Positions 1 to 64,000 of a stretch of DNA of 64,000 bases are shown here, piece by piece. The position numbers were made by a program, and so were the translations under genes. The DNA is from Vibrio tapetis subsp. tapetis (lineage in GTDB: Bacteria > Pseudomonadota > Gammaproteobacteria > Enterobacterales > Vibrionaceae): contig NZ_LT960611.1 of assembly GCF_900233005.1 (NCBI RefSeq), forward strand, positions 2,294,001 to 2,358,000. The letters are read 5' to 3'. Every line of letters starts with the position of its first letter. Positions within the stretch are counted from its first letter, which is position 1. The notes beneath the pieces were generated by a model. The model worked only from the letters and a program-made list of their open reading frames with translations, did no database searches and was not told the origin of the DNA.

Positions 1-818
1 TCCGATTCAACCAGCTTGTTGAGTTCGTTTAGAATACGGCTGCTAGGCTCAATAAACACAAATGCAGAACGAGCATTGTGCGATTTCGCAATCGTTTCAT
101 CCGGTTGGTCCACCACTGAAACTAAAATACCACCTTCTTTAAGTAACGACCAAGATTGCTTCTGTACGTCGCCACCCATGGTATCCACAACAATATCAAC
201 GGCCTCTATCTGCTCACTCAAAGGAGCCTTCGCATAATCCACCGCTTGATCAGCACCAAATTCAACCAACAAATCTTGGTTGGCTGCTGACGCTGTTGCA
301 ACAACGATTGCGCCTTTTGCTTTTGCAATTTGGATAGCCAAGTGCCCTACGCCACCCGCCCCTGCGTGAACTAATACTCGTTGACCGGCCTGAACATCAG
401 CCACATCAACCAAGCACTGCCACGCCGTAATGCCTGCTAACGGTAATGCTGCCGCTTGTGCGAAATCGAGCTTGGTTGATTTCAACACAGCTTCGTCCGC
501 TTTGACTGCAATATAATCCGCATAGCTGCCATTACGATTGATAGCAGGACGACTGAATATTTCATCACCGACGTTAAACTCAGTAACGTTGGCACCGACT
601 TCTGCCACCACGCCTGAAACATCCCAGCCCAAAGTGAATGGCATTTCGTAAGGAATAAACGCCTGTAGATACCCTTCGCGGATTTTCCAATCAACCGGGT
701 TAATAGCCGCTGATTTTACCAGTACTAGAATGTCATCAGCATTGATCGCTGGCTTTTCCACTTGTTGCAACTGTAGCTTTTCAACGCCACCGTATTGCTG
801 AATTTGAATTGCGCGCAT
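1..818 (-). CDS. MDR-family NADP-dependent quinone oxidoreductase (3' end outside window)
   Basis: The reading frame is open from the ATG at 818 to the window edge (about 272 codons), so the C-terminus is missing. The translation starts MRAIQIQQYGG and shows a GroES-like N-terminal half followed by a Rossmann nucleotide-binding motif (HAGAGGVGHLAIQIAKAKG, about residues 148-166). This is typical of zinc-independent medium-chain dehydrogenase/reductases that reduce quinones or enones with NADPH. GGAG lies 7 bases before the start. It is 58 bp downstream of ohr on the same strand, so it may be read from the ohr promoter and take part in oxidative or electrophile stress; that link is inference. 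The exact substrate cannot be told. Confidence 0.85.
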   Translation of the reverse strand, partial: MRAIQIQQYGGVEKLQLQQVEKPAINADDILVLVKSAAINPVDWKIREGYLQAFIPYEMPFTLGWDVSGVVAEVGANVTEFNVGDEIFSRPAINRNGSYADYIAVKADEAVLKSTKLDFAQAAALPLAGITAWQCLVDVADVQAGQRVLVHAGAGGVGHLAIQIAKAKGAIVVATASAANQDLLVEFGADQAVDYAKAPLSEQIEAVDIVVDTMGGDVQKQSWSLLKEGGILVSVVDQPDETIAKSHNARSAFVFIEPSSRILNELNKLVES

Positions 819-876
819 AGGTTTCTCCAAAGATTTATTATTTATATCGTCGTATGACTAGGCTTGAGTTTTTGCC

Positions 877-1299
877 TTAAAGATCAACGCCATTTACGCT
901 GAGTTTTACATCAATGTTGCCGCGAACTGCATTTGAGTACGGGCACACTTGGTGAGCAGTACGCACAAGCTGTACCGCTTGGTCTTGCTCTATATCCAAT
1001 TCAACAGACAAGCTGACTGATAAAGCAAAGCCGCCCGTTTCATTTGGACCAATACCAACGGTTGATGTTGTTGGCGCAGACTTGATTGCAACCTTAGTTT
1101 CACGAGCTACGTGCAAAATCGCATTAGAAAAACACGCCGCATAACCCGCAGCAAACAATTGTTCTGGGTTAGTCGCTTCACCCGAACCCCCCATTTCCTT
1201 TGGATAACTAAGATCAACTGACAACTTATTATCATCAGTAGAAACTTGACCATTACGACCCGCGAGCGCTTTTGCTGATGTAGTGTAGAGTGCTTTCAT
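877..1299 (-). CDS. ohr: Organic hydroperoxide resistance protein Ohr
   Basis: This 140-residue OsmC/Ohr-family thiol peroxidase reduces organic hydroperoxides in the cytoplasm. The two redox cysteines are visible: Cys56 in AGYAACFSNA and Cys119 in HQVCPYSNA, the classic Ohr spacing. The frame extends upstream to 1377, but the ATG at 1299 begins the family's usual MKALYTT and has AAGGAA in front, so I chose it. It is divergent from ohrR, and a perfect palindrome lies in the shared 150-bp gap, so repression by OhrR and release by peroxides is likely. An MDR oxidoreductase follows on the same strand. Confidence 0.95.
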   Translation of the reverse strand: MKALYTTSAKALAGRNGQVSTDDNKLSVDLSYPKEMGGSGEATNPEQLFAAGYAACFSNAILHVARETKVAIKSAPTTSTVGIGPNETGGFALSVSLSVELDIEQDQAVQLVRTAHQVCPYSNAVRGNIDVKLSVNGVDL

Positions 1300-1412
1300 G
1301 ATTCGTTCCTTTTGGTATTCGATTGTTATTCGATAATCGGTTGCTAGCCATTTAATTGCGCGCAATCTTATTTTCAATAATAGTAATTGAATCTAATCGA
1401 GCGTGCAAGTAT

Positions 1413-1424
1413 ATTGTGCACAAT
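1413..1424. promoter_or_regulatory. Candidate OhrR operator (12-bp perfect palindrome)
   Basis: The sequence ATTGTGCACAAT is a perfect inverted repeat located 25 bp before the ohrR start and 113 bp before ohr. MarR/OhrR proteins bind AT-rich palindromes of this kind in ohr-ohrR intergenic regions. The assignment rests on position and symmetry only. Confidence 0.5.
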
Positions 1425-1449
1425 TAGTTTGAATTAAGTGATACCGTCT

Positions 1450-1893
1450 ATGAAAGATTCTTCAAAAGATGCTCATCTACTATTAGATAACCAAGTGTGT
1501 TTTTCGCTCTATAGCGCATCAAACGCCATGAGCCGAGCCTATCAACCGATATTGAAAGCTCTCGATTTAACATACCTTCAGTACATTGTGATGATGATAT
1601 TGTGGGAAGAGAAATCGATGAACGTTAAGGAACTAGGGCAAAAAACCCGATTAGACTCAGGAACATTAACCCCATTACTTAAACGTTTAGAAGTGAAAGG
1701 TTTCGTAACTCGAACTCGTAGCCAAGAAGATGAGCGTATTCGAATCATTGCCCTGACTGAGCAAGGCTTACTCCTGCGTGAACAAGCGCAAGACATCCCG
1801 TCGAATATGTTGTGCATGTCAAAAATGGATATTGAACAGCTTAAGCAACTTAAACAAGATTGCGATCAGTTACTGAATAACCTGACAAACTAA
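1450..1893 (+). CDS. ohrR: MarR-family peroxide-sensing repressor OhrR
   Basis: The product is a 147-residue winged-helix repressor. The N-terminus contains DNQVCFSLYSAS, with Cys17 at the place of the reactive cysteine that senses organic hydroperoxides in OhrR proteins. The central wHTH (about residues 57-100: MNVKELGQKTRLDSGTLTPL, then the wing with DERIRI) matches the family. The frame can also start at a GTG at 1438. I prefer ATG 1450 because it keeps the usual N-terminal length, though neither start has a strong ribosome site. Divergent pairing with ohr supports the identity. A strong terminator follows. Confidence 0.9.
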   Translation: MKDSSKDAHLLLDNQVCFSLYSASNAMSRAYQPILKALDLTYLQYIVMMILWEEKSMNVKELGQKTRLDSGTLTPLLKRLEVKGFVTRTRSQEDERIRIIALTEQGLLLREQAQDIPSNMLCMSKMDIEQLKQLKQDCDQLLNNLTN

Positions 1894-1904
1894 CGAATTT
1901 AAGT

Positions 1905-1937
1905 AAAAAAAAGAACGCATATCGCGTTCTTTTTTTA
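1905..1937 (+). terminator. Intrinsic terminator of ohrR
   Basis: AAAGAACGC and GCGTTCTTT form a perfect 9-bp stem with an ATATC loop, followed by a run of T, 12 bp after the ohrR stop. Confidence 0.85.
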
Positions 1938-1987
1938 TAATTTTGAAAAACTCATTTTAACGTTAATAAATTCGAAATAGGCGTTTT

Positions 1988-2248
1988 CTACTTGAGAGGG
2001 TCATTATCTGGTAACGCTTTGTGAATCCACATCGCTAAGCGTTTTTTAACGCTAGGTCCATCGAGTTTATCCTCAGGAAGTGGCGCGATTTGATTCACTC
2101 CAACTAAAAATAAATACACCGCTTCTGTCTTTAACGGTGGCGGGGACATAGGCAAATCAAACCCTTGTAGTTTCGCCATTTTACAACCGACTTCTAGAGC
2201 CTTCTTCACTAACTTATCTTCGTTGCGCAGCTTAGTCGTTTTCGACAT
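1988..2248 (-). CDS. Small conserved protein, DUF5062-like
   Basis: This 86-residue soluble, lysine-rich protein begins MSKTTKLRNEDKLVKKALEVG. The pattern (KNE.LVKKALEVG.K.AKL.GFD near the N-terminus, YLFLVGVNQI in the middle, W.HK.LP at the end) resembles the small gamma-proteobacterial family I know as DUF5062. Function is unknown. It has no signal peptide or membrane segment. It lies alone between the ohrR terminator and a terminator for yfcL. The family name is from memory and not verified. Confidence 0.65.
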   Translation of the reverse strand: MSKTTKLRNEDKLVKKALEVGCKMAKLQGFDLPMSPPPLKTEAVYLFLVGVNQIAPLPEDKLDGPSVKKRLAMWIHKALPDNDPLK

Positions 2249-2378
2249 ATCATCGCCTTCCTTTATATCGATTGAATCATCAGTATATCAAACAGGGAAT
2301 CCGATATGGCTATGTTACTCTCAAAATTTACGCTTATTCTTATCTCGACTTCCCAGACGTGTACTGACTCACACTGCG

Positions 2379-2404
2379 AAAAAAAAAGAGCGCATCAGCG
2401 CCCT
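2379..2404 (-). terminator. Intrinsic terminator of epmC-yfcL
   Basis: On the minus strand GGGCGC-TGAT-GCGCTC forms a GC-rich stem followed by nine T. It lies 26 bp beyond the yfcL stop. Confidence 0.75.
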
Positions 2405-2429
2405 TCTAAATTCTTTTGTTAACCACCCG

Positions 2430-2702
2430 CTAAGCTTGGGCTGACTGCATTAACTGCTGCCAAATATCCATGACAATAACACTATCAGCCGGAGTTAACT
2501 CAGACTTTGCCTGCTCAATGCTATCTTCAACGCGAGCTTGAAGTTGGGCAATCTCAGTCTCACCTTCGGTTTCACATGCAGCGGCTGCTAATGAAATATG
2601 GCCACGTAAGTAACCACCAGCAAACAGTTCGTCGTCCGATGCCGTTGCGACTGTTGCATCAATTAAAGTCAGTAATTTTTCTTCAAACTCAATAATCATC
2701 AT
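2430..2702 (-). CDS. yfcL: YfcL family protein
   Basis: This 90-residue acidic, helical protein (MIIEFEEKLLTLIDATVATASDDELFAGGYLRGH...) matches the YfcL family of gamma-proteobacteria, whose function is not established. Two adjacent ATGs (2702 and 2699) could start it and no clear ribosome site separates them. It lies 19 bp downstream of epmC on the same strand, the same order as in enterobacteria (yfcM-yfcL), so it is probably cotranscribed with epmC. Confidence 0.8.
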   Translation of the reverse strand: MMIIEFEEKLLTLIDATVATASDDELFAGGYLRGHISLAAAACETEGETEIAQLQARVEDSIEQAKSELTPADSVIVMDIWQQLMQSAQA

Positions 2703-2721
2703 GGTCTCTAATTTATTTACT

Positions 2722-3252
2722 TTATTTCACTTTAAACTGCGTCACATCCAAAGGAGCGACATGGTAAAACGATCTTAGCGCTTCAGACAGCTGTTTCACA
2801 CGAGTCGGCATGCCTTGCGATAAGATCTGCTCGACTTCATTGTGAACTTTCTGCATGAAAGCGATTCTATCTGGCTCAAAATCGCCGTGTAGATTGTCAC
2901 AGCTAACGTTAAATGGAAAGCCCGCACTGACAGACAATATCCACTCATAGGCTTGTGGCCGAATTTCCACTTTCTCAAATTCGGATTGTATCTGCTCAGT
3001 ACGCCCATCAGGCTCATACCAATAACCGAAGTCTTCCAGCAGACGTCGCTTCGGACCAGCAACACACCAATGAGCAATTTCATGCAGTGCTGACGCGTAA
3101 AAACCACGAGCAAAAATAATGCGATGATTCGGGTTTTCGTCATCCGCTGGTAAATAGATGGGTTCATCACCACCGAGCTCTAGCTTGGTATTGTATTCGT
3201 TTAAAAAGGAGTGATTAAACACCTCAATTAAGTCTTGATATTGGAAATTCAT
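2722..3252 (-). CDS. epmC: Elongation factor P hydroxylase EpmC (YfcM)
   Basis: EpmC hydroxylates the beta-lysylated lysine of translation factor EF-P, the last step of EpmA/EpmB/EpmC modification. The 176-residue product carries the family metal-site region ALHEIAHWC (about residues 56-64), then DFGYWYEPDGR and FNVSCDNLHGDFEPDR, all close to the E. coli protein. The frame can be extended to a TTG at 3264, but ATG at 3252 gives the usual MNFQYQDLIEVFN start. It is followed by yfcL and is divergent from the TRIC-type gene. Confidence 0.92.
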   Translation of the reverse strand: MNFQYQDLIEVFNHSFLNEYNTKLELGGDEPIYLPADDENPNHRIIFARGFYASALHEIAHWCVAGPKRRLLEDFGYWYEPDGRTEQIQSEFEKVEIRPQAYEWILSVSAGFPFNVSCDNLHGDFEPDRIAFMQKVHNEVEQILSQGMPTRVKQLSEALRSFYHVAPLDVTQFKVK

Positions 3253-3433
3253 TTTGGGTAACAATCAATAATCTTAGGGTGTATTTTCCTTGCTTTCACG
3301 CATTTGTAAAGTCATGGAATTTCTCGCCATAATAGCATTAGATTTTCTAATGCAAAGTTACTGTGATTTTGCTCGCATTATTATCTTAACCCCACTAGAA
3401 TTGCGTTTTTCTAGCAGCTTGGTGTATTAAGAA

Positions 3434-4057
3434 ATGTTGTTAAGTGTTCTCTACGTCATAGGAATCACAGCGGAAGCGATGACTGGAGCGCTCAGTGCTG
3501 GGCGTAAAAACATGGATTGGTTCGGAGTAATGTTTGTCGCAAGTGCAACGGCAATCGGTGGTGGTACTGTGCGTGATATTTTACTTGGTCACTACCCGCT
3601 TACATGGGTTAAGCATCCCGAGTTTTTAGTCATTACTTGTGTGGCTGGTGTGCTCACCACCGGTGTCGCTAAATGGGTAATCAAATTCAAAGGATTATTC
3701 ATTCGATTAGATGCATTAGGCTTGATTGTGTTTAGTATCATTGGCACTCAAGTTGCCATTAATATGGAACTGCACCCTGTAATATGCGTAGTATCAGCCA
3801 TTGTTACTGGGGTATTCGGAGGCCTGCTGCGTGATCTAATTTGCCGTCAATCACCATTGGTGTTACACCACGAACTTTATGCATCCGTCGCCATGATCGC
3901 ATCGATCATGTACCTCACACTATTGCATTTTGAAGTCGATGACGTGACCAGTACCCTTGTGACCCTTGTCGTGGGTTATCTGCTTCGTATGGCTGCTGTT
4001 AGATTCAAATGGCGATTACCTTCATTCCAATTGGAAGGCGAAGGTTCGTTGCATTGA
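3434..4057 (+). CDS. UPF0126 / TRIC-type inner membrane protein (YicG-like)
   Basis: This 207-residue polytopic membrane protein has about six or seven hydrophobic segments and two repeated halves. Each half has a glycine-rich turn and an RD pair: AIGGGTVRDILLG (about residues 40-52) and GVFGGLLRDLICR (about 126-138). That duplicated G-G...RD pattern is the hallmark of the UPF0126 (YicG/YadS) family, structurally related to TRIC cation channels. A cation-channel role is inferred from the family. It is divergent from epmC and monocistronic, ending in a repeat array and a terminator. Confidence 0.85.
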   Translation: MLLSVLYVIGITAEAMTGALSAGRKNMDWFGVMFVASATAIGGGTVRDILLGHYPLTWVKHPEFLVITCVAGVLTTGVAKWVIKFKGLFIRLDALGLIVFSIIGTQVAINMELHPVICVVSAIVTGVFGGLLRDLICRQSPLVLHHELYASVAMIASIMYLTLLHFEVDDVTSTLVTLVVGYLLRMAAVRFKWRLPSFQLEGEGSLH

Positions 4058-4063
4058 GAGTTG

Positions 4064-4105
4064 AAGTTCTAAAAGCTAAGTACTAGAAGCTAAGTTCTAA
4101 AAGCT
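4064..4105 (+). repeat. Three tandem 14-bp units (AAGTTCTAAAAGCT type)
   Basis: Three head-to-tail 14-mers follow the membrane-protein stop codon: AAGTTCTAAAAGCT (4064-4077), AAGTACTAGAAGCT (4078-4091) and AAGTTCTAAAAGCT (4092-4105), then a decayed remnant. The same unit recurs 3 kb away at 7007-7112. Confidence 0.85.
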
Positions 4106-4141
4106 AGAGTTAAGAGCGACATGTAAAAGGTTAAATGAATA

Positions 4142-4180
4142 AAAAATCCCCAACGGCTTAGGCGGTTGGGGATTTTTATT
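4142..4180. terminator. Bidirectional terminator between the TRIC-type gene and aroC
   Basis: AATCCCCAAC and GTTGGGGATT form the stem, with T runs on both strands. It lies between the convergent membrane-protein gene and aroC and can serve both. Confidence 0.85.
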
Positions 4181-4205
4181 TTAAAGCTATAAAACAGGCG
4201 GCGTA

Positions 4206-5291
4206 CTAGATCTTAGGGGTTTCGGTTGTTACGCCGAAGTTTTGGCCACGATGACGCAGTAAGTGATCGAGCAGTACAATCGCGAGCATGGCTTCGGCGA
4301 TAGGCACGGCACGAATGCCTACGCATGGGTCGTGACGTCCCTTAGTGATCAATTGCGTTGATTCACCAGAGCGAGTAATGGTTTCGCCCGGAACCGTAAT
4401 GCTTGATGTTGGCTTAAGCGCAATACTGGCAACAATGTCTTGCCCAGTTGAAATGCCACCTAGAATGCCACCAGCGTGGTTACTGCTAAAGCCTTCAGGC
4501 GTTAATGGATCACGATGCTCACTGCCTTTTTGGTTTACAACATCAAAACCATCGCCGACTTCTACGCCTTTTACTGCATTGATACTCATCAGAGCATGAG
4601 CAATATCCGCATCAAGGCGATCAAAGATTGGCTCTCCAAGACCGACAGGCACATTAGTTGCTACAACACACAGTTTTGCCCCAATAGAGTCGCCTTCTTT
4701 TTTAAGGCCACGGATAAGCTCATCCAATGCATCGACTTTATCGACGTCTGGGCAGAAAAATGCGTTGTTCTCAATTTCATCCCAATCGACTTTATCAATA
4801 CAGACATCGCCCATTTGAGATAAGTAAGCGCGCACTTCCACACCAAACTCTTGTTTCAAGTACTTCTTAGCAATCGCACCTGCGGCAACACGCATCGCCG
4901 TTTCACGAGCAGATGAACGGCCACCACCTCGGTAGTCACGTACACCGTATTTTTGATGGTAGGTATAATCAGCATGTCCTGGACGGAACTTGTCTTTAAT
5001 CTCAGAGTAATCTTTAGAACGCTGATCGGTATTTTCAATCAACAAACCAATTGAGGTTCCTGTCGTTTGGCCTTCAAATACGCCCGCTAAGATTTTCACT
5101 TCATCGGCTTCGCGACGCTGCGTGGTGTATTTTGATGTTCCTGGTCGACGGCGATCTAAATCTATTTGCAGATCGGCCTCGGTAAGAGCTAGCCCTGGTG
5201 GGCAACCATCAACAACGCAACCCAGTGCGATACCGTGGCTTTCACCGAATGTCGTTACACGAAAATGTTGTCCAATGCTGTTTCCTGCCAT
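4206..5291 (-). CDS. aroC: Chorismate synthase
   Basis: AroC makes chorismate from 5-enolpyruvylshikimate-3-phosphate using reduced FMN, the last step of the shikimate pathway. The 361-residue product has the expected motifs: FGESHG near the start, [14 protein letters not shown] (about 45-58), [21 protein letters not shown], and a C-terminal [17 protein letters not shown]. Start ATG 5291 ([10 protein letters not shown]) has GGAAG in front; the longer frame to 5312 is not needed. It lies downstream of prmB, but a terminator after prmB suggests it also has its own promoter. Confidence 0.97.
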
Positions 5292-5407
5292 TACTTCCTC
5301 TGTGCGTATCAAGAATGAGGATAGCCGTGCTCACTCAATCTCGATTACGTTTAATTCAATTTTTCGTGCTTTCATAGTGTCGTTATACGGTTTGCTTGTA
5401 AAGCCCC

Positions 5408-5443
5408 TAAAAACAAAAAACGCCAGCAAATTAGGCTGGCGTT
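5408..5443 (-). terminator. Intrinsic terminator after prmB
   Basis: On the minus strand AACGCCAGC-ctaatt-GCTGGCGTT is followed by T-rich sequence. It separates prmB from aroC. Confidence 0.8.
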
Positions 5444-5481
5444 TAGTATTTCTGCTGTTGGGCTTCGTTGATAACCGCTAC

Positions 5482-6414
5482 TTAGTCGATATACAGCGCA
5501 AACTCAGCGGCATGCTCAACAAGTTGTGCTCGTGTGAGCATAAACACACCGTGGCCACCGTTAGAGAATTCAATCCAAGTAAACGGAATATCTGGGTATT
5601 GATCCATCATGTGTACCATGGAGTTACCCACTTCACAGATCAAGATACCGTCATCGGTTAAATAGTTTGGTGCATTCGCTAAAATACGACGAACTAACTT
5701 AAGACCATCGGTACCCGCAGCAAGGCCCAGTGCAGGCTCATGAGTGAATTCTTCAGGCAAGCTATTCATATCTTCTTCGTCTACATAAGGCGGGTTTGAT
5801 ACGATCAGGTTGTATTTATCTTTTGGTAAATCGCGGAACAAATCAGAACGGATAGGGAAAACTTGTTGTTCCATGCCGTGGTCTTGAATGTTTTGCTCGG
5901 CAACTTCTAACGCATCAGTAGAAATATCGATAGCATCGACTTCCGCTTCTGGGAATGCGTGAGCACAAGCAATCGCAATACACGCACTGCCCGTGCACAA
6001 ATCCATAATGCGAGTTGGCTCTTCCACTAACCAAGGTTGAAATTGAGCTTCGATTAGTTCACCGATAGGTGAACGAGGCACAAGTACACGCTCATCTACG
6101 AAGAATTCTAAGCCACAGAACCACGCTTTATTAGTTAAGTAAGCCGTTGGTGTGCGTTCGTTTATACGGCGAACAACACGCTCTACAATACGTAAACGCT
6201 CACTGCTGGTTAGGCGAGAATTTAGAACATGCGGTAGCACATCAATAGGAAGATACAAGGTCGGCAAGATTAGTTGAACCGCCTCATCCCACGCATTATC
6301 AGTACCGTGGCCATAAAAAAGTCCGGCCGCGTTAAAGCGACTTACAGTCCAACGAATCATATCTTGAAGCGAATGTAGCTCAGAAACCGCTTCTTCTACA
6401 AAAATCTTATCCAA
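5482..6414 (-). CDS. prmB: Ribosomal protein L3 N5-glutamine methyltransferase PrmB
   Basis: PrmB methylates a glutamine of ribosomal protein L3 with S-adenosylmethionine. The 310-residue product has an N-terminal helical domain and a class I methyltransferase fold. It shows the SAM loop [14 protein letters not shown] and the catalytic NPPY motif in [14 protein letters not shown], typical of HemK-type glutamine methyltransferases; overall length favours PrmB over PrmC. The start is a TTG at 6414, supported by GGAGG five bases upstream. It is divergent from smrB and upstream of aroC, the conserved enterobacterial order. Confidence 0.93.
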
Positions 6415-6468
6415 ATTTGCCTCCGAATAGCGTTACAATGGTGCTATTCCTATTTGTTTTAGAACCCC

Positions 6469-6999
6469 ATGAGCAAGAAAGACACCGACATAGACGATGA
6501 CTTCGCCTTATTTAAAGGCGCCGTACAGGGCGTAAAAAAGTTGACACAGGATACCATAATCCAGCAACCAAACCGAAACCCGATACAAAAAGAAGTCCAA
6601 CGCACAAAAAAAGAAGCCTCAGACAACGAGTTTTTCTTCTCTGATGAGTTTGTCCCGCACCTTAGCGAAGACGGACCGACCCGCTACGCTCGCTCAGATG
6701 TGTCTAAATTTGAAGTAAAGCGACTGCGCCGCGGTGTTTACGTGCCTGATGTCTACCTAGATATGCATGGCATGACCCAACAGGAAGCAAAACGAGAATT
6801 AGGCGCGATGATCGCCCATTGTATTAAGGAGAGTGTCGATTGTGCTTGCGTCATGCATGGCATTGGCAAACACATCTTAAAACAAAAAGTACCACTCTGG
6901 CTGGCACAACACCCAGACGTCATGGCCTACCATCAAGCTCCGTTAGAGTTCGGTGGCAATGGCGCATTGTTAGTGTTGCTAAGTATTCCGGATAGGTAG
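6469..6999 (+). CDS. smrB: Ribosome rescue endonuclease SmrB
   Basis: SmrB cleaves mRNA at collided ribosomes and so starts rescue by trans-translation. The 176-residue product has a charged N-terminal extension and a C-terminal Smr domain. The domain is marked by YLDMHGMTQQEA (about residues 95-106), CVMHGIGKHILK (about 127-138) and GGNGALLVLL. Sequence and divergence from prmB match the gamma-proteobacterial smrB (yfcN) context. It ends directly in a repeat array without a conventional terminator. Confidence 0.92.
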   Translation: MSKKDTDIDDDFALFKGAVQGVKKLTQDTIIQQPNRNPIQKEVQRTKKEASDNEFFFSDEFVPHLSEDGPTRYARSDVSKFEVKRLRRGVYVPDVYLDMHGMTQQEAKRELGAMIAHCIKESVDCACVMHGIGKHILKQKVPLWLAQHPDVMAYHQAPLEFGGNGALLVLLSIPDR

Positions 7000-7006
7000 T
7001 GGAGCT

Positions 7007-7112
7007 AAGTTCTAAAAGCTAGGTGCGAAAAGCTAAGTAGAGCTAAGTACAAATAAAGAACGCACAATCGCGCTTCTAGTACTTAGCTTTTAGTACTTCG
7101 CTTTTAGCACTT
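7007..7112. repeat. Inverted array of 14-bp units between smrB and sixA
   Basis: On the plus strand lie AAGTTCTAAAAGCT (7007-7020), AGGTGCGAAAAGCT (7021-7034) and a truncated unit. On the minus strand lie three units: AAGTGCTAAAAGCG (7112-7099), AAGTACTAAAAGCT (7098-7085) and AAGTACTAGAAGCG (7084-7071). The two arms face each other across a 20-30-bp centre and could fold into a long hairpin in either transcript, so they may end both convergent genes. The unit is the same as at 4064-4105. Confidence 0.8.
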
Positions 7113-7119
7113 CCCCACC

Positions 7120-7590
7120 TTACGGATGAATATGCCATGCAAATTCACCCTTACCACTTTGGGCGTCAAAGTTCGCGCAGACTAGCCCTGAGGTTGGGAA
7201 CATTGGTGGTGGCATATCAGTGACGAACTCTGAGGTTAAATAGCCAACCAAAGGTAGGTGTGAAACCAACAAGATAGACTCTAGTGACTGAGTTTCCGCT
7301 AACGCGCATACATAATCGTATACGTCTTCTGAGTCTCCGTAGGGCGTAATATCGTCACACGTTTCTACTCGACCATCTTTGGCAGAAAATACTTGCGAGA
7401 TTGTTTTCCAAGTTTGCTGCGCTCGAATGTATGGGCTAACAAGCACTAAATCAAACGCTTGATGCCCTTGCTTTGCACAGGCTTTAGCCACGAGTAAAGA
7501 CTGATCTATACCCCGCTGAGTGAGCTCTCGCTCTGAGTCACTGTTTGCAAACATTTCTGCTTCGCCGTGACGCATAATAAATACTTTCAT
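7120..7590 (-). CDS. sixA: Phosphohistidine phosphatase SixA
   Basis: SixA is a small histidine-phosphatase-superfamily enzyme that removes phosphate from histidine residues, for example of phosphotransfer proteins. The 156-residue product begins MKVFIMRHGEAE with the catalytic RHG motif. It has the second conserved arginine in SPYIRAQQTW and the second histidine in LLVSHLPLVGYL. The longer frame to 7614 has no better ribosome site than ATG 7590. It is convergent with smrB and divergent from the protease gene. Confidence 0.92.
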   Translation of the reverse strand: MKVFIMRHGEAEMFANSDSERELTQRGIDQSLLVAKACAKQGHQAFDLVLVSPYIRAQQTWKTISQVFSAKDGRVETCDDITPYGDSEDVYDYVCALAETQSLESILLVSHLPLVGYLTSEFVTDMPPPMFPTSGLVCANFDAQSGKGEFAWHIHP

Positions 7591-7848
7591 ATTGTGTTCC
7601 CGTAATGAATCCAAGCCAATAATGATTCAACTAGTATCTGGCTCAGTACTGGTTACTACTGCTGACGGGAGAGTGTAAGTGCCCGACAATACGGCTTTCA
7701 AACCATACACTCACTTTTACTAAGTATATCCCATTCGGTGTACAAGACTCTGACTGTGTTAACAAACCATTAAAAAAAACAGCTTTCAGTTTGCAGCACG
7801 TCATAACCTAGTCATAATTAAAGCAATTGCATTTTCGGAGACCTTCTC

Positions 7849-10626
7849 GTGCATCTCAGCCCTAATGACAATAATCAATACCGCTACATAACACTAGATA
7901 ACGCATTACGCGTACTGCTGGTTCAAGATGATCATGCACAAAAATCTGCGGCGGCACTAGCGGTAAATGTTGGCCATTTCGACGATCCGTCCGACCGTGA
8001 AGGTCTGGCCCATTTTCTAGAGCATATGCTATTTTTGGGTACAGAAAAATACCCGAAGACAGGAGAATTTCAAGCTTTTATTAGCCAACATGGCGGTAAT
8101 AACAATGCTTGGACTGGCACAGAGCACACCTGTTTCTTTTTTGATATTACTCCTACGGCCTTCGAACGTGGTTTAAAACGCTTTAGCCAATTTTTTGTCA
8201 GCCCTCTTTTTAATGAAGAAGCCCTGGATAAAGAAAGAGAAGCGGTCGACTCTGAGTATCGCCTCAAACTAAAAGACGACATGCGTCGCCTATATCAAGT
8301 TCATAAAGAAGTCGCGAACCCCGAACACCCTTTTTCGAAATTTTCTGTTGGCAATTTCGAAACCCTTGGCGATAGAAATGGCCAATCAATTCGTGCAGAA
8401 ATCATCGATTTTTATCAGCAGCAATACTCGGCAGATTTAATGACGCTGACCTTAGTCGGCTCGCACTCTTTAGATGAAATGCAACAATGGGTAGAGTCCT
8501 TATTCAACCCTATCGCCAACCGCAATAAACAAGGTAAAGCCACCTTAGTTACGCTCACCCGCCCAGAGCAAAAAGGTTGCTACATTCAAATTGAACCTGA
8601 AAAAGACAGCCGAAAACTGTTACTTGCGTTCGCTTTACCCAGTATGGATGCACATTATGGCAGCAAACCTTTGTCGTATTTTGCTCACTTGCTCGGCGAT
8701 GAAGCCCAAGGCAGCTTGATGCTCTATTTAAAAGAGCTTGGTTGGATCAACAGCTTAGGCGCCGGTGGTGGTATGAGCGGCAACAACTACCGAGAATTCA
8801 CGGTAAGTTGCACACTCACCCCTGAAGGTCTTAACCACGTTGATGATATTGTTGAAGCGGTATTTTCCTACCTTCAGTTGATCAGAGAGTCTGGCTTTCA
8901 GCAATGGCGCTATCACGAAAAACAAGCGGTTCTCGAATCGGCCTTTCGTTTCCAAGAATCCACTCGGCCGCTCGACTTAGCTAGCCATTTGGTGATGAAT
9001 ATTCATCACTTCCCTGAAGAAGACGTCATTTATGGCGACTACAAAATGGCAGATTTTAACGAAGACCTATTAAGCGAAGTTTTTAGTTATTTTAATGTTG
9101 AAAATCTAAAGCTGTCGGTCATCGCCAAGGGCTTAGAATACGATACCCTCGCCAAATGGTATGATGCGCCTTACTCCGTGTCTCCTTTCAATGAGCAGCA
9201 ATTAGCGCGCTGGAATAATGCATCACTTAATACAGAACTGACGTTACCTAAAGAAAATCCTTATATTTGCTACGATCTAGACCCTATGCCATTGGAAGGT
9301 GATATCACGATCCCAACGATGCTAGAAGAGCTATCAGGCTTTCGCTTATGGCACTTACAAGAACCGGAGTTTCGTGTTCCTAAAGGCGTGGTTTACTTAG
9401 CCATAGACAGTCCTCATGCGGTGTCTACACCAAGAAACATTGTCAAAACTCGCCTGTGCGTAGAACTGTTTTTAGACTCTTTAGTAAAAGAGACGTATCA
9501 AGCGGAAATTGCGGGTATGAGCTACAACATGTACGCTCACCAAGGTGGAGTAACGCTAACGCTAAGCGGCTTTAGTCAAAAACAATCTCAATTACTTGAT
9601 GTGATTTTAACTCGGTTTGCCACCCGAGAGTTTAACCCTCAGCGATTTGAAATCATCAAACAACAAATGCTGCGTAACTGGAAAAATGCGGCTAAAGATC
9701 GTCCTGTTTCTCAACTATTCAATAGCTTAACAGGGCTACTTCAACCTAATAACCCTCCGTTCCCGGTGTTAATAGAAGCCTTAGAATCCATTGAAGTAGA
9801 CGAATTACCTTCATTTGTAGACAGTATTTTAGCGGAGCTGCATGTTGAGCTATTTGTGTATGGTGACTGGCAAACAGAACAAGCTCTTACCCTAGCTCAA
9901 ACAATTAAGTCAGCACTACGTGTGGAAGACCAGCGTTATGAGGAATCATTACGCCCGCTCATTATGCTGGGAGAGCATGGCACATATCAACGCGAAGTTT
10001 TCTGTCATCAAGCGGATTCTGCGATTGTTATTTACTACCAATGTCCAGAGGTAAACCCTCGCAACATTGCACTTTACTCACTTGCTAACCACTTAATGTC
10101 GGCCACGTTTTTTCACGAAATTCGCACGAAGCAACAGCTAGGTTATATGGTCGGAACCGGTAACATGCCGCTCAACCGCCACCCAGGTATTGTGCTTTAC
10201 GTGCAATCTCCTAAAGCCGCTCCAATTGAACTTTTAGCGGCTATAGATGAGTTTCTCAACGCTTTTTATATGATTTTGTTAGAGCTCAATGAATACCAAT
10301 GGCAAAGCAGTAAAAAAGGCCTCTGGAACCAAGTCGCTACGCCAGATAACAATTTGCGCGGCCGCGCTCAACGCTTGTGGGTAGCCATAGGTAACAAGGA
10401 CGAAGAATTCCGTCAAAGGGAGCAGGTTTTAGAAGAGCTTAAAGGACTTACTCGCTCAGAGATGATTCGATTCGTCGTCAGTATCCTTAAGCCACGAACA
10501 GCAAACCGCTTGATCATGCATAGTCAAGGCAGTGAACACGGTGAAGAGGCAACCCTCAATGTAGGGCAGGAAATTGGTTCTGTAGAAGAGTTTCAGCTCA
10601 GACCGAAAGATGTTGATTTAGGTTAA
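7849..10626 (+). CDS. M16-family zinc protease (insulinase/pitrilysin-like)
   Basis: This 925-residue M16A-type metallopeptidase carries the inverted zinc motif HFLEH at residues 55-59 (zinc ligands His55 and His59, catalytic Glu58) and a distal ligand Glu136 in AVDSEY. The C-terminal half has the active-site RTKQQLGYMV segment typical of insulysins. There is no signal peptide, unlike periplasmic pitrilysin, so it probably acts in the cytoplasm on short peptides. The start is GTG 7849 with GGAG eight bases upstream. It is monocistronic and ends in a strong hairpin shared with convergent fadJ. Confidence 0.92.
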   Translation: MHLSPNDNNQYRYITLDNALRVLLVQDDHAQKSAAALAVNVGHFDDPSDREGLAHFLEHMLFLGTEKYPKTGEFQAFISQHGGNNNAWTGTEHTCFFFDITPTAFERGLKRFSQFFVSPLFNEEALDKEREAVDSEYRLKLKDDMRRLYQVHKEVANPEHPFSKFSVGNFETLGDRNGQSIRAEIIDFYQQQYSADLMTLTLVGSHSLDEMQQWVESLFNPIANRNKQGKATLVTLTRPEQKGCYIQIEPEKDSRKLLLAFALPSMDAHYGSKPLSYFAHLLGDEAQGSLMLYLKELGWINSLGAGGGMSGNNYREFTVSCTLTPEGLNHVDDIVEAVFSYLQLIRESGFQQWRYHEKQAVLESAFRFQESTRPLDLASHLVMNIHHFPEEDVIYGDYKMADFNEDLLSEVFSYFNVENLKLSVIAKGLEYDTLAKWYDAPYSVSPFNEQQLARWNNASLNTELTLPKENPYICYDLDPMPLEGDITIPTMLEELSGFRLWHLQEPEFRVPKGVVYLAIDSPHAVSTPRNIVKTRLCVELFLDSLVKETYQAEIAGMSYNMYAHQGGVTLTLSGFSQKQSQLLDVILTRFATREFNPQRFEIIKQQMLRNWKNAAKDRPVSQLFNSLTGLLQPNNPPFPVLIEALESIEVDELPSFVDSILAELHVELFVYGDWQTEQALTLAQTIKSALRVEDQRYEESLRPLIMLGEHGTYQREVFCHQADSAIVIYYQCPEVNPRNIALYSLANHLMSATFFHEIRTKQQLGYMVGTGNMPLNRHPGIVLYVQSPKAAPIELLAAIDEFLNAFYMILLELNEYQWQSSKKGLWNQVATPDNNLRGRAQRLWVAIGNKDEEFRQREQVLEELKGLTRSEMIRFVVSILKPRTANRLIMHSQGSEHGEEATLNVGQEIGSVEEFQLRPKDVDLG

Positions 10627-10637
10627 AAGCGGAAGAT

Positions 10638-10675
10638 AATTAGGGCTACCAATGGTAGCCCTAATTTCATTTTAA
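10638..10675 (+). terminator. Terminator of the M16 protease gene
   Basis: AATTAGGGCTACCA and TGGTAGCCCTAATT form a long perfect stem followed by TTCATTTT. It lies between convergent genes; the T run is better on the plus strand. Confidence 0.85.
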
Positions 10676-10695
10676 TCGCTGTATTCTATGCAGGT

Positions 10696-12807
10696 TTAAT
10701 CGTAGAAACGTGCATCACTGCCCGCTCTCGTTAATAAGCCATCGCAAGGTGCGAACCTATCGCCGTATTTCTCGGCAAAATTGTTCATGATGTTGACTAA
10801 CTCTTTAGTGCCGATTTGGTCCATGTAACGGAACGGGCCACCTAAGAATGGTGGGAAACCAATACCAAAAATAGCCCCGATGTCGCCATCTCTTGCACTG
10901 CGGATAATCCCCTCATCTAAACAGCGTACCGCCTCGTTCAGCATTGGCAATACACAACGTAGCGCGATGTCTTTTTCTGGCAGTTTCGCTTCTGGCTGAA
11001 GTTTCAATAGCTTATAAACGCTTTTATCCACTTCTTTCTTTTTGCCGTTATAGCTGTAAAAACCTTTGCCTACTTTACGCCCTTTACGGCCATCATTCAG
11101 CAAAACATCAAACACTTCCGGAGCCTTAAATCGCGCCCCTAACTCTTCGACCAAAATTGGCATTATCTTCGCGCCAATATCAACGCCAACTTCATCAAGC
11201 AGCGCTATTGGCCCTACAGGGAAACCGAAATTAAGCAAAGCATTATCAAGTTGCTCGATAGGCTCACCACCTAACAACACTTGCGCAGACTCATTCATGT
11301 AAGGCGCTAAAATTCGGTTGACATAGAAGCCCGCTTTATCCGCCACAACGATGGGGGTCTTACCTTGCTTACGAGCCAATTCCACTGTAGTTGAGATAAC
11401 TTCATCAGAAGTCCCTTCATGTGGAATGACTTCCACCAACGGCATTTTCTCAACCGGGCTAAAGTAGTGCAAACCTATAACGTTTTCGGGCCGTTGCGCT
11501 TCGGCCGCAATTTGATGAATGGGCAAAGAAGACGTATTAGTAGCAAAAATAGTGCGCTCGTTTCCGTATTGCTCTATTTCTTTTACCATGCCCTGCTTTA
11601 ATGCAAGATCTTCAAATACCGCTTCAATCACCATATCTGTATTTTTAAAGGCGGTGTAATCCGTACCACCAGACAACTGGGACATACGATATTGCAGTTC
11701 TGCTTTAGTTAAAATACGGCGCTTTTTCTGCTTACTAAGCAGTTTGTAATTGTAATTCATTGCTCCTAACACACCATCGTTAGAAACATCTTTGATTCGT
11801 ACTGGCACTTTGGCTTTAGAAACAGACACATGACTAATGCCCGCCCCCATAAGGCCACCACCAAGTACACCAACACGCGAAACTAACCGAGGCTTTTCAT
11901 CAGTGCCGTTTTCTTTTTTCATTTCCGTTGTCGCAAAGAAAATAGAACGCAATGCTTTGGATTCGTTACTCATGCACAACACACCAAAACGTTTAGCCTC
12001 GTTTTCTAAACCTTTTTCGATACCGTGTTCTAAACCATAAGCAATAACGTCTAAGATAGCGTCCGCCGCTGGATAATTACCGCGAGTTTTGGCAAGTGTC
12101 TTCTTGCTCGCTTGGTCAAACACAAAATTTCGGCCAAACTTCACACCAGAAAGCAGGCGTTCTTTGGTCGCCAATTTACGCTTTGCCTTATTACCAGAGG
12201 CATACTTCTTGGCTACCTCCAGTAAAATAGATTCAGGTACACAAGCATCAACCACACCCAACTTATTTGCTTTTTTAGCTCTCAACTGCTTACCAGTCAA
12301 AATTAAGTCTAAGCTTGGCAGTAAACCAATTAAGCGAGGCAGCCTTTGTGTACCGCCGGAACCTGGCAGTAAACCGAGCTGAACTTCAGGTAAACCCAAA
12401 CGCGTTTTGTCTGAGTCGCTGCATACACGGTAATCACAAGCCAGTGCAAGCTCTAAGCCACCACCTAAACAAGGGCCATGGATTGCAGAAACCACGGGGA
12501 AAGGCAATGCTTCAAGCTGGTTAAACATTTGTTGACCTTGTGCGGCCAAACCTTGTGCCTCTTCCGCTGTAGTACACGCGTCGAGCATGCGTACATCAGC
12601 CCCCGCAACAAAGTTGTCAGGTTTCAAGGAATGAATGATTAAACCAGATACTTCATGCTTTTTAGCTTCAAGTTCCATCAAGATGGTTTGCATCTCTTCA
12701 GTAAACTGAGCTTGAAGGGTATTCATTTTTTCGCCAGGGACATCAATAGCAAGCCATGCAAGGCCTTGGTCATCAATGGTTAATTGAAATGCGTTTTGAT
12801 TGCTCAT
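10696..12807 (-). CDS. fadJ: Fatty acid oxidation complex alpha subunit FadJ
   Basis: FadJ (703 residues) combines enoyl-CoA hydratase/isomerase and 3-hydroxyacyl-CoA dehydrogenase activities and pairs with the thiolase FadI. The N-terminal crotonase part shows the oxyanion-hole segment [13 protein letters not shown] and the catalytic [20 protein letters not shown]. The Rossmann motif [14 protein letters not shown] (about residue 310) opens the dehydrogenase part. The start MSNQNAFQL and sequence fit FadJ better than FadB. It overlaps the fadI stop by one base, so translation is probably coupled. The minus-strand operon is fadI-fadJ. Confidence 0.95.
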
Positions 12808-14114
12808 TATTCTACCTCCAATACCATTGCTGCACCTAAACCACCAGCAGCACAGGCCGTGTTCAACGCCAGACCACCACCGCGTCTTTTTAGCTCACGC
12901 AATGTTTGGGTCATCATACGTGCGCCAGTCGCAGCAAACGGATGCCCGTAAGCCAAGGAGCCGCCTAACACGTTAAATTTCTCCATGTCGATTTCGCCAA
13001 TCGCCTTATCACGCCCTAATACCTGCTGGGCAAATTCATCACTGGCGAACATTTTCACATTAGCCAGGGTTTGCGCTGCAAACGCTTCGTGCATATCAAT
13101 GAGTGTTAGGTCATCTAATGTAATTCCGGCTCTGTCTAATGCGATAGGCGTTGCATGAGATGGCCCCATTAGCATGTCTTCATGCACATCAATGGCAGAA
13201 AATGCATACGAACGAATATAACCTAATATTTCAAGACCAAGTTCTTTCGCTTTGCCTTCTCTCATCATAAGAACGGCCGCCGCACCATCAGTCAATGGCG
13301 TACTGTTTGCCGCCGTTACACTGCCGTGTTTTCGGTCAAATGCTGGTCGTAACTTAGCGTAACCCTCTACCGTAGAATCGGTACGGATGTTGTTATCCGT
13401 ATCAATCCATTTTTTGTAAGGTTCTGGAAAAGCGGTCATCACTTCATCACGTATCTTCCCATCAGCCCAAGCTTGCGCCGCCAATGTATGAGAACGGTGA
13501 GCTAAAGCATCTTGCTCTTCTCGTGATATACCATGAGTTTTGGCCATTTGCTCCGCCGTTTGCCCCATAGAAATACCCGTAGAATACTCGGCAACAGCAG
13601 GAGGTACAGGCATCAAATCTTTGAAAGACAACTTACTTAAAATAGACAGCTTTTGGCCTGACTTTCGAGCTTTACTCAGAGCCAACAATGAGGAAGCCAG
13701 CTTTTTTGAAACGCCAATAGGTAAAACAGAAGAAGAATCTGCACCACCAGCAATACCCACATCAATCGTACCGGCAATAATGCTCTCTGCTACGTTTGCA
13801 GCCGCTTGGAAGCTCGTCGCACAGGCTCGAGTCACACTATAAGCATCAGTTTTTACGTCCATACCAGTGCCCAAAACAATCTCGCGAGCGATATTTGGTG
13901 CTTCAGGCATTTGCACAACCTGACCAAACACAACTTGGTCGACAATAGCGGGATCAACATCCGCCCGTGTTAGCATTTCACTAACCACCATTTTGCCTAG
14001 ATCAACGGCTGGTACATGACCAAACTCTGTGCTTTGGCGTGCGAATGGAGTACGTAAACCTGCGACGATCGCAATGCGTTCACCCGATCGTGTGGTTAAA
14101 TCCTGTATGCCCAT
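12807..14114 (-). CDS. fadI: 3-ketoacyl-CoA thiolase FadI
   Basis: FadI (435 residues) cleaves 3-ketoacyl-CoA to acetyl-CoA and a shortened acyl-CoA. The nucleophile cysteine lies in [11 protein letters not shown] (about residue 98), the catalytic histidine in [16 protein letters not shown], and the second cysteine in NTACAAGG near the end. The N-terminus [21 protein letters not shown] resembles E. coli FadI. Upstream lies a FadR-like palindrome 17-33 bases before the start, so repression without long-chain acyl-CoA is likely. The gene is the first of the fadI-fadJ operon. Confidence 0.95.
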
Positions 14115-14130
14115 TGTGTCTCCTTGATTG

Positions 14131-14147
14131 AGAGGTCAGACCTGTAT
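14131..14147. promoter_or_regulatory. Candidate FadR operator of fadIJ
   Basis: AGAGGTCAGACCTGTAT contains the palindrome AGGTC-A-GACCT and fits the FadR pattern GGTCnGACC. It sits just before fadI, where repression of beta-oxidation by FadR is expected. Confidence 0.65.
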
Positions 14148-14330
14148 ATGTAGCAAAAATGTTATCAGATTAAAACGTATGTTTAAATCACTTTTTACTT
14201 CAGAGCGTGACCAACTGCAAGAATAGGAAGAATATGCGAACGTTTTTTGGGCTGTATCGTTTAATTTGTCGCTTTTGTCAGACAACGTATAACAAGAAAG
14301 GATGCTAGAATGGGAAATAATGTGACTGAT

Positions 14331-14359
14331 AAAAAAAAACCACACATATCTGTGTGGTT
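14331..14359 (-). terminator. Rho-independent terminator of the putative small RNA
   Basis: On the minus strand AACCACACA-GATA-TGTGTGGTT is followed by nine T. It points away from the ECF sigma gene and lies upstream of fadI, so it does not end any annotated gene. Confidence 0.85.
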
Positions 14360-14488
14360 GGAATCGATATATAGCGTATCGCCAAAATTCAAAAATCAGT
14401 TTCCTGATTAGGAGAAAGTAAAGTCAGCCTTCAAAAGGAAGTGTCATCTTGCTCAACATGTCGATAATAAATACCAACGAGATGACAC
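14331..14488 (-). ncRNA. Putative FNR-controlled small RNA (FnrS-like in design)
   Basis: This is a predicted RNA of about 158 nt with no coding frame of note. On the minus strand a TATAGT -10 box and an FNR-like site centred near -41.5 precede a start near 14488. The RNA opens with a perfect 9-bp stem (GTGTCATCT with AGATGACAC, 14488-14441). A pyrimidine-rich stretch complementary to ribosome sites (ACTTTCTCCT) follows, then a second stem AATCAG-GAAA-CTGATT (14409-14394). It ends in a 9-bp terminator stem with nine U. No gene on this strand would need that terminator. The segment CACTTCCTTTTGAA also resembles part of enterobacterial FnrS. The identity is inference from layout. Confidence 0.6.
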
Positions 14489-14492
14489 CTGT

Positions 14493-14533
14493 ACTATAGC
14501 GCTTTCACATTGCTAGAAATTGAACTAGATCAA
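14493..14533 (-). promoter_or_regulatory. FNR-type class II promoter of the putative small RNA
   Basis: TTGATCTAGTTCAA (minus strand, 14533-14520) matches the FNR consensus TTGATnnnnATCAA at nine of ten positions. The -10 box TATAGT is at 14498-14493. The site centre lies about 41.5 bp from a start at 14485-14488, the usual class II spacing, and there is no good -35 box. Confidence 0.6.
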
Positions 14534-14608
14534 TTTATTGGTGGTTTTACCCATACTGCCGCAAGGATAAGCTTTTCTCGTTAATCGCTCGAGAAAATGG
14601 AGCCGCAT

Positions 14609-15172
14609 GTGTCAATACTAAATTTATTTGGAAAGAAAAAGCCACAGAGCCCGGTCAACTCTGATATGGACAAACAAAAACGATACGAAGCCCTCGTGCG
14701 GGCTTACCATCGCGACCTTTATCGCTATGCATATTGGTTATGCAAAGATGGACATATAGCTGAAGACTTAGTGCAAGAAACCTGCTTAAGAGCTTGGAAA
14801 GCAATAGACAGCTTACAAGATGAAAAAGCAGCCAAGTCTTGGTTGATCACCATATTGCGCCGCGAAAACGCACGAAGATTTGAAAGGAAACAGTTAGAAT
14901 TAGTCGATATTGACGATCATGGTGCGGAAGCAAAAACCAGTGACGATCCGAAACATCAACAAGAATGGCTACAAAATCAAATCATGAAGCTGGATATTGA
15001 CTATCGTGAGCCACTGTTTCTGCAAGTTATTGGTGGTTTCAGCGGTGAAGAGATCGGCGATATATTAGATCTTAATAAAAATACGGTGATGACTCGACTT
15101 TTCCGAGCGAGAAATCAACTCAAAGACATGTTAGATGAATCTGATCTAGATAAGGGGGTACATAATGGATGA
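14609..15172 (+). CDS. ECF-type sigma-70 family RNA polymerase sigma factor
   Basis: This short (about 187 residues) sigma factor has region 2 (YEALVRAYHRDLYRYAYWLCKD...AEDLVQETCLRAWKAI) and region 4 (REPLFLQVIGGFSGEEIGDILDLNKNTVMTRLFRARNQLK) but no region 1 or 3, as in the RpoE/ECF group. I chose GTG 14609 because GGAG lies six bases before it; an in-frame ATG at 14597 exists but has poor spacing. It overlaps the next gene, encoding a DUF3379 protein with one membrane segment, by 8 bp. That arrangement is typical of a sigma/anti-sigma pair. Its targets are unknown; the setting next to fad genes hints at envelope or lipid stress. Confidence 0.85.
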   Translation: MSILNLFGKKKPQSPVNSDMDKQKRYEALVRAYHRDLYRYAYWLCKDGHIAEDLVQETCLRAWKAIDSLQDEKAAKSWLITILRRENARRFERKQLELVDIDDHGAEAKTSDDPKHQQEWLQNQIMKLDIDYREPLFLQVIGGFSGEEIGDILDLNKNTVMTRLFRARNQLKDMLDESDLDKGVHNG

Positions 15173-15893
15173 TTTAGAACTTCGCCGTCGAATTATGTCC
15201 GATCCCAAAAACAAGGAATCTGATAGCGAACTTACAAGAGAACAATGTGAGTTAAACGCTAAGTTTATCGATGACATTCTAAAGCTTGATAATCAAATCG
15301 AGCAAGCAATGAAAGTTGATGTCCCAGATGGCCTTGCGGATCGGATTCTATTTAATCAAAGTGCTGAGATTGAAGAGACCCCATTCACACGCTCTGTAAT
15401 GAAACGAACGATGGCACTGGCTGCCTCTGTCGCATTTGCCGCTGGGTTGTTGGTAGGGCAAATAAATTGGACACCACTTGTTATTAGCCCTGCTCATGCT
15501 TCTTTAGCCGATACCGCAATGCAGCATGTTGTTGACGAATCACCGTTTATAAACCCGTTAGATGAGAAAGTATCTTCTAAGCAAATCAACATGAAGTTAA
15601 AACCTTTTGATTTTGCATTTACTGATAACTTTCCGTACCAAGTGTATTACTTAAATCACTGTGGTTTTGGTGATTCGAACGCTATGCACATGGTATTCCA
15701 AGGTGAAAAAGGACGAGTGACGATGTTCGTTACGCGTGTTAATAGCGACTCAACTCAGTCTTTCCAGAAAAATGGCATGAACGGTACAATTACTCCTCTT
15801 GAAGGGGCCAGTATGGTACTCGTAGGCGAGGCAGGTGAAGATGTCGCCAAAATCGCCGAAGTACTGATGCCAATCATCAAACCAATCGGTTAA
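15165..15893 (+). CDS. DUF3379-family membrane protein, probable anti-sigma partner
   Basis: This 242-residue protein has a charged cytosolic N-terminus of about 80 residues, one transmembrane segment (MALAASVAFAAGLLVGQINW, about 85-104) and an extracytoplasmic domain (DNFPYQVYYLNHCGFGDSNAMHMVFQ...). It matches the DUF3379 family that I know as the usual neighbour of such ECF factors. The start ATG overlaps the sigma gene stop. A role in holding the sigma factor at the membrane is inferred from this layout. A single Cys in LNHCGFG could be functional. A terminator follows directly. Confidence 0.8.
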   Translation: MDDLELRRRIMSDPKNKESDSELTREQCELNAKFIDDILKLDNQIEQAMKVDVPDGLADRILFNQSAEIEETPFTRSVMKRTMALAASVAFAAGLLVGQINWTPLVISPAHASLADTAMQHVVDESPFINPLDEKVSSKQINMKLKPFDFAFTDNFPYQVYYLNHCGFGDSNAMHMVFQGEKGRVTMFVTRVNSDSTQSFQKNGMNGTITPLEGASMVLVGEAGEDVAKIAEVLMPIIKPIG

Positions 15894-15898
15894 TACTT

Positions 15899-15926
15899 CA
15901 AATGCTCCCAGGTGGGAGCATTTATC
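15899..15926 (+). terminator. Terminator of the sigma/DUF3379 operon
   Basis: AAATGCTCCC-AGGT-GGGAGCATTT followed by AT-rich sequence, 6 bp after the stop codon. Confidence 0.75.
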
Positions 15927-16038
15927 ATTCAGCTCAATTACCCTCACCCCAAATAGAGTATAAACTCTAAAATACACACATTTCGCCGAACTTACTGTTA
16001 ATTACCGCCCATTTCATGGATTTTATCGCCACTTTTTC

Positions 16039-16055
16039 CTCTGGTCGGATTTCTC
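16039..16055. promoter_or_regulatory. Possible FadR half-palindrome upstream of fadL
   Basis: CTCTGGTCGGATTTCTC shares CTGGTCnGA with FadR sites and lies about 125 bp before fadL. The right half is degenerate, so this is weaker than the fadI site. Confidence 0.35.
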
Positions 16056-16178
16056 TCGCTCATTTCTACCTTTACTATCTGCGTCACTGAGTATTTGCTC
16101 GACAGCCCACGCCAACTTAATCACTTGGCACAAAAAAAGTGGGTAACTAAAAAAATAAATAATTATAGGTAGTCACCA

Positions 16179-17381
16179 ATGAATAGCACGCGTCTGTTTA
16201 AAAAAACGGTAATTGCAGCAACCATCGCTCTCGCTTCACAACAAGCGGTTGCCGCTGGATTCCAACTTAACGCTCAATCAGCAACAGGCCTAGGCCGCGC
16301 ATTTGCTGGTGACGCAGTTATCGCTGATAACGCTTCAGTAATGTCTCGTAACGCAGCAGCAATGGCGCTGTTTGATTCTCACCAGTTTTCTGGTGGCGTC
16401 AATGTGATCAGTACTGAGATTAAAGTAACTGATATAGAAACTGCTATTGACAGTGGCAATAGCGCGACAAACAAAAGCGATACTCCAGTTCCAAACATCT
16501 ACTACGTTCACCGCTTAAACGATAAAATTGCTCTAGGTGCTGGGGTTTACTCTAACTTTGGTACAAAAAACAATTTCGACAAATCATTTGGTGACGGCAT
16601 TTCAGGAAACTACGGTGGTGAAACTCAAATCACTAGCATTAATTATGCTCTAGCAGCTTCTTACAGAGTCAATGAAAAACTTAGCCTTGGAGCTGGTATT
16701 GATATCGTTGAAGGTACTGGTGTATTGAAGCGAAACACTACCGGTAACCTGCTTGATATTGATGCAAAAGGAACTGGTATCGGATTTAATATTGGTACCG
16801 TTTACGAAGCCGATGAAAATAACCGTTATGGTCTTTCTTACCACTATAGCCCTCTTATAGAAGCAAAAGGTAAGATAGAGTTAGCAGGTGGCGTACTCGA
16901 TTACTCTGATGAGAAATTAAAACTACCTTTACCGAGCATGCTTGAGTTCTCTGGTTATCACAAAATTACCGATTCCAAGTTTGCAGTACACTATAGCTTA
17001 CAATGGATTGGTTGGAGTGCATTCGACAAAATCGAAACTTCTGGCGGTTCTTTTTCTAAAGACTACAAGTGGAAAGATGGATATCACGTTGCTTTAGGTG
17101 GTACTTACTACATGAGCCAAGACTGGACGTTCCGTGCAGGCTACATGTTCGACTCTGCAGCTCAAGATGAAATCACATCTATTTCTGTTCCTGACTCAAA
17201 CCGTCACTGGTTCTCTGCAGGTTTGAGCTACCATATGGACAAACATACTGTTGATTTTGGTGCGACTTACCTACTAGGTGAAGACGTATCAGTAACTGAG
17301 GGTTCTGGTCTAAGTAAACTAACAGCAACTACGCACGCAAACGCAATCCTAGCCGGCGTACAGTACAGCTACAGCTTCTAA
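16179..17381 (+). CDS. fadL: Outer membrane long-chain fatty acid transporter FadL
   Basis: FadL-family 14-strand barrels carry long-chain fatty acids across the outer membrane. The 400-residue product has a signal peptide (MNSTRLFKK...ASQQAVAA, cleaved before GFQLNAQS), the N-terminal hatch (SATGLGRAFAGDA) and a C-terminal VQYSYSF ending in phenylalanine for barrel assembly. The family NPA motif of the hatch reads Asn-Ala-Ala here (SRNAAAMAL). It is flanked by fadIJ and mlaA, consistent with lipid uptake. Vibrios often have several FadL paralogues, so its substrate range is open. Confidence 0.92.
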   Translation: MNSTRLFKKTVIAATIALASQQAVAAGFQLNAQSATGLGRAFAGDAVIADNASVMSRNAAAMALFDSHQFSGGVNVISTEIKVTDIETAIDSGNSATNKSDTPVPNIYYVHRLNDKIALGAGVYSNFGTKNNFDKSFGDGISGNYGGETQITSINYALAASYRVNEKLSLGAGIDIVEGTGVLKRNTTGNLLDIDAKGTGIGFNIGTVYEADENNRYGLSYHYSPLIEAKGKIELAGGVLDYSDEKLKLPLPSMLEFSGYHKITDSKFAVHYSLQWIGWSAFDKIETSGGSFSKDYKWKDGYHVALGGTYYMSQDWTFRAGYMFDSAAQDEITSISVPDSNRHWFSAGLSYHMDKHTVDFGATYLLGEDVSVTEGSGLSKLTATTHANAILAGVQYSYSF

Positions 17382-17406
17382 TTCAATTTAGAAACGACAG
17401 AAAAAC

Positions 17407-17435
17407 AAAAGGTTGGCTTTCGCCAACCTTTTTTG
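17407..17435 (+). terminator. Terminator of fadL
   Basis: AAAGGTTGG-CTTTCG-CCAACCTTT followed by T, 26 bp after the stop codon. Confidence 0.85.
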
Positions 17436-17530
17436 TGTCTAAAGATATAATACAGAACGAACTTCATTTTCTAGCATCCACAACTCATTCCACTAACACA
17501 GAACTATCCCGAGCTCTTACCCTTATAGCC

Positions 17531-17567
17531 TCTAGAAGGGAGTCCGCTCCGTAATCTGTATTCTAGT
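17531..17567. repeat. Nested palindromic intergenic element
   Basis: Outer arms CTAGAA (17532-17537) and TTCTAG (17561-17566) enclose GGAG-TCCG-CTCC (17539-17550). It lies in the 238-bp gap between fadL and mlaA, which holds no gene that I can support. It looks like a dispersed intergenic repeat, but only one copy is in this window. Confidence 0.4.
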
Positions 17568-17619
17568 GAGCGCAGCGAATTCTATCTCTCGCCCTGAGCC
17601 TTATGCCTTAAACCCGCCC

Positions 17620-18372
17620 CTAAAACCCATCATCCAAATAATCATCCAAATAGTCTTCTTCCTCTTCGTCAATCTCTACTTCTAGCCCTGCCGTATAATC
17701 GCGGCGCTGTAAGTAGACTTCACGAGATAACGCATAAGGATCTGGCGAGGCTTCTAACGTCCCTTCTTGCGGTATCAAGACATACCGTTTTTCCATGCCC
17801 TCTAGTGCCCATTTACCAGCACTTGCCCAAAAATTGAGCAAAGAAAGAGGCACATACTTACCATCAATAAAGCTTGTGGTTTTACGAGCGGTGATTGGAC
17901 CGTAACCTGGCACCATAAAGTACGGCCCATGACCGACACCATGGTATCCCAACATATCACCAAACTGGCGTTCATCATGTTTACTGATGCCAGCCGCCGA
18001 CGCAACATCAATAAAACCAAGTAAACCTAACGTTGAGTTGATCCAAAAGCGATTGAAATGGTCTGCGGCTCTTTCACCTTTCCCCATCAAAAGGTTGTTC
18101 ACGATACTGGCCGGTTCATCTAAGTTCGCTAAAAAATTGCCAATACCACCGCGTACAGGAACAGGCACTGTTTCAACATACGCAATTGACACCGGACGAA
18201 CTAAGTATGGGTCGATATAATCGTAGTTTAAATCGAACATCACGCGGTTGACCCCTTCAAAGGGATCATTAGGGTGTTGTTCGTTTTCTGATTCTTTAGG
18301 CGCACTGCTGCACCCCAACAAAACGCTGGTCAGTATTATAACTGAGACGATTTTCAACTGCTTAAACGCCAT
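17620..18372 (-). CDS. mlaA: Lipid asymmetry lipoprotein MlaA (VacJ)
   Basis: MlaA sits in the outer membrane and removes mislocalised phospholipids from the outer leaflet, passing them to the MlaC/MlaFEDB system. The 250-residue precursor has a lipoprotein signal ending LLGC with Cys21. The core follows: DPFEGVNRVMFDLN, the doughnut helices (NNLLMGKGERAADHFNRFWINSTLG), and HDERQFGDMLGYHGVGHGPYFMVPGYGP. The C-terminus is a very acidic tail with a short repeat (YLDDYLDDGF). SD AGGAAAGGA precedes ATG 18372. A terminator hairpin lies 18 bp upstream of the start. Confidence 0.93.
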   Translation of the reverse strand: MAFKQLKIVSVIILTSVLLGCSSAPKESENEQHPNDPFEGVNRVMFDLNYDYIDPYLVRPVSIAYVETVPVPVRGGIGNFLANLDEPASIVNNLLMGKGERAADHFNRFWINSTLGLLGFIDVASAAGISKHDERQFGDMLGYHGVGHGPYFMVPGYGPITARKTTSFIDGKYVPLSLLNFWASAGKWALEGMEKRYVLIPQEGTLEASPDPYALSREVYLQRRDYTAGLEVEIDEEEEDYLDDYLDDGF

Positions 18373-18390
18373 GCATCCTTTCCTAACAAC

Positions 18391-18416
18391 AAAAAACCAG
18401 CCGAAGCCGGTTTTTT
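18391..18416 (-). terminator. Terminator-like hairpin between ccmI and mlaA
   Basis: On the minus strand AAAAAACC-GGC-TTCG-GCT-GGTTTTTT forms a stem with one mismatch and a U run. It lies 56 bp past the ccmI stop and only 18 bp before mlaA, so it either ends the ccm operon or lies in the mlaA leader. Confidence 0.75.
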
Positions 18417-18472
18417 AATCCTATATCCCCCTTAATCATGATTGATTACGAGGCAATAACAAGCTTTAACTA

Positions 18473-19690
18473 TTAATAACGCTTATCAATCGTTAACGCA
18501 ACCTGTTCACCCAGTTTGATGACCGGGCTTTCACCGTACCAATCGCCATCTCGGGTTGATACATTACCATCAGTATCAATTCGAGCACGGATCAGAAAGT
18601 CAGGCAGATCCGATAAATTCTGGCCTTCAATCATGCTATTTCGGTCGTCAATCACCACCGTGCGAGGGAAACTACCTAGAGGGTATCTCGCCGCAGCTAC
18701 AGGCATTGGGCTGCCATCAGCGCGATGAGCTGAAACGATCAATGCGGCATTGCTATTAGCTTGTACTTCAGGCGACAGGCTAATGGTAACGGCAACTGAT
18801 TTTCCGGATACTTGCTGAGCATCACCCATTTTCAATCGTGCATTTTCAATACTGCGTTGAAGCATGGTGTAACGACTGTCTTCAGGACCAATCATTTTTT
18901 GCATCATACTCCAATACTGAACCGCTGCTGGGTAGTCTTGCTGCTCAAATGCATCAAAAGCCAATAAAGAGAACACACGTAAGTCTACATAATCTTCCTT
19001 AATAAGGCCGGCTAAGATAGCCCGTGCGTTATTCAAGTCTGACTCATCCGAAGAGAGCATCAGCGCCTGCGCATAGCCTAATTGAATGTCCGTATCTTCA
19101 GGTTCAAGGCGATAGGCTTTTTTCATCGATCCAATAGCGGTCGTGATATCGCGATTCGCCAAGGCAATTCTTCCCAATAACAACCAACCTGTCGAGTCTT
19201 CGGGTTGATGATGCAAGCGAGTTCGAAGCGCAAGGGTGAGATCGTCCATCTCATCGTCAGCTAATGGTTCATTACCTGGCGACATCAGCTTTTTCGTTAA
19301 CTCGGGTAAGTTATTAGAAACTTGCTGCCAGCTTTCAACGTCATTGGATGCGCCATACTTGAAGTACGTTCCGTACGACAATACTGCCATAAACACGATA
19401 GACGCACCCACAACCAATGGCATAGACACTTGAGTTTCAGTGTTTACTTTTTGATTAGGGATGTCATCAAGCAACGTCTGCTTTAAATCAGAAACCAATT
19501 CTTGCTGGTCATCAACCAAGCCTTCATCTGTTTCTTCTTCAAGCTCAGCTAGGCGATCTTTATAAAACGCTTTATTGAGTTCATCACGACGTGCTTCGTC
19601 ATCGACGTCTTTTTTTACTAATAACGGCCACAGAATGAAAACACTCGAAAGTACCACCAAAGCCAGCGTAGCTATCCAAAACATCATCAT
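18473..19690 (-). CDS. ccmI: Cytochrome c maturation protein CcmI
   Basis: CcmI is the apocytochrome chaperone of the system I haem ligation complex. The 405-residue protein has two N-terminal membrane segments (FWIATLALVVLSSVFILWPLL and VVGASIVFMAVLSYGTYFKYG) around a charged cytosolic loop. A periplasmic TPR domain follows (WLLLGRIALANRDITTAIGSMKKAYRLEPED...), then a C-terminal beta domain. Three ATGs stand in tandem at 19690-19682, with GGAG nine bases before the first. It overlaps ccmH and is the last gene of the operon. Confidence 0.93.
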   Translation of the reverse strand: MMMFWIATLALVVLSSVFILWPLLVKKDVDDEARRDELNKAFYKDRLAELEEETDEGLVDDQQELVSDLKQTLLDDIPNQKVNTETQVSMPLVVGASIVFMAVLSYGTYFKYGASNDVESWQQVSNNLPELTKKLMSPGNEPLADDEMDDLTLALRTRLHHQPEDSTGWLLLGRIALANRDITTAIGSMKKAYRLEPEDTDIQLGYAQALMLSSDESDLNNARAILAGLIKEDYVDLRVFSLLAFDAFEQQDYPAAVQYWSMMQKMIGPEDSRYTMLQRSIENARLKMGDAQQVSGKSVAVTISLSPEVQANSNAALIVSAHRADGSPMPVAAARYPLGSFPRTVVIDDRNSMIEGQNLSDLPDFLIRARIDTDGNVSTRDGDWYGESPVIKLGEQVALTIDKRY

Positions 19691-20172
19691 TGTTTTTTGT
19701 CTCCTTGGTCACTTTCTTCCAGTAGCGATTTTAGCTTCGCTTCTTTATCTGCATCCCAGTCGTCGGTGGATGTTGCCGTTGATTTACGCTTACGACTTCT
19801 TAAGAAAATAAAACCAAAGCCAAAAACAATGACTGAAAGTGGACCTAACCATAACACCGACGTTACCGGTGTTACTGGTGGATTGTAAGTGACGAAGTTA
19901 CCGTAACGAGCAATCATATAATCAACGATTTCATCTTCCGATTTGCCGGCTTTCAGCATTTCATACACTTTCTGACGCAAGTCTTGAGCCAGTATTGCGT
20001 TTGAATCGCCAATGGAATTGTTCTGACATTTAGGGCAACGCAGTGTCGCGCTCAATTCTTTGAACTTTTGTTCTTGCTCTACACTATCAAATTCGTGTAG
20101 ATCAATCGTTGCCAATACAGGCATTGAAAATGCAAAGAGAGCTAATAATAAGACGCGAATAGTTCGAATCAT
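19687..20172 (-). CDS. ccmH: Cytochrome c maturation protein CcmH (CcmH/NrfF type)
   Basis: CcmH is a membrane-anchored periplasmic thioredox protein that reduces the CxxCH haem-binding cysteines of apocytochrome c. The 161-residue product has a signal peptide (VLLLALFAFSMPVLA), the active LRCPKCQNNSI motif (about residues 41-51) and a C-terminal anchor (VLWLGPLSVIVFGFGFIFL). It lacks the fused TPR part found in E. coli CcmH; that part is the separate CcmI here. It overlaps both ccmG and ccmI by 4 bp. Confidence 0.94.
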   Translation of the reverse strand: MIRTIRVLLLALFAFSMPVLATIDLHEFDSVEQEQKFKELSATLRCPKCQNNSIGDSNAILAQDLRQKVYEMLKAGKSEDEIVDYMIARYGNFVTYNPPVTPVTSVLWLGPLSVIVFGFGFIFLRSRKRKSTATSTDDWDADKEAKLKSLLEESDQGDKKQ

Positions 20173-20720
20173 TTCGCTTCCTCCAAGAATTGCTGATACA
20201 TAGGCTGTAGCGTTTCATGCCAGTTTTTAGTATTTACATCACCAACATGGCGATAACGGATCACGCCATTTGCATCGACCAAATAGGTTTCAGGTGCACC
20301 GTAAACGCCAAGATCAAGCCCTAGCATGCCGTCACCATCAAACAGGCTAATCAAGTATGGGTTACCCAACTCGGTAAGCCACTGCACTGCTTTATTCCTG
20401 TCATCTTTGTAGTTGAGGCCAATGATCTTAACGCCTTCTTTTGAAAGCTCATTCAGATATTGGTGCTCTGCATAACATGTTGGACACCATGTTGCCCATA
20501 CATTGATCAGCAAAGGCTCACCAACAAAAATTGTTTGATCGTACAGTTTTCCTGGTTGCGCCAAATCTTCTAAACGAAACTCTGGCACCGTTTTACCTAC
20601 TAATACGGATTCAAGCTTGGTTGGATCATCACCATCAGCGTTACGAGTTAACTGCGTGCCAAATACCGCCACCAAGATGAGGAAAAAGGCCAAAGGAGCG
20701 AACATTACATTTAGATTCAT
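20169..20720 (-). CDS. ccmG: Thiol:disulfide interchange protein CcmG (DsbE)
   Basis: CcmG is an inner-membrane-tethered periplasmic thioredoxin that passes reducing power to CcmH or apocytochrome. The 183-residue product has one N-terminal membrane segment (VMFAPLAFFLILVAVFG), the active site WATWCPTCYAEH (about residues 76-87) and the cis-proline loop GAPETYLVD. It is one base downstream of ccmF and overlaps ccmH. Confidence 0.95.
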   Translation of the reverse strand: MNLNVMFAPLAFFLILVAVFGTQLTRNADGDDPTKLESVLVGKTVPEFRLEDLAQPGKLYDQTIFVGEPLLINVWATWCPTCYAEHQYLNELSKEGVKIIGLNYKDDRNKAVQWLTELGNPYLISLFDGDGMLGLDLGVYGAPETYLVDANGVIRYRHVGDVNTKNWHETLQPMYQQFLEEAK

Positions 20721-20721
20721 C

Positions 20722-22686
20722 TTATTGCTCCTTTACCACAGCATTAGTGTTCTTTCTAAAACGGTAACGTTTATCACTGATTGCAATCGCGCCACCTAGC
20801 GACATGAAAATACTGCCTAACCAGATCCAGCGTACAAATGGTTTGTAATAAATACGTACAGCCCACGCGTCGCCATCATCTAAGCGTTCACCCAGAGCAA
20901 TATACAGATCGCGAGTCACACCACGATCGATCGCCGCTTCCGTCATCATAGACTTTGCTGTGCTATAAAAACGTTTTTCAGCGTGTAACGTATTGACATA
21001 ACTACCATCTAAGGTGATTTCAAAGTCAGCGGTATAACCATCATAGTTAGGGCCATCTGTATCACGTAGACCTTTGAAGTAAAAGTCATAACCTTGAATT
21101 TCAAACCTTTCACCGGGCGCTAAACGAACATCACGCTCTATTGAGTAGTTCTGTACCATTGCAATACCGATTACGGTAACCGCCATGCCGAAGTGAGCAA
21201 ACATCATTGCCCAGTGGCTACGTTGCAATTTCTTAACACCCACCAGAAAAGTATGGCGATGAGTGGCACGTTGATGAAGCTCAAAAGCGTGCATAAACAC
21301 AATCCACAGCGCCATTACCCAACCTAAATAAGCAAGGCCGGTAAAACGGTCTGCCAAGGCAAAAATGGCGACGGCAGCAAGTGCGAACGCAGCAACACCA
21401 GAGACCAACATTGGCTTAACTAAGCCTGATAAGTCATCTTTTTTCCAGCGAATCAGCGGGCCTACACCCAGCAAGAATGCAAATGGAACCATTAACCATG
21501 TAAACAGCATATTAAAGAATGGCGCACCAATAGAAACGGAGCCCAAACCTAACTGTTTGTGAACAAGAGGCAACAAAGTACCCACTAGCACCACGACTAA
21601 TGCCGCGACTAAAATAATGTTATTACCTAATAGTGCGTTTTCACGAGAAAACAGCTCATAATTGCCACGAACACGTACTGAAGAGCCTTTCATTGCGAAC
21701 AACAGCAATGAGCCGCCAATAACAAAGACTAAGAACGCGAGAATGAACATGCCACGCGCTGGATCAGAAGCAAACGCATGCACAGAAACCAGAATCCCTG
21801 AACGCACGAGGAAAGTACCAAGCAAGCTCAAAGAGAACGCAGAGATAGCAAGTAATACTGTCCAAGCTTTAAATGTACCGCGTTTTTCAGTTACCGCCAG
21901 TGAGTGCATCAGCGCTGTACCAGCCAGCCAAGGCATAAATGAGGCGTTTTCTACTGGATCCCAGAACCACCAACCACCCCAGCCAAGTTCGTAGTACGCC
22001 CACCAAGAACCTAGTGCGATACCTAGCGTTAGGAATAGCCATGCCGCCGTTGTCCACGGACGAGACCAACGAGCCCACGCGGTGTCTAAGCGGCCTGTCA
22101 TCAATGACGCAATAGCAAATGAGAACGCAACAGAGAAACCAACGTAGCCCATATAAAGCATAGGAGGGTGAATGATCAGCCCTGGATCTTGCAGTAATGG
22201 GTTTAAGTCTCGTCCGTCAATCGGGAAAAATGGCAGAGTACGTAAGAACGGGTTTGATGTCATGATAATGAACAACAAGAATCCGACCGTAATCAAGCCC
22301 ATCACCGCCAACACTCGCGCGACTGACTCTTGTGGCATTCCCCGGCTAAAGGTAGCAACGGCAACGGTCCAACCCGCTTGTATCAACACCCAGAGCAACA
22401 AAGAACCCTCGTGAGCGCCCCATACTGCGGTGAGTCGATAATACCAAGGCAGCAAGGTATTCGAGTTGGTTGCAACATAAGTGATGGTAAAATCATTCGT
22501 GTAAAATGCCCACAGCAAAATACAGAACGACAAACCCAAGAGTAAGAACATGCCCCACGAAAGCGGGCGAGCAAAATTCATCAAGGTGGTGTTATTTTGG
22601 CTTGCTCCATATAAGGGCAATACACTCAATAGCACGGCAAACCCTAATGAAATTATCAGGGCAAAGTGGCCTATTTCAGCGATCAT
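20722..22686 (-). CDS. ccmF: Haem lyase subunit CcmF
   Basis: CcmF joins haem from holo-CcmE to apocytochrome c. The 654-residue polytopic protein shows the tryptophan-rich WWD domain ([18 protein letters not shown], about residues 233-250) and conserved histidines in periplasmic loops ([23 protein letters not shown]). Size and order within the operon match the family. It overlaps ccmE by 4 bp. Confidence 0.96.
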
Positions 22687-23168
22687 TTAGAGCTTCCTTG
22701 TTTTTGCTCATCTGAATATTGTAACGGTTCGTGAGTTTTCTTCATTGCTTCCGCAATTTCCGGCGGCATGTATTCTTCATCATGCTTCGCTAGTACTTCA
22801 AACGCTTCAATGGTCGTTGCATCAATGAGGACACCCTGAGCAACGATACCCTGCCCTTCACGGAATAAATCAGGCAAAATACCATCATACACAACCGTTA
22901 CTTTTGGGCCGACATCGGCAAGGTCAAAAGAAACTCTTAGTGATTCTTGATTACGCGAAACCGAGCCTTCAACAACCATGCCACCGATACGTAAACGCTG
23001 GCCAACGTAAGGTTTCGAGCCATCAGGCTTACCCATAACCAGTTCGGTCGGGGTATAGAATAGATCCATGTTTTGATTGAGAGCATAGAGCATCAAGCCA
23101 ACAGTAGTCGAAATGCCGACTATTAAAGCGAGAACGAGACCGAGCCTCTTCTTACGTCTTGGGTTCAT
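22683..23168 (-). CDS. ccmE: Haem chaperone CcmE
   Basis: CcmE binds haem covalently in the periplasm and delivers it to CcmF. The 161-residue product has an N-terminal anchor ([24 protein letters not shown]), an OB-fold domain ([13 protein letters not shown]...[17 protein letters not shown]) and the haem-binding histidine in [12 protein letters not shown] (about residue 131). It overlaps ccmD and ccmF. Confidence 0.96.
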
Positions 23169-23371
23169 AGTGTGTTCTCCATATCTTTCGCCGCGTCAAT
23201 TCGCGCTTGTCTGTCTATTTTGGCCTGAACGCCTTTAAAAAGTTCACGATTACGTTTAACACTTAATACAAGTAAAAGCAGCATAGAGCCAAATGTAATA
23301 CCAAATGCTCCCCATACGTAACCGGCGTAGCCGCCCATCGCGAGTAAATCTGAAAAAGAGTCAAAATGCAT
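23165..23371 (-). CDS. ccmD: Haem exporter protein CcmD
   Basis: This 68-residue small membrane protein helps release holo-CcmE from the CcmABC complex. It has the family pattern: a short N-terminus ([22 protein letters not shown]), one transmembrane helix ([14 protein letters not shown]) and a basic cytosolic tail ([23 protein letters not shown]). It lies 5 bp after ccmC and overlaps ccmE. Confidence 0.92.
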
Positions 23372-23376
23372 ACGAG

Positions 23377-24144
23377 TTACCTCTTATTCGCGTGAGATGA
23401 ATTAGATGCACGAGATGCTGCAATGGCTTGCACCCATGGTCGATGGCTTTCTTTGGCTATTATTTCGTTTCTAAATCTCACCAAGGTTAAGCTGGCAAAG
23501 AAAAAAGCGAAACCAAAAATGTTCAGCAATAATGGCCATAACATGTCACCAGAGATAGATGGCTTCTCAAACTTAGTTATGGTTGCCCCTTGATGCAAGG
23601 TGTTCCACCACTCAACCGAGAAGTGAATAATAGGTAAGTTGATGACACCAACCATAGCCAAAATACCGGCCGCTTTCGCTGCGGTTTTCTGGTCATCGAA
23701 TGCATGGTAAAGCGCAATCACACCCAGGTATAAGAAAAGAAGAATGAGTTCTGAGGTTAAGCGTGCGTCCCATACCCACCATGTGCCCCACATAGGTTTG
23801 CCCCATATAGCACCGGTGACTAAAGCAATAAACGTAAATACAGCGCCAATTGGAGCCATGGCAGCGGCGGCCATATCCGAAAGGCGTACTTGCCAAACGA
23901 TACCAATAAAGGCTGCGATTGCCATCGACATATAAGCACCCATCGACCAAATAGCAGAAGGCACGTGAATATAGATGATTCTAAAACTGTCACCTTGCTG
24001 GTAATCAGAAGGAGCAAAAGCAAGCCCCCAAATAGAGCCCGTCAATAAACAACCTAGGGCTAAAATTGAAAACCAAGGTAATAAGGTGCCACTAAGCTGA
24101 TACGCTTTTTCAGGCTTTGCGTACGGATGAAGCCATTTCCACAT
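23377..24144 (-). CDS. ccmC: Haem exporter/CcmE haem-loading protein CcmC
   Basis: CcmC loads haem onto CcmE. It is a polytopic protein of about 255 residues with six helices and a WWD motif (GTWWVWDARLTSE, about residues 122-134) flanked by the conserved histidines in IIYIHVPSA and IIHFSVEWWNTLHQG. The frame extends to 24156, but ATG 24144 gives the usual MWKWLHPYA start. A 112-bp gap separates it from ccmB, unusually large for this operon, with no hairpin that I can see. Confidence 0.94.
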   Translation of the reverse strand: MWKWLHPYAKPEKAYQLSGTLLPWFSILALGCLLTGSIWGLAFAPSDYQQGDSFRIIYIHVPSAIWSMGAYMSMAIAAFIGIVWQVRLSDMAAAAMAPIGAVFTFIALVTGAIWGKPMWGTWWVWDARLTSELILLFLYLGVIALYHAFDDQKTAAKAAGILAMVGVINLPIIHFSVEWWNTLHQGATITKFEKPSISGDMLWPLLLNIFGFAFFFASLTLVRFRNEIIAKESHRPWVQAIAASRASNSSHANKR

Positions 24145-24256
24145 CGTCTGTCTCACTCTTGCTTCTAGTGTCTTCTTTCAGCCTTTGCTGTAGAAGCCCT
24201 ATTATAAATATGAATACACGACATCTATGCATCGCGTTTATTGTAATAAAGTGGTG

Positions 24257-24925
24257 CTAGTTTACGCTGACTCTCAATGATGCACTGATTGCAAATGGCG
24301 TTAATGTCGCGGCACCTGCTAGCATTGCTCCTAACACAGCAAGTTGACCGTTATACGCCATCCCTAAACTGGCTGCATCAATTGCCGAGGTAGCAAAAAT
24401 CAAAATTGGGATATAAAGCGGCAAAATCAACAGGCTCAATAATACACCGCCCTTTTGCAGCCCTACCGTTAAGGCCACGCCAATCGCACCGATGAAGCTT
24501 AATGTTGGTGTGCCAACTAGCAGAGTCAGCACAACCGCTAACCAAGTATTGAAATCTAATGACAGTAATATTGCGAGTAACGGGCTGATGAGAATCAAAG
24601 GTAACCCAGTGAGTAGCCAGTGTGCGATAACTTTGCTCATCACAGCCAGTGGCAATGGGATAGGCATCAGCATCATTTGTTCCAGTGCGCCGTCTTGATA
24701 ATCATCTCGAAAAAGACGTTCTAATGACAACAAGGCAGAAAGTAAAGCCGCAACCCAAACAATACCCGCCGCTATGCGTGCCAAAAGGTTTGGTTCAGGC
24801 CCAATACTCAGTGGAAACAGCGTGACCACAATGATAAAGAACCATAACGGGTTTAAAATGTCAGCCTGTCGTCTGAATGCAATGAGCAGTTCACGACGAA
24901 CAATTGTCAGCATAGAAGAAACCAT
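24257..24925 (-). CDS. ccmB: Haem exporter permease CcmB
   Basis: CcmB is the permease partner of CcmA. The 222-residue product has about six transmembrane helices and the typical start (LTIVRRELLIAFRRQADILNPLWFF), followed by LERLFRDDYQDGALEQ, the cytosolic loop seen across CcmB proteins. It begins immediately after the ccmA stop. Confidence 0.94.
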   Translation of the reverse strand: MVSSMLTIVRRELLIAFRRQADILNPLWFFIIVVTLFPLSIGPEPNLLARIAAGIVWVAALLSALLSLERLFRDDYQDGALEQMMLMPIPLPLAVMSKVIAHWLLTGLPLILISPLLAILLSLDFNTWLAVVLTLLVGTPTLSFIGAIGVALTVGLQKGGVLLSLLILPLYIPILIFATSAIDAASLGMAYNGQLAVLGAMLAGAATLTPFAISASLRVSVN

Positions 24926-25543
24926 TTAGTCTCCTAATCGAATTTTACGAAGTAATGGGTTGTCGGCAAACATGTCTTGATGCGTCGTCAACAAAACCAT
25001 TCCCCCTGAATTAGCGTGTTTTAGAAATAAAGTTTCTAGTACTTTTACGCCCTGCTTATCAATTGCAGTTAACGGCTCGTCTAGTATCCACAGAGGGTGA
25101 TTACTTAGCCATAACCGAGCTAACGCCACACGACGTTGTTGCCCTGCGGATAATTGCCCAACAGGCACCTCTTCACGCCCTGCGAGCCCGACTAGTGTCA
25201 GTGCATCCCATATGGCTTGTTGATCATTTTTCTGCTGATGTAATTGAAGATAGAAGGCGAGGTTTTCATACGCGTTAAGTTCGCGCTTGATGCCTGGTTG
25301 ATGCCCTAAAAATAGCAAATCTTGATGGTAGGCATCACGGCTATCAAAAATGCTCTCTTTTTTCCAAGAAATGCTTCCCTCTTCGCAATCTCCGAGGCCA
25401 GCAATGATCCTCAATAACGTCGTTTTTCCGGTGCCATTTCGCCCTTCAACTTGTATCAATTCACCCGGTTGCACGGAAAATGATAGGGACTCAAACAGTA
25501 CGCGTTCATCTCGAATTGCAGTCAGGTTTGATACTTCAAGCAT
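24926..25543 (-). CDS. ccmA: Haem exporter ATPase CcmA
   Basis: This 205-residue ABC ATPase drives release of haem-loaded CcmE. It has Walker [10 protein letters not shown] (about residues 35-43), signature [15 protein letters not shown], Walker B LWILDEP and the switch histidine in LLTTHQD. It is the first gene of ccmABCDEFGHI. The 271-bp gap before it carries the ccm promoter and, at its far end, the terminator of the che operon. Confidence 0.95.
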
Positions 25544-25719
25544 GGTCTTAATTATTAAAGTAAGTGAATCCGTATCTTAACACACAGGATTGACCACAAA
25601 ATAGAACTAGAAGTTAAGGAAACGCGAATCTCACCAGAAATCTGTTAACTAATTGCCACATTTTTGAAAAAGGACACATAACGCAGATTTTTCAGTCTAT
25701 AAATTGAAAGTAAATGATA

Positions 25720-25752
25720 CAAAAAAGAGAAGGCCTCTCGGCCTTCTCTTAA
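25720..25752 (-). terminator. Terminator at the end of the che operon
   Basis: On the minus strand AAGAGAAGGCC-gaga-GGCCTTCTCTT followed by T marks the end of the flagellar/chemotaxis block, about 60 bp after the DUF2802 gene. Confidence 0.88.
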
Positions 25753-25814
25753 TAAACAGCAGAAAATTTCCATCCATCTGTTACAACCAACAATAATCTA
25801 GCGCTTTAAATCCA

Positions 25815-26324
25815 CTATTTCATTTTATGCTGCGGTCTTCGAGAAGGGGCTGGTGATCTCATTGCCTTTCTTTCTGGATGGTCATTCAAAGGTGGGACTT
25901 TTTCTTTGCCAGCAATTTTACTCTGTAAAGACATCATCAACTCTGCTTCTGCTTTCGGCAGTTCGCATTCTTCAATCAATTCGTTGATTCCTGCGCCGAG
26001 CTGTACCATCTTATTGGCACGAGAATACATGCGACCATCTGAATCGGTATGCTCCAATTCCGTCACACGCTCGATAAGATGTTGAATAATGTCCTGTTGT
26101 TCAGCAACTTTTTGCCCTAAACCAACCATAACTGAGCGTACTTCTAGCACCTGTTTGTTGGTTTTTTGCAGTTCCTTTTCCAAACTGCGCACCTGCTGCC
26201 TTTGTACATCTAACCGTTTTGCACCCGTTCGTTTAACGCGCACAAACACTAAGATAATACAAAGCGCAACAAACACAGCTACCCCTATTAAAAGAGGTAA
26301 CATTGTTGATAACTCATTCATCAT
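25815..26324 (-). CDS. DUF2802 domain protein of the che operon
   Basis: This 169-residue protein has one N-terminal membrane segment (MLPLLIGVAVFVALCIILVFV) and a coiled coil (about residues 35-90, RQQVRSLEKELQKTNKQVLEVRS...). A short conserved region follows (YSRANKMVQLGAGINELIEECELPKAEAELMMSLQ) that looks like a DUF2802 helix-turn-helix, then a basic proline-rich tail. It overlaps the cheW stop and ends the operon, as in pseudomonads. Function is unknown. Two adjacent ATGs (26324, 26321) could start it. Confidence 0.82.
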   Translation of the reverse strand: MMNELSTMLPLLIGVAVFVALCIILVFVRVKRTGAKRLDVQRQQVRSLEKELQKTNKQVLEVRSVMVGLGQKVAEQQDIIQHLIERVTELEHTDSDGRMYSRANKMVQLGAGINELIEECELPKAEAELMMSLQSKIAGKEKVPPLNDHPERKAMRSPAPSRRPQHKMK

Positions 26325-26818
26325 TATAGATGAGCCATGTCATCCCACTCTTCATCAGTAAGCAGCTTGTTTAAATCAACAAGAATCAGAAGTTTACCTT
26401 CTCTGTTGCTTACACCTTGGATGAACTTAGCACTTTCATCGGTACCAACACTTGGCGTGGTATCAATTTCAGAAGAACGTAAGTAAACCACTTCAGCAAC
26501 GCTATCGACCAAAATACCAATCACTTGATGCTCAGATTCAATCACAATAATACGCGTATTATCTGTAATTTCGCCTTGCATTAAGCCGAAGCGAGAACGT
26601 GTATCAATAACGGTTACAACGTTACCACGAAGGTTGATGATACCCAGAACGTAATCAGGCGCTCCTGGAACGGGTGCAATCTCTGTATAACGCAATACTT
26701 CACGTACTTGCATTACATTGATGCCATAGGTCTCGTCTTCAAGTTGGAATGTTACCCACTGAAGAACTTCATCGTTTGCTTGGTCTTTTCTTACTTCTAC
26801 TTCATTCGTTTGAGACAT
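26324..26818 (-). CDS. cheW: Chemotaxis coupling protein CheW
   Basis: CheW links chemoreceptors to the kinase CheA in the polar array. The 164-residue product is a single CheW domain (LQWVTFQLEDETYGINVMQVREVLRYTEIAPVPGAPDYVLGIINLRGNVVTVIDTR, cut at points of highest similarity). It lies between parP and the DUF2802 gene in the minus-strand che operon, close enough for cotranscription. Confidence 0.95.
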   Translation of the reverse strand: MSQTNEVEVRKDQANDEVLQWVTFQLEDETYGINVMQVREVLRYTEIAPVPGAPDYVLGIINLRGNVVTVIDTRSRFGLMQGEITDNTRIIVIESEHQVIGILVDSVAEVVYLRSSEIDTTPSVGTDESAKFIQGVSNREGKLLILVDLNKLLTDEEWDDMAHL

Positions 26819-26857
26819 GTTTTATCCTCATTTTTGCCGCTAACGACAATTCTACTT

Positions 26858-28018
26858 CTAACTGTCCAACGCTTTGACATCGAGCCCTGCATCCAGCATT
26901 GTGATCATCGCATCGACATGGATCAGAGCGCACATTTTTTCTTTAACCATCCCGGCTAACCAAGGACGTTTCCCGGCACTTTTGCGCCAGCGGATTTTTT
27001 CAGGGCTAAGCCATTCGGTTCCCATTAATTGGTTCGATGCTAACCCCCAATGACTTTCATCTAACATCACAATATATTGATAACTATCGCGATGTGTGTC
27101 ATCGATCAATTTTTCTGACATTGCCCACCTTGCGGTGTCAACAACGTCTAACTGATCGTTCTTATTGGTTTGTAAACCTAAATACCAATCAGGACGGCCA
27201 ATTAAGTGATTCAGTTCTTCAGCTTTTTGATGTATACCGCCAAGCTCATCTAAAGGAACCGCGAATACGACGCTATTTACTTCAAAATAAAGGACTTGGA
27301 ACGCATCATTTCTTGCGACTGTTGTCCACTCTTTAGTAAATCCTGCTCCCGACTCTGTTTGGGCTTCAGTCTCGGCTTGTTGCTCAATAACGTCTTCTGT
27401 ATGAGTTTCAGGTATTGCAACAGGCTCTATAACCTCGGCAATTGCTTGTTCAGGTTCTGTTATCGTTTCAAGCTTAACTTCTGGAGAATCCACCAGAGTT
27501 TCGGCATAACTGCTTTCCCACTCTTGAATTTCTGCACTGAGCAAAGCTGGCTCTTCTTGAGCAACCTCAGTGACAACCGCAATATCAACGTTATTTTGAT
27601 TAATGAGATCGTCAATTTCTGGTTCATCAGCAGCATTGGTTGACTCTAACTGACTAAGAAGGCGTTGCACGTCATCTAAGTCAGGAAGCTCAAATTCGTT
27701 GTAACCTACTTCAGTATAGGACGAACTCGACTCACTTTGTAACTTAGCTTGAGGTTCAAGCTCAAATTCATCAGAGACACGTTGCTGCGTATCATCCTGA
27801 GATGCGATTTCTCGTTCAGCAGAAATGCTAACGTCATCAACCTCAGTAGATTTAACAACTTTTTTTACGACAATGACTTCTTCTGCCGAGTAATCTTGTT
27901 CACTGACTTCAAGCTCACTAGCCTCGTCGGCAAAGAATGTGTCTTCACCTAACAAGGCCGTAAAATAGTCATCTAATGCCTGCTCACTCGATAATACCGC
28001 TTCAGGTTCTTTAATCAT
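26858..28018 (-). CDS. parP: Polar chemoarray protein ParP (CheW-like)
   Basis: ParP (386 residues) tethers chemosensory arrays to the ParC-marked pole in vibrios and protects CheA from dissociating. The N-terminal two thirds is acidic and low complexity. The C-terminal third (from about residue 240, DAFQVLYFEVNSVVFAVPLDELGGI) is a CheW-like domain, the array-integrating part of ParP. Residues around 110-125 read LPDLDDVQRLLSQLES, resembling the short acidic helix motifs in CheZ and CheA. It overlaps parC by 8 bp. Position between parC and cheW is diagnostic. Confidence 0.9.
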   Translation of the reverse strand: MIKEPEAVLSSEQALDDYFTALLGEDTFFADEASELEVSEQDYSAEEVIVVKKVVKSTEVDDVSISAEREIASQDDTQQRVSDEFELEPQAKLQSESSSSYTEVGYNEFELPDLDDVQRLLSQLESTNAADEPEIDDLINQNNVDIAVVTEVAQEEPALLSAEIQEWESSYAETLVDSPEVKLETITEPEQAIAEVIEPVAIPETHTEDVIEQQAETEAQTESGAGFTKEWTTVARNDAFQVLYFEVNSVVFAVPLDELGGIHQKAEELNHLIGRPDWYLGLQTNKNDQLDVVDTARWAMSEKLIDDTHRDSYQYIVMLDESHWGLASNQLMGTEWLSPEKIRWRKSAGKRPWLAGMVKEKMCALIHVDAMITMLDAGLDVKALDS

Positions 28019-28787
28019 CGAAAGACAACCTCTCGAGATAGATTAAAAGCTGTTTATAAGCGAATACGCCACGGCTACCAGGAGCAAAATACGACGCTGG
28101 TAAGTGCTTTAAGCTGGCATCACGAAATTTAGTATCGATAGGAACAGCAGATGGCCACACCTGATTAGGGTAACCTTTCTTTAACTGTGTTAGCGTCTGA
28201 AGCGAAGCATTCGTTCGCTTATCATACATAGTTGGCACTATCGTTGTTTTAAACGGAGACGTTCGTGATTTCTGCATGATCGCTAAAGTTCGAACCATTC
28301 GCTCAAGACCTTTCATGGCCAAGAATTCGGTTTGAACTGGTATCAAAATTCGATCACTCGCAGCCAATGCATTCACCATCATTACCCCTAAAATTGGCGG
28401 GCAATCAATCAATACATAATCGTATTTTTCAGATATTGCAGTCAGAGCCTTATTTAATATCAGCCCCATACCACTTCGGTTACCCATCACGCGATCAAGT
28501 GTCGCTAACGACATATGAGCAGGAATGATGTCGATATTTTCAATATCGGTACCCAAAATTAACGAACTCACGCTACTTTCATCAATCTGCCTCAATTGAA
28601 ACAGATCAAATAAGCTGCAAGGTACTTCGTCAGAGTCATATCCGAGATAAGTAGTAAGAGACGCATGGGGGTCGGTATCAACCAATAACACTCGTTTACC
28701 ACGCAGACTTAACAACCCCGCCAGTGTTACTGTCGTGGTTGTTTTGCCTACACCGCCCTTTTGGTTAGCGACACTCCAAACTATCAC
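28011..28787 (-). CDS. parC: ParA-like ATPase ParC, polar localisation of chemotaxis proteins
   Basis: This 258-residue deviant-Walker ATPase (KGGVGKTTTTVTLAG at about residues 10-24; VLLVDTDPHASLTTYLG; YVLIDCPPILGVMMVNAL) belongs to the ParA/MinD class. Despite its annotation history as a chromosome-partition protein, its place between cheB and parP marks it as ParC, which recruits chemotaxis arrays to the old pole in vibrios. No parB or parS sequence is next to it. Confidence 0.92.
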   Translation of the reverse strand: MIVWSVANQKGGVGKTTTTVTLAGLLSLRGKRVLLVDTDPHASLTTYLGYDSDEVPCSLFDLFQLRQIDESSVSSLILGTDIENIDIIPAHMSLATLDRVMGNRSGMGLILNKALTAISEKYDYVLIDCPPILGVMMVNALAASDRILIPVQTEFLAMKGLERMVRTLAIMQKSRTSPFKTTIVPTMYDKRTNASLQTLTQLKKGYPNQVWPSAVPIDTKFRDASLKHLPASYFAPGSRGVFAYKQLLIYLERLSFDD

Positions 28788-28796
28788 ATTGACTCC

Positions 28797-29942
28797 TTAA
28801 GATATGCCAACTTCAACTAGCATACGTTCAGCGATACGCTCTAGCGGTAAATCTTCGCTTGAGATCCCTGCTTTAGCAACGGCTTGTGGCATACCATATA
28901 CCACACAGCTTTCTTCATCTTGTGCCCAAATAGTCGCACCCGCTGTTTTCAGCATTCTTGCGCCTTCACGCCCGTCAGCTCCCATGCCAGTCAATACCAT
29001 GGATAACACTTTATCTTGGTATATTTTTGCAGCAGAACCAAAGGTTACATCGACACAAGGTTTGTAGTTCATTCGCTCACCACCATCAATGATGCGGAGC
29101 TTAGCAGAACCGGGACGACCATCTATCATCATCTGTTTGCCACCTGGTGCCAAATAGGCATGGCCAGGCTTTAGAACATCACCATCTTCCGCTTCTTTCA
29201 CCTGAATTTTGCATAAAGAGTTCAATCTCGATGCAAATGCAGCGGTGAAGGTTGCAGGCATATGCTGTATCAACACAATCGGATGTGGGTAATTTGCTGG
29301 TAACTTAGTCAGCACCTTTTGTAATGCTACAGGCCCCCCAGTTGAGGTACCAATAGCCGTTAACTGATATTTTTTGCCACTCGCTTTATACTTACCAGCA
29401 AAACTTCGTGCTGGAGGAGCCGCTGCGGGTGTTGAAGGTGCAGACCTTAATTGAGAAGACGCTGCATTCCTCGTTGCGGAAGTCGACGGCGCTGTCCGTG
29501 CTGGTGCAGCAGGAGCGCTTGTGGTCGTTCTGCGCATAAACACTCGTTTACGCGCTATTTCACTGACTCGTTGTTGCAGCAAACTAACCGCTTCGTCTCT
29601 GTTTCGTGCTATATCTTCAAATTTCTTCGGTAAGAAATCTAATGCACCCGCATCCAGAGCATCTAACGTTGCTTTTGCACCATCGTGAGTTAACGATGAA
29701 AACATCAAAATAGGAGTAGGCTGCACTTTCATGATTTCACGTACAGCCGTAATGCCATCCATTACTGGCATTTCGATGTCCATAGTGATCACATCCGGTT
29801 TAATTCGGAGTGCTTTTTCAACGGCATCTTTACCGTTAACCGCCATGTCTACTACTTCAAGACGCGGATCTGAGTTGATGATTTCACTGACGCGACGTCT
29901 GAAAAAACTTGAATCATCAACAACTAGTACTCTAACCGCCAT
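28797..29942 (-). CDS. cheB: Protein-glutamate methylesterase CheB
   Basis: CheB removes methyl groups from chemoreceptor glutamates for adaptation. The 381-residue product has an N-terminal receiver domain (phosphoacceptor Asp55 in VITMDIEMP), an Ala/Pro/Ser-rich linker (about 135-185) and a C-terminal esterase domain. The catalytic serine lies in [12 protein letters not shown], the histidine in LIQHMPATF and the aspartate in [13 protein letters not shown]. It is 13 bp after cheA. Confidence 0.95.
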
Positions 29943-29955
29943 ACTATTCCTTCAA

Positions 29956-32145
29956 TTAAATGTGCGAACGCATCGCATATTTTTTCAATAAGTTTGGTAC
30001 ATCAAGAATCAACGCAATGTGGCCATCACTGGTAATTGTTGCCCCAGCCATGCCTGGTGTACCCTGCAATAATTCATCTAACGGTTTGATAACCACTTCT
30101 TCTTGTCCGATCAAGGTGTCTACAACAAAACCGACACGCTGCCCGCCAAGTTGAACAATGACAACATGACCTAGGTTACTCTTATTCGTATCATAAGCTT
30201 TGTTTGGCACCAGCCATTGCTGCAAGTAAAACAGTGGGATAGATTTCTCACGAACGATAATCGTAAGTTGACCGTCAACCGTATTGGTTTTGCTTAAATC
30301 CAAGTGGAATATTTCATTGACACTCGCCAGTGGCAATGCAAATGGCTGACCTGATACACCAACCATTAATGTAGGCAAAATAGCCAGCGTCAATGGTACT
30401 TTGATCGTAATCTTGGTGCCTTTGCCCATTTCCGAATCGATATCTATCGAACCATTAAGTGTATTGATGGCCGTTTTCACTACGTCCATACCTACACCAC
30501 GACCCGAAATATCAGAAATCTCAGTTTTGGTTGAGAATCCAGGAGCAAAAATCAGGTTATAACACTCTTTTGGCGTCAACCTTGCGGCTGCGTCTTGGTC
30601 CATAATACCGCGATCTACTGCGATACCTCGTAGTTTGTCTGCATCCATACCCCCACCGTCATCAACGATGCTAAGTTGGATATGATCACCTTCTTGAGAA
30701 GCTGCCAAGATAACTTTACCGGTTCGCGATTTACCATTGGCAACACGAACATCAGGCATCTCAACGCCGTGGTCCACTGAGTTACGAACCAAGTGAATCA
30801 GTGGATCGGCAAGTGCCTCAACGAGGTTTTTATCTAAATCGGTATCTTCTCCGCGCATTTCAAGCACGATGTCTTTTTCTAAGCTACGCGCCAAATCACG
30901 AACAACGCGAGGGAAACGACCAAATACTTTCTTAATTGGCTGCATGCGCGTTTTCATTACTGCGCCTTGCAAATCTGCTGTGACAACATCTAAGTTAGAT
31001 ACAGCCTTTGCCATTTCTTCATCGTTGCTATTCAAACCCAAGCTAACTAAGCGGTTACGAACCAATACAAGTTCACCAACCATGTTCATAATGTCGTCCA
31101 ATGTTGACGTATCAACACGCACGGTTGCTTCTGCTTGAGGCTTTTTCTCTTTCGTTGCTGGTGGTTTTGCAGCAGCAGGCGCTGGCGCTTTTTCTGCAGG
31201 AGCAGCCTTCGCTGGAGCCGGTGCAGGTTTTGCAACTGGAGCAGGGGCTGGCGCTACCGGTTTAGCCGCCGGTTCCGGTGTCGAGGCAGCCACAGGGTTA
31301 GTCGCTGCTTCAAGTTCTTCCGGGGACGGCCCTTTGCCAGAACCATGCAGTTGGTCGAGCAGTTTTTCGAATTCATCATCAGACATGATATCGCTATCAC
31401 CACCCATAGTAGGTGATGCGGCTGGCGTCGGAGCCGGGGCTGCCGGAGCGGGCGCCGAAGTGCCAGCGGTCGGGCTCTGTCCTGAACCATGCAGCTCATC
31501 AAGTAATTTTTCAAATTCATCATCGGTGATATCATCACCGCTTGCAGCAATTGATGGCGCCGCACTTGGTGCTGGAGCACTCGCAGCGGAAGGCGCAGTA
31601 CCTTTACCATGCAATTCATCAAGCAATTTTTCGAATTCATCTTGAGAAATATCATCAATTGAAGCGCTATCTATCGCGGTAGGTGCCACAACTGGCTCAG
31701 GAGCGGCTACTGGAGCCTCTACGACTGGAGCCGCAGGAGCTTCTGGTGCTGGTGCTCCCGGGTTGCACAAGCGATGCAGTTCTTCAATTAGAGCAGGGGC
31801 GGCTGGAACGAGAGGCTCTCGATCTTGCACTGCTACAAACATAACGTTTATTTCATCTAGTGCTTTTAAAATGGTGTCCATAAACTCAGCACTTAAGCTA
31901 AGTTGGCCATTTCTCAATAGATCAAATAGGTTTTCCGCACCATGGCAAACATCAACCAGTTCACCAAGCGACAAGAATCCCGCACCGCCTTTTACAGTAT
32001 GGAACCCTCGGAAAATTGCGTTCAACAAGTCCCTATCTTCAGGGTTATTTTCTAGCTCAATCAACTGCTCGGATAGCAGTTCTAGGATCTCTCCAGCTTC
32101 AACTAAAAAATCCTGTAGAATGTCTTCGTCTAATTCGTAGCTCAT
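29956..32145 (-). CDS. cheA: Chemotaxis histidine kinase CheA
   Basis: CheA (729 residues) phosphorylates CheY and CheB in response to receptors. P1 has the phosphoacceptor His49 in FRGFHTVKGGAG. P3 begins near residue 345 (VRVDTSTLDDIMNMVGELVLVRN). P4 has the ATP-binding LVEALADPLIHLVRNSVDHG and GRGVGMDVV. P5 is the C-terminal CheW-like domain. I see no P2 fold. Residues about 130-340 are Ala/Pro-rich and hold three near-identical acidic helices, ISQDEFEKLLDELHG and relatives, around 165-182, 205-222 and 254-270. The operon order is cheY-cheZ-cheA-cheB-parC-parP-cheW. Confidence 0.95.
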   Translation of the reverse strand: MSYELDEDILQDFLVEAGEILELLSEQLIELENNPEDRDLLNAIFRGFHTVKGGAGFLSLGELVDVCHGAENLFDLLRNGQLSLSAEFMDTILKALDEINVMFVAVQDREPLVPAAPALIEELHRLCNPGAPAPEAPAAPVVEAPVAAPEPVVAPTAIDSASIDDISQDEFEKLLDELHGKGTAPSAASAPAPSAAPSIAASGDDITDDEFEKLLDELHGSGQSPTAGTSAPAPAAPAPTPAASPTMGGDSDIMSDDEFEKLLDQLHGSGKGPSPEELEAATNPVAASTPEPAAKPVAPAPAPVAKPAPAPAKAAPAEKAPAPAAAKPPATKEKKPQAEATVRVDTSTLDDIMNMVGELVLVRNRLVSLGLNSNDEEMAKAVSNLDVVTADLQGAVMKTRMQPIKKVFGRFPRVVRDLARSLEKDIVLEMRGEDTDLDKNLVEALADPLIHLVRNSVDHGVEMPDVRVANGKSRTGKVILAASQEGDHIQLSIVDDGGGMDADKLRGIAVDRGIMDQDAAARLTPKECYNLIFAPGFSTKTEISDISGRGVGMDVVKTAINTLNGSIDIDSEMGKGTKITIKVPLTLAILPTLMVGVSGQPFALPLASVNEIFHLDLSKTNTVDGQLTIIVREKSIPLFYLQQWLVPNKAYDTNKSNLGHVVIVQLGGQRVGFVVDTLIGQEEVVIKPLDELLQGTPGMAGATITSDGHIALILDVPNLLKKYAMRSHI

Positions 32146-32154
32146 ATATTACCC

Positions 32155-32880
32155 CTAAAAACCAAGACTTGATAACAAATCATCAACATCATCCTGTGAA
32201 GCCACCGTATCTTCCCGCTCATGCGGATTGAGAATCGGCCCCTCAGGTGCTATTGCGTCTGCCGTTGGCTTAGCTTCTTGCTGCTCTTCTTTTTGCTGTT
32301 CAACACCAAAGGCCGTCAAAATCTCGACAAGTCTATCTTCTACTTCGCGAACCAAAGTGATCACGCGTTTTATAATTTGGCCAGTTAGATCTTGAAAGTC
32401 TTGAGCCATTAATATCTCAGTCAATTGACTTCGAAGCTCAGAACTGTCGCCTTCCACTTGAACCATCAACTCGTCAATTCGATGGCAAAGGGCTTTAAAC
32501 TCACTGAGTTCAATGCGCCCTTTCATTAAGCGATTCCATTCAGGGCGAACTTGCATTAAATGCTCATGGAGGTTATCTGCCATAGGCAAAGAACGCTCAA
32601 CGGCATCCATAGTGCGGTTAGCTGCTGTCTCTGTCTTTGCAATCACGTATTCGAGCCTATCCCTTGCATCGGGGATTTCGTCGGTCGCGATTTCGCTCAT
32701 ACGTTGGTCCATGTGAAATTGATGAAGTGAATCATGCAAATCACGTGTTAGTGAACCAATCTCTTGAAAAACAGGATTGTTTGCAGGCTTTGCCAAGCTG
32801 CAGACAAGGTCATCCGCTTCTGCTTGCTGACCATTTTCTAGCAACTGAACCAGCTCTTTCGCTTGCTCTAAAGAAATCAT
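32155..32880 (-). CDS. cheZ: CheY-P phosphatase CheZ
   Basis: CheZ dephosphorylates CheY-P and so resets the motor. The 241-residue helical product carries the catalytic segment LMAQDFQDLTGQIIKRV (about residues 151-167), with the aspartate and glutamine that orient the attacking water. It ends in the CheY-binding peptide DDVDDLLSSLGF. It lies 9 bp before cheA and 58 bp after cheY. Confidence 0.95.
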   Translation of the reverse strand: MISLEQAKELVQLLENGQQAEADDLVCSLAKPANNPVFQEIGSLTRDLHDSLHQFHMDQRMSEIATDEIPDARDRLEYVIAKTETAANRTMDAVERSLPMADNLHEHLMQVRPEWNRLMKGRIELSEFKALCHRIDELMVQVEGDSSELRSQLTEILMAQDFQDLTGQIIKRVITLVREVEDRLVEILTAFGVEQQKEEQQEAKPTADAIAPEGPILNPHEREDTVASQDDVDDLLSSLGF

Positions 32881-32938
32881 TCCAATAATGCCCTTTGACG
32901 CCTCTGTGTGTTTAATAATTATCTAAGCGTTACGTGGC

Positions 32939-33319
32939 TTATAAACGCTCAAAGATCTTATCTAGTTTTTCTTTTAGCGTAGCGGCCGTGAATGGCTTAA
33001 CGATGTAACCATTCACACCAGCTTGTGCAGCTTCGATGATTTGTTCACGTTTCGCTTCAGCTGTGATCATTAAAACAGGCAAGTGTTTGAGTTCATCATC
33101 AGCACGAATATTTTTTAGAAGGTCAATCCCTTGCATACCAGGCATATTCCAGTCTGTTACAACGAAATCAAACTCACCTTTTTTAAGCATAGGTAACGCA
33201 GTTAAACCATCATCAGCTTCTTGAGTGTTATTAAAGCCCAAGTCACGAAGTAGGTTTTTTACAATACGGCGCATTGTTGAGAAATCGTCAACAATGAGGA
33301 TCTTCATGTTTTTATTCAA
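32939..33319 (-). CDS. cheY: Chemotaxis response regulator CheY
   Basis: CheY-P binds the flagellar switch protein FliM. The product (about 126 residues) is a single receiver domain with the acidic pair Asp11/Asp12 (ILIVDDFS), phosphoacceptor Asp56 ([12 protein letters not shown]) and Lys in YIVKPF. I chose TTG 33319 because GGAGG stands five bases upstream; the ATG at 33307 has no ribosome site at a usable distance, and TTG 33340 or GTG 33331 would include the GGAGG inside the gene. It closely resembles V. cholerae CheY3. Confidence 0.93.
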
Positions 33320-33351
33320 AATTGCCTCCACTGAGGTCAAAGTCAGTGTTA

Positions 33352-34086
33352 TTACTCATTGATTGTCCACGCACTAAGTTTGGCACGTAAACGTTGCATT
33401 GATTGGCTATGTATTTGACTTACGCGAGATTCACTTACGTCTAATACTTCCCCAATTTCTTTTAAATTTAGCTCTTCATCATAATAGAGAGAAAGAACTA
33501 GAGCTTCTCTTTCTGGGAGCGTCTTAATCGAATCAACCAAAGCTTGTCGAAACGACTCATCGGCTACCCCCTTGAATGGTAAGTTATCTTCCGATGCTTC
33601 GTGTGGTGAAATGGCATCTTCTGATACACCTAGGTCCTCAATTCCTACTAGTCTTGAACAGTTTATATCAGTTAACGCATTATGATACTGTTCTAACGAC
33701 ATATTTAAGTGTTTGGCTACTTCTGCATCAGTTGGATCACGCGTCAATTTTGATTCTAGCTCATTTATCGCCTGACTGATGGTTCTATTGCTTTTATGCA
33801 CTGATCGTGGCACCCAATCGCCTCGACGCATTTCATCTAACATGGCACCACGAATCCGGATACCAGCATAGGTTTCAAAGCTGGCACCTTTGGTTCCATC
33901 GTAATTTTGCTGAGCTTCGATTAGACCAATCATGCCTGATTGAATCAGGTCATCGACAAGTACATTCGGTGGTAATCGACCAATGAGGTGGTGCGCAATC
34001 CTTTTGACTAAACCTGAATAACGCTCAAGAAACGCAGACTGGTTTCCTGGGTTCCCAAATTGATCATATGTTAGCGCCTTATTCAC
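33352..34086 (-). CDS. fliA: Flagellar sigma-28 factor FliA
   Basis: FliA directs RNA polymerase to late flagellar genes such as flagellins. The product of about 244 residues has region 2 ([30 protein letters not shown], in two parts; [21 protein letters not shown]), region 3 and region 4 ([40 protein letters not shown]). The start is GTG 34086 (family start MNKALTYDQ), with GGAG nine bases upstream; a TTG one codon earlier is also possible. It overlaps the flhG end by 8 bp. Confidence 0.94.
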
Positions 34087-34966
34087 CAAACGGCTCTCCT
34101 GAAACTTCTGCGTTATTTAATAGCCGCTCTACAAAAAACTCTAAGTGTCCACTTGGAGTTTTAGGGATTGGCCATGTCAACGCTTTATTGGCTAATGAAC
34201 TTAATGCTAGTGCAGCAGGCGAGCGAGGGAAAGCATCCACCACTATTTTTTGCTTTTTAACTGCTTGTCTAACCTTATCATCTAGTGGGATACATGCTAC
34301 GAGCTCGAGGCTCACATTGAGAAATCGCTCTGTGACCAAGGTCAACTTTGCGAATAATTCTCGGCCTTCACGGTAGCTTCTCACCATATTAGCAACAATT
34401 TTAAAGCGTTGTACCTGATGTTCACGGCTTAATAGCTTAATTAAAGCATACGCATCAGTAATTGACGTGGGTTCATCACAAACCACAACTAAAACGTCCT
34501 GAGCTGCTCGCGAAAAGCTGATAACCATATCAGAAATACCCGCTGCTGTATCGACCAAAAGAATATCAATTTCTTCTTCGATACTGCCAAATGCGCGAAT
34601 TAACCCAGCGTGTTGCGCTGGGCTAAGTTCCGTCATGCCTTTTGAGCCCGATGTCGCAGGAATAATTTTCACCCCATGCGGGCCTTCAACCATCGCATCT
34701 TGAAGATCACATTCGCCTGCCAATACGTGGCTTAAGTTTCTTTTTGGTCGAATACCAAGCATAACGTCGACATTTGCTAGCCCGAGATCCGCATCAAGTA
34801 CGACCACTTTTTTACCCGCTCTCGCCATCGAAATAGCCAGCCCGAGCGTTACATTTGTTTTACCTACGCCGCCTTTACCACCAGTAACCGAAATCACCTT
34901 AGTTTGTGTTGGCTTCGTTAAGCGACGGAGGCCGCTTGCTTGGTCATGTATCATATCTTTATTCAT
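34079..34966 (-). CDS. flhG: Flagellar number regulator FlhG (FleN), MinD-type ATPase
   Basis: FlhG limits polar flagella to one by antagonising FlrA and FlhF. The 295-residue product starts MNKDMIHDQASGLRRL, with the N-terminal DQAxxLR motif that stimulates FlhF GTPase activity. The deviant Walker A is GGKGGVGKTN (about residues 29-38) and Walker B is ILLVDTAAGISD. The frame runs up to 35059 but that would overlap flhF; ATG 34966 follows a GGCGG site. It sits between flhF and fliA. Confidence 0.94.
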   Translation of the reverse strand: MNKDMIHDQASGLRRLTKPTQTKVISVTGGKGGVGKTNVTLGLAISMARAGKKVVVLDADLGLANVDVMLGIRPKRNLSHVLAGECDLQDAMVEGPHGVKIIPATSGSKGMTELSPAQHAGLIRAFGSIEEEIDILLVDTAAGISDMVISFSRAAQDVLVVVCDEPTSITDAYALIKLLSREHQVQRFKIVANMVRSYREGRELFAKLTLVTERFLNVSLELVACIPLDDKVRQAVKKQKIVVDAFPRSPAALALSSLANKALTWPIPKTPSGHLEFFVERLLNNAEVSGEPFGE

Positions 34967-34979
34967 AATCATCCGCCGC

Positions 34980-36482
34980 CTAGAGTTCTTCCGAGTCGCT
35001 GTTCCAGTAGTGAGGTTCATCTTCTGCTGACTTCTCAAGCAACTCATTTGCCTTAGCAAGCATATACTTAGGTTGAGCTATCACAATGTCTTCAGGCACG
35101 CGCTGCCCGTTCGCAATATACGCAATCGGCATCGCATTTTCGATCACGACACTGATCACCTCACCTAAGCTGAGAGATTCATCTAATTTCGTTAATATAC
35201 AACCAGATAACGGAATCCGTTTAAAATGATCGATGGTTTCTTGTAGCACTTTACGCTGTGCGGTTGTCGGCAACACTAAATAGCTACTGATCACCTCACC
35301 GCTTTCTTGCATCAATGTGTCTAATTGCTCCGACAGTCTGACATCACGCTGCCCCATTCCGGCGGTATCAATTAAGATAAGTCTTCGATTTCTAAGCTGA
35401 TATATTACTTCGGCCAGTTGCGTAGAATCTTTAGCAACTCTTACTGGGCACCCCATAATTCTGCCGTAAATCGACAATTGTTCATGTGCCCCGATACGAT
35501 AAGTGTCTGTTGTGACCAAAGCGACGTTATCTGCGCCATATTCCATTGCCGCTCTTGCTGCAAGTTTTGCTATGGTCGTCGTTTTACCGACTCCGGTAGG
35601 GCCAAGTAACGCAACGACACCACCGCGACGTAATATATCGTCTTTTGGGGTGTTAATTTGGTCTGCAATAAGGCTAAGCAGTGCTTTCCACGCATGAATA
35701 GGCGGCGTTTCTTCAGGGATATAGCACGCCATTTGATCCGCTAAACCTTGGGAGACACCCATCCGCTCCAGTCGCTTAATCAACATCGCACGTAATGGCT
35801 CACGACGTTCGACTTCTTGCCACATCAAACCTGATACTTGATGCTCCAACAAACGTCTTATTGAGGTCATCTCTTCACGCATTGTTTCTAGCTCTTCATC
35901 AGAGCGTTTACTTGCTGCAGGTGCGTTTTTATCATAACGAGTAGGATCGAGACGTGGAGCTCCTCGTTGCTGACTTGATTCACTTTGCCCTAATAACCGA
36001 GCTAAACCTGATTCTTCAGCTAACGACTGACCACCAGCGTTACCTCTATTTTGACCATAACCTTTATTGTCACGTTGGTCCGGAGACTGGCGTTTCAATA
36101 GTGCCTGCAAAGAATCAGCCTCTGTGCCTCTGCTGGTTTCATTGTCTTCGTCTGCACCTTGGCTATATTGCTTCAACATGTTGGCAAAGCGTTTTGTCAT
36201 TGAGCCTGAAGCTTGCCCACCAATACTGACTCTATCGTCTTGAAGGTCACGGCGACCGCCTGATGCTTTAACTTGATTGGAAGGCTGAGAACTTGAATAA
36301 CGGTTCGTCTCATTAGGACGTTTTCCCGCAGGAGCGGCGGTATCACCATCAACTGCCGCTACGATCTCTACACCGCCAGTAACTTTTTTATTCGACATGA
36401 TCACCGCTTCAGATCCAAGCTCTTCTTTCACTTGCATCAACGCGCTTCGCATATCTTTGGCAAAAAATCGTTTAATTTTCAA
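34980..36482 (-). CDS. flhF: Polar flagellum placement GTPase FlhF
   Basis: FlhF is an SRP-type GTPase that marks the cell pole for flagellum assembly. The 500-residue product has the conserved N-terminus MKIKRFFAKDMRSALMQVKE, a long variable polar region (about 45-200), then the NG domain. The P-loop is LLGPTGVGKTT (about residues 292-302), followed by VTTDTYRIGAHEQL, LILIDTAGMGQRD and LTKLDESLSLG. It is 13 bp before flhG and 36 bp after flhA. Confidence 0.95.
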   Translation of the reverse strand: MKIKRFFAKDMRSALMQVKEELGSEAVIMSNKKVTGGVEIVAAVDGDTAAPAGKRPNETNRYSSSQPSNQVKASGGRRDLQDDRVSIGGQASGSMTKRFANMLKQYSQGADEDNETSRGTEADSLQALLKRQSPDQRDNKGYGQNRGNAGGQSLAEESGLARLLGQSESSQQRGAPRLDPTRYDKNAPAASKRSDEELETMREEMTSIRRLLEHQVSGLMWQEVERREPLRAMLIKRLERMGVSQGLADQMACYIPEETPPIHAWKALLSLIADQINTPKDDILRRGGVVALLGPTGVGKTTTIAKLAARAAMEYGADNVALVTTDTYRIGAHEQLSIYGRIMGCPVRVAKDSTQLAEVIYQLRNRRLILIDTAGMGQRDVRLSEQLDTLMQESGEVISSYLVLPTTAQRKVLQETIDHFKRIPLSGCILTKLDESLSLGEVISVVIENAMPIAYIANGQRVPEDIVIAQPKYMLAKANELLEKSAEDEPHYWNSDSEEL

Positions 36483-36518
36483 AATCGTATTCCACAGTTA
36501 CGGGATGTTCTGGTTGCA

Positions 36519-38612
36519 TTAGTTACCAACCGCTTGAACGATCCGAATTTGTTTTTCGTCCGGAATTTCCTGGTAAGACAACACTCGTAAATTTGGAATG
36601 GTGTTCTTCACAAACTTAGCCAGTGTGGTTCTCAATACGCCTGATGTGAGCAATACCGCTGGCTCACCTTTTAATTCTTGATCGTGAGTTGCTTGGCTCA
36701 ATGAAGACTGTAGTCTTTCAGCCAAACCAGGTTCAATACCTGCAGATTCACCACCAGACGCTTGCATTGTTTGATGCAAGATTTGTTCCAGCTCAGGAAT
36801 CAATGTAATAACCGGAAGCTCAGGCTCTATACCATTGATTTCCTGGACAATAAGTCTCTTCAATGAAATACGAACCGCAGCGGTAAGGATGTCAGGTTCT
36901 TGACTCTTTGATGAATATTCCGACAATGTTTGTACTATGGTTCGAACATCTCGAATTGGGATCGCTTCATTCAATAGGTTTTGCAGCACTTTCACCACAA
37001 CCCCTAATTGGAGTTGCTCAGGCACAAAACCCTCTACTAGCTTAGGCACTGAACGCGACAGCATTTCAAGTAAATTCTGTACTTCTTCATGGCCGATCAG
37101 CTGAGACGCATTGTTCGTTAATAACTGGCTAAGATGCGTAGCAAGTACGGTGGATGAGTCGACCACCGTGTACCCAAGCGCTTGCGCCGTTTCTCTTTGT
37201 TCGTCTTTCACCCATACCGCTTCAAGACCAAAAGCAGGATCTATGGTCGCCTCACCTTCTACCATGCCGTAAACTTGACCTGGGTTAATCGCCAGTTCTT
37301 GATCGGCTCTGATTTCAGCTTCACCAACCGCAACTCCCATGAGTGTGATTCGATAGCTGTTGGGTGGCAGTTCTAAATTGTCTCGAATATGTACTGCTGG
37401 TATTAAAAATCCAAAGTCTTGAGATAACTTTTTACGTACGCCTTTGACCCTCTCAAGCAATTCGCCCCCTTGCTCCCTATCAACTAACGGGATCAGGCGG
37501 TAACCCACTTCTAGACCGATGACATCGACGGGTTGAACATCATCCCAAGAGAGCTCTTTTTGCGAAACAGGCTCTGAATCTTGAGTGGTCGGTAATTTAG
37601 GATTACTGGCTTCTTCTTTCTTCTTTTTGGTCATGTAATACGCACCACCACCGGCAATCGCTGCCAGTAATAAAAACGCAAAGTGAGGCATGCCAGGAAC
37701 GATGCCCATGACACCGAGTATTGCAGCGGTAATCATGAGAGCTTTCGGGTTATCGAACAGTTGAAAAACCAACTGCTGCCCCATGTCCTCATCGGTATTT
37801 TGACGCGTTACCATCATGGCAGCACCAATCGACAAGAGTAATGATGGTATTTGAGCAACCAAGCCATCACCAATGGTCAACAAGGTATAGATCTCAATCG
37901 CATCTCTAAAGGATAAGTCGTATTGCACCATACCAATAGCGAAGCCACCGATAATATTGATGAAAAGGATTAAAATACCGGCGATTGCATCTCCTTTTAC
38001 AAACTTAGAAGCACCATCCATAGAACCATAAAAATCGGCTTCTTTTGTGACTTCGAAACGACGAGTTCTTGCTTGCTCTTGATCAATCAGCCCGGCATTC
38101 AAGTCGGCATCGATCGCCATTTGTTTACCCGGTAAGGCATCAAGGGTAAAGCGAGCACTTACCTCTGAAATACGACCAGCACCTTTAGTAACAACCATGA
38201 AGTTAATGATCATTAATATGAGGAAGACAATTAGACCAACGGCATAGTTACCACCAATAACGACGTTGCCGAATGCTTCAATTACGTTCCCTGCAGCTCC
38301 TGAACCTTCATGACCATACAACAGCACCACACGAGTGGACGCCACATTCAATGCCAGTCTCATCAAGGTCGCTATCAACAGGACAGTCGGAAACGCTGCA
38401 AAATCTAACGGCCTACGTGTGTAAATGGTTACAAGTAACACAACCATTGCCAGCGCAATGTTAAAGGTAAATGCTAAGTCGAGAACAATTGCAGGTATAG
38501 GAAGCACTACCATTGCCAACGTCGATAGAACCAATACCGGAGCCCCAATAGCAGGCATAGTTCGGCTCGTCAATTTTGGCAGTTTATCTGCAAAAGGTAG
38601 GTTAATTTTCAT
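36519..38612 (-). CDS. flhA: Flagellar export gate protein FlhA
   Basis: FlhA (697 residues) forms the cytosolic docking ring and membrane channel of the flagellar type III export apparatus. Eight N-terminal membrane helices surround the conserved FHIPEP-type loop (GAGRISEVSARFTLDALPGKQMAIDADLN, split here into its two cores). The C-terminal cytosolic domain binds chaperones and substrates. A 141-bp gap upstream holds a sigma-54 element, so flhA-flhF-flhG-fliA probably starts its own transcript. Confidence 0.96.
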   Translation of the reverse strand: MKINLPFADKLPKLTSRTMPAIGAPVLVLSTLAMVVLPIPAIVLDLAFTFNIALAMVVLLVTIYTRRPLDFAAFPTVLLIATLMRLALNVASTRVVLLYGHEGSGAAGNVIEAFGNVVIGGNYAVGLIVFLILMIINFMVVTKGAGRISEVSARFTLDALPGKQMAIDADLNAGLIDQEQARTRRFEVTKEADFYGSMDGASKFVKGDAIAGILILFINIIGGFAIGMVQYDLSFRDAIEIYTLLTIGDGLVAQIPSLLLSIGAAMMVTRQNTDEDMGQQLVFQLFDNPKALMITAAILGVMGIVPGMPHFAFLLLAAIAGGGAYYMTKKKKEEASNPKLPTTQDSEPVSQKELSWDDVQPVDVIGLEVGYRLIPLVDREQGGELLERVKGVRKKLSQDFGFLIPAVHIRDNLELPPNSYRITLMGVAVGEAEIRADQELAINPGQVYGMVEGEATIDPAFGLEAVWVKDEQRETAQALGYTVVDSSTVLATHLSQLLTNNASQLIGHEEVQNLLEMLSRSVPKLVEGFVPEQLQLGVVVKVLQNLLNEAIPIRDVRTIVQTLSEYSSKSQEPDILTAAVRISLKRLIVQEINGIEPELPVITLIPELEQILHQTMQASGGESAGIEPGLAERLQSSLSQATHDQELKGEPAVLLTSGVLRTTLAKFVKNTIPNLRVLSYQEIPDEKQIRIVQAVGN

Positions 38613-38698
38613 ACGTTTTCGTTATCATACCAATCTAGATTCTATTTTGATTTACAAGTACAAATAGGCAAAATGTATTCTATTCGTTTTTAATGGTT

Positions 38699-38716
38699 AA
38701 GCAATTATTGAGCCTT
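38699..38716 (-). promoter_or_regulatory. Sigma-54 promoter of flhA operon
   Basis: On the minus strand AAGGCTCAATAATTGCTT has GG and GC separated by exactly ten bases (GG at 38714-38713, GC at 38702-38701). The predicted start is near 38689, about 77 bp before flhA. Confidence 0.65.
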
Positions 38717-38753
38717 GTTAATTCGTCAAAAATTCGGCGAGTCGTTATAGCCA

Positions 38754-39884
38754 TTACTTACGTAAATCTTTGGGAATATCCATCGCCTCTTTGCGCAGGA
38801 TGGGCCTTTCTCCACCACGTCTACGATATTGCTTAAGCTGAAATACGTAAGCGAGTATCTGCGCTACAGCAGTAAATAGACCGTCGGGTATTTGCTGTTC
38901 CAGTTCGGTTGAATGGTATAAAGCTCGAGCTAACGGTGGAGCCGGAATCACATACACATCGTGAGCTCTTGCGACTTCTCTGATTTTGAGCGCCATATGG
39001 TCAACACCTTTAGCCACAACCACCGGGGCTTTGTCTTTACCTTGATCGTAGCGCAAAGCGACGGAGAAGTGCTCAGGGTTAGTCACGACAACGTCAGCTT
39101 GTGGCACATCGGCCATCATACGACGTTGGGCGGCCTCCCTTTGCAACATTCGGATTCGACCTTTAACTTCGGGCTTACCTTCTGTTTCTTTAAATTCGTC
39201 TTTTATTTCTTGTTTCGTCATTTTTAACTGATCAGCGTGTTGCCATATCTGAAACGGGATATCTATCGCGACCACAATTAATAATGAACAACTGATCAGC
39301 AAAATGAAATTAAGTAAAATGTCCAACGCGTGAAAGATGTTGGCAGGATACAAATCTAAACTGAGTTGAAACAAATCTTCTCTGCCCGATTGGATCAAGA
39401 AGAATGCGACACCGGCAACTAATGACACTTTTAAAATGGACTTTAACAACTCAACCCAGCTCTGTAAGCCGACCATACGTTTTAAGCCGCTTAATGGGTT
39501 CATTTTTGATGCCTTAGGCATCGCCGCTTCAACAGAGAAACTGATCCCACCTAACCCAGCCGCGCCAGCAACCGCAGCCACGAACAATGTCAGCAGTATC
39601 AGGAGCAGAGGAAGGATTAAGTGAACTAAAGCGCCAGCGATGATTTCCATCAACTTGCCTTGATCGTATATCTCCTCTCGGCTCAAGCTAAAAAAACGGC
39701 CCATGATTTTAAACAAACCAGTGGCAAGCCCATCGCCGAACATCATTAAGGCGAGCGCACCTACAATTAAAACAGACACGGAAGCCAGCTCTTTTGAGCG
39801 AGCGACCTGGCCTTTATCTCTTGCCTGTTTTAAGCGCCTGGGCGTGGCGTCTTCTGTACGTTCTTGACCGTCTGAATCTGCCAA
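38754..39884 (-). CDS. flhB: Flagellar export switch protein FlhB
   Basis: FlhB switches export specificity from hook to filament proteins. The 376-residue product has the usual start (DGQERTEDATPRRLKQARDKGQVARS), four membrane helices and a cytosolic domain. The autocleavage site, NPTH in most FlhB proteins, reads Asn-Pro-Glu-His at residues 269-272 (VVVTNPEHFSVAL; codons AAC CCT GAG CAC). Asn and Pro, the cleavage residues, are kept. It follows fliR by 9 bp. Confidence 0.95.
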   Translation of the reverse strand: MADSDGQERTEDATPRRLKQARDKGQVARSKELASVSVLIVGALALMMFGDGLATGLFKIMGRFFSLSREEIYDQGKLMEIIAGALVHLILPLLLILLTLFVAAVAGAAGLGGISFSVEAAMPKASKMNPLSGLKRMVGLQSWVELLKSILKVSLVAGVAFFLIQSGREDLFQLSLDLYPANIFHALDILLNFILLISCSLLIVVAIDIPFQIWQHADQLKMTKQEIKDEFKETEGKPEVKGRIRMLQREAAQRRMMADVPQADVVVTNPEHFSVALRYDQGKDKAPVVVAKGVDHMALKIREVARAHDVYVIPAPPLARALYHSTELEQQIPDGLFTAVAQILAYVFQLKQYRRRGGERPILRKEAMDIPKDLRK

Positions 39885-39893
39885 TTCAGCCTC

Positions 39894-40676
39894 CTAACAC
39901 TCTAGATCAATGAGCCGACATATTTGCAGGAATCCGGTATTCCAGTGCATGTCATAATGAGTATAGATCCCTGAAATAATGTACCAACATATCAGTAAGC
40001 CAACCAAGAGAGCGAAAGAAAAACCTAAAGCGAATATGTTCAATTGAGGCGCGGCTCTGGTCATCACACCAAAAGATAAGTTAATGGTTAACAAAGCAAT
40101 AATGCCGGACAAAGACATACTCAGTGCCGTTTTAAAAATAATTCCGAACCAAGTGGCCATTTCTCGATAGTCTGCGCTTTGTAAGGAACCCGAGCCAATG
40201 GGCAACGTTTTGAAGCTCATCACGACCAGCTGGAGCATTTGGAGATGCCCGTCTGTTGCTAAAAAGAACATGGTGGCGAGAAACATGAACAATTGACCAA
40301 GCAAAGGCGTACTTTGCCCATTTGCAGGGTCAACCATTGAAGCAAAACCCAAACTGGCTTGCATACCAAGAATTTGTCCTAGCACCACAAACGATTGCAA
40401 CACAAATTGAGTCACTGTGCCCATTGCAACTCCGATCACCAACTGCTCAAAAGTAACTAAAAAACCTTGAAAAGAAAGTAATTCGATATCTTGCGGAACC
40501 GCAGGGATAGAAGGCATAACCGCTAAGGTCACCGCCAAGCCGAAATAGAGTCTTATACTAGTAGAGACGAATCTTGCACCCGTTACCATCATAACCATTA
40601 GCATGGCTGAGATGCGCGCATAAGGCCAAAAGTAGTTGGCTAACCAATCAAGAGCGAGAGAGGCAGGAAATTCCAT
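39894..40676 (-). CDS. fliR: Flagellar export protein FliR
   Basis: FliR is part of the FliPQR export channel. The 260-residue product has about six hydrophobic segments and the family core (RISAMLMVMMVTGARFVSTSIRLYFGLAVTLAV in its first part; GQSTPLLGQLFMFLATMFFLATDGH). It lies 8 bp after fliQ and 9 bp before flhB. Confidence 0.94.
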   Translation of the reverse strand: MEFPASLALDWLANYFWPYARISAMLMVMMVTGARFVSTSIRLYFGLAVTLAVMPSIPAVPQDIELLSFQGFLVTFEQLVIGVAMGTVTQFVLQSFVVLGQILGMQASLGFASMVDPANGQSTPLLGQLFMFLATMFFLATDGHLQMLQLVVMSFKTLPIGSGSLQSADYREMATWFGIIFKTALSMSLSGIIALLTINLSFGVMTRAAPQLNIFALGFSFALLVGLLICWYIISGIYTHYDMHWNTGFLQICRLIDLEC

Positions 40677-40684
40677 AAATGCCC

Positions 40685-40954
40685 CTAATAGAGCATGGAT
40701 GGCATGCGCGCGATGAGTTCAAAAAAGAAATCCATCAACATACGAGTCATCCAATGTCCAAACAGCATCAATGCCAGTAATGTCACAACCAAACGAGGCA
40801 AAAAACTTAAGGTTTGTTCGTTAATTGATGTCGCCGCTTGGAAAATAGCCACCACCAAACCTATCAGCAAGCTGGGTATAATGATGGCACATACCATGAT
40901 AAGCACCATCCAAAGTGCTTCTCTAAATAGGTCGACAAATAGCTCAGGAGTCAT
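40685..40954 (-). CDS. fliQ: Flagellar export protein FliQ
   Basis: This 89-residue protein has two membrane helices and the typical MTPELFVDLFREALW start, followed by PSLLIGLVVAIFQAATSINEQTLSF. The ATG at 40954 has GAGGAA in front; the longer frame into fliP is not needed. It lies 11 bp after fliP. Confidence 0.94.
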   Translation of the reverse strand: MTPELFVDLFREALWMVLIMVCAIIIPSLLIGLVVAIFQAATSINEQTLSFLPRLVVTLLALMLFGHWMTRMLMDFFFELIARMPSMLY

Positions 40955-40965
40955 GTCGTTCCTCG

Positions 40966-41835
40966 CTATATGGCAAAACTGCCGGCGAGTGTTGAGAGGA
41001 TCAAATTCCACCCGTCCACTAACACAAACAGCATTAACTTAAATGGCAATGAAACGATCATAGGAGAAAGCATCATCATACCCATGGCCATCAATACCGA
41101 TGCCACCACCAAATCTATAATCAAAAAGGGTAGAAAGAGCATAAAGCCAATTTGGAAGGCCGTTTTTAGCTCTGATGTAATGAAAGCTGGGATCAAGACA
41201 TTAAGAGGTACTTCTTCAGGGCTGGTGACTTGTATATCCGCCATATTTACAAACGTTTCGAGATCTTTTACCCGTGTTTGCTTCAACATAAACGCTTTCA
41301 TCGGCTCTTGAGCCAGAGAAAATGCCTCTCTAGCAGTAACCTGTTCATTTACATAGGGTTGAATAGCGGTTTGGTTCACTTCTTCTATCACTGGCGACAT
41401 AATAAAAAAAGTCAGGAAAATGGCGATGCCAATGATCACTTGATTAGAAGGTGTCTGTTGCAAACCCATGGCTTGACGAAGTATCGACATCACGACAACG
41501 ATTCGTGTAAATGACGTCATTAAAATAACCATTGCAGGCAAAAAGCCTAACAAGGTCATTAACGCTAAGATCTGTAGATTAATCGAATAATCTTCACCAC
41601 CATTCGCGTTTGTCGTCACCGTCAAGGCTGGAATTCCACTTCCCGGACCCGTAGTACTGAGTAAAGAACTCGACGAACCTCCTTCTTTTTCCATCGCAGA
41701 CACAGTCAGTTGCTCAGCTCCCGCTATTGAGGCTGCGATGGGTGTTTCCAATTCTTGTTGTGCAAAGGCCGCTGGCGTCCACACACAAAACAGAAACGCT
41801 GCCAAACAGGCAGCGAGGATATTATTTCGTTTCAT
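40966..41835 (-). CDS. fliP: Flagellar export protein FliP
   Basis: FliP (289 residues) forms most of the export channel pentamer. It has a cleavable signal peptide ([22 protein letters not shown]), a periplasmic segment, then the core ([36 protein letters not shown], in parts) and C-terminal [26 protein letters not shown]. It overlaps fliO by 14 bp. Confidence 0.95.
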
Positions 41836-42268
41836 CTTTTTTCAACAATTGACTGAGTTGGGATGCAAATGGAAGTGGCGCGCTTTCTTCATCTTTTAAT
41901 GGTTTTTCTAACCGCGACAGCATATTGATCGACTGTGCGGTTATTCCAATGAGAAACTGCTCTTCACCTGCTTGAACAATCATGAGCCTCTCTTTTGTAC
42001 CAACAGGTAACTGACGCACGATTTTAAGACCATCTCGGCCTGTCATACTCGGAAGCCGCATCCGTTTCAACAACCAAGCTAAGAACAAGATAAATATAAT
42101 GACAAACACCAAGGAGCCAAATGTTGCTGCGAGATCCAACTGGCTCGCACTGCTTGATCCAACGTCACCTAACGTAGAAGAACGACCAAGTGACGAACTC
42201 GCCGCACTGGTATTTTCAGCGGCGACCACGGGAGAAGTTAACAACAGTAAGCTCAAAAATTTGCTCAT
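41822..42268 (-). CDS. fliO: Flagellar export assembly protein FliO
   Basis: FliO helps FliP assemble. The 148-residue product has a signal-like N-terminus ([14 protein letters not shown]), a serine-rich stretch, one membrane helix ([28 protein letters not shown]) and a small cytosolic domain ([30 protein letters not shown]). Position between fliN and fliP confirms it; FliO is always poorly conserved. Confidence 0.9.
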
Positions 42269-42271
42269 TGC

Positions 42272-42676
42272 TTACCTAAGCTTTTTAATTCGTTCTGTTT
42301 GACTGATTACATCGGTCAAACGAATACCGAACTTGTCATTGACGACAACCACTTCACCATGGGCAATCAAGGTTCCATTAACCAGAACATCCAGCGATTC
42401 GCCAGCCACTCGGTCAAGTTCTACAACCGAACCTTGGTTTAATTGCAGAAGGTTACGTATGCTGATCTTTGAACGACCAACTTCCATAGAAATGGTCACT
42501 GGGATATCCATAATGGTATCCAGCTTACGCCTTTCATCGTCTGTTATCGGTTGGCCTTCATCGCGTAGCTCTTCTAATGGCGCGGTTTCAGCTTCAACAG
42601 TTTCTGCCGCCAAAGGATCTTCGCCTAAAGCTGCGGCCCATTCATCGGCCAGTTTTTGGTCTTCACTTGGATCCAT
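42272..42676 (-). CDS. fliN: Flagellar motor switch protein FliN
   Basis: FliN lies at the bottom of the C-ring. The 134-residue product has an acidic N-terminal region and the C-terminal SpoA domain (DIPVTISMEVGRSKISIRNLLQLNQGSVVELDRVAGESLDVLVNG in two parts; HGEVVVVNDKFGIRLTDVI). It is 11 bp after fliM. Confidence 0.95.
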   Translation of the reverse strand: MDPSEDQKLADEWAAALGEDPLAAETVEAETAPLEELRDEGQPITDDERRKLDTIMDIPVTISMEVGRSKISIRNLLQLNQGSVVELDRVAGESLDVLVNGTLIAHGEVVVVNDKFGIRLTDVISQTERIKKLR

Positions 42677-42687
42677 GCTCTATTTAC

Positions 42688-43752
42688 CTATTCGTCTGAT
42701 TGATTGATGGGCTGTCCATCATCGTTATCAAGTTCTGAAATCATGTCGTTGCCTAAAAATGCCAGATCGGTTTTCACAACATCTGGACGCTTAATTTTCT
42801 CGGAAACCTGAACCGCGAGTTTATCTCCTGAGCGCCCCATTTTAACTCGGTATGTTGGCAACTCTTCCACAAACATGGTTGCGTTTTCTGGCATAACCAT
42901 TGGGATAATATCACCAGGGCGCAGTTCCATTAAATCTCTAAGCGATATGTCTTGCTCTAGTAGGTTCACTCGGAAGTTAACAGGCACATCCATGATTTCT
43001 TCTTTCAGTGCCGAGCTCCAACGAACGTCAGTTTCCATTTTGTCTGATTGCACACCAGCATCAAGCAACTCTCGAATAGGCTCTACCATTGAATAAGGCA
43101 TCACCACATGGAAATCGCCACCGCCACCATCCACTTCGATGTGAAAGCTGCTCACGACGATCACTTCCGTCGGGCTAACGATGTTGGCCATGCTTGGATT
43201 CACTTCTGAGTCTAAGTATTCAAACTCAACGCCCATAACGGGTGACCAGGCTTCTTTGTAGTCTTCAAAGACAATTTTCAATAATAACTGAATGATTCGT
43301 CTTTCTGTTGGCGTAAATTCTCGACCTTCAATTTTTGCATGGAAACGGCCATCCCCACCAAAAAAGTTTTCAACCAAAATAAACACTAGGCGAGCTTCCA
43401 TCGTCACCAAGGCTGTGCCTTTAAGTGGACGGAATCTCACCATGTTCAAACTTGTTGGTACATACAATGTATTTTGGTATTCACCAAATTTCATCATTTG
43501 TACGCCATTGATCGACACTTCCGCAGTTTTCCTCAGCATGTTAAACAAGCTAATACGCAGGTGACGAGCAAAACGCTCGTTAATCAGTTCCAAGGTCGGC
43601 ATGCGACCACGGACTATTCTGTCTTGAGATGAAAAATCGAAACTGACGGCATCCTCGGGGACGGCGTCTACCTCATCAATATCATCCTCTTCAACATCAT
43701 CCACCCCGTGTAAGAGTGCATCGATCTCGTCTTGGCTTAATAGATCTGTCAC
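42688..43752 (-). CDS. fliM: Flagellar motor switch protein FliM
   Basis: FliM receives CheY-P and reverses the motor. The 354-residue product begins with the CheY-binding peptide MTDLLSQDEIDALLHGVDD. A CheC-like middle domain follows (about 50-245, with FGEYQNTLYVPTSLNMVRF), then a C-terminal SpoA domain joined to FliN. It is 7 bp after fliL. The N-terminal peptide closely resembles three repeats in the CheA linker. Confidence 0.96.
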   Translation of the reverse strand: MTDLLSQDEIDALLHGVDDVEEDDIDEVDAVPEDAVSFDFSSQDRIVRGRMPTLELINERFARHLRISLFNMLRKTAEVSINGVQMMKFGEYQNTLYVPTSLNMVRFRPLKGTALVTMEARLVFILVENFFGGDGRFHAKIEGREFTPTERRIIQLLLKIVFEDYKEAWSPVMGVEFEYLDSEVNPSMANIVSPTEVIVVSSFHIEVDGGGGDFHVVMPYSMVEPIRELLDAGVQSDKMETDVRWSSALKEEIMDVPVNFRVNLLEQDISLRDLMELRPGDIIPMVMPENATMFVEELPTYRVKMGRSGDKLAVQVSEKIKRPDVVKTDLAFLGNDMISELDNDDGQPINQSDE

Positions 43753-43759
43753 GGTATTC

Positions 43760-44248
43760 CTATTGCATCACAAAGTCTGTAAACAGAACTTTCTCAATGA
43801 CCGGTTGGCCAACCAACTCGCTTAAGGCCGCTTTAACGTCCTCTGTTGACTGGTCTCGAAGCTCTGTGCGCCCTAATGGGGTACGTAACTGGTCGACGGT
43901 TGCGACACCAAGTGAAGCCAGTAGTGTACTTTCGATCAGTGGTGAATGGTATTTTGCCAGTTCTTCATTGGCAGAACCTCGCACCATAAGCTGTACTTTT
44001 ATTTGCACGAGTCGCCCACGCTTTTTGTCTCCAGCATTAAAGACAAACGGCTGGGCAATATTGACGTAGGAAGCCGGCTCAGCAACCATCACTGCTGTTT
44101 GGGATTCTTCTTTGGATTCTTCGTCATCACTAGAGCCCATCATAAAGAATGCTGCACCACCGCCGACAGCCAGTAATACTACGACGGCAATAATGATAAT
44201 AAGCATCTTTTTACTTTTAGGGGGTGCTTCTGTTTGCTCTTCAGCCAT
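43760..44248 (-). CDS. fliL: Flagellar basal-body protein FliL
   Basis: FliL surrounds stator units and supports torque. The 162-residue product has a short cytosolic head, one membrane helix (KMLIIIIAVVVLLAVGGGAAFFMM, about residues 14-37) and a periplasmic domain (SYVNIAQPFVFNAGDKKRGRLVQIKVQLMVRG in parts) ending VLFTDFVMQ. It follows fliK by 33 bp. Confidence 0.94.
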   Translation of the reverse strand: MAEEQTEAPPKSKKMLIIIIAVVVLLAVGGGAAFFMMGSSDDEESKEESQTAVMVAEPASYVNIAQPFVFNAGDKKRGRLVQIKVQLMVRGSANEELAKYHSPLIESTLLASLGVATVDQLRTPLGRTELRDQSTEDVKAALSELVGQPVIEKVLFTDFVMQ

Positions 44249-44281
44249 ATACCAACGTCTCTATTTTATTTATCTATAATC

Positions 44282-46420
44282 TTAAGCGTAAAAACTGATT
44301 CCATCACGGTTAGATGTCACATCCACATTAACTTCTGACGGATTATCTAATCCTAGCTCACCATCAGCGTCATTATCGCCGTTTTTCCGACCCTGTTGAC
44401 CGTTTTGTCCCGCAACATATTGACTTTGCTGTTGTTGACCAGCATTTTGCTGCTGAACGGACGTATCTGCAAGCTGTAAACCTTGTTGAGCTAACATTTC
44501 TCTTAATCTTGGCATCGCCTGCTCAACAATGTCGCGGGTTTGCTGATTAGCGACGGTAAACTGAACAGAAGCAACATCGTTATTCATGGTCATTCGAATT
44601 TGCATGCGCCCTAACTCTGGCGGATCTAACCTGATGTCTATGTTCTTTAAATTCTTAGAAAGCATCATTTGTACGCGTTCAGCTAATTGCTCCCCTGCTG
44701 CGTCTCTTGTTAACTGTAAAGGGGGTTGCTGAGCTGCATTCACCGTTTGAGCCTCAAGCCCTCGAGCTTGTGCGACTGTGAGACCTTGCTGTCCTGCAAC
44801 GCCTGCTAGCTGATGAGCCAAATCACTTTTATCTTCAGTCCCTGGCCCAGGTTTCGTTCCTTGTCCTTTGCCTTCACCGAGTACAAGCGCAGAAGCCGCC
44901 GCAGCACTGATCACTTTTGCTTGTTCTGTTGCGGCGACGGGGGTGCTAACCGCGTTTGCCGCCGCTAAGCTTTGAGTTTGGGCACTCTGCATGGCAATGT
45001 CTTGACTAAGAGCACCACTACTTACCAAGGATGCCGCCGCTTTGTCCGTTGGCAATTGAGCGGCTGTAGGGTTATGCAACTGAGCAGCCAGTGCAGCTGA
45101 TGTGGCCACTTTTGCGGCCGTTGAAGCTTCAATGCTTTTCTTACCGCCTTCTGCAGCCGCTAGCTCTGCATTAGTCGATGCCCACATGGGTTCACCGTAA
45201 GTGACACTTGCCTCTTCAGCTTCAGCCGCGACTAATGGCTGGCCTTCAAAAGTGGAAGCGGGAACGCTTTGAGTGGTTGCGACGCCATTAACTTTAGCCT
45301 CACCGTCTACCATCATCGCGGCAGTACCTGCCATACCGACAACGGCACCAGCTTGAGCAACATCAACTTGACTAGCACCAACGCCAACCTGGGAAGCATC
45401 AACACCCGCACCTTGCTTCGTGGCGGCAGATGCCGACTGGGTAGCGCTATCTGGCGCGCCCCATTTAATTTGTTCGCTTGTCGGCGATTCTACAGCTTTA
45501 TCAGCCTTACCTGCTGTCGAAACCACACCCAACGTTCCAGCGGCAAGCATGGCAACTGCATTTTCATCAACCTCACCATCGACACTTGGGTCTGAATCAA
45601 CAGATGCCTTATTTGCCGAGCCACTTTCGGGACTAACAGGTTCAGCGCTGGCTTGACTAGCAATAGCGCCACCAGCACCGATAGCGGCAAATTGGCCAAC
45701 CGGATTGCTGCTTGATTCTGTTGCAACAGCCGTTACTTTGTCTTCAGATGTTCCGGCTAAAGAATCCGCCACTGCTTGCTTACTGCCAGAGGCCTCACTT
45801 GCAACAACTGCATTATTACCGACAACGGCTTTTGTCTTACCGGAAGCATTCTCGGCTTGGCTTACTGCTACCCCTGCAGATGCCGCGGCTTCTGGTGGCA
45901 AGCCTTTGCCTTCAGTGCCAGCTTGAGCATTTTCCGCTAACGCTTTATTTGATTCGTCTAAGCGCTCTAAAAGTTTATTGCCTTCGCTCATTGTTTTATC
46001 AACATCAGCAGTACCCTCTTTGCCACTTTCAGATTGGCTACTCTCTTGTTTTAAAAGGGAATCTGACGTTTCTTCACTGCCTGTTTTTGCGCTCACTTTT
46101 GATGACGAACCTTCGGTCTCTGCTCCTTGGGTATCGACATTGTCGCTATCGGCGACCTCGCCAGTGGTGGCTTTGCCCTTCACGCTCTCTGATGACTCTG
46201 CGTCTTCACCTGAGGACTGAGACACCTTACCCTCGGTATCCGATGTGATCTTTGAGTCACCACCCTCTGTTTCGCTACTCGACGAATCAGAACTAAATGC
46301 TGACTTTAGGATATCAATAAACCCTTCAGATTCAGAATCTTGTGGTGATGATGTATTTGCTTTCCCAAGCAAAGATGAGGACTTACTAACCTCAGATACG
46401 GACAGAGAACCATGGCTCAT
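44282..46420 (-). CDS. fliK: Flagellar hook-length control protein FliK
   Basis: FliK measures the hook and triggers the FlhB switch. The 712-residue product is mostly Ser/Ala/Glu-rich and disordered. Only the last about 140 residues fold: LAERVQMMLSKNLKNIDIRLDPPELGRMQIRM (in parts) is the conserved C-terminal substrate-switch domain, followed by a Gln-rich tail. The antisense strand has long open frames caused by this composition. A sigma-54 element about 100 bp upstream suggests that a transcript starts here. Confidence 0.92.
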   Translation of the reverse strand: MSHGSLSVSEVSKSSSLLGKANTSSPQDSESEGFIDILKSAFSSDSSSSETEGGDSKITSDTEGKVSQSSGEDAESSESVKGKATTGEVADSDNVDTQGAETEGSSSKVSAKTGSEETSDSLLKQESSQSESGKEGTADVDKTMSEGNKLLERLDESNKALAENAQAGTEGKGLPPEAAASAGVAVSQAENASGKTKAVVGNNAVVASEASGSKQAVADSLAGTSEDKVTAVATESSSNPVGQFAAIGAGGAIASQASAEPVSPESGSANKASVDSDPSVDGEVDENAVAMLAAGTLGVVSTAGKADKAVESPTSEQIKWGAPDSATQSASAATKQGAGVDASQVGVGASQVDVAQAGAVVGMAGTAAMMVDGEAKVNGVATTQSVPASTFEGQPLVAAEAEEASVTYGEPMWASTNAELAAAEGGKKSIEASTAAKVATSAALAAQLHNPTAAQLPTDKAAASLVSSGALSQDIAMQSAQTQSLAAANAVSTPVAATEQAKVISAAAASALVLGEGKGQGTKPGPGTEDKSDLAHQLAGVAGQQGLTVAQARGLEAQTVNAAQQPPLQLTRDAAGEQLAERVQMMLSKNLKNIDIRLDPPELGRMQIRMTMNNDVASVQFTVANQQTRDIVEQAMPRLREMLAQQGLQLADTSVQQQNAGQQQQSQYVAGQNGQQGRKNGDNDADGELGLDNPSEVNVDVTSNRDGISFYA

Positions 46421-46518
46421 AAAATCACTCTCGCAGTAAAGTGAAGATGCCTTTAAGAAGAGACATCGCAGGACAAACGCTAATAGCGCTACAAATCAAA
46501 TGATACTGCTAAGATTAA

Positions 46519-46534
46519 TGCAAAAATTAAGCCA
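46519..46534 (-). promoter_or_regulatory. Sigma-54 promoter of fliK operon
   Basis: On the minus strand TGGCTTAATTTTTGCA matches the sigma-54 consensus with GG and GC ten bases apart (46533-46532 and 46521-46520). It lies between fliJ and fliK with a predicted start near 46509. Confidence 0.7.
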
Positions 46535-46553
46535 CTATGGTGGTGCGATGCAT

Positions 46554-46997
46554 TTAGAAAATGGATTTCTTACGAGCAAACTGCAAAGTGGAAAATTCAT
46601 CCATTTGTTGCTGCTCTTGCTTATCAAGTTTTCGCTGTTTCTCTGACGCTTTTTTTTCCAGCATCCATTCGTATGAGCGCCTTTGTTTACGCGTGCTCAT
46701 CCAATGCTCTTGGCAATTTTCTACCTGAGATTTAAAATGGTCTTCCGCTGATTTTTGTTTAGTTAAGGTTTCATCTAACTGGGTCAAAAATCGATTTAAG
46801 TGACCATACTGACTGGCAGTGAGTCCTTGCTTACCTCGATCGACCAGTTGATTACAATAATCGAGTCGGTATTGCTCTATTTGTTGGATCTGTAGGTAAT
46901 AACCATCAAGCTCACTGCGAGCCTTGTTTAGAGCCAACACCGCTTGTGATTCATTGTCTTTTGCCTGATCGAGTAAAAAATCTAACGCATTATCCAT
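46554..46997 (-). CDS. fliJ: Flagellar export chaperone FliJ
   Basis: FliJ is a coiled-coil stalk protein of the export ATPase. The 147-residue product is almost entirely helical and charged (MDNALDFLLDQAKDNESQAV..., SYEWMLEKKASEKQRKLDKQEQQQMDEF). It is 13 bp after fliI and the last gene of the fliEFGHIJ group; a 133-bp gap with a sigma-54 element follows. Confidence 0.93.
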   Translation of the reverse strand: MDNALDFLLDQAKDNESQAVLALNKARSELDGYYLQIQQIEQYRLDYCNQLVDRGKQGLTASQYGHLNRFLTQLDETLTKQKSAEDHFKSQVENCQEHWMSTRKQRRSYEWMLEKKASEKQRKLDKQEQQQMDEFSTLQFARKKSIF

Positions 46998-47010
46998 CGT
47001 TTATTACCCC

Positions 47011-48333
47011 TTAAGATGGCTGTAATATACTCTTGAGCATATTGATACACATATCGTACGGTACAGCATCTTTCATGCCTTGTTGGGTAAACATGTCTAG
47101 CTTCGGTTTCAGTGTGAAGGCTGCATCAATCGCGGGATCGGTGCCCGGTTTGTACGCGCCTATAGACACCAAATCTTGGTTTTTTCGACATAAAGACAGA
47201 ACCTGACGAACGGCTTTTGACATCAGCATATGTTCATCGGTGGTGATTTGAGGCATAACACGACTGACTGATTTTTCAACATCAATCGCAGGGTAATGCC
47301 CCGCATCCGCCATTTCTCGAGACAGGACTATGTGGCCATCTAAAATGGCTCTTGATGCATCAGCGATGGGATCTTGAAGATCATCGCCTTCGGTTAACAC
47401 CGTGAAAAAAGCGGTAATAGAGCCTTGATCTTCACTGCCATTGCCTGCCCTTTCTACCAATGCGGGTAGCTTAGCAAATACCGATGGCGGATAGCCTTTG
47501 GTTGCCGGTGGCTCGCCAACCGATAACGCGATTTCACGTTGAGCTTGAGCAAAGCGGGTTAATGAATCCATCAACAATAGAACATCAAGCCCTTGGTCTC
47601 GAAAATACTCCGCAATAGTTAACGCCGTTTGGCAGCCTTTTAAACGCATCAGAGGTGATGAATCAGCGGGAGCAGCCACCACGACAGAACGTTTTCGACC
47701 TTCGGTTCCTAGTATTTCTTCAATGAATTCTTTTACTTCTCGTCCACGCTCACCGATCAGCCCTACCACCACGACTTGTGCGGTTGTTCCTCGGGTCATC
47801 ATGCCCAAAGTGACCGATTTACCAACACCTGAGCCTGCAAACAAACCGATACGCTGGCCTTTACCCACAGTCAGCAACCCATTTACGGCCTTTAACCCCA
47901 CGTCGAGTGGTTCAGAAATCGGCTTGCGTGATAAAGGGTTGATCGGATCGGCGTTAAACTTGGCGCGTTTTTCTGTATAGATTTCGCCAAGCCCATCAAT
48001 GGGATTTCCGGTGCCGTCAATAACTCGCCCGAGTAATTCCATGCCAACAGACAAGCCGTTTTCTGTGGTGATCGGCGTCACTTTGGCACCGGGCATCACC
48101 CCTGTCACTTGCTCACTTGGCATTAAATACAGGTTATCGCCTGAAAAGCCGACGACTTCAGCATCCATTTCACCCTGTAAGGTTTCAACCTTACATAAGC
48201 TGCCGATTGGCGCTTTGCATCCCGTCGCTTCAAGTGTCAACCCAACAACTCGCACCAGCTTACCTGAAGCAATAGCACGCGTCGTTAACCCTTGAGTCTG
48301 ATAATTTGATAACCGCTCTTCAAGCGCTAACAT
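47011..48333 (-). CDS. fliI: Flagellar export ATPase FliI
   Basis: FliI (440 residues) resembles the F1-ATPase beta subunit and energises export. It has the P-loop FAGSGVGKS (about residues 165-173), Walker B VLLLMDSLTRFAQAQREI and the type III ATPase signature PPATKGYPPSVFAKLPALVERAG. It overlaps fliH by one base. Confidence 0.96.
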   Translation of the reverse strand: MLALEERLSNYQTQGLTTRAIASGKLVRVVGLTLEATGCKAPIGSLCKVETLQGEMDAEVVGFSGDNLYLMPSEQVTGVMPGAKVTPITTENGLSVGMELLGRVIDGTGNPIDGLGEIYTEKRAKFNADPINPLSRKPISEPLDVGLKAVNGLLTVGKGQRIGLFAGSGVGKSVTLGMMTRGTTAQVVVVGLIGERGREVKEFIEEILGTEGRKRSVVVAAPADSSPLMRLKGCQTALTIAEYFRDQGLDVLLLMDSLTRFAQAQREIALSVGEPPATKGYPPSVFAKLPALVERAGNGSEDQGSITAFFTVLTEGDDLQDPIADASRAILDGHIVLSREMADAGHYPAIDVEKSVSRVMPQITTDEHMLMSKAVRQVLSLCRKNQDLVSIGAYKPGTDPAIDAAFTLKPKLDMFTQQGMKDAVPYDMCINMLKSILQPS

Positions 48334-49133
48334 CAGTCTTGCCCTTGATGGCGGTTAACACCACAAAATGATTGCAGTACGGTTCGAATTCGGTCTTCCA
48401 TTTTATAACTAACGCTCGACTCACCCGCTTCAATATGTACATCCCCACGATTTAATGAAGGTTCGCCAGCCAATGTCCAACTGCGACTTTCGATGTCTTC
48501 TTCACCATGAGCTGAGCGTATAACTTCGATGTCTTCTGGGTGCAGTTTTATGATGATGGCATGACCTGCTATCGGCAAGGCTTCAACACTTTCACGAACG
48601 GTATCGAGAATCACTTGAGGGTTAGTTTGCACTTCAACATGGACCACTTCTTTGGTCAAGGTTAGGACCATTTCAATCAATTGTTTTTCAACTTGAGCAT
48701 TCATAAGCTCAAGAGGCTGGGCAAATTGACTGGCTAGCGCCATAAAATGTTCGACTTGTTGCTGAATGAACTCTTGACCGGCGGTGACACCTTCAGCTTT
48801 ACCTAATGCTAAGCCTTCTTCATGACCGGCAGCCAAACCTTCTTCTTTGCCTTTTTCGAAACCTTGCTTAAAGCCGACTTCTTGACCTTGGGTTAACCCC
48901 TCTTGGTGAGCCGCTTGCTTGATTTGTTCGATTTCTTCTTCGGTTAGATTCACCGGTTCTTCTGGTTCGGGCTCGCTAAAATCAGGCACCCAAGTAGGGT
49001 CGTAATTTAGAGCGGTTTCTTTTGCATTGGGTTGCGCTTGTGAGGTGTAATCTGGCAGGCCCCACTTTTGGGTGGTGTGCTCAACTGAGTCATCTTCAGG
49101 ACGTAAAAAACCGCGTTTTCTCTCTTGAGACAT
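48333..49133 (-). CDS. fliH: Flagellar export regulator FliH
   Basis: FliH binds and inhibits FliI and docks it to FliN. The 266-residue product has an acidic N-terminus and a long glycine-patterned helix (EGLTQGQEVGFKQGFEKGKEEGLAAGHEEGLALGKAEG, seen as repeated GxxxG steps at about residues 75-113). The C-terminal part matches V-ATPase E-type subunits. It is 71 bp after fliG. Confidence 0.93.
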   Translation of the reverse strand: MSQERKRGFLRPEDDSVEHTTQKWGLPDYTSQAQPNAKETALNYDPTWVPDFSEPEPEEPVNLTEEEIEQIKQAAHQEGLTQGQEVGFKQGFEKGKEEGLAAGHEEGLALGKAEGVTAGQEFIQQQVEHFMALASQFAQPLELMNAQVEKQLIEMVLTLTKEVVHVEVQTNPQVILDTVRESVEALPIAGHAIIIKLHPEDIEVIRSAHGEEDIESRSWTLAGEPSLNRGDVHIEAGESSVSYKMEDRIRTVLQSFCGVNRHQGQD

Positions 49134-49204
49134 AATACTACCCAGTTGGTAATAAGCGGCTTACTAAAAAGCCAAGCCGCTATTAAGTTAATAATTTTTG
49201 TTAT

Positions 49205-50251
49205 TTATAAGAACTCGTCCGCACCGCCAGATAACATTAATTCACCGTTATCAGCTAAACGACGAGCGATTGACAAGATCTCTTTCTGTGCCGTTTCTAC
49301 GTCAGCAACACGCACAGGAGGCATGGCTTCGATATCATCACGCATCATGTCAGCAGCACGCTTGGACATGTTTTTGAATATCTTCTCTTGTAAGCCGTCA
49401 TCAGCACCTTTAAGTGCTTTTTGCAGTACATCTTGTGGCACGTCACGCAGCAGCTTTTGAATGCCGTTATCGTCAACTTCAGCCAAGTTCTCAAATACAA
49501 ACATCAGATCTTGAATTTGAGTCGCCATGTCTTCATCTTGCTCTCGGATTTGATCCATCAAGATGCCTTCTACGCTGTTATCCATGAAGTTCATGATTTC
49601 AGCCGCAGCTTTAGTACCACCAATTTTGGCCGCTTGTGCACCAGCTTGACCCGCAAACTGTTTCTCCATGATTTCATTCAACTCAGCCAAGGCTGACGGT
49701 TGAACTTCTTCAAGGTTAGCAATACGCATCATTAAATCTAAGCGCACACGCTCTGGGAACTGAGACAAGATTTCAGCCGATTGATCAGACTCCAAATAAG
49801 ACAATACGATGGTCTGAATTTGGGGGTGCTCATTAATAATAATGCTAGCAACTTGGCGAGGATCCATCCATTTAAGAGAATCCAAACCTTTGGAGCCTGT
49901 ACCCAATAGTATTTGATCAACAAGGTTGTTCGCTTTGTCTTCACCAAGAGCGGCAACAAGCGCATTTCGCATGAAGTCTTCGCTGCCCATACCAATATTG
50001 GTGTACTTTTGAATATCTTCTAAAAAGGCGCGATGTACCACGCTGACTTTGTCTGAATTCAAATCCGCCGCTTTCGCCATCGCACTACCCACACGCTGGA
50101 CCTGCTTCGGCTCTAAGTGACGAATAATACCCGCCGCATCGGCTTCGCTTAGACTCAGCAGCAATATGGCTGCACGCTCTTCTCCGGGAATGCTCGATAC
50201 GTCAATCGCCGGTTGTTCACCACCTTCAGTGGTCGCAATTTCATTAGCCAT
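49205..50251 (-). CDS. fliG: Flagellar motor switch protein FliG
   Basis: FliG transmits stator torque to the rotor. The 348-residue product has the N-terminal FliF-binding domain (ERAAILLLSLSEADAAGIIRHLEPKQVQRVG in parts), the EHPQ motif (IINEHPQIQTIVLSYL, about residue 125) and a C-terminal torque helix with the charged residues in GIQKLLRDVPQDVLQKALKGADDGLQEKIFKNMSKRAADMMRDD. It overlaps fliF by 8 bp. Confidence 0.96.
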   Translation of the reverse strand: MANEIATTEGGEQPAIDVSSIPGEERAAILLLSLSEADAAGIIRHLEPKQVQRVGSAMAKAADLNSDKVSVVHRAFLEDIQKYTNIGMGSEDFMRNALVAALGEDKANNLVDQILLGTGSKGLDSLKWMDPRQVASIIINEHPQIQTIVLSYLESDQSAEILSQFPERVRLDLMMRIANLEEVQPSALAELNEIMEKQFAGQAGAQAAKIGGTKAAAEIMNFMDNSVEGILMDQIREQDEDMATQIQDLMFVFENLAEVDDNGIQKLLRDVPQDVLQKALKGADDGLQEKIFKNMSKRAADMMRDDIEAMPPVRVADVETAQKEILSIARRLADNGELMLSGGADEFL

Positions 50252-51986
50252 CGGTCACCCAATTCTTCACAACTTGTGCCGCGAGTTCTGGTTCATTAGC
50301 AACAAGCGCTCGAACCGCTTTCAGCACGTCTTCGTCTTTATGTAAGTTAGGTAAATCTATACCTGAACCAAATTCAAAGCTATCGGTACCGTCAATATCA
50401 CTACCGATTAAGCTCGTATCTCCGTCGGCACTAAGTGGTAATCCATCTTGGCCAAACTCTCCATCTTCGTCGTCATCGCTATGAGGGTTAAGCAGTTTCT
50501 TCATTGCTGGACGAACAAGGATCAAAATAATGGCAATAATAACAAGCGCACTGGCAAGCCATCTCACCCATTCATTGAAGTTTGGATGATCCCAAATCGG
50601 CACGTCAGCCATGACTTCCATTTCAGGTTCTGCAAACTTCACGCTAAGCACATTGAGTAAATCGCCGCGAGCTTGATTAAAGCCAACCGAGCCAATCAAT
50701 ACCGTGCGTATCGCTTCGATTTCAGATTGTGCCAACGGCTGATAAGTCACTTCGCCCGTTTCTGCGTTAACACTTGGTTTATGCCTAATAGCAACAGAAA
50801 CGGTTTGACGATTAACCACACCGGTTTGCTTACGTTCATGACTGATCGTGGTATCAAGCTCAAAATTACGGGTCGCTTCTTTGTGTACTGAACCTTGCCC
50901 CATTGTGCTGCCATCTTTCATCTGCTTCACATCTTGTGGGATGGATGCATCTGCTGGCGGCTGATTACTCAACGCACCAGGTACACCAGCAACAACATTG
51001 CCGTTGTTGTAATCTTCAAGCGTGTATTCGCTTCGAGTTGCCGGCGTATTCGGATCGAATCGTTTACGCGTTTGTTCTACTGCGCTGAAATCCAGTTCAA
51101 TATCAACTTGCGACGTATAATTACCAAGCCCTAAAATCGGGATCAATACTGAGTCAATTTTTTCTCTTAAAGCTTGTTCTTGTCGGCGCTCTAATTCATG
51201 TTCTTTACGTCTTGCTGTTGCCAATGGATCTTGTGAACCTGAACTCAATAAACGACCATGTTGGTCTGTTACAGTAATTCGAGTTGGCTTCATTCCTGGA
51301 ACCGCGCTCGCTACCATATCAACAATTGAATCAACTTCTTCTTGATCGAGGTTTTTACCTGTCGCTAGCGTCAAAAAAACGGTCGCCGATGCTTCTTGGT
51401 TATGACGTACAAAGACACTTTGTTTTGGTAGTGCCAGTAATACTTGAGCTTTCCGCACCAAACGAATTTGTTCTATCGCTTTGGCAATTTGACGCTCACG
51501 GCTGAGTTTGAGTCTTTCTTGCTCTAAACGCTGAGATACACCAAAACCCATGTCGTTGAGCAAAATGTCGTCACCGGCTTGATCCGGTTGATTCATTCCT
51601 GCACGGGTCATGTTCAATTTGATGGTGCTGTATTCACTGACCGGTACGTGAACGGTATTTCCTTCAAGTTTATATTCTATTTTTTGTTGGTCTAAATAGT
51701 CGAGAACGGGAATGAGCTCTGCGGTTTCATAAGAACCTAGTGGGCGTACTTCTGGTTCTCTTACCCAAAAGAACACCATAACGATTAAAGCAACACAAAT
51801 GGATATAGCAACGACTAATACAACCTGACGAAGCAGGTCGAGATCGCCCATGGCCATATCAAATTTGGATGAACTTTTTTCATCCAAATCAAGATTTTGC
51901 CCTTCAGAATCCAAACCTGATTCCATCGGCATATTGCTACCGCCGTCGGCCACTGCCAGATCTGTTGTATGTTTTTCTTCAGCCAC
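50244..51986 (-). CDS. fliF: Flagellar MS-ring protein FliF
   Basis: FliF builds the membrane MS ring, the base for rotor and export gate. The 580-residue product has two membrane helices (VVLVVAISICVALIVMVFFW, about residues 51-70, and WLASALVIIAIILILVRPAM near 480), periplasmic ring-building domains between them, and a C-terminal FliG-binding peptide (VRALVANEPELAAQVVKNWV). It is 15 bp after fliE. Confidence 0.96.
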   Translation of the reverse strand: MAEEKHTTDLAVADGGSNMPMESGLDSEGQNLDLDEKSSSKFDMAMGDLDLLRQVVLVVAISICVALIVMVFFWVREPEVRPLGSYETAELIPVLDYLDQQKIEYKLEGNTVHVPVSEYSTIKLNMTRAGMNQPDQAGDDILLNDMGFGVSQRLEQERLKLSRERQIAKAIEQIRLVRKAQVLLALPKQSVFVRHNQEASATVFLTLATGKNLDQEEVDSIVDMVASAVPGMKPTRITVTDQHGRLLSSGSQDPLATARRKEHELERRQEQALREKIDSVLIPILGLGNYTSQVDIELDFSAVEQTRKRFDPNTPATRSEYTLEDYNNGNVVAGVPGALSNQPPADASIPQDVKQMKDGSTMGQGSVHKEATRNFELDTTISHERKQTGVVNRQTVSVAIRHKPSVNAETGEVTYQPLAQSEIEAIRTVLIGSVGFNQARGDLLNVLSVKFAEPEMEVMADVPIWDHPNFNEWVRWLASALVIIAIILILVRPAMKKLLNPHSDDDEDGEFGQDGLPLSADGDTSLIGSDIDGTDSFEFGSGIDLPNLHKDEDVLKAVRALVANEPELAAQVVKNWVTDG

Positions 51987-52001
51987 AATCAGTTACTCAC
52001 A

Positions 52002-52313
52002 TTAAACCGGCATGTTCATCAGCTGTTTATAAGCTTCGACTAATTTATTTCGGACTTGAATCGTCGCATCGAATGCCACGCTGGATTTATTACGTGCAAT
52101 CATGACGTCGGATAAAGATACGTTAGGATCACCTTGATCGAAACGAGTCGCCATTTCACCCGATTGCTTTTGCAGTGCATTCACGTTATTCACTGCATTA
52201 TTTAATAGAGCACCAAAGTCAGAGGAGACTTGCTGGCCCGTTGCTGGACGACTGGTGTTGGTCGCCTGTAGCATCATGGCCTGCATTTCTTGATTTAAAC
52301 TGTCAATTTTCAT
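52002..52313 (-). CDS. fliE: Flagellar hook-basal body protein FliE
   Basis: FliE (103 residues) joins the MS ring and export gate to the rod. The C-terminal part (VMIARNKSSVAFDATIQVRNKLVEAYKQLMNMPV, read in two parts) is the conserved rod-junction helix. ATG 52313 follows GGAGAGAG; the frame to 52331 is not needed. It opens the fliEFGHIJ group, with a strong sigma-54 element upstream. Confidence 0.95.
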   Translation of the reverse strand: MKIDSLNQEMQAMMLQATNTSRPATGQQVSSDFGALLNNAVNNVNALQKQSGEMATRFDQGDPNVSLSDVMIARNKSSVAFDATIQVRNKLVEAYKQLMNMPV

Positions 52314-52368
52314 TCTCTCTCCAACAGTCAATTAATTGACCCGCTAACTAAAACTTATTCTTAATGGT

Positions 52369-52384
52369 AGCAATTAACATGCCA
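52369..52384 (-). promoter_or_regulatory. Sigma-54 promoter of fliE operon
   Basis: On the minus strand TGGCATGTTAATTGCT is an almost ideal -24/-12 element (consensus TGGCACGNNNNTTGCW), with GG and GC ten bases apart. The predicted start is near 52359, about 46 bp before fliE. Confidence 0.8.
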
Positions 52385-52413
52385 TCACGCTGGGGCGCTA
52401 AGTATGACTGGGA

Positions 52414-53826
52414 TCAGTTAGGAATATCAATACCTGCATCGCGCATTTTTGCTAACTTGTAACGCAATGTACGTGGGCTGATGCCTAATTTCTCGGCCAT
52501 CTCTTTACGACGGCCGTTGCATTCGATCATGGTCTCTAAAATAATAGCGTATTCTTGCTCTCTCAGTTCAGAACCTAAACCATCATTACTTGAGATTGCT
52601 TTTGCTAAAGGATTATTAGGCTCTGCAATCGGCTTAACACTTGGTGTTGCCACTTCGCCACTTTGGACTACAGACTGTAAGCTGCTCGCATCGTCCCAGT
52701 CGATCCCTTCTAACAAAATGTGTTCTGAGCCAATGTTGTTATGTTCACTTAAGATCAATGCTCGCTGAATGACATTATCCAGTTCTCGTACATTGCCTGG
52801 CCATGGGTAGTGAAGCAATTTATTCAATGCGCCTTCAGAGATACTCGGGACTGGCAAACCCAACTTTTGACAGTTACGCTCAACAAGGTGGATAGCCAAC
52901 GGGCTAATATCCCCTTGTCTTTGGCTTAGTGGCGGCCAAGAGATTGGGAAAACATTCAATCGGTAATACAAATCTTCACGGAAATTACCTTCTGATACGT
53001 ACTTTTTTAGATCTCGATTACTGGTCGCCAAAACTCTGACGTCAAGCTTAATGCTTTTCCGACCACCCAAGCGTTCTACTTCGCGCTCTTGCAATACACG
53101 TAGCAATTTTGCCTGTAAGTTAAGATCCATTTCACTGATTTCATCCAGTAAAATGGTACCACCTTGAGCTTGTTCAAATTTACCAGGACAAGCTTGTACG
53201 GCGCCAGTAAAGGCACCTTTTTCATAACCGAACAATGTGGCTTCTAACATGTTGTCTGGGATTGCCGCGCAGTTAATCGCAACAAAAGGGCCATCTTTAC
53301 GCAGTGAGGCATTGTGGATGTAACGAGACATCACTTCTTTACCGCTTCCGCTCGGGCCAAGCACCATCACGTTGGCGTCAGTTTTAGCGACCTTATCTGC
53401 CAAGGCTAACAATTTAAGACTCTTTTCATCAGCCACGATGGCATCACCGCCGTCGTCACTTTTTACTGGTGCATAGCGGCTCACCATATTGAGCAAAACT
53501 TCAGGTGCAAAAGGTTTCGCCATGTAATCGATGGCACCTTCTTTCATTGCCGCAACAGCATCTTCGATATTCGCATACGCGGTCATTAACAAAACGGGCA
53601 GTTTTGGCCAGTGAAGTTTTATGTTTCGTAACAGCGCAAGGCCACCCATACCGGCCATTTGAACATCCGAAATGACGATATCAACTTCTTGAGATTTTAG
53701 GATGAGCAAAGCTTGCTCAGCACAATCTGCTTCAACCCACTCATAGCCAGCTAAGGCTAGGGTATCAACTAACGCTTCGCGTAGGCCTTCGTCATCTTCT
53801 ACGATTAACACTTTGCTTTGCGCCAT
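52414..53826 (-). CDS. flrC: Sigma-54 response regulator FlrC
   Basis: FlrC activates late flagellar sigma-54 promoters after phosphorylation by FlrB. The 470-residue product has a receiver domain (Asp54 in IVISDVQMAGMGG), an AAA+ domain (Walker A LGPSGSGKE, GAFTGA loop in [14 protein letters not shown], Walker B GGTILLDEISEM) and a Fis-type helix-turn-helix (RKEMAEKLGISPRTLRYKL). ATG 53826 overlaps the flrB stop; the longer frame runs into flrB. Confidence 0.95.
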   Translation of the reverse strand: MAQSKVLIVEDDEGLREALVDTLALAGYEWVEADCAEQALLILKSQEVDIVISDVQMAGMGGLALLRNIKLHWPKLPVLLMTAYANIEDAVAAMKEGAIDYMAKPFAPEVLLNMVSRYAPVKSDDGGDAIVADEKSLKLLALADKVAKTDANVMVLGPSGSGKEVMSRYIHNASLRKDGPFVAINCAAIPDNMLEATLFGYEKGAFTGAVQACPGKFEQAQGGTILLDEISEMDLNLQAKLLRVLQEREVERLGGRKSIKLDVRVLATSNRDLKKYVSEGNFREDLYYRLNVFPISWPPLSQRQGDISPLAIHLVERNCQKLGLPVPSISEGALNKLLHYPWPGNVRELDNVIQRALILSEHNNIGSEHILLEGIDWDDASSLQSVVQSGEVATPSVKPIAEPNNPLAKAISSNDGLGSELREQEYAIILETMIECNGRRKEMAEKLGISPRTLRYKLAKMRDAGIDIPN

Positions 53827-54866
53827 TATTCTTCTCCAGAGTTTTGGTTTGCAAGGGGCAGACAGACGGTAAAACATGCACCGTCTCCCGGCTCTGAAAT
53901 CAGTTCTAAACGCCCTTTATGAGCGCGAGTCACCATTTGTACAACCGCGAGGCCAAGTCCTGTACCTTGAGAGCGTGTGGTAAAAAAGGGTTCCATTATT
54001 TTCTGTTGCAGCTCTGCAGGAACTCCTGGGCCACTGTCTTGTATCGAAATTTTCAATTCGCCAGCCACAACGCGGGCGAACACATCAATCTGTGAATTCT
54101 TACCTGCTATTTGAATCGCATTAATAACCAAATTACTGACCGCGGAAGCAATGGCGTTTGTATTACCCATTAAACACGCGTCGTGATCTTCCACTTCTAA
54201 ACAAAAGTCGATTTGGTTATTTTTAATGGCGGCCTCAACCATAGGTTGAAACTCGTTTATCAGGTCATTGGTTGTAAAAGGTTGAATAACTTTATTATCT
54301 CCCCCCTTAGCAAACAGTAGCATGTCGTTAACTTGCTTTTCCAAATCGCGTAATCTATCGAGCAATTTATTTTGAAATCGTGATCGAGTTGTCGCAGGTA
54401 GGTTAGGCGCACCTAGGTTTGCAGCGTACAGCATAGCGCTAGATAATGGCGTTCTCACTTGGTGAGCCAAAGAAGCTACCATTCGACCCAGTGATGACAG
54501 TCGCTGTAAATCGCCAACTCGAGATTGCAATAAGCGTGTTTCAGTTAAATCGGTGACCAAAATTAACTGACCCGTATTAGAGGCCGAAATGGCCAAGCGT
54601 ACTTTACGGCCATTACGCAACGATATCTCGTGCCCATCATCTTCTTGCGGAGCAAAAGCCGCTTGAATCACTTCAAACCATTTTTGACCAAGAAGCTGGA
54701 CGTCAAGTAATCGTTCTGCTTCAGGGTTGGCTTCACAAATTACCCCTTGCGTATCAAGCAAGATCACACCAGCGGGCATGACGTCTAACACTTGCTTGTA
54801 ACGGGTAACTTGCTCTTCCAAACTACCCAATAGTGGGTTTGAATCTGATTGTTCTGCTGATGACAT
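53826..54866 (-). CDS. flrB: Flagellar sensor histidine kinase FlrB
   Basis: FlrB phosphorylates FlrC. The 346-residue soluble kinase has a PAS domain (about residues 20-110, DVMPAGVILLDTQGVICEANPEA), the phosphoacceptor His135 in SLAHQVRTPLSSAM, and an HATPase domain (NLVINAIQIAG, IQDSGPGVP, GTGLGLAVVQ). I chose ATG 54866 because the longer frame (to 54914) reads through a hairpin. It overlaps flrC, giving a flrBC operon. Confidence 0.94.
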   Translation of the reverse strand: MSSAEQSDSNPLLGSLEEQVTRYKQVLDVMPAGVILLDTQGVICEANPEAERLLDVQLLGQKWFEVIQAAFAPQEDDGHEISLRNGRKVRLAISASNTGQLILVTDLTETRLLQSRVGDLQRLSSLGRMVASLAHQVRTPLSSAMLYAANLGAPNLPATTRSRFQNKLLDRLRDLEKQVNDMLLFAKGGDNKVIQPFTTNDLINEFQPMVEAAIKNNQIDFCLEVEDHDACLMGNTNAIASAVSNLVINAIQIAGKNSQIDVFARVVAGELKISIQDSGPGVPAELQQKIMEPFFTTRSQGTGLGLAVVQMVTRAHKGRLELISEPGDGACFTVCLPLANQNSGEE

Positions 54867-54881
54867 GACCGATTTCCGACT

Positions 54882-54925
54882 AAAAACAACAATAGCCTGG
54901 CATGCACGTAACATGCCAGGCTATT
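54882..54925 (-). terminator. Terminator-like hairpin between flrA and flrB, overlapping a sigma-54 promoter
   Basis: On the minus strand AATAGCCTGGCATG and CATGCCAGGCTATT form a perfect 14-bp stem with a 7-base loop, followed by TGTTGTTTTTA. It lies 67 bp after the flrA stop and would end the flrA transcript. Confidence 0.8.
54903..54918 (-). promoter_or_regulatory. Sigma-54 promoter of flrBC (inside the hairpin)
   Basis: On the minus strand TGGCATGTTACGTGCA has GG (54917-54916) and GC (54905-54904) ten bases apart. It shares its first ten bases with the fliE element. The predicted start is near 54892, about 26 nt before flrB. Confidence 0.65.
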
Positions 54926-54992
54926 TATAATTAATTTACAAAGAGTTACGACAATTCCGTCATAACAATGTGTTAGTCAAATGTTTGACCAT

Positions 54993-56465
54993 CTAACGGT
55001 TCAAATTATACTTCCGCATTTTTTCAACCAAGGTTGTTCTGCGCATACCGAGCATATCGGCGGCTCTCGCCACCACACCATTTTGTGCTTCTAAGGCTTG
55101 ATTGATCATGTTGATTTCAACATCCGCTAGCAACTCTTTAAGGTTAACGCCTTCAGCGGGAAGCTCTTGAGGGTGATCAACCCCTTCTTCGATATCCATA
55201 GGTACGTCATCTAAGCTGAAATCTTCAGAAAAAATGTCGGCCAAAATATCGCGTTCCTGCTCTTCAATACTCTTATTTTGAGTTTGATTTTCAGGATGAA
55301 ATTCAGGAATATCACTATATCGATATTTAGTCGGTAAATGATTCACATCAACCAAACTATTTGGGAACAAGATCACCATTCGCTCAATTAAGTTCGCAAG
55401 TTCTCGAACGTTCCCTGGCCAATCATGCTCCATTAAAGAGTTGATAGCACGAGGCGTGAAACAAAATGGCTGTCCGCCTTCTGCTTCCATACGCGTCATC
55501 AGCTCTTTTAATAAAAGAGGGATATCTTCGTTTCTATCTTTTAACGCAGGCATATCAATAGGGAAAACATTCAAACGATAAAAGAGATCTTCACGGAAGC
55601 TTTCATCATCAATCATGCGTTCTAAGTTACGGTGTGTTGCCGCAACCACGCGGACATTCGCTTTAACCGTTACATTTCCACCGACACGCTCAAAGCTACG
55701 TTCTTGCAGTACTCGCAACAACTTCACTTGCATAGGCATTGGCATATCGCCAATCTCATCTAAAAACAGCGTGCCACCTTCAGCAAGTTCAAAACGACCT
55801 TTACGTGAAGTAATTGCACCAGTAAATGCGCCTTTTTCGTGGCCAAATAACTCACTTTCCAATAAGTCAGGTGGGATCGCACCACAGTTAATGGGTACAA
55901 AAGGACCTTTGCGTCTTGGGGAGTGGTAATGAATATTACGTGCCACTACTTCTTTGCCCGTGCCTGATTCACCAAGAATAAGAACATTGGCTTCAGTTGT
56001 GGCAACTTGCTCAATGAGATGGCGAACATCTTGAATACTTTGGCTTTGACCTACCAGGCTGCGAAATAACGTATTTTTACGGGATAAAGCGGGAAGAGGG
56101 CGACCTTTTTTACCTAAAAAATCTTGGCAATGACGAAGAGCATCACTGAGCTGTGGGTAATTTAGAGGCAGCTGAAGCTCTCCTACGAAATGAGGAAACT
56201 CTTCAACTTGGATTGCATTAGTGCCTAAAGCCAATAAGGGAATGTGGTTCGCCTGCTGAAGCTTCTTTGTAATAGAAGCGATATCAGCGGTAGAATTCAA
56301 TGAACCTAAAATGCAGCTAGCCCACTCGCCAGACCAATCAATTTGATCAATTTGATGTGAGCCAAAAACGTTCCCTTGCTCGCCTATAAAGTCGAGGATA
56401 ATGCTTAAATCGTGTCTAACCTGTTGATCATCTTCAATGACCAGCATTTGTGCTAAGCCTTGCAT
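54993..56465 (-). CDS. flrA: Master flagellar sigma-54 activator FlrA (FleQ type)
   Basis: FlrA (490 residues) switches on flrBC and the early sigma-54 operons. The N-terminal receiver-like domain starts MLVIEDDQQ, but the usual phosphoacceptor position reads CILGSLNST with no Asp. The AAA+ domain has [21 protein letters not shown] and [13 protein letters not shown], followed by a Fis-type HTH ([22 protein letters not shown]). Arg135 and Arg176 occupy the positions reported to bind c-di-GMP in V. cholerae FlrA. ATG 56465 has no clear ribosome site; the next ATG is at residue 7. Confidence 0.95.
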
Positions 56466-56587
56466 AGAAATAAAGTATTGCCTTCATAATTTAATCATTA
56501 TCGTACATACCGAGTATGGCCACCGTGTTTTTTTGCTTTTGTTTATAATTTTGCACAAAAAACAATCTATCGGAACGACTCAGAGGA

Positions 56588-56625
56588 CAAAAAACAAAAA
56601 GCCACTAAAGAAATGGGCTCTTTAA
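56588..56625 (-). terminator. Probable terminator of fliS operon
   Basis: On the minus strand GAGCCCA and TGGCTTT pair with one bulge around TTTCTTTAG, followed by TTTTTGTTTTTTG, in the 243-bp gap between fliS and flrA. Confidence 0.55.
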
Positions 56626-56708
56626 TGACTCTATTCTAAGATAATAAAAAAATAAGGCAACCAAGCTGGTTATCTATGTGAGATTTATTCTAAAACTAAA
56701 CCAATGAT

Positions 56709-57119
56709 TTATTGGCCGATCTCAGCTGCTGTTAGGTTATGGAACTCAGCTGGGATTTGATCCCAAGCAGATTTTATCTCACGAATGATATCGATTACGT
56801 CATCAATGGGTTGAGGATCGTTTTTCTGATTCGCGATGGTAATTTGCGTAATCATGAATTCGTACAACTGATCCAAGTTCTTGGCAATGTCTCCACCATC
56901 GTCCATTGAAAGGCATGTGCGTAGACTGATAATGATATCTAGCCCTTTACCCAAGCGCTCGCCTTTAATGGCAATGTTGCCTTGTTGCATGGCTGCTTTA
57001 CCTTGGATCAATCGCTCAATCGCACCCGCCATGAGCATCTGAATGATCTTGTGCGGAGAGGCTGCAGACAGTTGACTGTCTACTGAAACCTTCTTGTAAG
57101 CCTGTAAAGAACCTCGCAT
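56709..57119 (-). CDS. fliS: Flagellin export chaperone FliS (FlaJ)
   Basis: FliS keeps flagellin unfolded and prevents premature polymerisation. The 136-residue helical product matches the family start (AYKKVSVDSQLSAASPHKIIQMLMAGAIERL, in parts) and length. GAGAGGA precedes ATG 57119. It is the last gene of flaG-fliD-flaI-fliS, 13 bp after flaI. Confidence 0.95.
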   Translation of the reverse strand: MRGSLQAYKKVSVDSQLSAASPHKIIQMLMAGAIERLIQGKAAMQQGNIAIKGERLGKGLDIIISLRTCLSMDDGGDIAKNLDQLYEFMITQITIANQKNDPQPIDDVIDIIREIKSAWDQIPAEFHNLTAAEIGQ

Positions 57120-57132
57120 GGTAATCCTCTCT

Positions 57133-57438
57133 TTATAAAAACTGCTTATATAACTGAACGGATTTGTTACCGTGTCGATATTTTTTTAAATATCCAGCTA
57201 TCTTATCGGTATTTGCTTGCATCAACAGAACGACTTTCTTAGTGCGCTCAATGGCCGCTTGCCATTCATCTTTATCGACGACTTCTGGCGTTTGTTCGAT
57301 CTGCTGCAAAATGCTTTTCAGCAACTGTTCTCTTTTATCGACCTGATGAACGATTTCTTCAGCATTTATTTCATCTTTTTCTAAAAAAGACACTAATAGT
57401 CGATCAAGTTCACGAAGTTGCGTCAATTCATTGAACAT
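57133..57438 (-). CDS. flaI: FliT-like flagellar chaperone FlaI
   Basis: This 101-residue helical, charged protein (LRELDRLLVSFLEKDEINAEEIV...) occupies the fliT position between fliD and fliS. In Vibrio it is called FlaI. A role as export chaperone for FliD is inferred from position, size and helical content, since sequence similarity to enterobacterial FliT is low. It is 3 bp after fliD. Confidence 0.82.
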   Translation of the reverse strand: MFNELTQLRELDRLLVSFLEKDEINAEEIVHQVDKREQLLKSILQQIEQTPEVVDKDEWQAAIERTKKVVLLMQANTDKIAGYLKKYRHGNKSVQLYKQFL

Positions 57439-57441
57439 ATA

Positions 57442-59322
57442 TTAACCTAATGCATTCATCATGCCAGAAAGCTGCGCCTGCATTTTGCCCGTTGCTTCTT
57501 GCATCGCAGAAAATTTGTCATGAGTTCGCTGTTGCAACCCGTCCATACGACGATCAAGTTGAGTTTGTTGATCATTTAAACGATAGTTTTGTTCAAACAA
57601 GCTTTTTTCACGCGTTCTGATGGAACCCGTCACGCCCGTCATTGAGTGTATCGCATCTTCAACTTTTTTAGCGAAACCATTGTTTCCACCAAAAAACTCT
57701 TCCAGTTTATTGAAGTTGCCATTTAACTGACGGTCAAGCATGTCGTAGTTAATTTCTAGCGAGCCTTGCCTTGTCGTTGTAATACCAAACTCGGTTAAGG
57801 TTTTGAGATCTTCGGGGGCTTGATCAATTTTTGAGGTAAACACGTTTTTAAGCCGCGATTCCGCAGACCGAACGATGCTGTCGCCAGCAAGTGGTCCGGA
57901 TGTACCTCGAGAAGGGTCAGAGCCTGATAGTTCTTTGGTTGTTTGATAGAACTGATTATAGGCTGCAACAAATTGCTCTATGTCACCACGTACTCGCTGG
58001 CGGTCATAGTCGATACCTATCTCTGTATTTTTCTTCGGGTCAGAAACCCCTTTTAGCGTTAAATCAATGCCATCAATGGCGTTTTCGATAACGTTGTTGT
58101 CGCTACTCACCTGAGCAATACCATCAAGCATGGCTAACGAGTCTTGACCCTTTTGCAGCTCATTCATGCCACTATAGCCATTGAACGACCGTTGTGCAGA
58201 GTCGACGCCGGCTTTTGCATTGGCTAGGTCTTGCTCACGTTGAGCTTTGGCGTTTGCTATCAATATTGCATCGCGTTCACGATCAGTCACGTACGAATCA
58301 TCGAGTGTACCGGATGCTTTCGGAGAGTAGCCCGGAATTTCTGAGGCTTTGAGTTCTTCGTCTTCGCTTAACTTATCCTTTGAGCCCGGCTTTTCATACG
58401 AGTCAAATAACGTGCCTGCGGCGGCCTCAGAGAAACCAGGAATTTCATCTTCCGGTTGAGGTATAGGTTCTCCTGCACCGTCTTTTAGCCCGATGTCATT
58501 TTCTTGGCCTGGCAGGTTAACCACATAAACAGGAGTAACGCCATCTGGCGCTTTAGGGAAGCGCTCTAAGGCTTCGTCTATTTCTTGTGGGGAATACTTA
58601 CTTTCCAGATCGGCAACACTTTGCCCATCTTCAGTTAAAATTGGGGAGGCTTGCAGCTTTGCGAAATCCGATTGTGCAATTTCGAGATCCGCCACTCGCT
58701 CTTCAAGAGTTTTGTATTCAAGCTCCATCAGCTTGTTATTAGGAGAGGAGGAAGTAGCAGATACGTAAATCTGATTTTCGACCCCTGATTTCTCGGATGC
58801 CAAAACAATGCGCTGGCCATTAACATCGTTAATGACAGCAGCGCGAACACCGGGATTATCCGCAGCACCGTTAATGCTTTTAATTACATCAATCAGTTTT
58901 GCGTCCTGTTTTATATCAACGGTAAAGTCACTTTTTCCTAAACGGATTTGCAGCTCACCAGAACCAAATTTAGTGTCCTCAGCAATCACGTTAGACCCTA
59001 ACTTATGATTCTGAGCAAGCTGCAACACATCGACAGCATACCTGCCTGCGATTGCGTCCGTTGTGGCTGTAGCAGAAACTACGTCTTCATCGGAAGACTC
59101 TACTGATCGAACAGCAAAAGCCTTCTCCTGACGAAACTGAGCCATCAGTGCCTTCATAGTATCCAGTGATTCTCTGAGCCGCCCGTAAGCGCTGATACTG
59201 GTCTCAACTTTGGCGCGCTCATTATCGAGACGTTGCTGCTTTGGTATGCGCTCCGAATCGACAATTTTGCTAACCATGGAGTTGATGTCCATGCCAGATC
59301 CACCCATAGGGTTTAAACTCAT
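57442..59322 (-). CDS. fliD: Flagellar filament cap protein FliD (HAP2)
   Basis: FliD caps the filament and inserts flagellin subunits. The 626-residue product has the D0/D1 N-terminal domain (GGSGMDINSMVSKIVDSERIPKQQ in parts) and C-terminal FliD domain (VRGDIEQFVAAYNQFYQTTKEL...). In the middle (about residues 285-345) there is an insert with two related copies: EIPGFSEAAAGTLFDSY and EIPGYSPKASGTLDDSY. It is longer than E. coli FliD. It follows flaG by 19 bp. Confidence 0.94.
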   Translation of the reverse strand: MSLNPMGGSGMDINSMVSKIVDSERIPKQQRLDNERAKVETSISAYGRLRESLDTMKALMAQFRQEKAFAVRSVESSDEDVVSATATTDAIAGRYAVDVLQLAQNHKLGSNVIAEDTKFGSGELQIRLGKSDFTVDIKQDAKLIDVIKSINGAADNPGVRAAVINDVNGQRIVLASEKSGVENQIYVSATSSSPNNKLMELEYKTLEERVADLEIAQSDFAKLQASPILTEDGQSVADLESKYSPQEIDEALERFPKAPDGVTPVYVVNLPGQENDIGLKDGAGEPIPQPEDEIPGFSEAAAGTLFDSYEKPGSKDKLSEDEELKASEIPGYSPKASGTLDDSYVTDRERDAILIANAKAQREQDLANAKAGVDSAQRSFNGYSGMNELQKGQDSLAMLDGIAQVSSDNNVIENAIDGIDLTLKGVSDPKKNTEIGIDYDRQRVRGDIEQFVAAYNQFYQTTKELSGSDPSRGTSGPLAGDSIVRSAESRLKNVFTSKIDQAPEDLKTLTEFGITTTRQGSLEINYDMLDRQLNGNFNKLEEFFGGNNGFAKKVEDAIHSMTGVTGSIRTREKSLFEQNYRLNDQQTQLDRRMDGLQQRTHDKFSAMQEATGKMQAQLSGMMNALG

Positions 59323-59341
59323 TTAAATCACCTTCATGCCA

Positions 59342-59746
59342 TTACACCTTTTCCACGATTAAACCGGAGGAATTGGCGGCTAGGCGCCGTAAAATTTCAA
59401 GCATTTCTTCGCTAGGTATCTGTTTGATAATGTCGCCAGTATTTGCATCAAATATCGTTACTACATCTCGCCCTGATCCCTCATCGAATCTGAAAGATAA
59501 ACCTTTATTAATAGAAGAAACAAAATCATTTACTTCATCTATTCGTTTGTCCAACTCATCTGCAGTAAGTTTAGTCCGCTCTTCAGCGAATTCCTGTGCT
59601 GATTCGTTTCGCACGACTTCTCGTGTGTCTATCTGTTCAACTGCTCTATTTTGCGCATTAACACTGGATGCACGTTCAGTTTCAGAAGCAATATTTATGC
59701 CACCACCATAAGGCTGGGGAATCGATGTGTAGGATGTTATGTCCAT
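59342..59746 (-). CDS. flaG: Flagellar protein FlaG
   Basis: FlaG-family proteins influence filament length in polar flagella. The 134-residue product has a variable N-terminus and the conserved C-terminal FlaG part (LDKRIDEVNDFVSSINKGLSFRFDEGSGRDVVTIFDANTGDIIKQIPSEEMLEILRRL, read in pieces). GGAGGT precedes ATG 59746 by about eight bases. It follows a flagellin gene by 75 bp and begins flaG-fliD-flaI-fliS. Confidence 0.93.
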   Translation of the reverse strand: MDITSYTSIPQPYGGGINIASETERASSVNAQNRAVEQIDTREVVRNESAQEFAEERTKLTADELDKRIDEVNDFVSSINKGLSFRFDEGSGRDVVTIFDANTGDIIKQIPSEEMLEILRRLAANSSGLIVEKV

Positions 59747-59821
59747 ACGATCACACCTCCACCTTGTTTAGTGTGTTTCCGGTTGCCCGTCCACATGCTT
59801 CATTATGTGAAGTATACCAGA

Positions 59822-60955
59822 TTAACCCAACAAACTCAGTGCCGCGGATGGTGTCTGTTTCGCTTGAGCCAGGATAGACGTACTTGCCTGCCCTAGGATC
59901 TGAGACTTGGTCATTTCCGTTGTCTCTTTTGCAAAATCAGTGTCGCGTATGCGACTCATCGAAGCATTTACGTTTTCGTTGATGCTATCAAGGTTATTAA
60001 TAGCGTGGTCAAATCTGCTTTGGAATGCACCAAGCTCTGCGCGCTTACTGTCAACATTTTTTAATGCACCATCAATGATGGATACGGCTTGCTGGGAACC
60101 CGCTACAGTTGTAACGTTAACATTGTTTACCGTTACATCTTGCTCGTTCGCCAGGTCTAATTCTCCGGCTAACCCGCCGCTGAACGAAACACTGCCGTCT
60201 ATTTTTTGGCTATGAGCAAAAACACCCATTTTGCCTTCTTCGCCGACGTAAGCTTTTAGGTAATCCTGCTGACCATTAATGTAAGTCGCCACTTCCTCTA
60301 CATCATCACCAGCGATGGCATTGATGGAGATTGTTTGGTCGTTACCCTCTTTGTCTTTAAACTCAAAGGTCAAGTCATTAGAACCGCTCTCTACTCGCCA
60401 ATCCGCGGCTTTGCCGTTGTTTGCCGTGTAATTTTTACCACCCATGTCAGCATGGTCTGAGCGTACATTACCCATTTGTAGCGTTACAGCTTCACCTGAA
60501 GAAGCACCTATTTGGAACGATTGTGCCCCATAAGTACCATTCAGGAGCTTGTTGCCACCAAACGAAGTGGTTTCTGCAATACGATTTAACTCATCGTTTA
60601 GAGCGGAAACTTCTTCTTGAATCGCAACGCGCTCGGAGCGGCTATTCGAACCATTAGACGATTGAAGTGAAAGGTCTCTCATGCGTTGAAGAAGATTGGT
60701 GGTCTCGTTCATCGCCCCTTCAGCTGTTTGCGCTATCGAAATACCATCATTTGCATTACGCACTGCCACGTCTAAACCGCGACTTTGCGAATTCAAGCGG
60801 TTGGATACTTGAAGGCCCGCAGCATCATCTTTCGCACTGTTTATCCGGTAACCCGAAGATAAACGCTCCATTGATCTACCCATGTCCGTCGAAGCGTTGT
60901 TTAAATTACGCTGAGCCGTCATAGCAGACACATTTGTGTTCACTGTAATTGTCAT
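59822..60955 (-). CDS. Polar flagellin (third of the cluster)
   Basis: This 377-residue filament subunit has the conserved N-terminal D0/D1 helices ([44 protein letters not shown]) and C-terminal helix ending [18 protein letters not shown]. The middle D2/D3 region is small. AAGGAG precedes ATG 60955. It is very like the flagellin at 62687 and less like the one between them. A sigma-28-type promoter is visible upstream. Vibrio species name these flaA-flaF differently, so I give no symbol. Confidence 0.95.
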
Positions 60956-60981
60956 AGTTGATCTCCTTTGACATTAAGGAT

Positions 60982-61015
60982 GATGGCTTCGCGACTCTCA
61001 CCTCGCTAGACCATC
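60982..61015 (-). promoter_or_regulatory. Leader hairpin of the third flagellin mRNA
   Basis: On the minus strand GATGGTCTAGCGA pairs with TCGCGAAGCCATC (two mismatches, one wobble) around an 8-base loop, 27 bp upstream of the start codon. Confidence 0.5.
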
Positions 61016-61033
61016 TCATTTCTCGCATACCTT

Positions 61034-61060
61034 ATAACGGCCTATAACTGGAGATCTTTA
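61034..61060 (-). promoter_or_regulatory. Sigma-28 promoter of the third flagellin gene
   Basis: On the minus strand TAAA (61060-61057), 15 bases, then GCCGTTAT (61041-61034), against the consensus TAAA-N15-GCCGATAA. The predicted start is near 61026. Confidence 0.6.
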
Positions 61061-61176
61061 GTAAAAAAAGGGAGTTTTTTGAAAATAAATGAAGAAATAA
61101 CTTGACGATAAGTTTTTGCTTAAACGTAGAAATTCGGCGAATACAACGGACGTTGTCGCCTCTAGGAACTGCAAGC

Positions 61177-61201
61177 TAAACCCAGCGTTTTAAGGCTGGG
61201 G
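61177..61201 (-). terminator. Weak terminator-like hairpin after the middle flagellin
   Basis: On the minus strand CCCAGC-cttaaaac-GCTGGG is followed only by TTTAG, about 160 bp after the stop. Confidence 0.4.
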
Positions 61202-61361
61202 TATCGCTAAAAGTGGTGCAAAAATTCTCGACTCTAAGTTCTCTTAAGAAAGAACACTTACAGCTAAAAACTCATTTCCATTTGCTATTGTAACCTTTGC
61301 TATCGTGACCATTACTGCACGATGACTTTACACATAGCCGACCAAAACTCTCGCTTTCAAT

Positions 61362-62492
61362 TTAGTGCAGCAAGCTAGTCGCTGCTGATGGTAACTGATT
61401 GGCTTGAGCCAGTACCGCTGAAGACGATTGTTGCAATATTTGCGCTTTAGTCAGTGATGTCGTGACTTTGGCATAATCGGTATCACGTAATTGACCTTTA
61501 GAGTCATTTAAATTGATACTCATGTTGCCTAAATTAGAAACGGCACGTTCAAATCGATTGTGCATTGCCCCTAATTGACCTCGCTCACTGTCTACATATT
61601 TAATGGCCGTATCCAGTAAAGTGATCGCTTGCTGCGAGCCCCCAACTGTTGTGATATCAATATTATTAACGGTGAACTCTTTCTCTTTATTCAGGCCCAA
61701 CTCAGCGGCTAAAGAGCCGCTAAAATTAAGTTCTGATGTGACATCATTGTGAGCTGCAAACAATTGGAGCTGCCCATGCTCATTAGCAGAGGCACTCAAT
61801 TCTCTCGTTTGGCCATTAATGTAAGTGGCCAACTCTTCAACGTTGTCACCCGCTTTTGCTTTAATTTGCAAGTTCACGGGCTTTCCTGAGAGATCTTCAA
61901 ACTGGATATTGAGCATGTTACCTGTATCAGGTACAACCCAATCCTTGTCTTTTATGTTATTTCCTAAATAGCTTACTCCACCCATTTGCTTTTCATCTGA
62001 GCGCATGTCTGTCATCGATACCATAATGGCGTCGGTGTTTGGCCCAATGTGAAAAGACTTTGTTCCATAAGTCCCATTAATCAGTTGATCACCAGCAAAT
62101 GTGGTGGTTTCAGCAATTCGATTCAATTCATCACTTAGCGCTCTAACTTCCGATTGCAAAGCGACTCTATCGTCACGATTGTTATTGCCGTTCGCTGATT
62201 GAATGGCAAGGTCACGCATACGAGTCATTATGTCAGTAGACTCATCAAGAGCGCCTTCAGCAGTCGCAACTATCGACATACCTTCATTGGCGTTTCTTAC
62301 CGCAACATCTATTCCGCGAGTTTGTACATGTAATCTATTGGCTATTTGCAGACCAGCTGCATCATCTTTCGCAGTATTAATTTTACTGCCTGAGGCTAAG
62401 CGTTCCATGGCTGTATTTGCATCGCTTACCACACCATTAAGTTGATGGCGGATAGACATAGCATTTACATTGGTGTTAACCGTTAGTGCCAC
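61362..62492 (-). CDS. Divergent polar flagellin (second of the cluster)
   Basis: This 376-residue flagellin keeps the D0/D1 framework ([44 protein letters not shown]-terminal SSAVLAQANQLPSAATSLLH). It differs from its two neighbours at many usually fixed places: NAMSIRHQL in place of SAMTAQR, and a terminal His rather than Gly. It starts with GTG 62492, with AAAGGAG six bases upstream, while both neighbours use ATG. I find no convincing sigma-28 element upstream. It may be a minor or specialised subunit; that is inference. Confidence 0.93.
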   Translation of the reverse strand: MALTVNTNVNAMSIRHQLNGVVSDANTAMERLASGSKINTAKDDAAGLQIANRLHVQTRGIDVAVRNANEGMSIVATAEGALDESTDIMTRMRDLAIQSANGNNNRDDRVALQSEVRALSDELNRIAETTTFAGDQLINGTYGTKSFHIGPNTDAIMVSMTDMRSDEKQMGGVSYLGNNIKDKDWVVPDTGNMLNIQFEDLSGKPVNLQIKAKAGDNVEELATYINGQTRELSASANEHGQLQLFAAHNDVTSELNFSGSLAAELGLNKEKEFTVNNIDITTVGGSQQAITLLDTAIKYVDSERGQLGAMHNRFERAVSNLGNMSINLNDSKGQLRDTDYAKVTTSLTKAQILQQSSSAVLAQANQLPSAATSLLH

Positions 62493-62536
62493 AGTAAACT
62501 CCTTTAATACGTCTCAGGTTTAAAGATGAGTGAGAG

Positions 62537-62557
62537 AGTGCTCCACATCGATGCACT
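62537..62557 (-). promoter_or_regulatory. Leader hairpin of the middle flagellin mRNA
   Basis: AGTGC (62537-62541) and GCACT (62553-62557) form a short stem in the presumed leader, 45 bp upstream of the GTG start. Confidence 0.35.
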
Positions 62558-62634
62558 AAATCATGACTGATTAGCGCGGGCGATGGGGATAGACGATTTA
62601 CTTACCAGGTTAACCGTCGATACCCAGTGGAGTG

Positions 62635-62660
62635 GAGGTGACCATGCCGATGACCACCTT
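62635..62660 (-). repeat. Inverted repeat after the first flagellin
   Basis: In the minus-strand RNA AGGUGGUCAU and AUGGUCACCU form a 10-bp stem (two G-U pairs) around CGGC. No U run follows, so it is a 3' stem-loop rather than a classic terminator. Confidence 0.5.
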
Positions 62661-62686
62661 TAATCCGCCCTTTTCCTAATCCAGTG

Positions 62687-63820
62687 CTAGCCTAGTAGCA
62701 TTAACGCTGAATTTGGAGATTGCTTTGCTTGAGCAAGTACCGAAGTCGATGCTTGTTGAAGAATTTGCGACTTAGTCATAGCCGTTGTTTCTTTCGCGAA
62801 GTCCGTGTCTTTGATACGACTCTTAGATGCATTAACGTTTTCGTTGATGTTATCTAAGTTGCTGATGGCATGGTCAAAACGGTTCTGGAATGCACCAAGC
62901 TCTGCACGGTGACTATCCACGTATTTCAACGCTGCATCCACAACAGCTACAGATTGTTGAGCACCGGCTACTGATGTAACGTCGATGTCTTTAACCGTAG
63001 TTGCTTGAGCTGTACTCATTGAAAGGTCGCCGCCTAGACCGCCACCGAAAGTCACTGCACCTTCGATTTTGTTGTTGTCGGCGAACACTTGCAATGCACC
63101 ATCATCACCTACAGACGCTTTTACCATGTCTGTCTGGCCATTGATGTAAGTTGCTAGCTCTTCGATATCATCGCCAGTCTTTGCTGTGATATTCAAAGTT
63201 TGCGCAGTACCTTCTTTATCAGTAAAACCGATAGTTAGGTCGGCCGTACCAGCATCTACAGTCCAGTTAGCGTCTTTTGCATTGGCTGCAACATAAGAGC
63301 TTCCACCCATTTCTTTTGTATCTGAACGCATGCTCTTAATGCCGAGCATTACTGCTTCACCGCTATCCGCACCAATTTGGAACGAAGCATCGCCGAACGT
63401 ACCGTTTAGCAGTTTGTTACCACCAAATGATGTTGTTTCTGCAATACGGTTAAGCTCATCATCCAATGCTGTGATTTCTTCTTGAATCGCCACACGGTCA
63501 GACTTGCTGTTTGAACCGTTAGATGATTGAAGCGAAAGATCACGCATACGTTGCAGGATGTTGGTTGTTTCGTTCATTGCCCCTTCTGCAGTTTGTGCCA
63601 TCGAAATACCGTCGTTTGCATTTCGAACTGCGACATCTAAACCGCGGCTTTGTACGTTTAAACGGTTAGAGATCTGTAGACCTGCTGCATCGTCTTTTGC
63701 GCTATTGATTTTATAGCCAGAAGACAAACGTTCCATTGAAGAAGATACGTCGCTTGCTGCATTGCCTAAGTGGCGTTGGGCTGTCATAGCCGAAACATTG
63801 GTATTAACTGTCATGCTCAT
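62687..63820 (-). CDS. Polar flagellin (first of the cluster)
   Basis: This 377-residue flagellin has N-terminal [18 protein letters not shown] and [23 protein letters not shown], and C-terminal [18 protein letters not shown]. The frame extends to 63877, but ATG 63820 has GGGAG seven bases upstream; a second ATG two codons later is poorly spaced. It has a sigma-28 promoter and a leader hairpin. It is nearly collinear with the flagellin at 59822, suggesting duplication. Confidence 0.95.
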
Positions 63821-63852
63821 GGTGTTTCTCCCATTGATTTTCCTATAAGGGC

Positions 63853-63875
63853 GGTTTCCGACGTCTCGGAAAACC
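63853..63875 (-). promoter_or_regulatory. Leader hairpin of the first flagellin mRNA
   Basis: On the minus strand GGTTTTCCGA and TCGGAAACC pair with one bulged base around GACG, between the sigma-28 start point and the ribosome site. Confidence 0.55.
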
Positions 63876-63901
63876 AATTAGTTCTCTCAAAGTCATATTT
63901 T

Positions 63902-63928
63902 GTATCGACTTAGTATTTAAATTCTTTA
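63902..63928 (-). promoter_or_regulatory. Sigma-28 promoter of the first flagellin gene
   Basis: On the minus strand TAAA (63928-63925), 15 bases, then GTCGATAC (63909-63902), close to TAAA-N15-GCCGATAA. The predicted start is near 63894, giving a leader of about 75 nt. Confidence 0.7.
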
Positions 63929-64000
63929 GTCTTTTTTGATTAAAAATTAAAATAATTTCAATTGGAGCGTTAAAATCAATTTAAATCATCAACTTATGAA

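Follow-up and report, generated by a model that had tools for sequence, protein, structure and literature searches.

An orthologue of Vibrio cholerae Vcr043 in Vibrio tapetis and most other Vibrionaceae examined is preceded by a conserved FNR-type site and is likely controlled by FNR

On the minus strand between fadI and an ECF sigma factor gene, Vibrio tapetis subsp. tapetis carries an element (positions 14331-14533 of the 64,000-nt stretch analysed here as a whole, hereafter the window) made of an FNR-type site, a -10 box, a structured RNA of ~158 nt and an intrinsic terminator. By position, strand and size, this RNA is the orthologue of V. cholerae Vcr043 and is therefore an already known RNA. 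Judged by sequence comparison, most of the Vibrionaceae examined share this RNA with its structure and its terminator, and the predicted FNR-type site, at class II distance, belongs to it. What is new here is not the RNA but its likely control by FNR across the Vibrionaceae. The best explanation, which we consider probable, is a trans-acting, Hfq-associated RNA that would be activated by FNR at low oxygen and would block ribosome-binding sites such as those of sdhC and grxA.

The locus and its identity with Vcr043

The features of the locus are the following (window coordinates).

12807..14114, minus strand: fadI (thiolase; Pfam Thiolase_N and Thiolase_C), the gene that follows the RNA on its strand
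14134..14142, minus strand: motif GGTCTGACC, which we liken to a FadR operator, just upstream of fadI
14331..14359, minus strand: intrinsic terminator, 9-bp stem (14359-14338) and nine T (14339-14331)
14331..14488, minus strand: small RNA, orthologue of Vcr043, ~158 nt predicted, 5' end at about 14485-14488
14394..14409, minus strand: GAAA-capped stem AATCAG/CTGATT, helix 3 of the covariation analysis
14410..14419, minus strand: anti-Shine-Dalgarno tract ACTTTCTCCT, part of the predicted duplexes with the sdhC, grxA and grcA start regions
14411..14442, minus strand: near-invariant core ACTTCCTTTTGAAGGCTGACTTTACTTTCTCC, mostly unpaired in the centroid fold, proposed pairing region
14433..14442, minus strand: decamer ACTTCCTTTT, common to nucleotides 50-59 of Escherichia coli FnrS
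14441..14488, minus strand: 5' stem-loop, whose lower helix pairs 14480-14488 with 14441-14449 and whose upper helix pairs about 14472-14478 with 14460-14466
14493..14498, minus strand: -10 box TATAGT, 21 nt after the FNR-type site
14520..14533, minus strand: FNR-type site TTGATCTAGTTCAA, centre 14526.5
14597..15172, plus strand: ECF sigma factor gene (Pfam Sigma70_r2 and Sigma70_r4_2), divergent from the RNA
15165..15893, plus strand: DUF3379 protein gene, beside the ECF gene

The strand of the RNA also carries fadJ, downstream with fadI, and the divergent side carries a FadL-type gene in addition to the ECF and DUF3379 genes; the DUF3379 protein may act as anti-sigma partner to the ECF factor. 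The FadR-like motif is the sole match in the window, where 0.31 would be expected, and suggests a separate promoter for fadI.

The earlier note, made from the sequence alone, had described most of this architecture and its description stands: a perfect 9-bp stem (GTGTCATCT/AGATGACAC, 14488-14480 with 14449-14441) at the 5' end, a second stem capped by GAAA, a pyrimidine tract complementary to Shine-Dalgarno sequences, a 9-bp terminator with nine U (the first two of which pair in the stem) and divergence from an ECF sigma gene. It had also proposed a nine-out-of-ten match to the FNR consensus, TTGAT-N4-ATCAA, and this is what is found, the site departing from it by TTCAA in place of ATCAA. The TATAGT box likewise lies where the note had put it, but its class II spacing holds less exactly: a start at 14488 places the FNR-type site at -38.5, whereas the exact class II distance of -41.5 requires a start near 14485, so that the 5' end of the RNA is uncertain by ~3 nt. 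The RNA folds with a z-score of -4.07, none of 200 shuffled sequences being as stable.

The V. cholerae gene VC1046 is presumably fadI. In the excerpts of PMC8545128 drawn on here, Vcr043 is an RNA of ~160 nt located between VC1046 and the sigma-factor gene VC1045, which points in the opposite direction; transcription of VC1045 and of Vcr043 starts at sites 25 bp apart, from promoters that partly overlap. The window RNA has the same locus, the same divergent orientation and the same size, being a terminated RNA of ~160 nt in the intergenic region between the sigma gene, from which it diverges, and the counterpart of VC1046. Furthermore, V. mimicus (L096), used as a stand-in for the V. cholerae sequence, displays the order fadI / RNA / ECF / DUF3379 / FadL. 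One described property of Vcr043, the generation of several stable RNA species through processing by RNase E (PMC7398697, in part), is not of a kind visible from the window sequence. The earlier note had presented the small RNA as unannotated, a statement that its identity with Vcr043 overturns.

As far as the available parts of these papers go, Vcr043 was still called uncharacterized in 2022, is present in Hfq RIL-seq data and has four validated targets, among which grxA, vc0036 and sdhC have electron-transport roles (PMC9732341). It also forms chimeras with rpoS, its overexpression raises rpoS-lacZ about 3-fold, and Northern blots from LB cultures display similar levels in all growth phases (excerpts of PMC8545128). 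The portions of PMC5089854 that were available list it among 14 V. cholerae sRNAs possibly serving as 5' UTRs and take the dependence of its stability on Hfq to indicate trans action. In the openly licensed PMC literature, as far as its accessible text goes, no link of Vcr043 to FNR or oxygen was found.

Conservation of the RNA and of its promoter

Of 197 Vibrionaceae genomes searched at the DNA level (BLAST), 163 gave a match to the RNA. Among the named loci compared, the closest to the window genome is that of Vibrio tapetis (L031), its ECF protein being 98% identical. Among the 80 named Vibrio loci kept from the search with the ECF protein, 78 carry an FNR-type site followed by TATAGT or TATATT at 21 nt (18-24 allowed), the two exceptions being L095, devoid of both promoter and core, and L108, cut by the end of its contig. 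In the alignment of the window with these 78 loci, the spacing is 21 in all 79 rows (again with 18-24 allowed), TTGATnnnnTTCAA is exact in 75, and mean identity reaches 99.4% over the ten FNR positions and 98.1% over the -10 box, with 60.2% over the 21-nt spacer. RNA length ranges from 148 to 172 nt in 78 of the 79 sequences, the other (L063, 125 nt) being an extract cut early.

The predicted structure is conserved as well. In 44 sequences less than 95% identical to each other (L063 was dropped), 13 of 30 base pairs changed on both sides and 98.3% of the cells are paired, values of which neither is reached by any of 500 shuffles, keeping in mind that related sequences can exceed shuffles without any structure. 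When the partners are slid by 1-3 columns, at most 50.6% of the cells are paired and at most five pairs change on both sides. Most of the covariation lies in the 5' stem-loop (helices 1 and 2, both-side changes in 11 of 15 pairs); helix 3 has 98.0% of its cells paired and one of seven pairs changed on both sides, and the terminator stem, helix 4 of this analysis, is strongly conserved.

Conservation extends beyond the named loci. Twelve divergent loci were chosen from the DNA search, 11 in six other genera and one in a divergent g1 genome, and all of them keep the core, an FNR-type site and a -10 box at 21 nt, with a weaker box (TAATAT, same spacing) in L155 and one further mismatch in the FNR-type site of L152 and L162. 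The stem pairing and the FNR site, whose conservation the earlier note had proposed to examine, are both kept. Of the 34 genomes without BLAST match, 20 were tested with the Vibrio model built here: 17 gave no match at E 0.01, two (G001, G074) gave low scores without core or FNR site, and the last one, G003, from a seventh other genus, has a true copy with a drifted body (31.5 bits) but an intact TTGATCTGCTTCAA-N21-TATAAT. The RNA is therefore absent, by BLAST and model, from at least 17 of the 197 Vibrionaceae genomes. The genomes that lack it include those of small-genome Vibrio.

At the scale of the order, the search of 394 genomes gave a match at E 1 or better in 88, 30 of which are strong (E <1e-26) and all in family f1. 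Eight of the many weak places (L144-L151) were considered as remote homologues outside the Vibrionaceae and rejected, since six are devoid of the core and two only match it with seven errors; none of these places is a credible homologue.

A pattern joining the FNR site to the -10 box, written after the site had been seen and relaxed to a spacing of 18-24 and to A or T at the departing position, has two matches in the window versus 0.07 expected; with the spacing fixed at 21, it has five in the 5.73-Mb genome and none in the reversed control. The other four genome matches were not counted as support because of their locations: two are antisense, one at a murG/murC junction and one in a lacZ-like gene (names that we assume from the translations), the third is inside a UspA-like gene, and the fourth is at the grcA FNR site in the wrong direction. 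The second match in the window (28570-28609, minus strand, TTGATCTGTTTCAA, spacing 20, TAGCGT), seemingly inside a ParA-like frame, is probably due to chance. The genome encodes FNR itself, with 511 bits against a family cut-off of 228, and two further, weaker members of the Crp/Fnr family.

The sequence TATAGTA/TACTATA (window 14492-14498) is nearly self-complementary, and TATAGTA is found in 63 of the 79 rows. The divergent ECF promoter may therefore share its -10 element with the promoter of the RNA.

Likeness to FnrS and predicted targets

The earlier note had likened the RNA to FnrS of enterobacteria; the likeness of layout and a short shared segment stand, whereas membership of the fnrS family does not. 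Like E. coli FnrS (RF01796; L114:1630-1751), the window RNA displays an upstream FNR-type site, a 5' stem, an unpaired pyrimidine-rich region, a terminator and ACTTCCTTTT. Unlike it, it has another 5' stem, another 3' half and other neighbours, fadI and ECF instead of zntB and dbpA. The Rfam covariance model RF01796 (threshold 60 bits) does not match the window RNA, although it detected the E. coli positive control; elsewhere in the same genome (G000, C2) it gives 26.7 bits only, and it has three weak matches in other genera. In the reverse direction, the Vibrio model does not match E. coli fnrS (L114), and among six of the nine fnrS-type loci searched only L165 scored (15.3 bits, E 0.016). 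Whole-body alignment to FnrS is not significant, 256 of 3000 shuffles being as good. These three comparisons speak against membership of the fnrS family, which we reject.

The sole segment shared with FnrS, ACUUCCUUUU, lies within the mutationally defined pairing region of FnrS. The identity between the invariant core and FnrS spans 10 nt (ACTTCCTTTT), a length reached by 20 of 5000 shuffles. According to the available excerpt of PMC8595263, mutants fnrS-I and fnrS-II affect positions 57-59 and 47-49, respectively; the decamer, at 50-59, overlaps the former and adjoins the latter. As the available part of PMC4114697 places the gain of FnrS in Enterobacteriales, convergence is favoured. The RNA would work by analogy with enterobacterial FnrS, without a demonstrable common family. 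Other lineages are likewise described as having an RNA linked to oxygen limitation, namely the FNR-controlled sRNA of Neisseria (Fantappie 2011) and the NarXL-dependent PaiI of Pseudomonas aeruginosa, both compared here by their partial descriptions only.

In the proposed mechanism, falling oxygen would lead FNR to bind its site and activate the RNA promoter; the core ACUUCCUUUUGAAGGCUGACUUUACUUUCUCC would then pair, with Hfq, at the ribosome-binding sites of genes for aerobic respiration and redox functions (sdhC, grxA), and this pairing would lower their translation. In a ranking by duplex energy of 405 start regions, taken from the window and 20 genome stretches (two chosen for sdhC and grxA, one for fnr), sdhC is eighth, with -19.5 kcal/mol versus a mean of -13.1 (sd 2.9); grxA was missed by the crude gene calling and is not among the 405. 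The predicted sdhC duplex joins AAGGAGCUGAGUGAGCAAGCCC, which includes the Shine-Dalgarno sequence and the GUG start, to AGGCUGACUUUACUUUCUCCUA of the RNA.

Measured against 100 shuffled RNAs, sdhC pairing has z-scores of -1.7 to -2.0 in all five g1 genomes with the RNA, and grxA pairing has z-scores of -1.9 to -3.0 in the same number (at a different place in L219); in the one measured g1 genome without the RNA, the values are -0.4 and +1.0, respectively. Across all genera, z averages -0.85 for sdhC (n=30), against -0.55 for grxA (n=29). Outside g1, pairing does not separate the genomes with the RNA from those without: genera lacking it have sdhC scores like those of the others, and grxA pairing is absent (z +0.3 to +1.1) from four of five g11 genomes that possess the RNA. 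These results are in partial agreement with the published targets and give no independent proof of them.

A further candidate target is grcA (G000, L289:1520-1660). An FNR site, TTGATCTAAATCAA, precedes this gene, and complementarity between the grcA ribosome-binding site and the 3' tract of the RNA extends over 11 nt here, 14 nt in all six g11 genomes, but only 7 nt (four genomes) or 9 nt (one) in other Vibrio genomes with the RNA; a complement of at least 10 nt to the RNA occurs in four of the 405 sampled start regions. It is possible that grcA and the RNA form a feed-forward loop. Within the window, a frame at about 24925 on the minus strand, which we take to encode a CcmB-like membrane protein, has at its start GATTAGGAGA, a 10-nt complement of the RNA.

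Alternative readings and meaning for the Vibrionaceae

In E. coli, fadIJ serve anaerobic beta-oxidation. In all 77 named loci showing both fadI and the RNA, fadI follows the RNA in the same orientation, and this holds for each of the 13 divergent loci, even without ECF nearby. This constant place, combined with the role of fadIJ in E. coli, keeps alive another reading, in which the RNA acts in cis as the leader of fadIJ: transcription from the FNR-type promoter would mostly terminate, read-through would provide fadIJ expression at low oxygen, and the short RNA would be a by-product or a second output. Such a leader, which is compatible with the trans-acting RNA preferred here, agrees with the listing of Vcr043 among possible 5' UTR sRNAs (PMC5089854, in part). 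We nevertheless judge it unlikely: between 127 and 869 nt separate the RNA from fadI, depending on the locus, conservation of the terminator is strong, a FadR-like motif stands before fadI itself in the window (although an exact motif lies within 700 nt in only 15 of the 78 named loci), VC1046 is CRP-responsive and has its own predicted CRP site, and excerpts on Vcr043 describe Hfq-dependent stability (PMC5089854) and validated trans targets (PMC9732341). In a further reading, the RNA would mainly be an mRNA for a short peptide encoded in the core (LSKMTLPFEG-like frame, window 14411-14461). The frame, which ends with GGC TGA, is open in 75 of 79 sequences of the Vibrio set (three lack a start, one lacks GGCTGA). 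However, its start codon varies, no Shine-Dalgarno sequence was noticed for it, third codon positions of the core are as invariant as the rest, and in other genera the frame is broken by insertions of one base; a main role as mRNA, rejected on the variable start, the third-position invariance and these insertions, is very improbable.

The identity of the regulator has to be weighed in the same way. CRP recognizes TGTGA-N6-TCACA, a palindrome related to that of FNR, and the genome has the two other Crp/Fnr-family genes, so the promoter could be run by CRP or another protein of this family. The site, however, fits FNR at nine positions out of ten and CRP at seven out of ten, without the first G of TGTGA, and TTGATnnnnTTCAA is exact in nearly all aligned loci; we regard control by CRP or another such protein as distinctly unlikely, even though the presence of Vcr043 in LB at all growth phases (PMC8545128, in part) would suit it. 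It is hardly more credible than the peptide that the FNR site serves the divergent ECF gene and precedes the RNA by accident. The excerpted overlap of the VC1045 and Vcr043 promoters (PMC8545128) would favour such a role, but the site and its 21-nt spacing are kept in six of six loci without an ECF match within ~1.4 kb. These six (L014, L024, L158, L161, L162, L163), in which fadI, the RNA and the FNR site all remain, are those with enough flank among 42 loci searched, L016 being left out as too short. FNR could still affect the ECF gene as well. With 99% conservation of the FNR site against 60% for the adjoining spacer, and with the site kept where no ECF gene is near, the RNA itself is likely FNR-controlled.

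Several observations count against activation by FNR of a trans-acting RNA as set out above: the TTCAA half-site, the two additional Crp/Fnr-family genes, the loss of the RNA from some genomes, and the activation of rpoS, which is not obviously an anaerobic function. Moreover, as Vcr043 is visible in LB at all growth phases in the accessible text of PMC8545128, the RNA is not strictly anaerobic.

The novelty is limited to the regulator of the RNA, its distribution in the Vibrionaceae and the seed held in common with FnrS. A wider idea, which we put forward only tentatively, is that Vibrionaceae and Enterobacteriaceae each use an FNR-driven RNA with a ACUUCCUUUU seed and otherwise unrelated bodies, by convergence or extreme divergence, and that the Vibrionaceae RNA is in addition fixed before fadIJ, so that a single FNR promoter could both turn off aerobic respiration through the trans-acting RNA and supply anaerobic fatty-acid oxidation through read-through; this is possible, if doubtful. 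The conserved promoter site suggests that the RNA would be turned on when oxygen runs out and that oxygen-using metabolism would then be turned down. If true, conserved FNR control would explain the electron-transport targets of Vcr043 and would provide the Vibrionaceae with an FnrS-like arm of their oxygen response.
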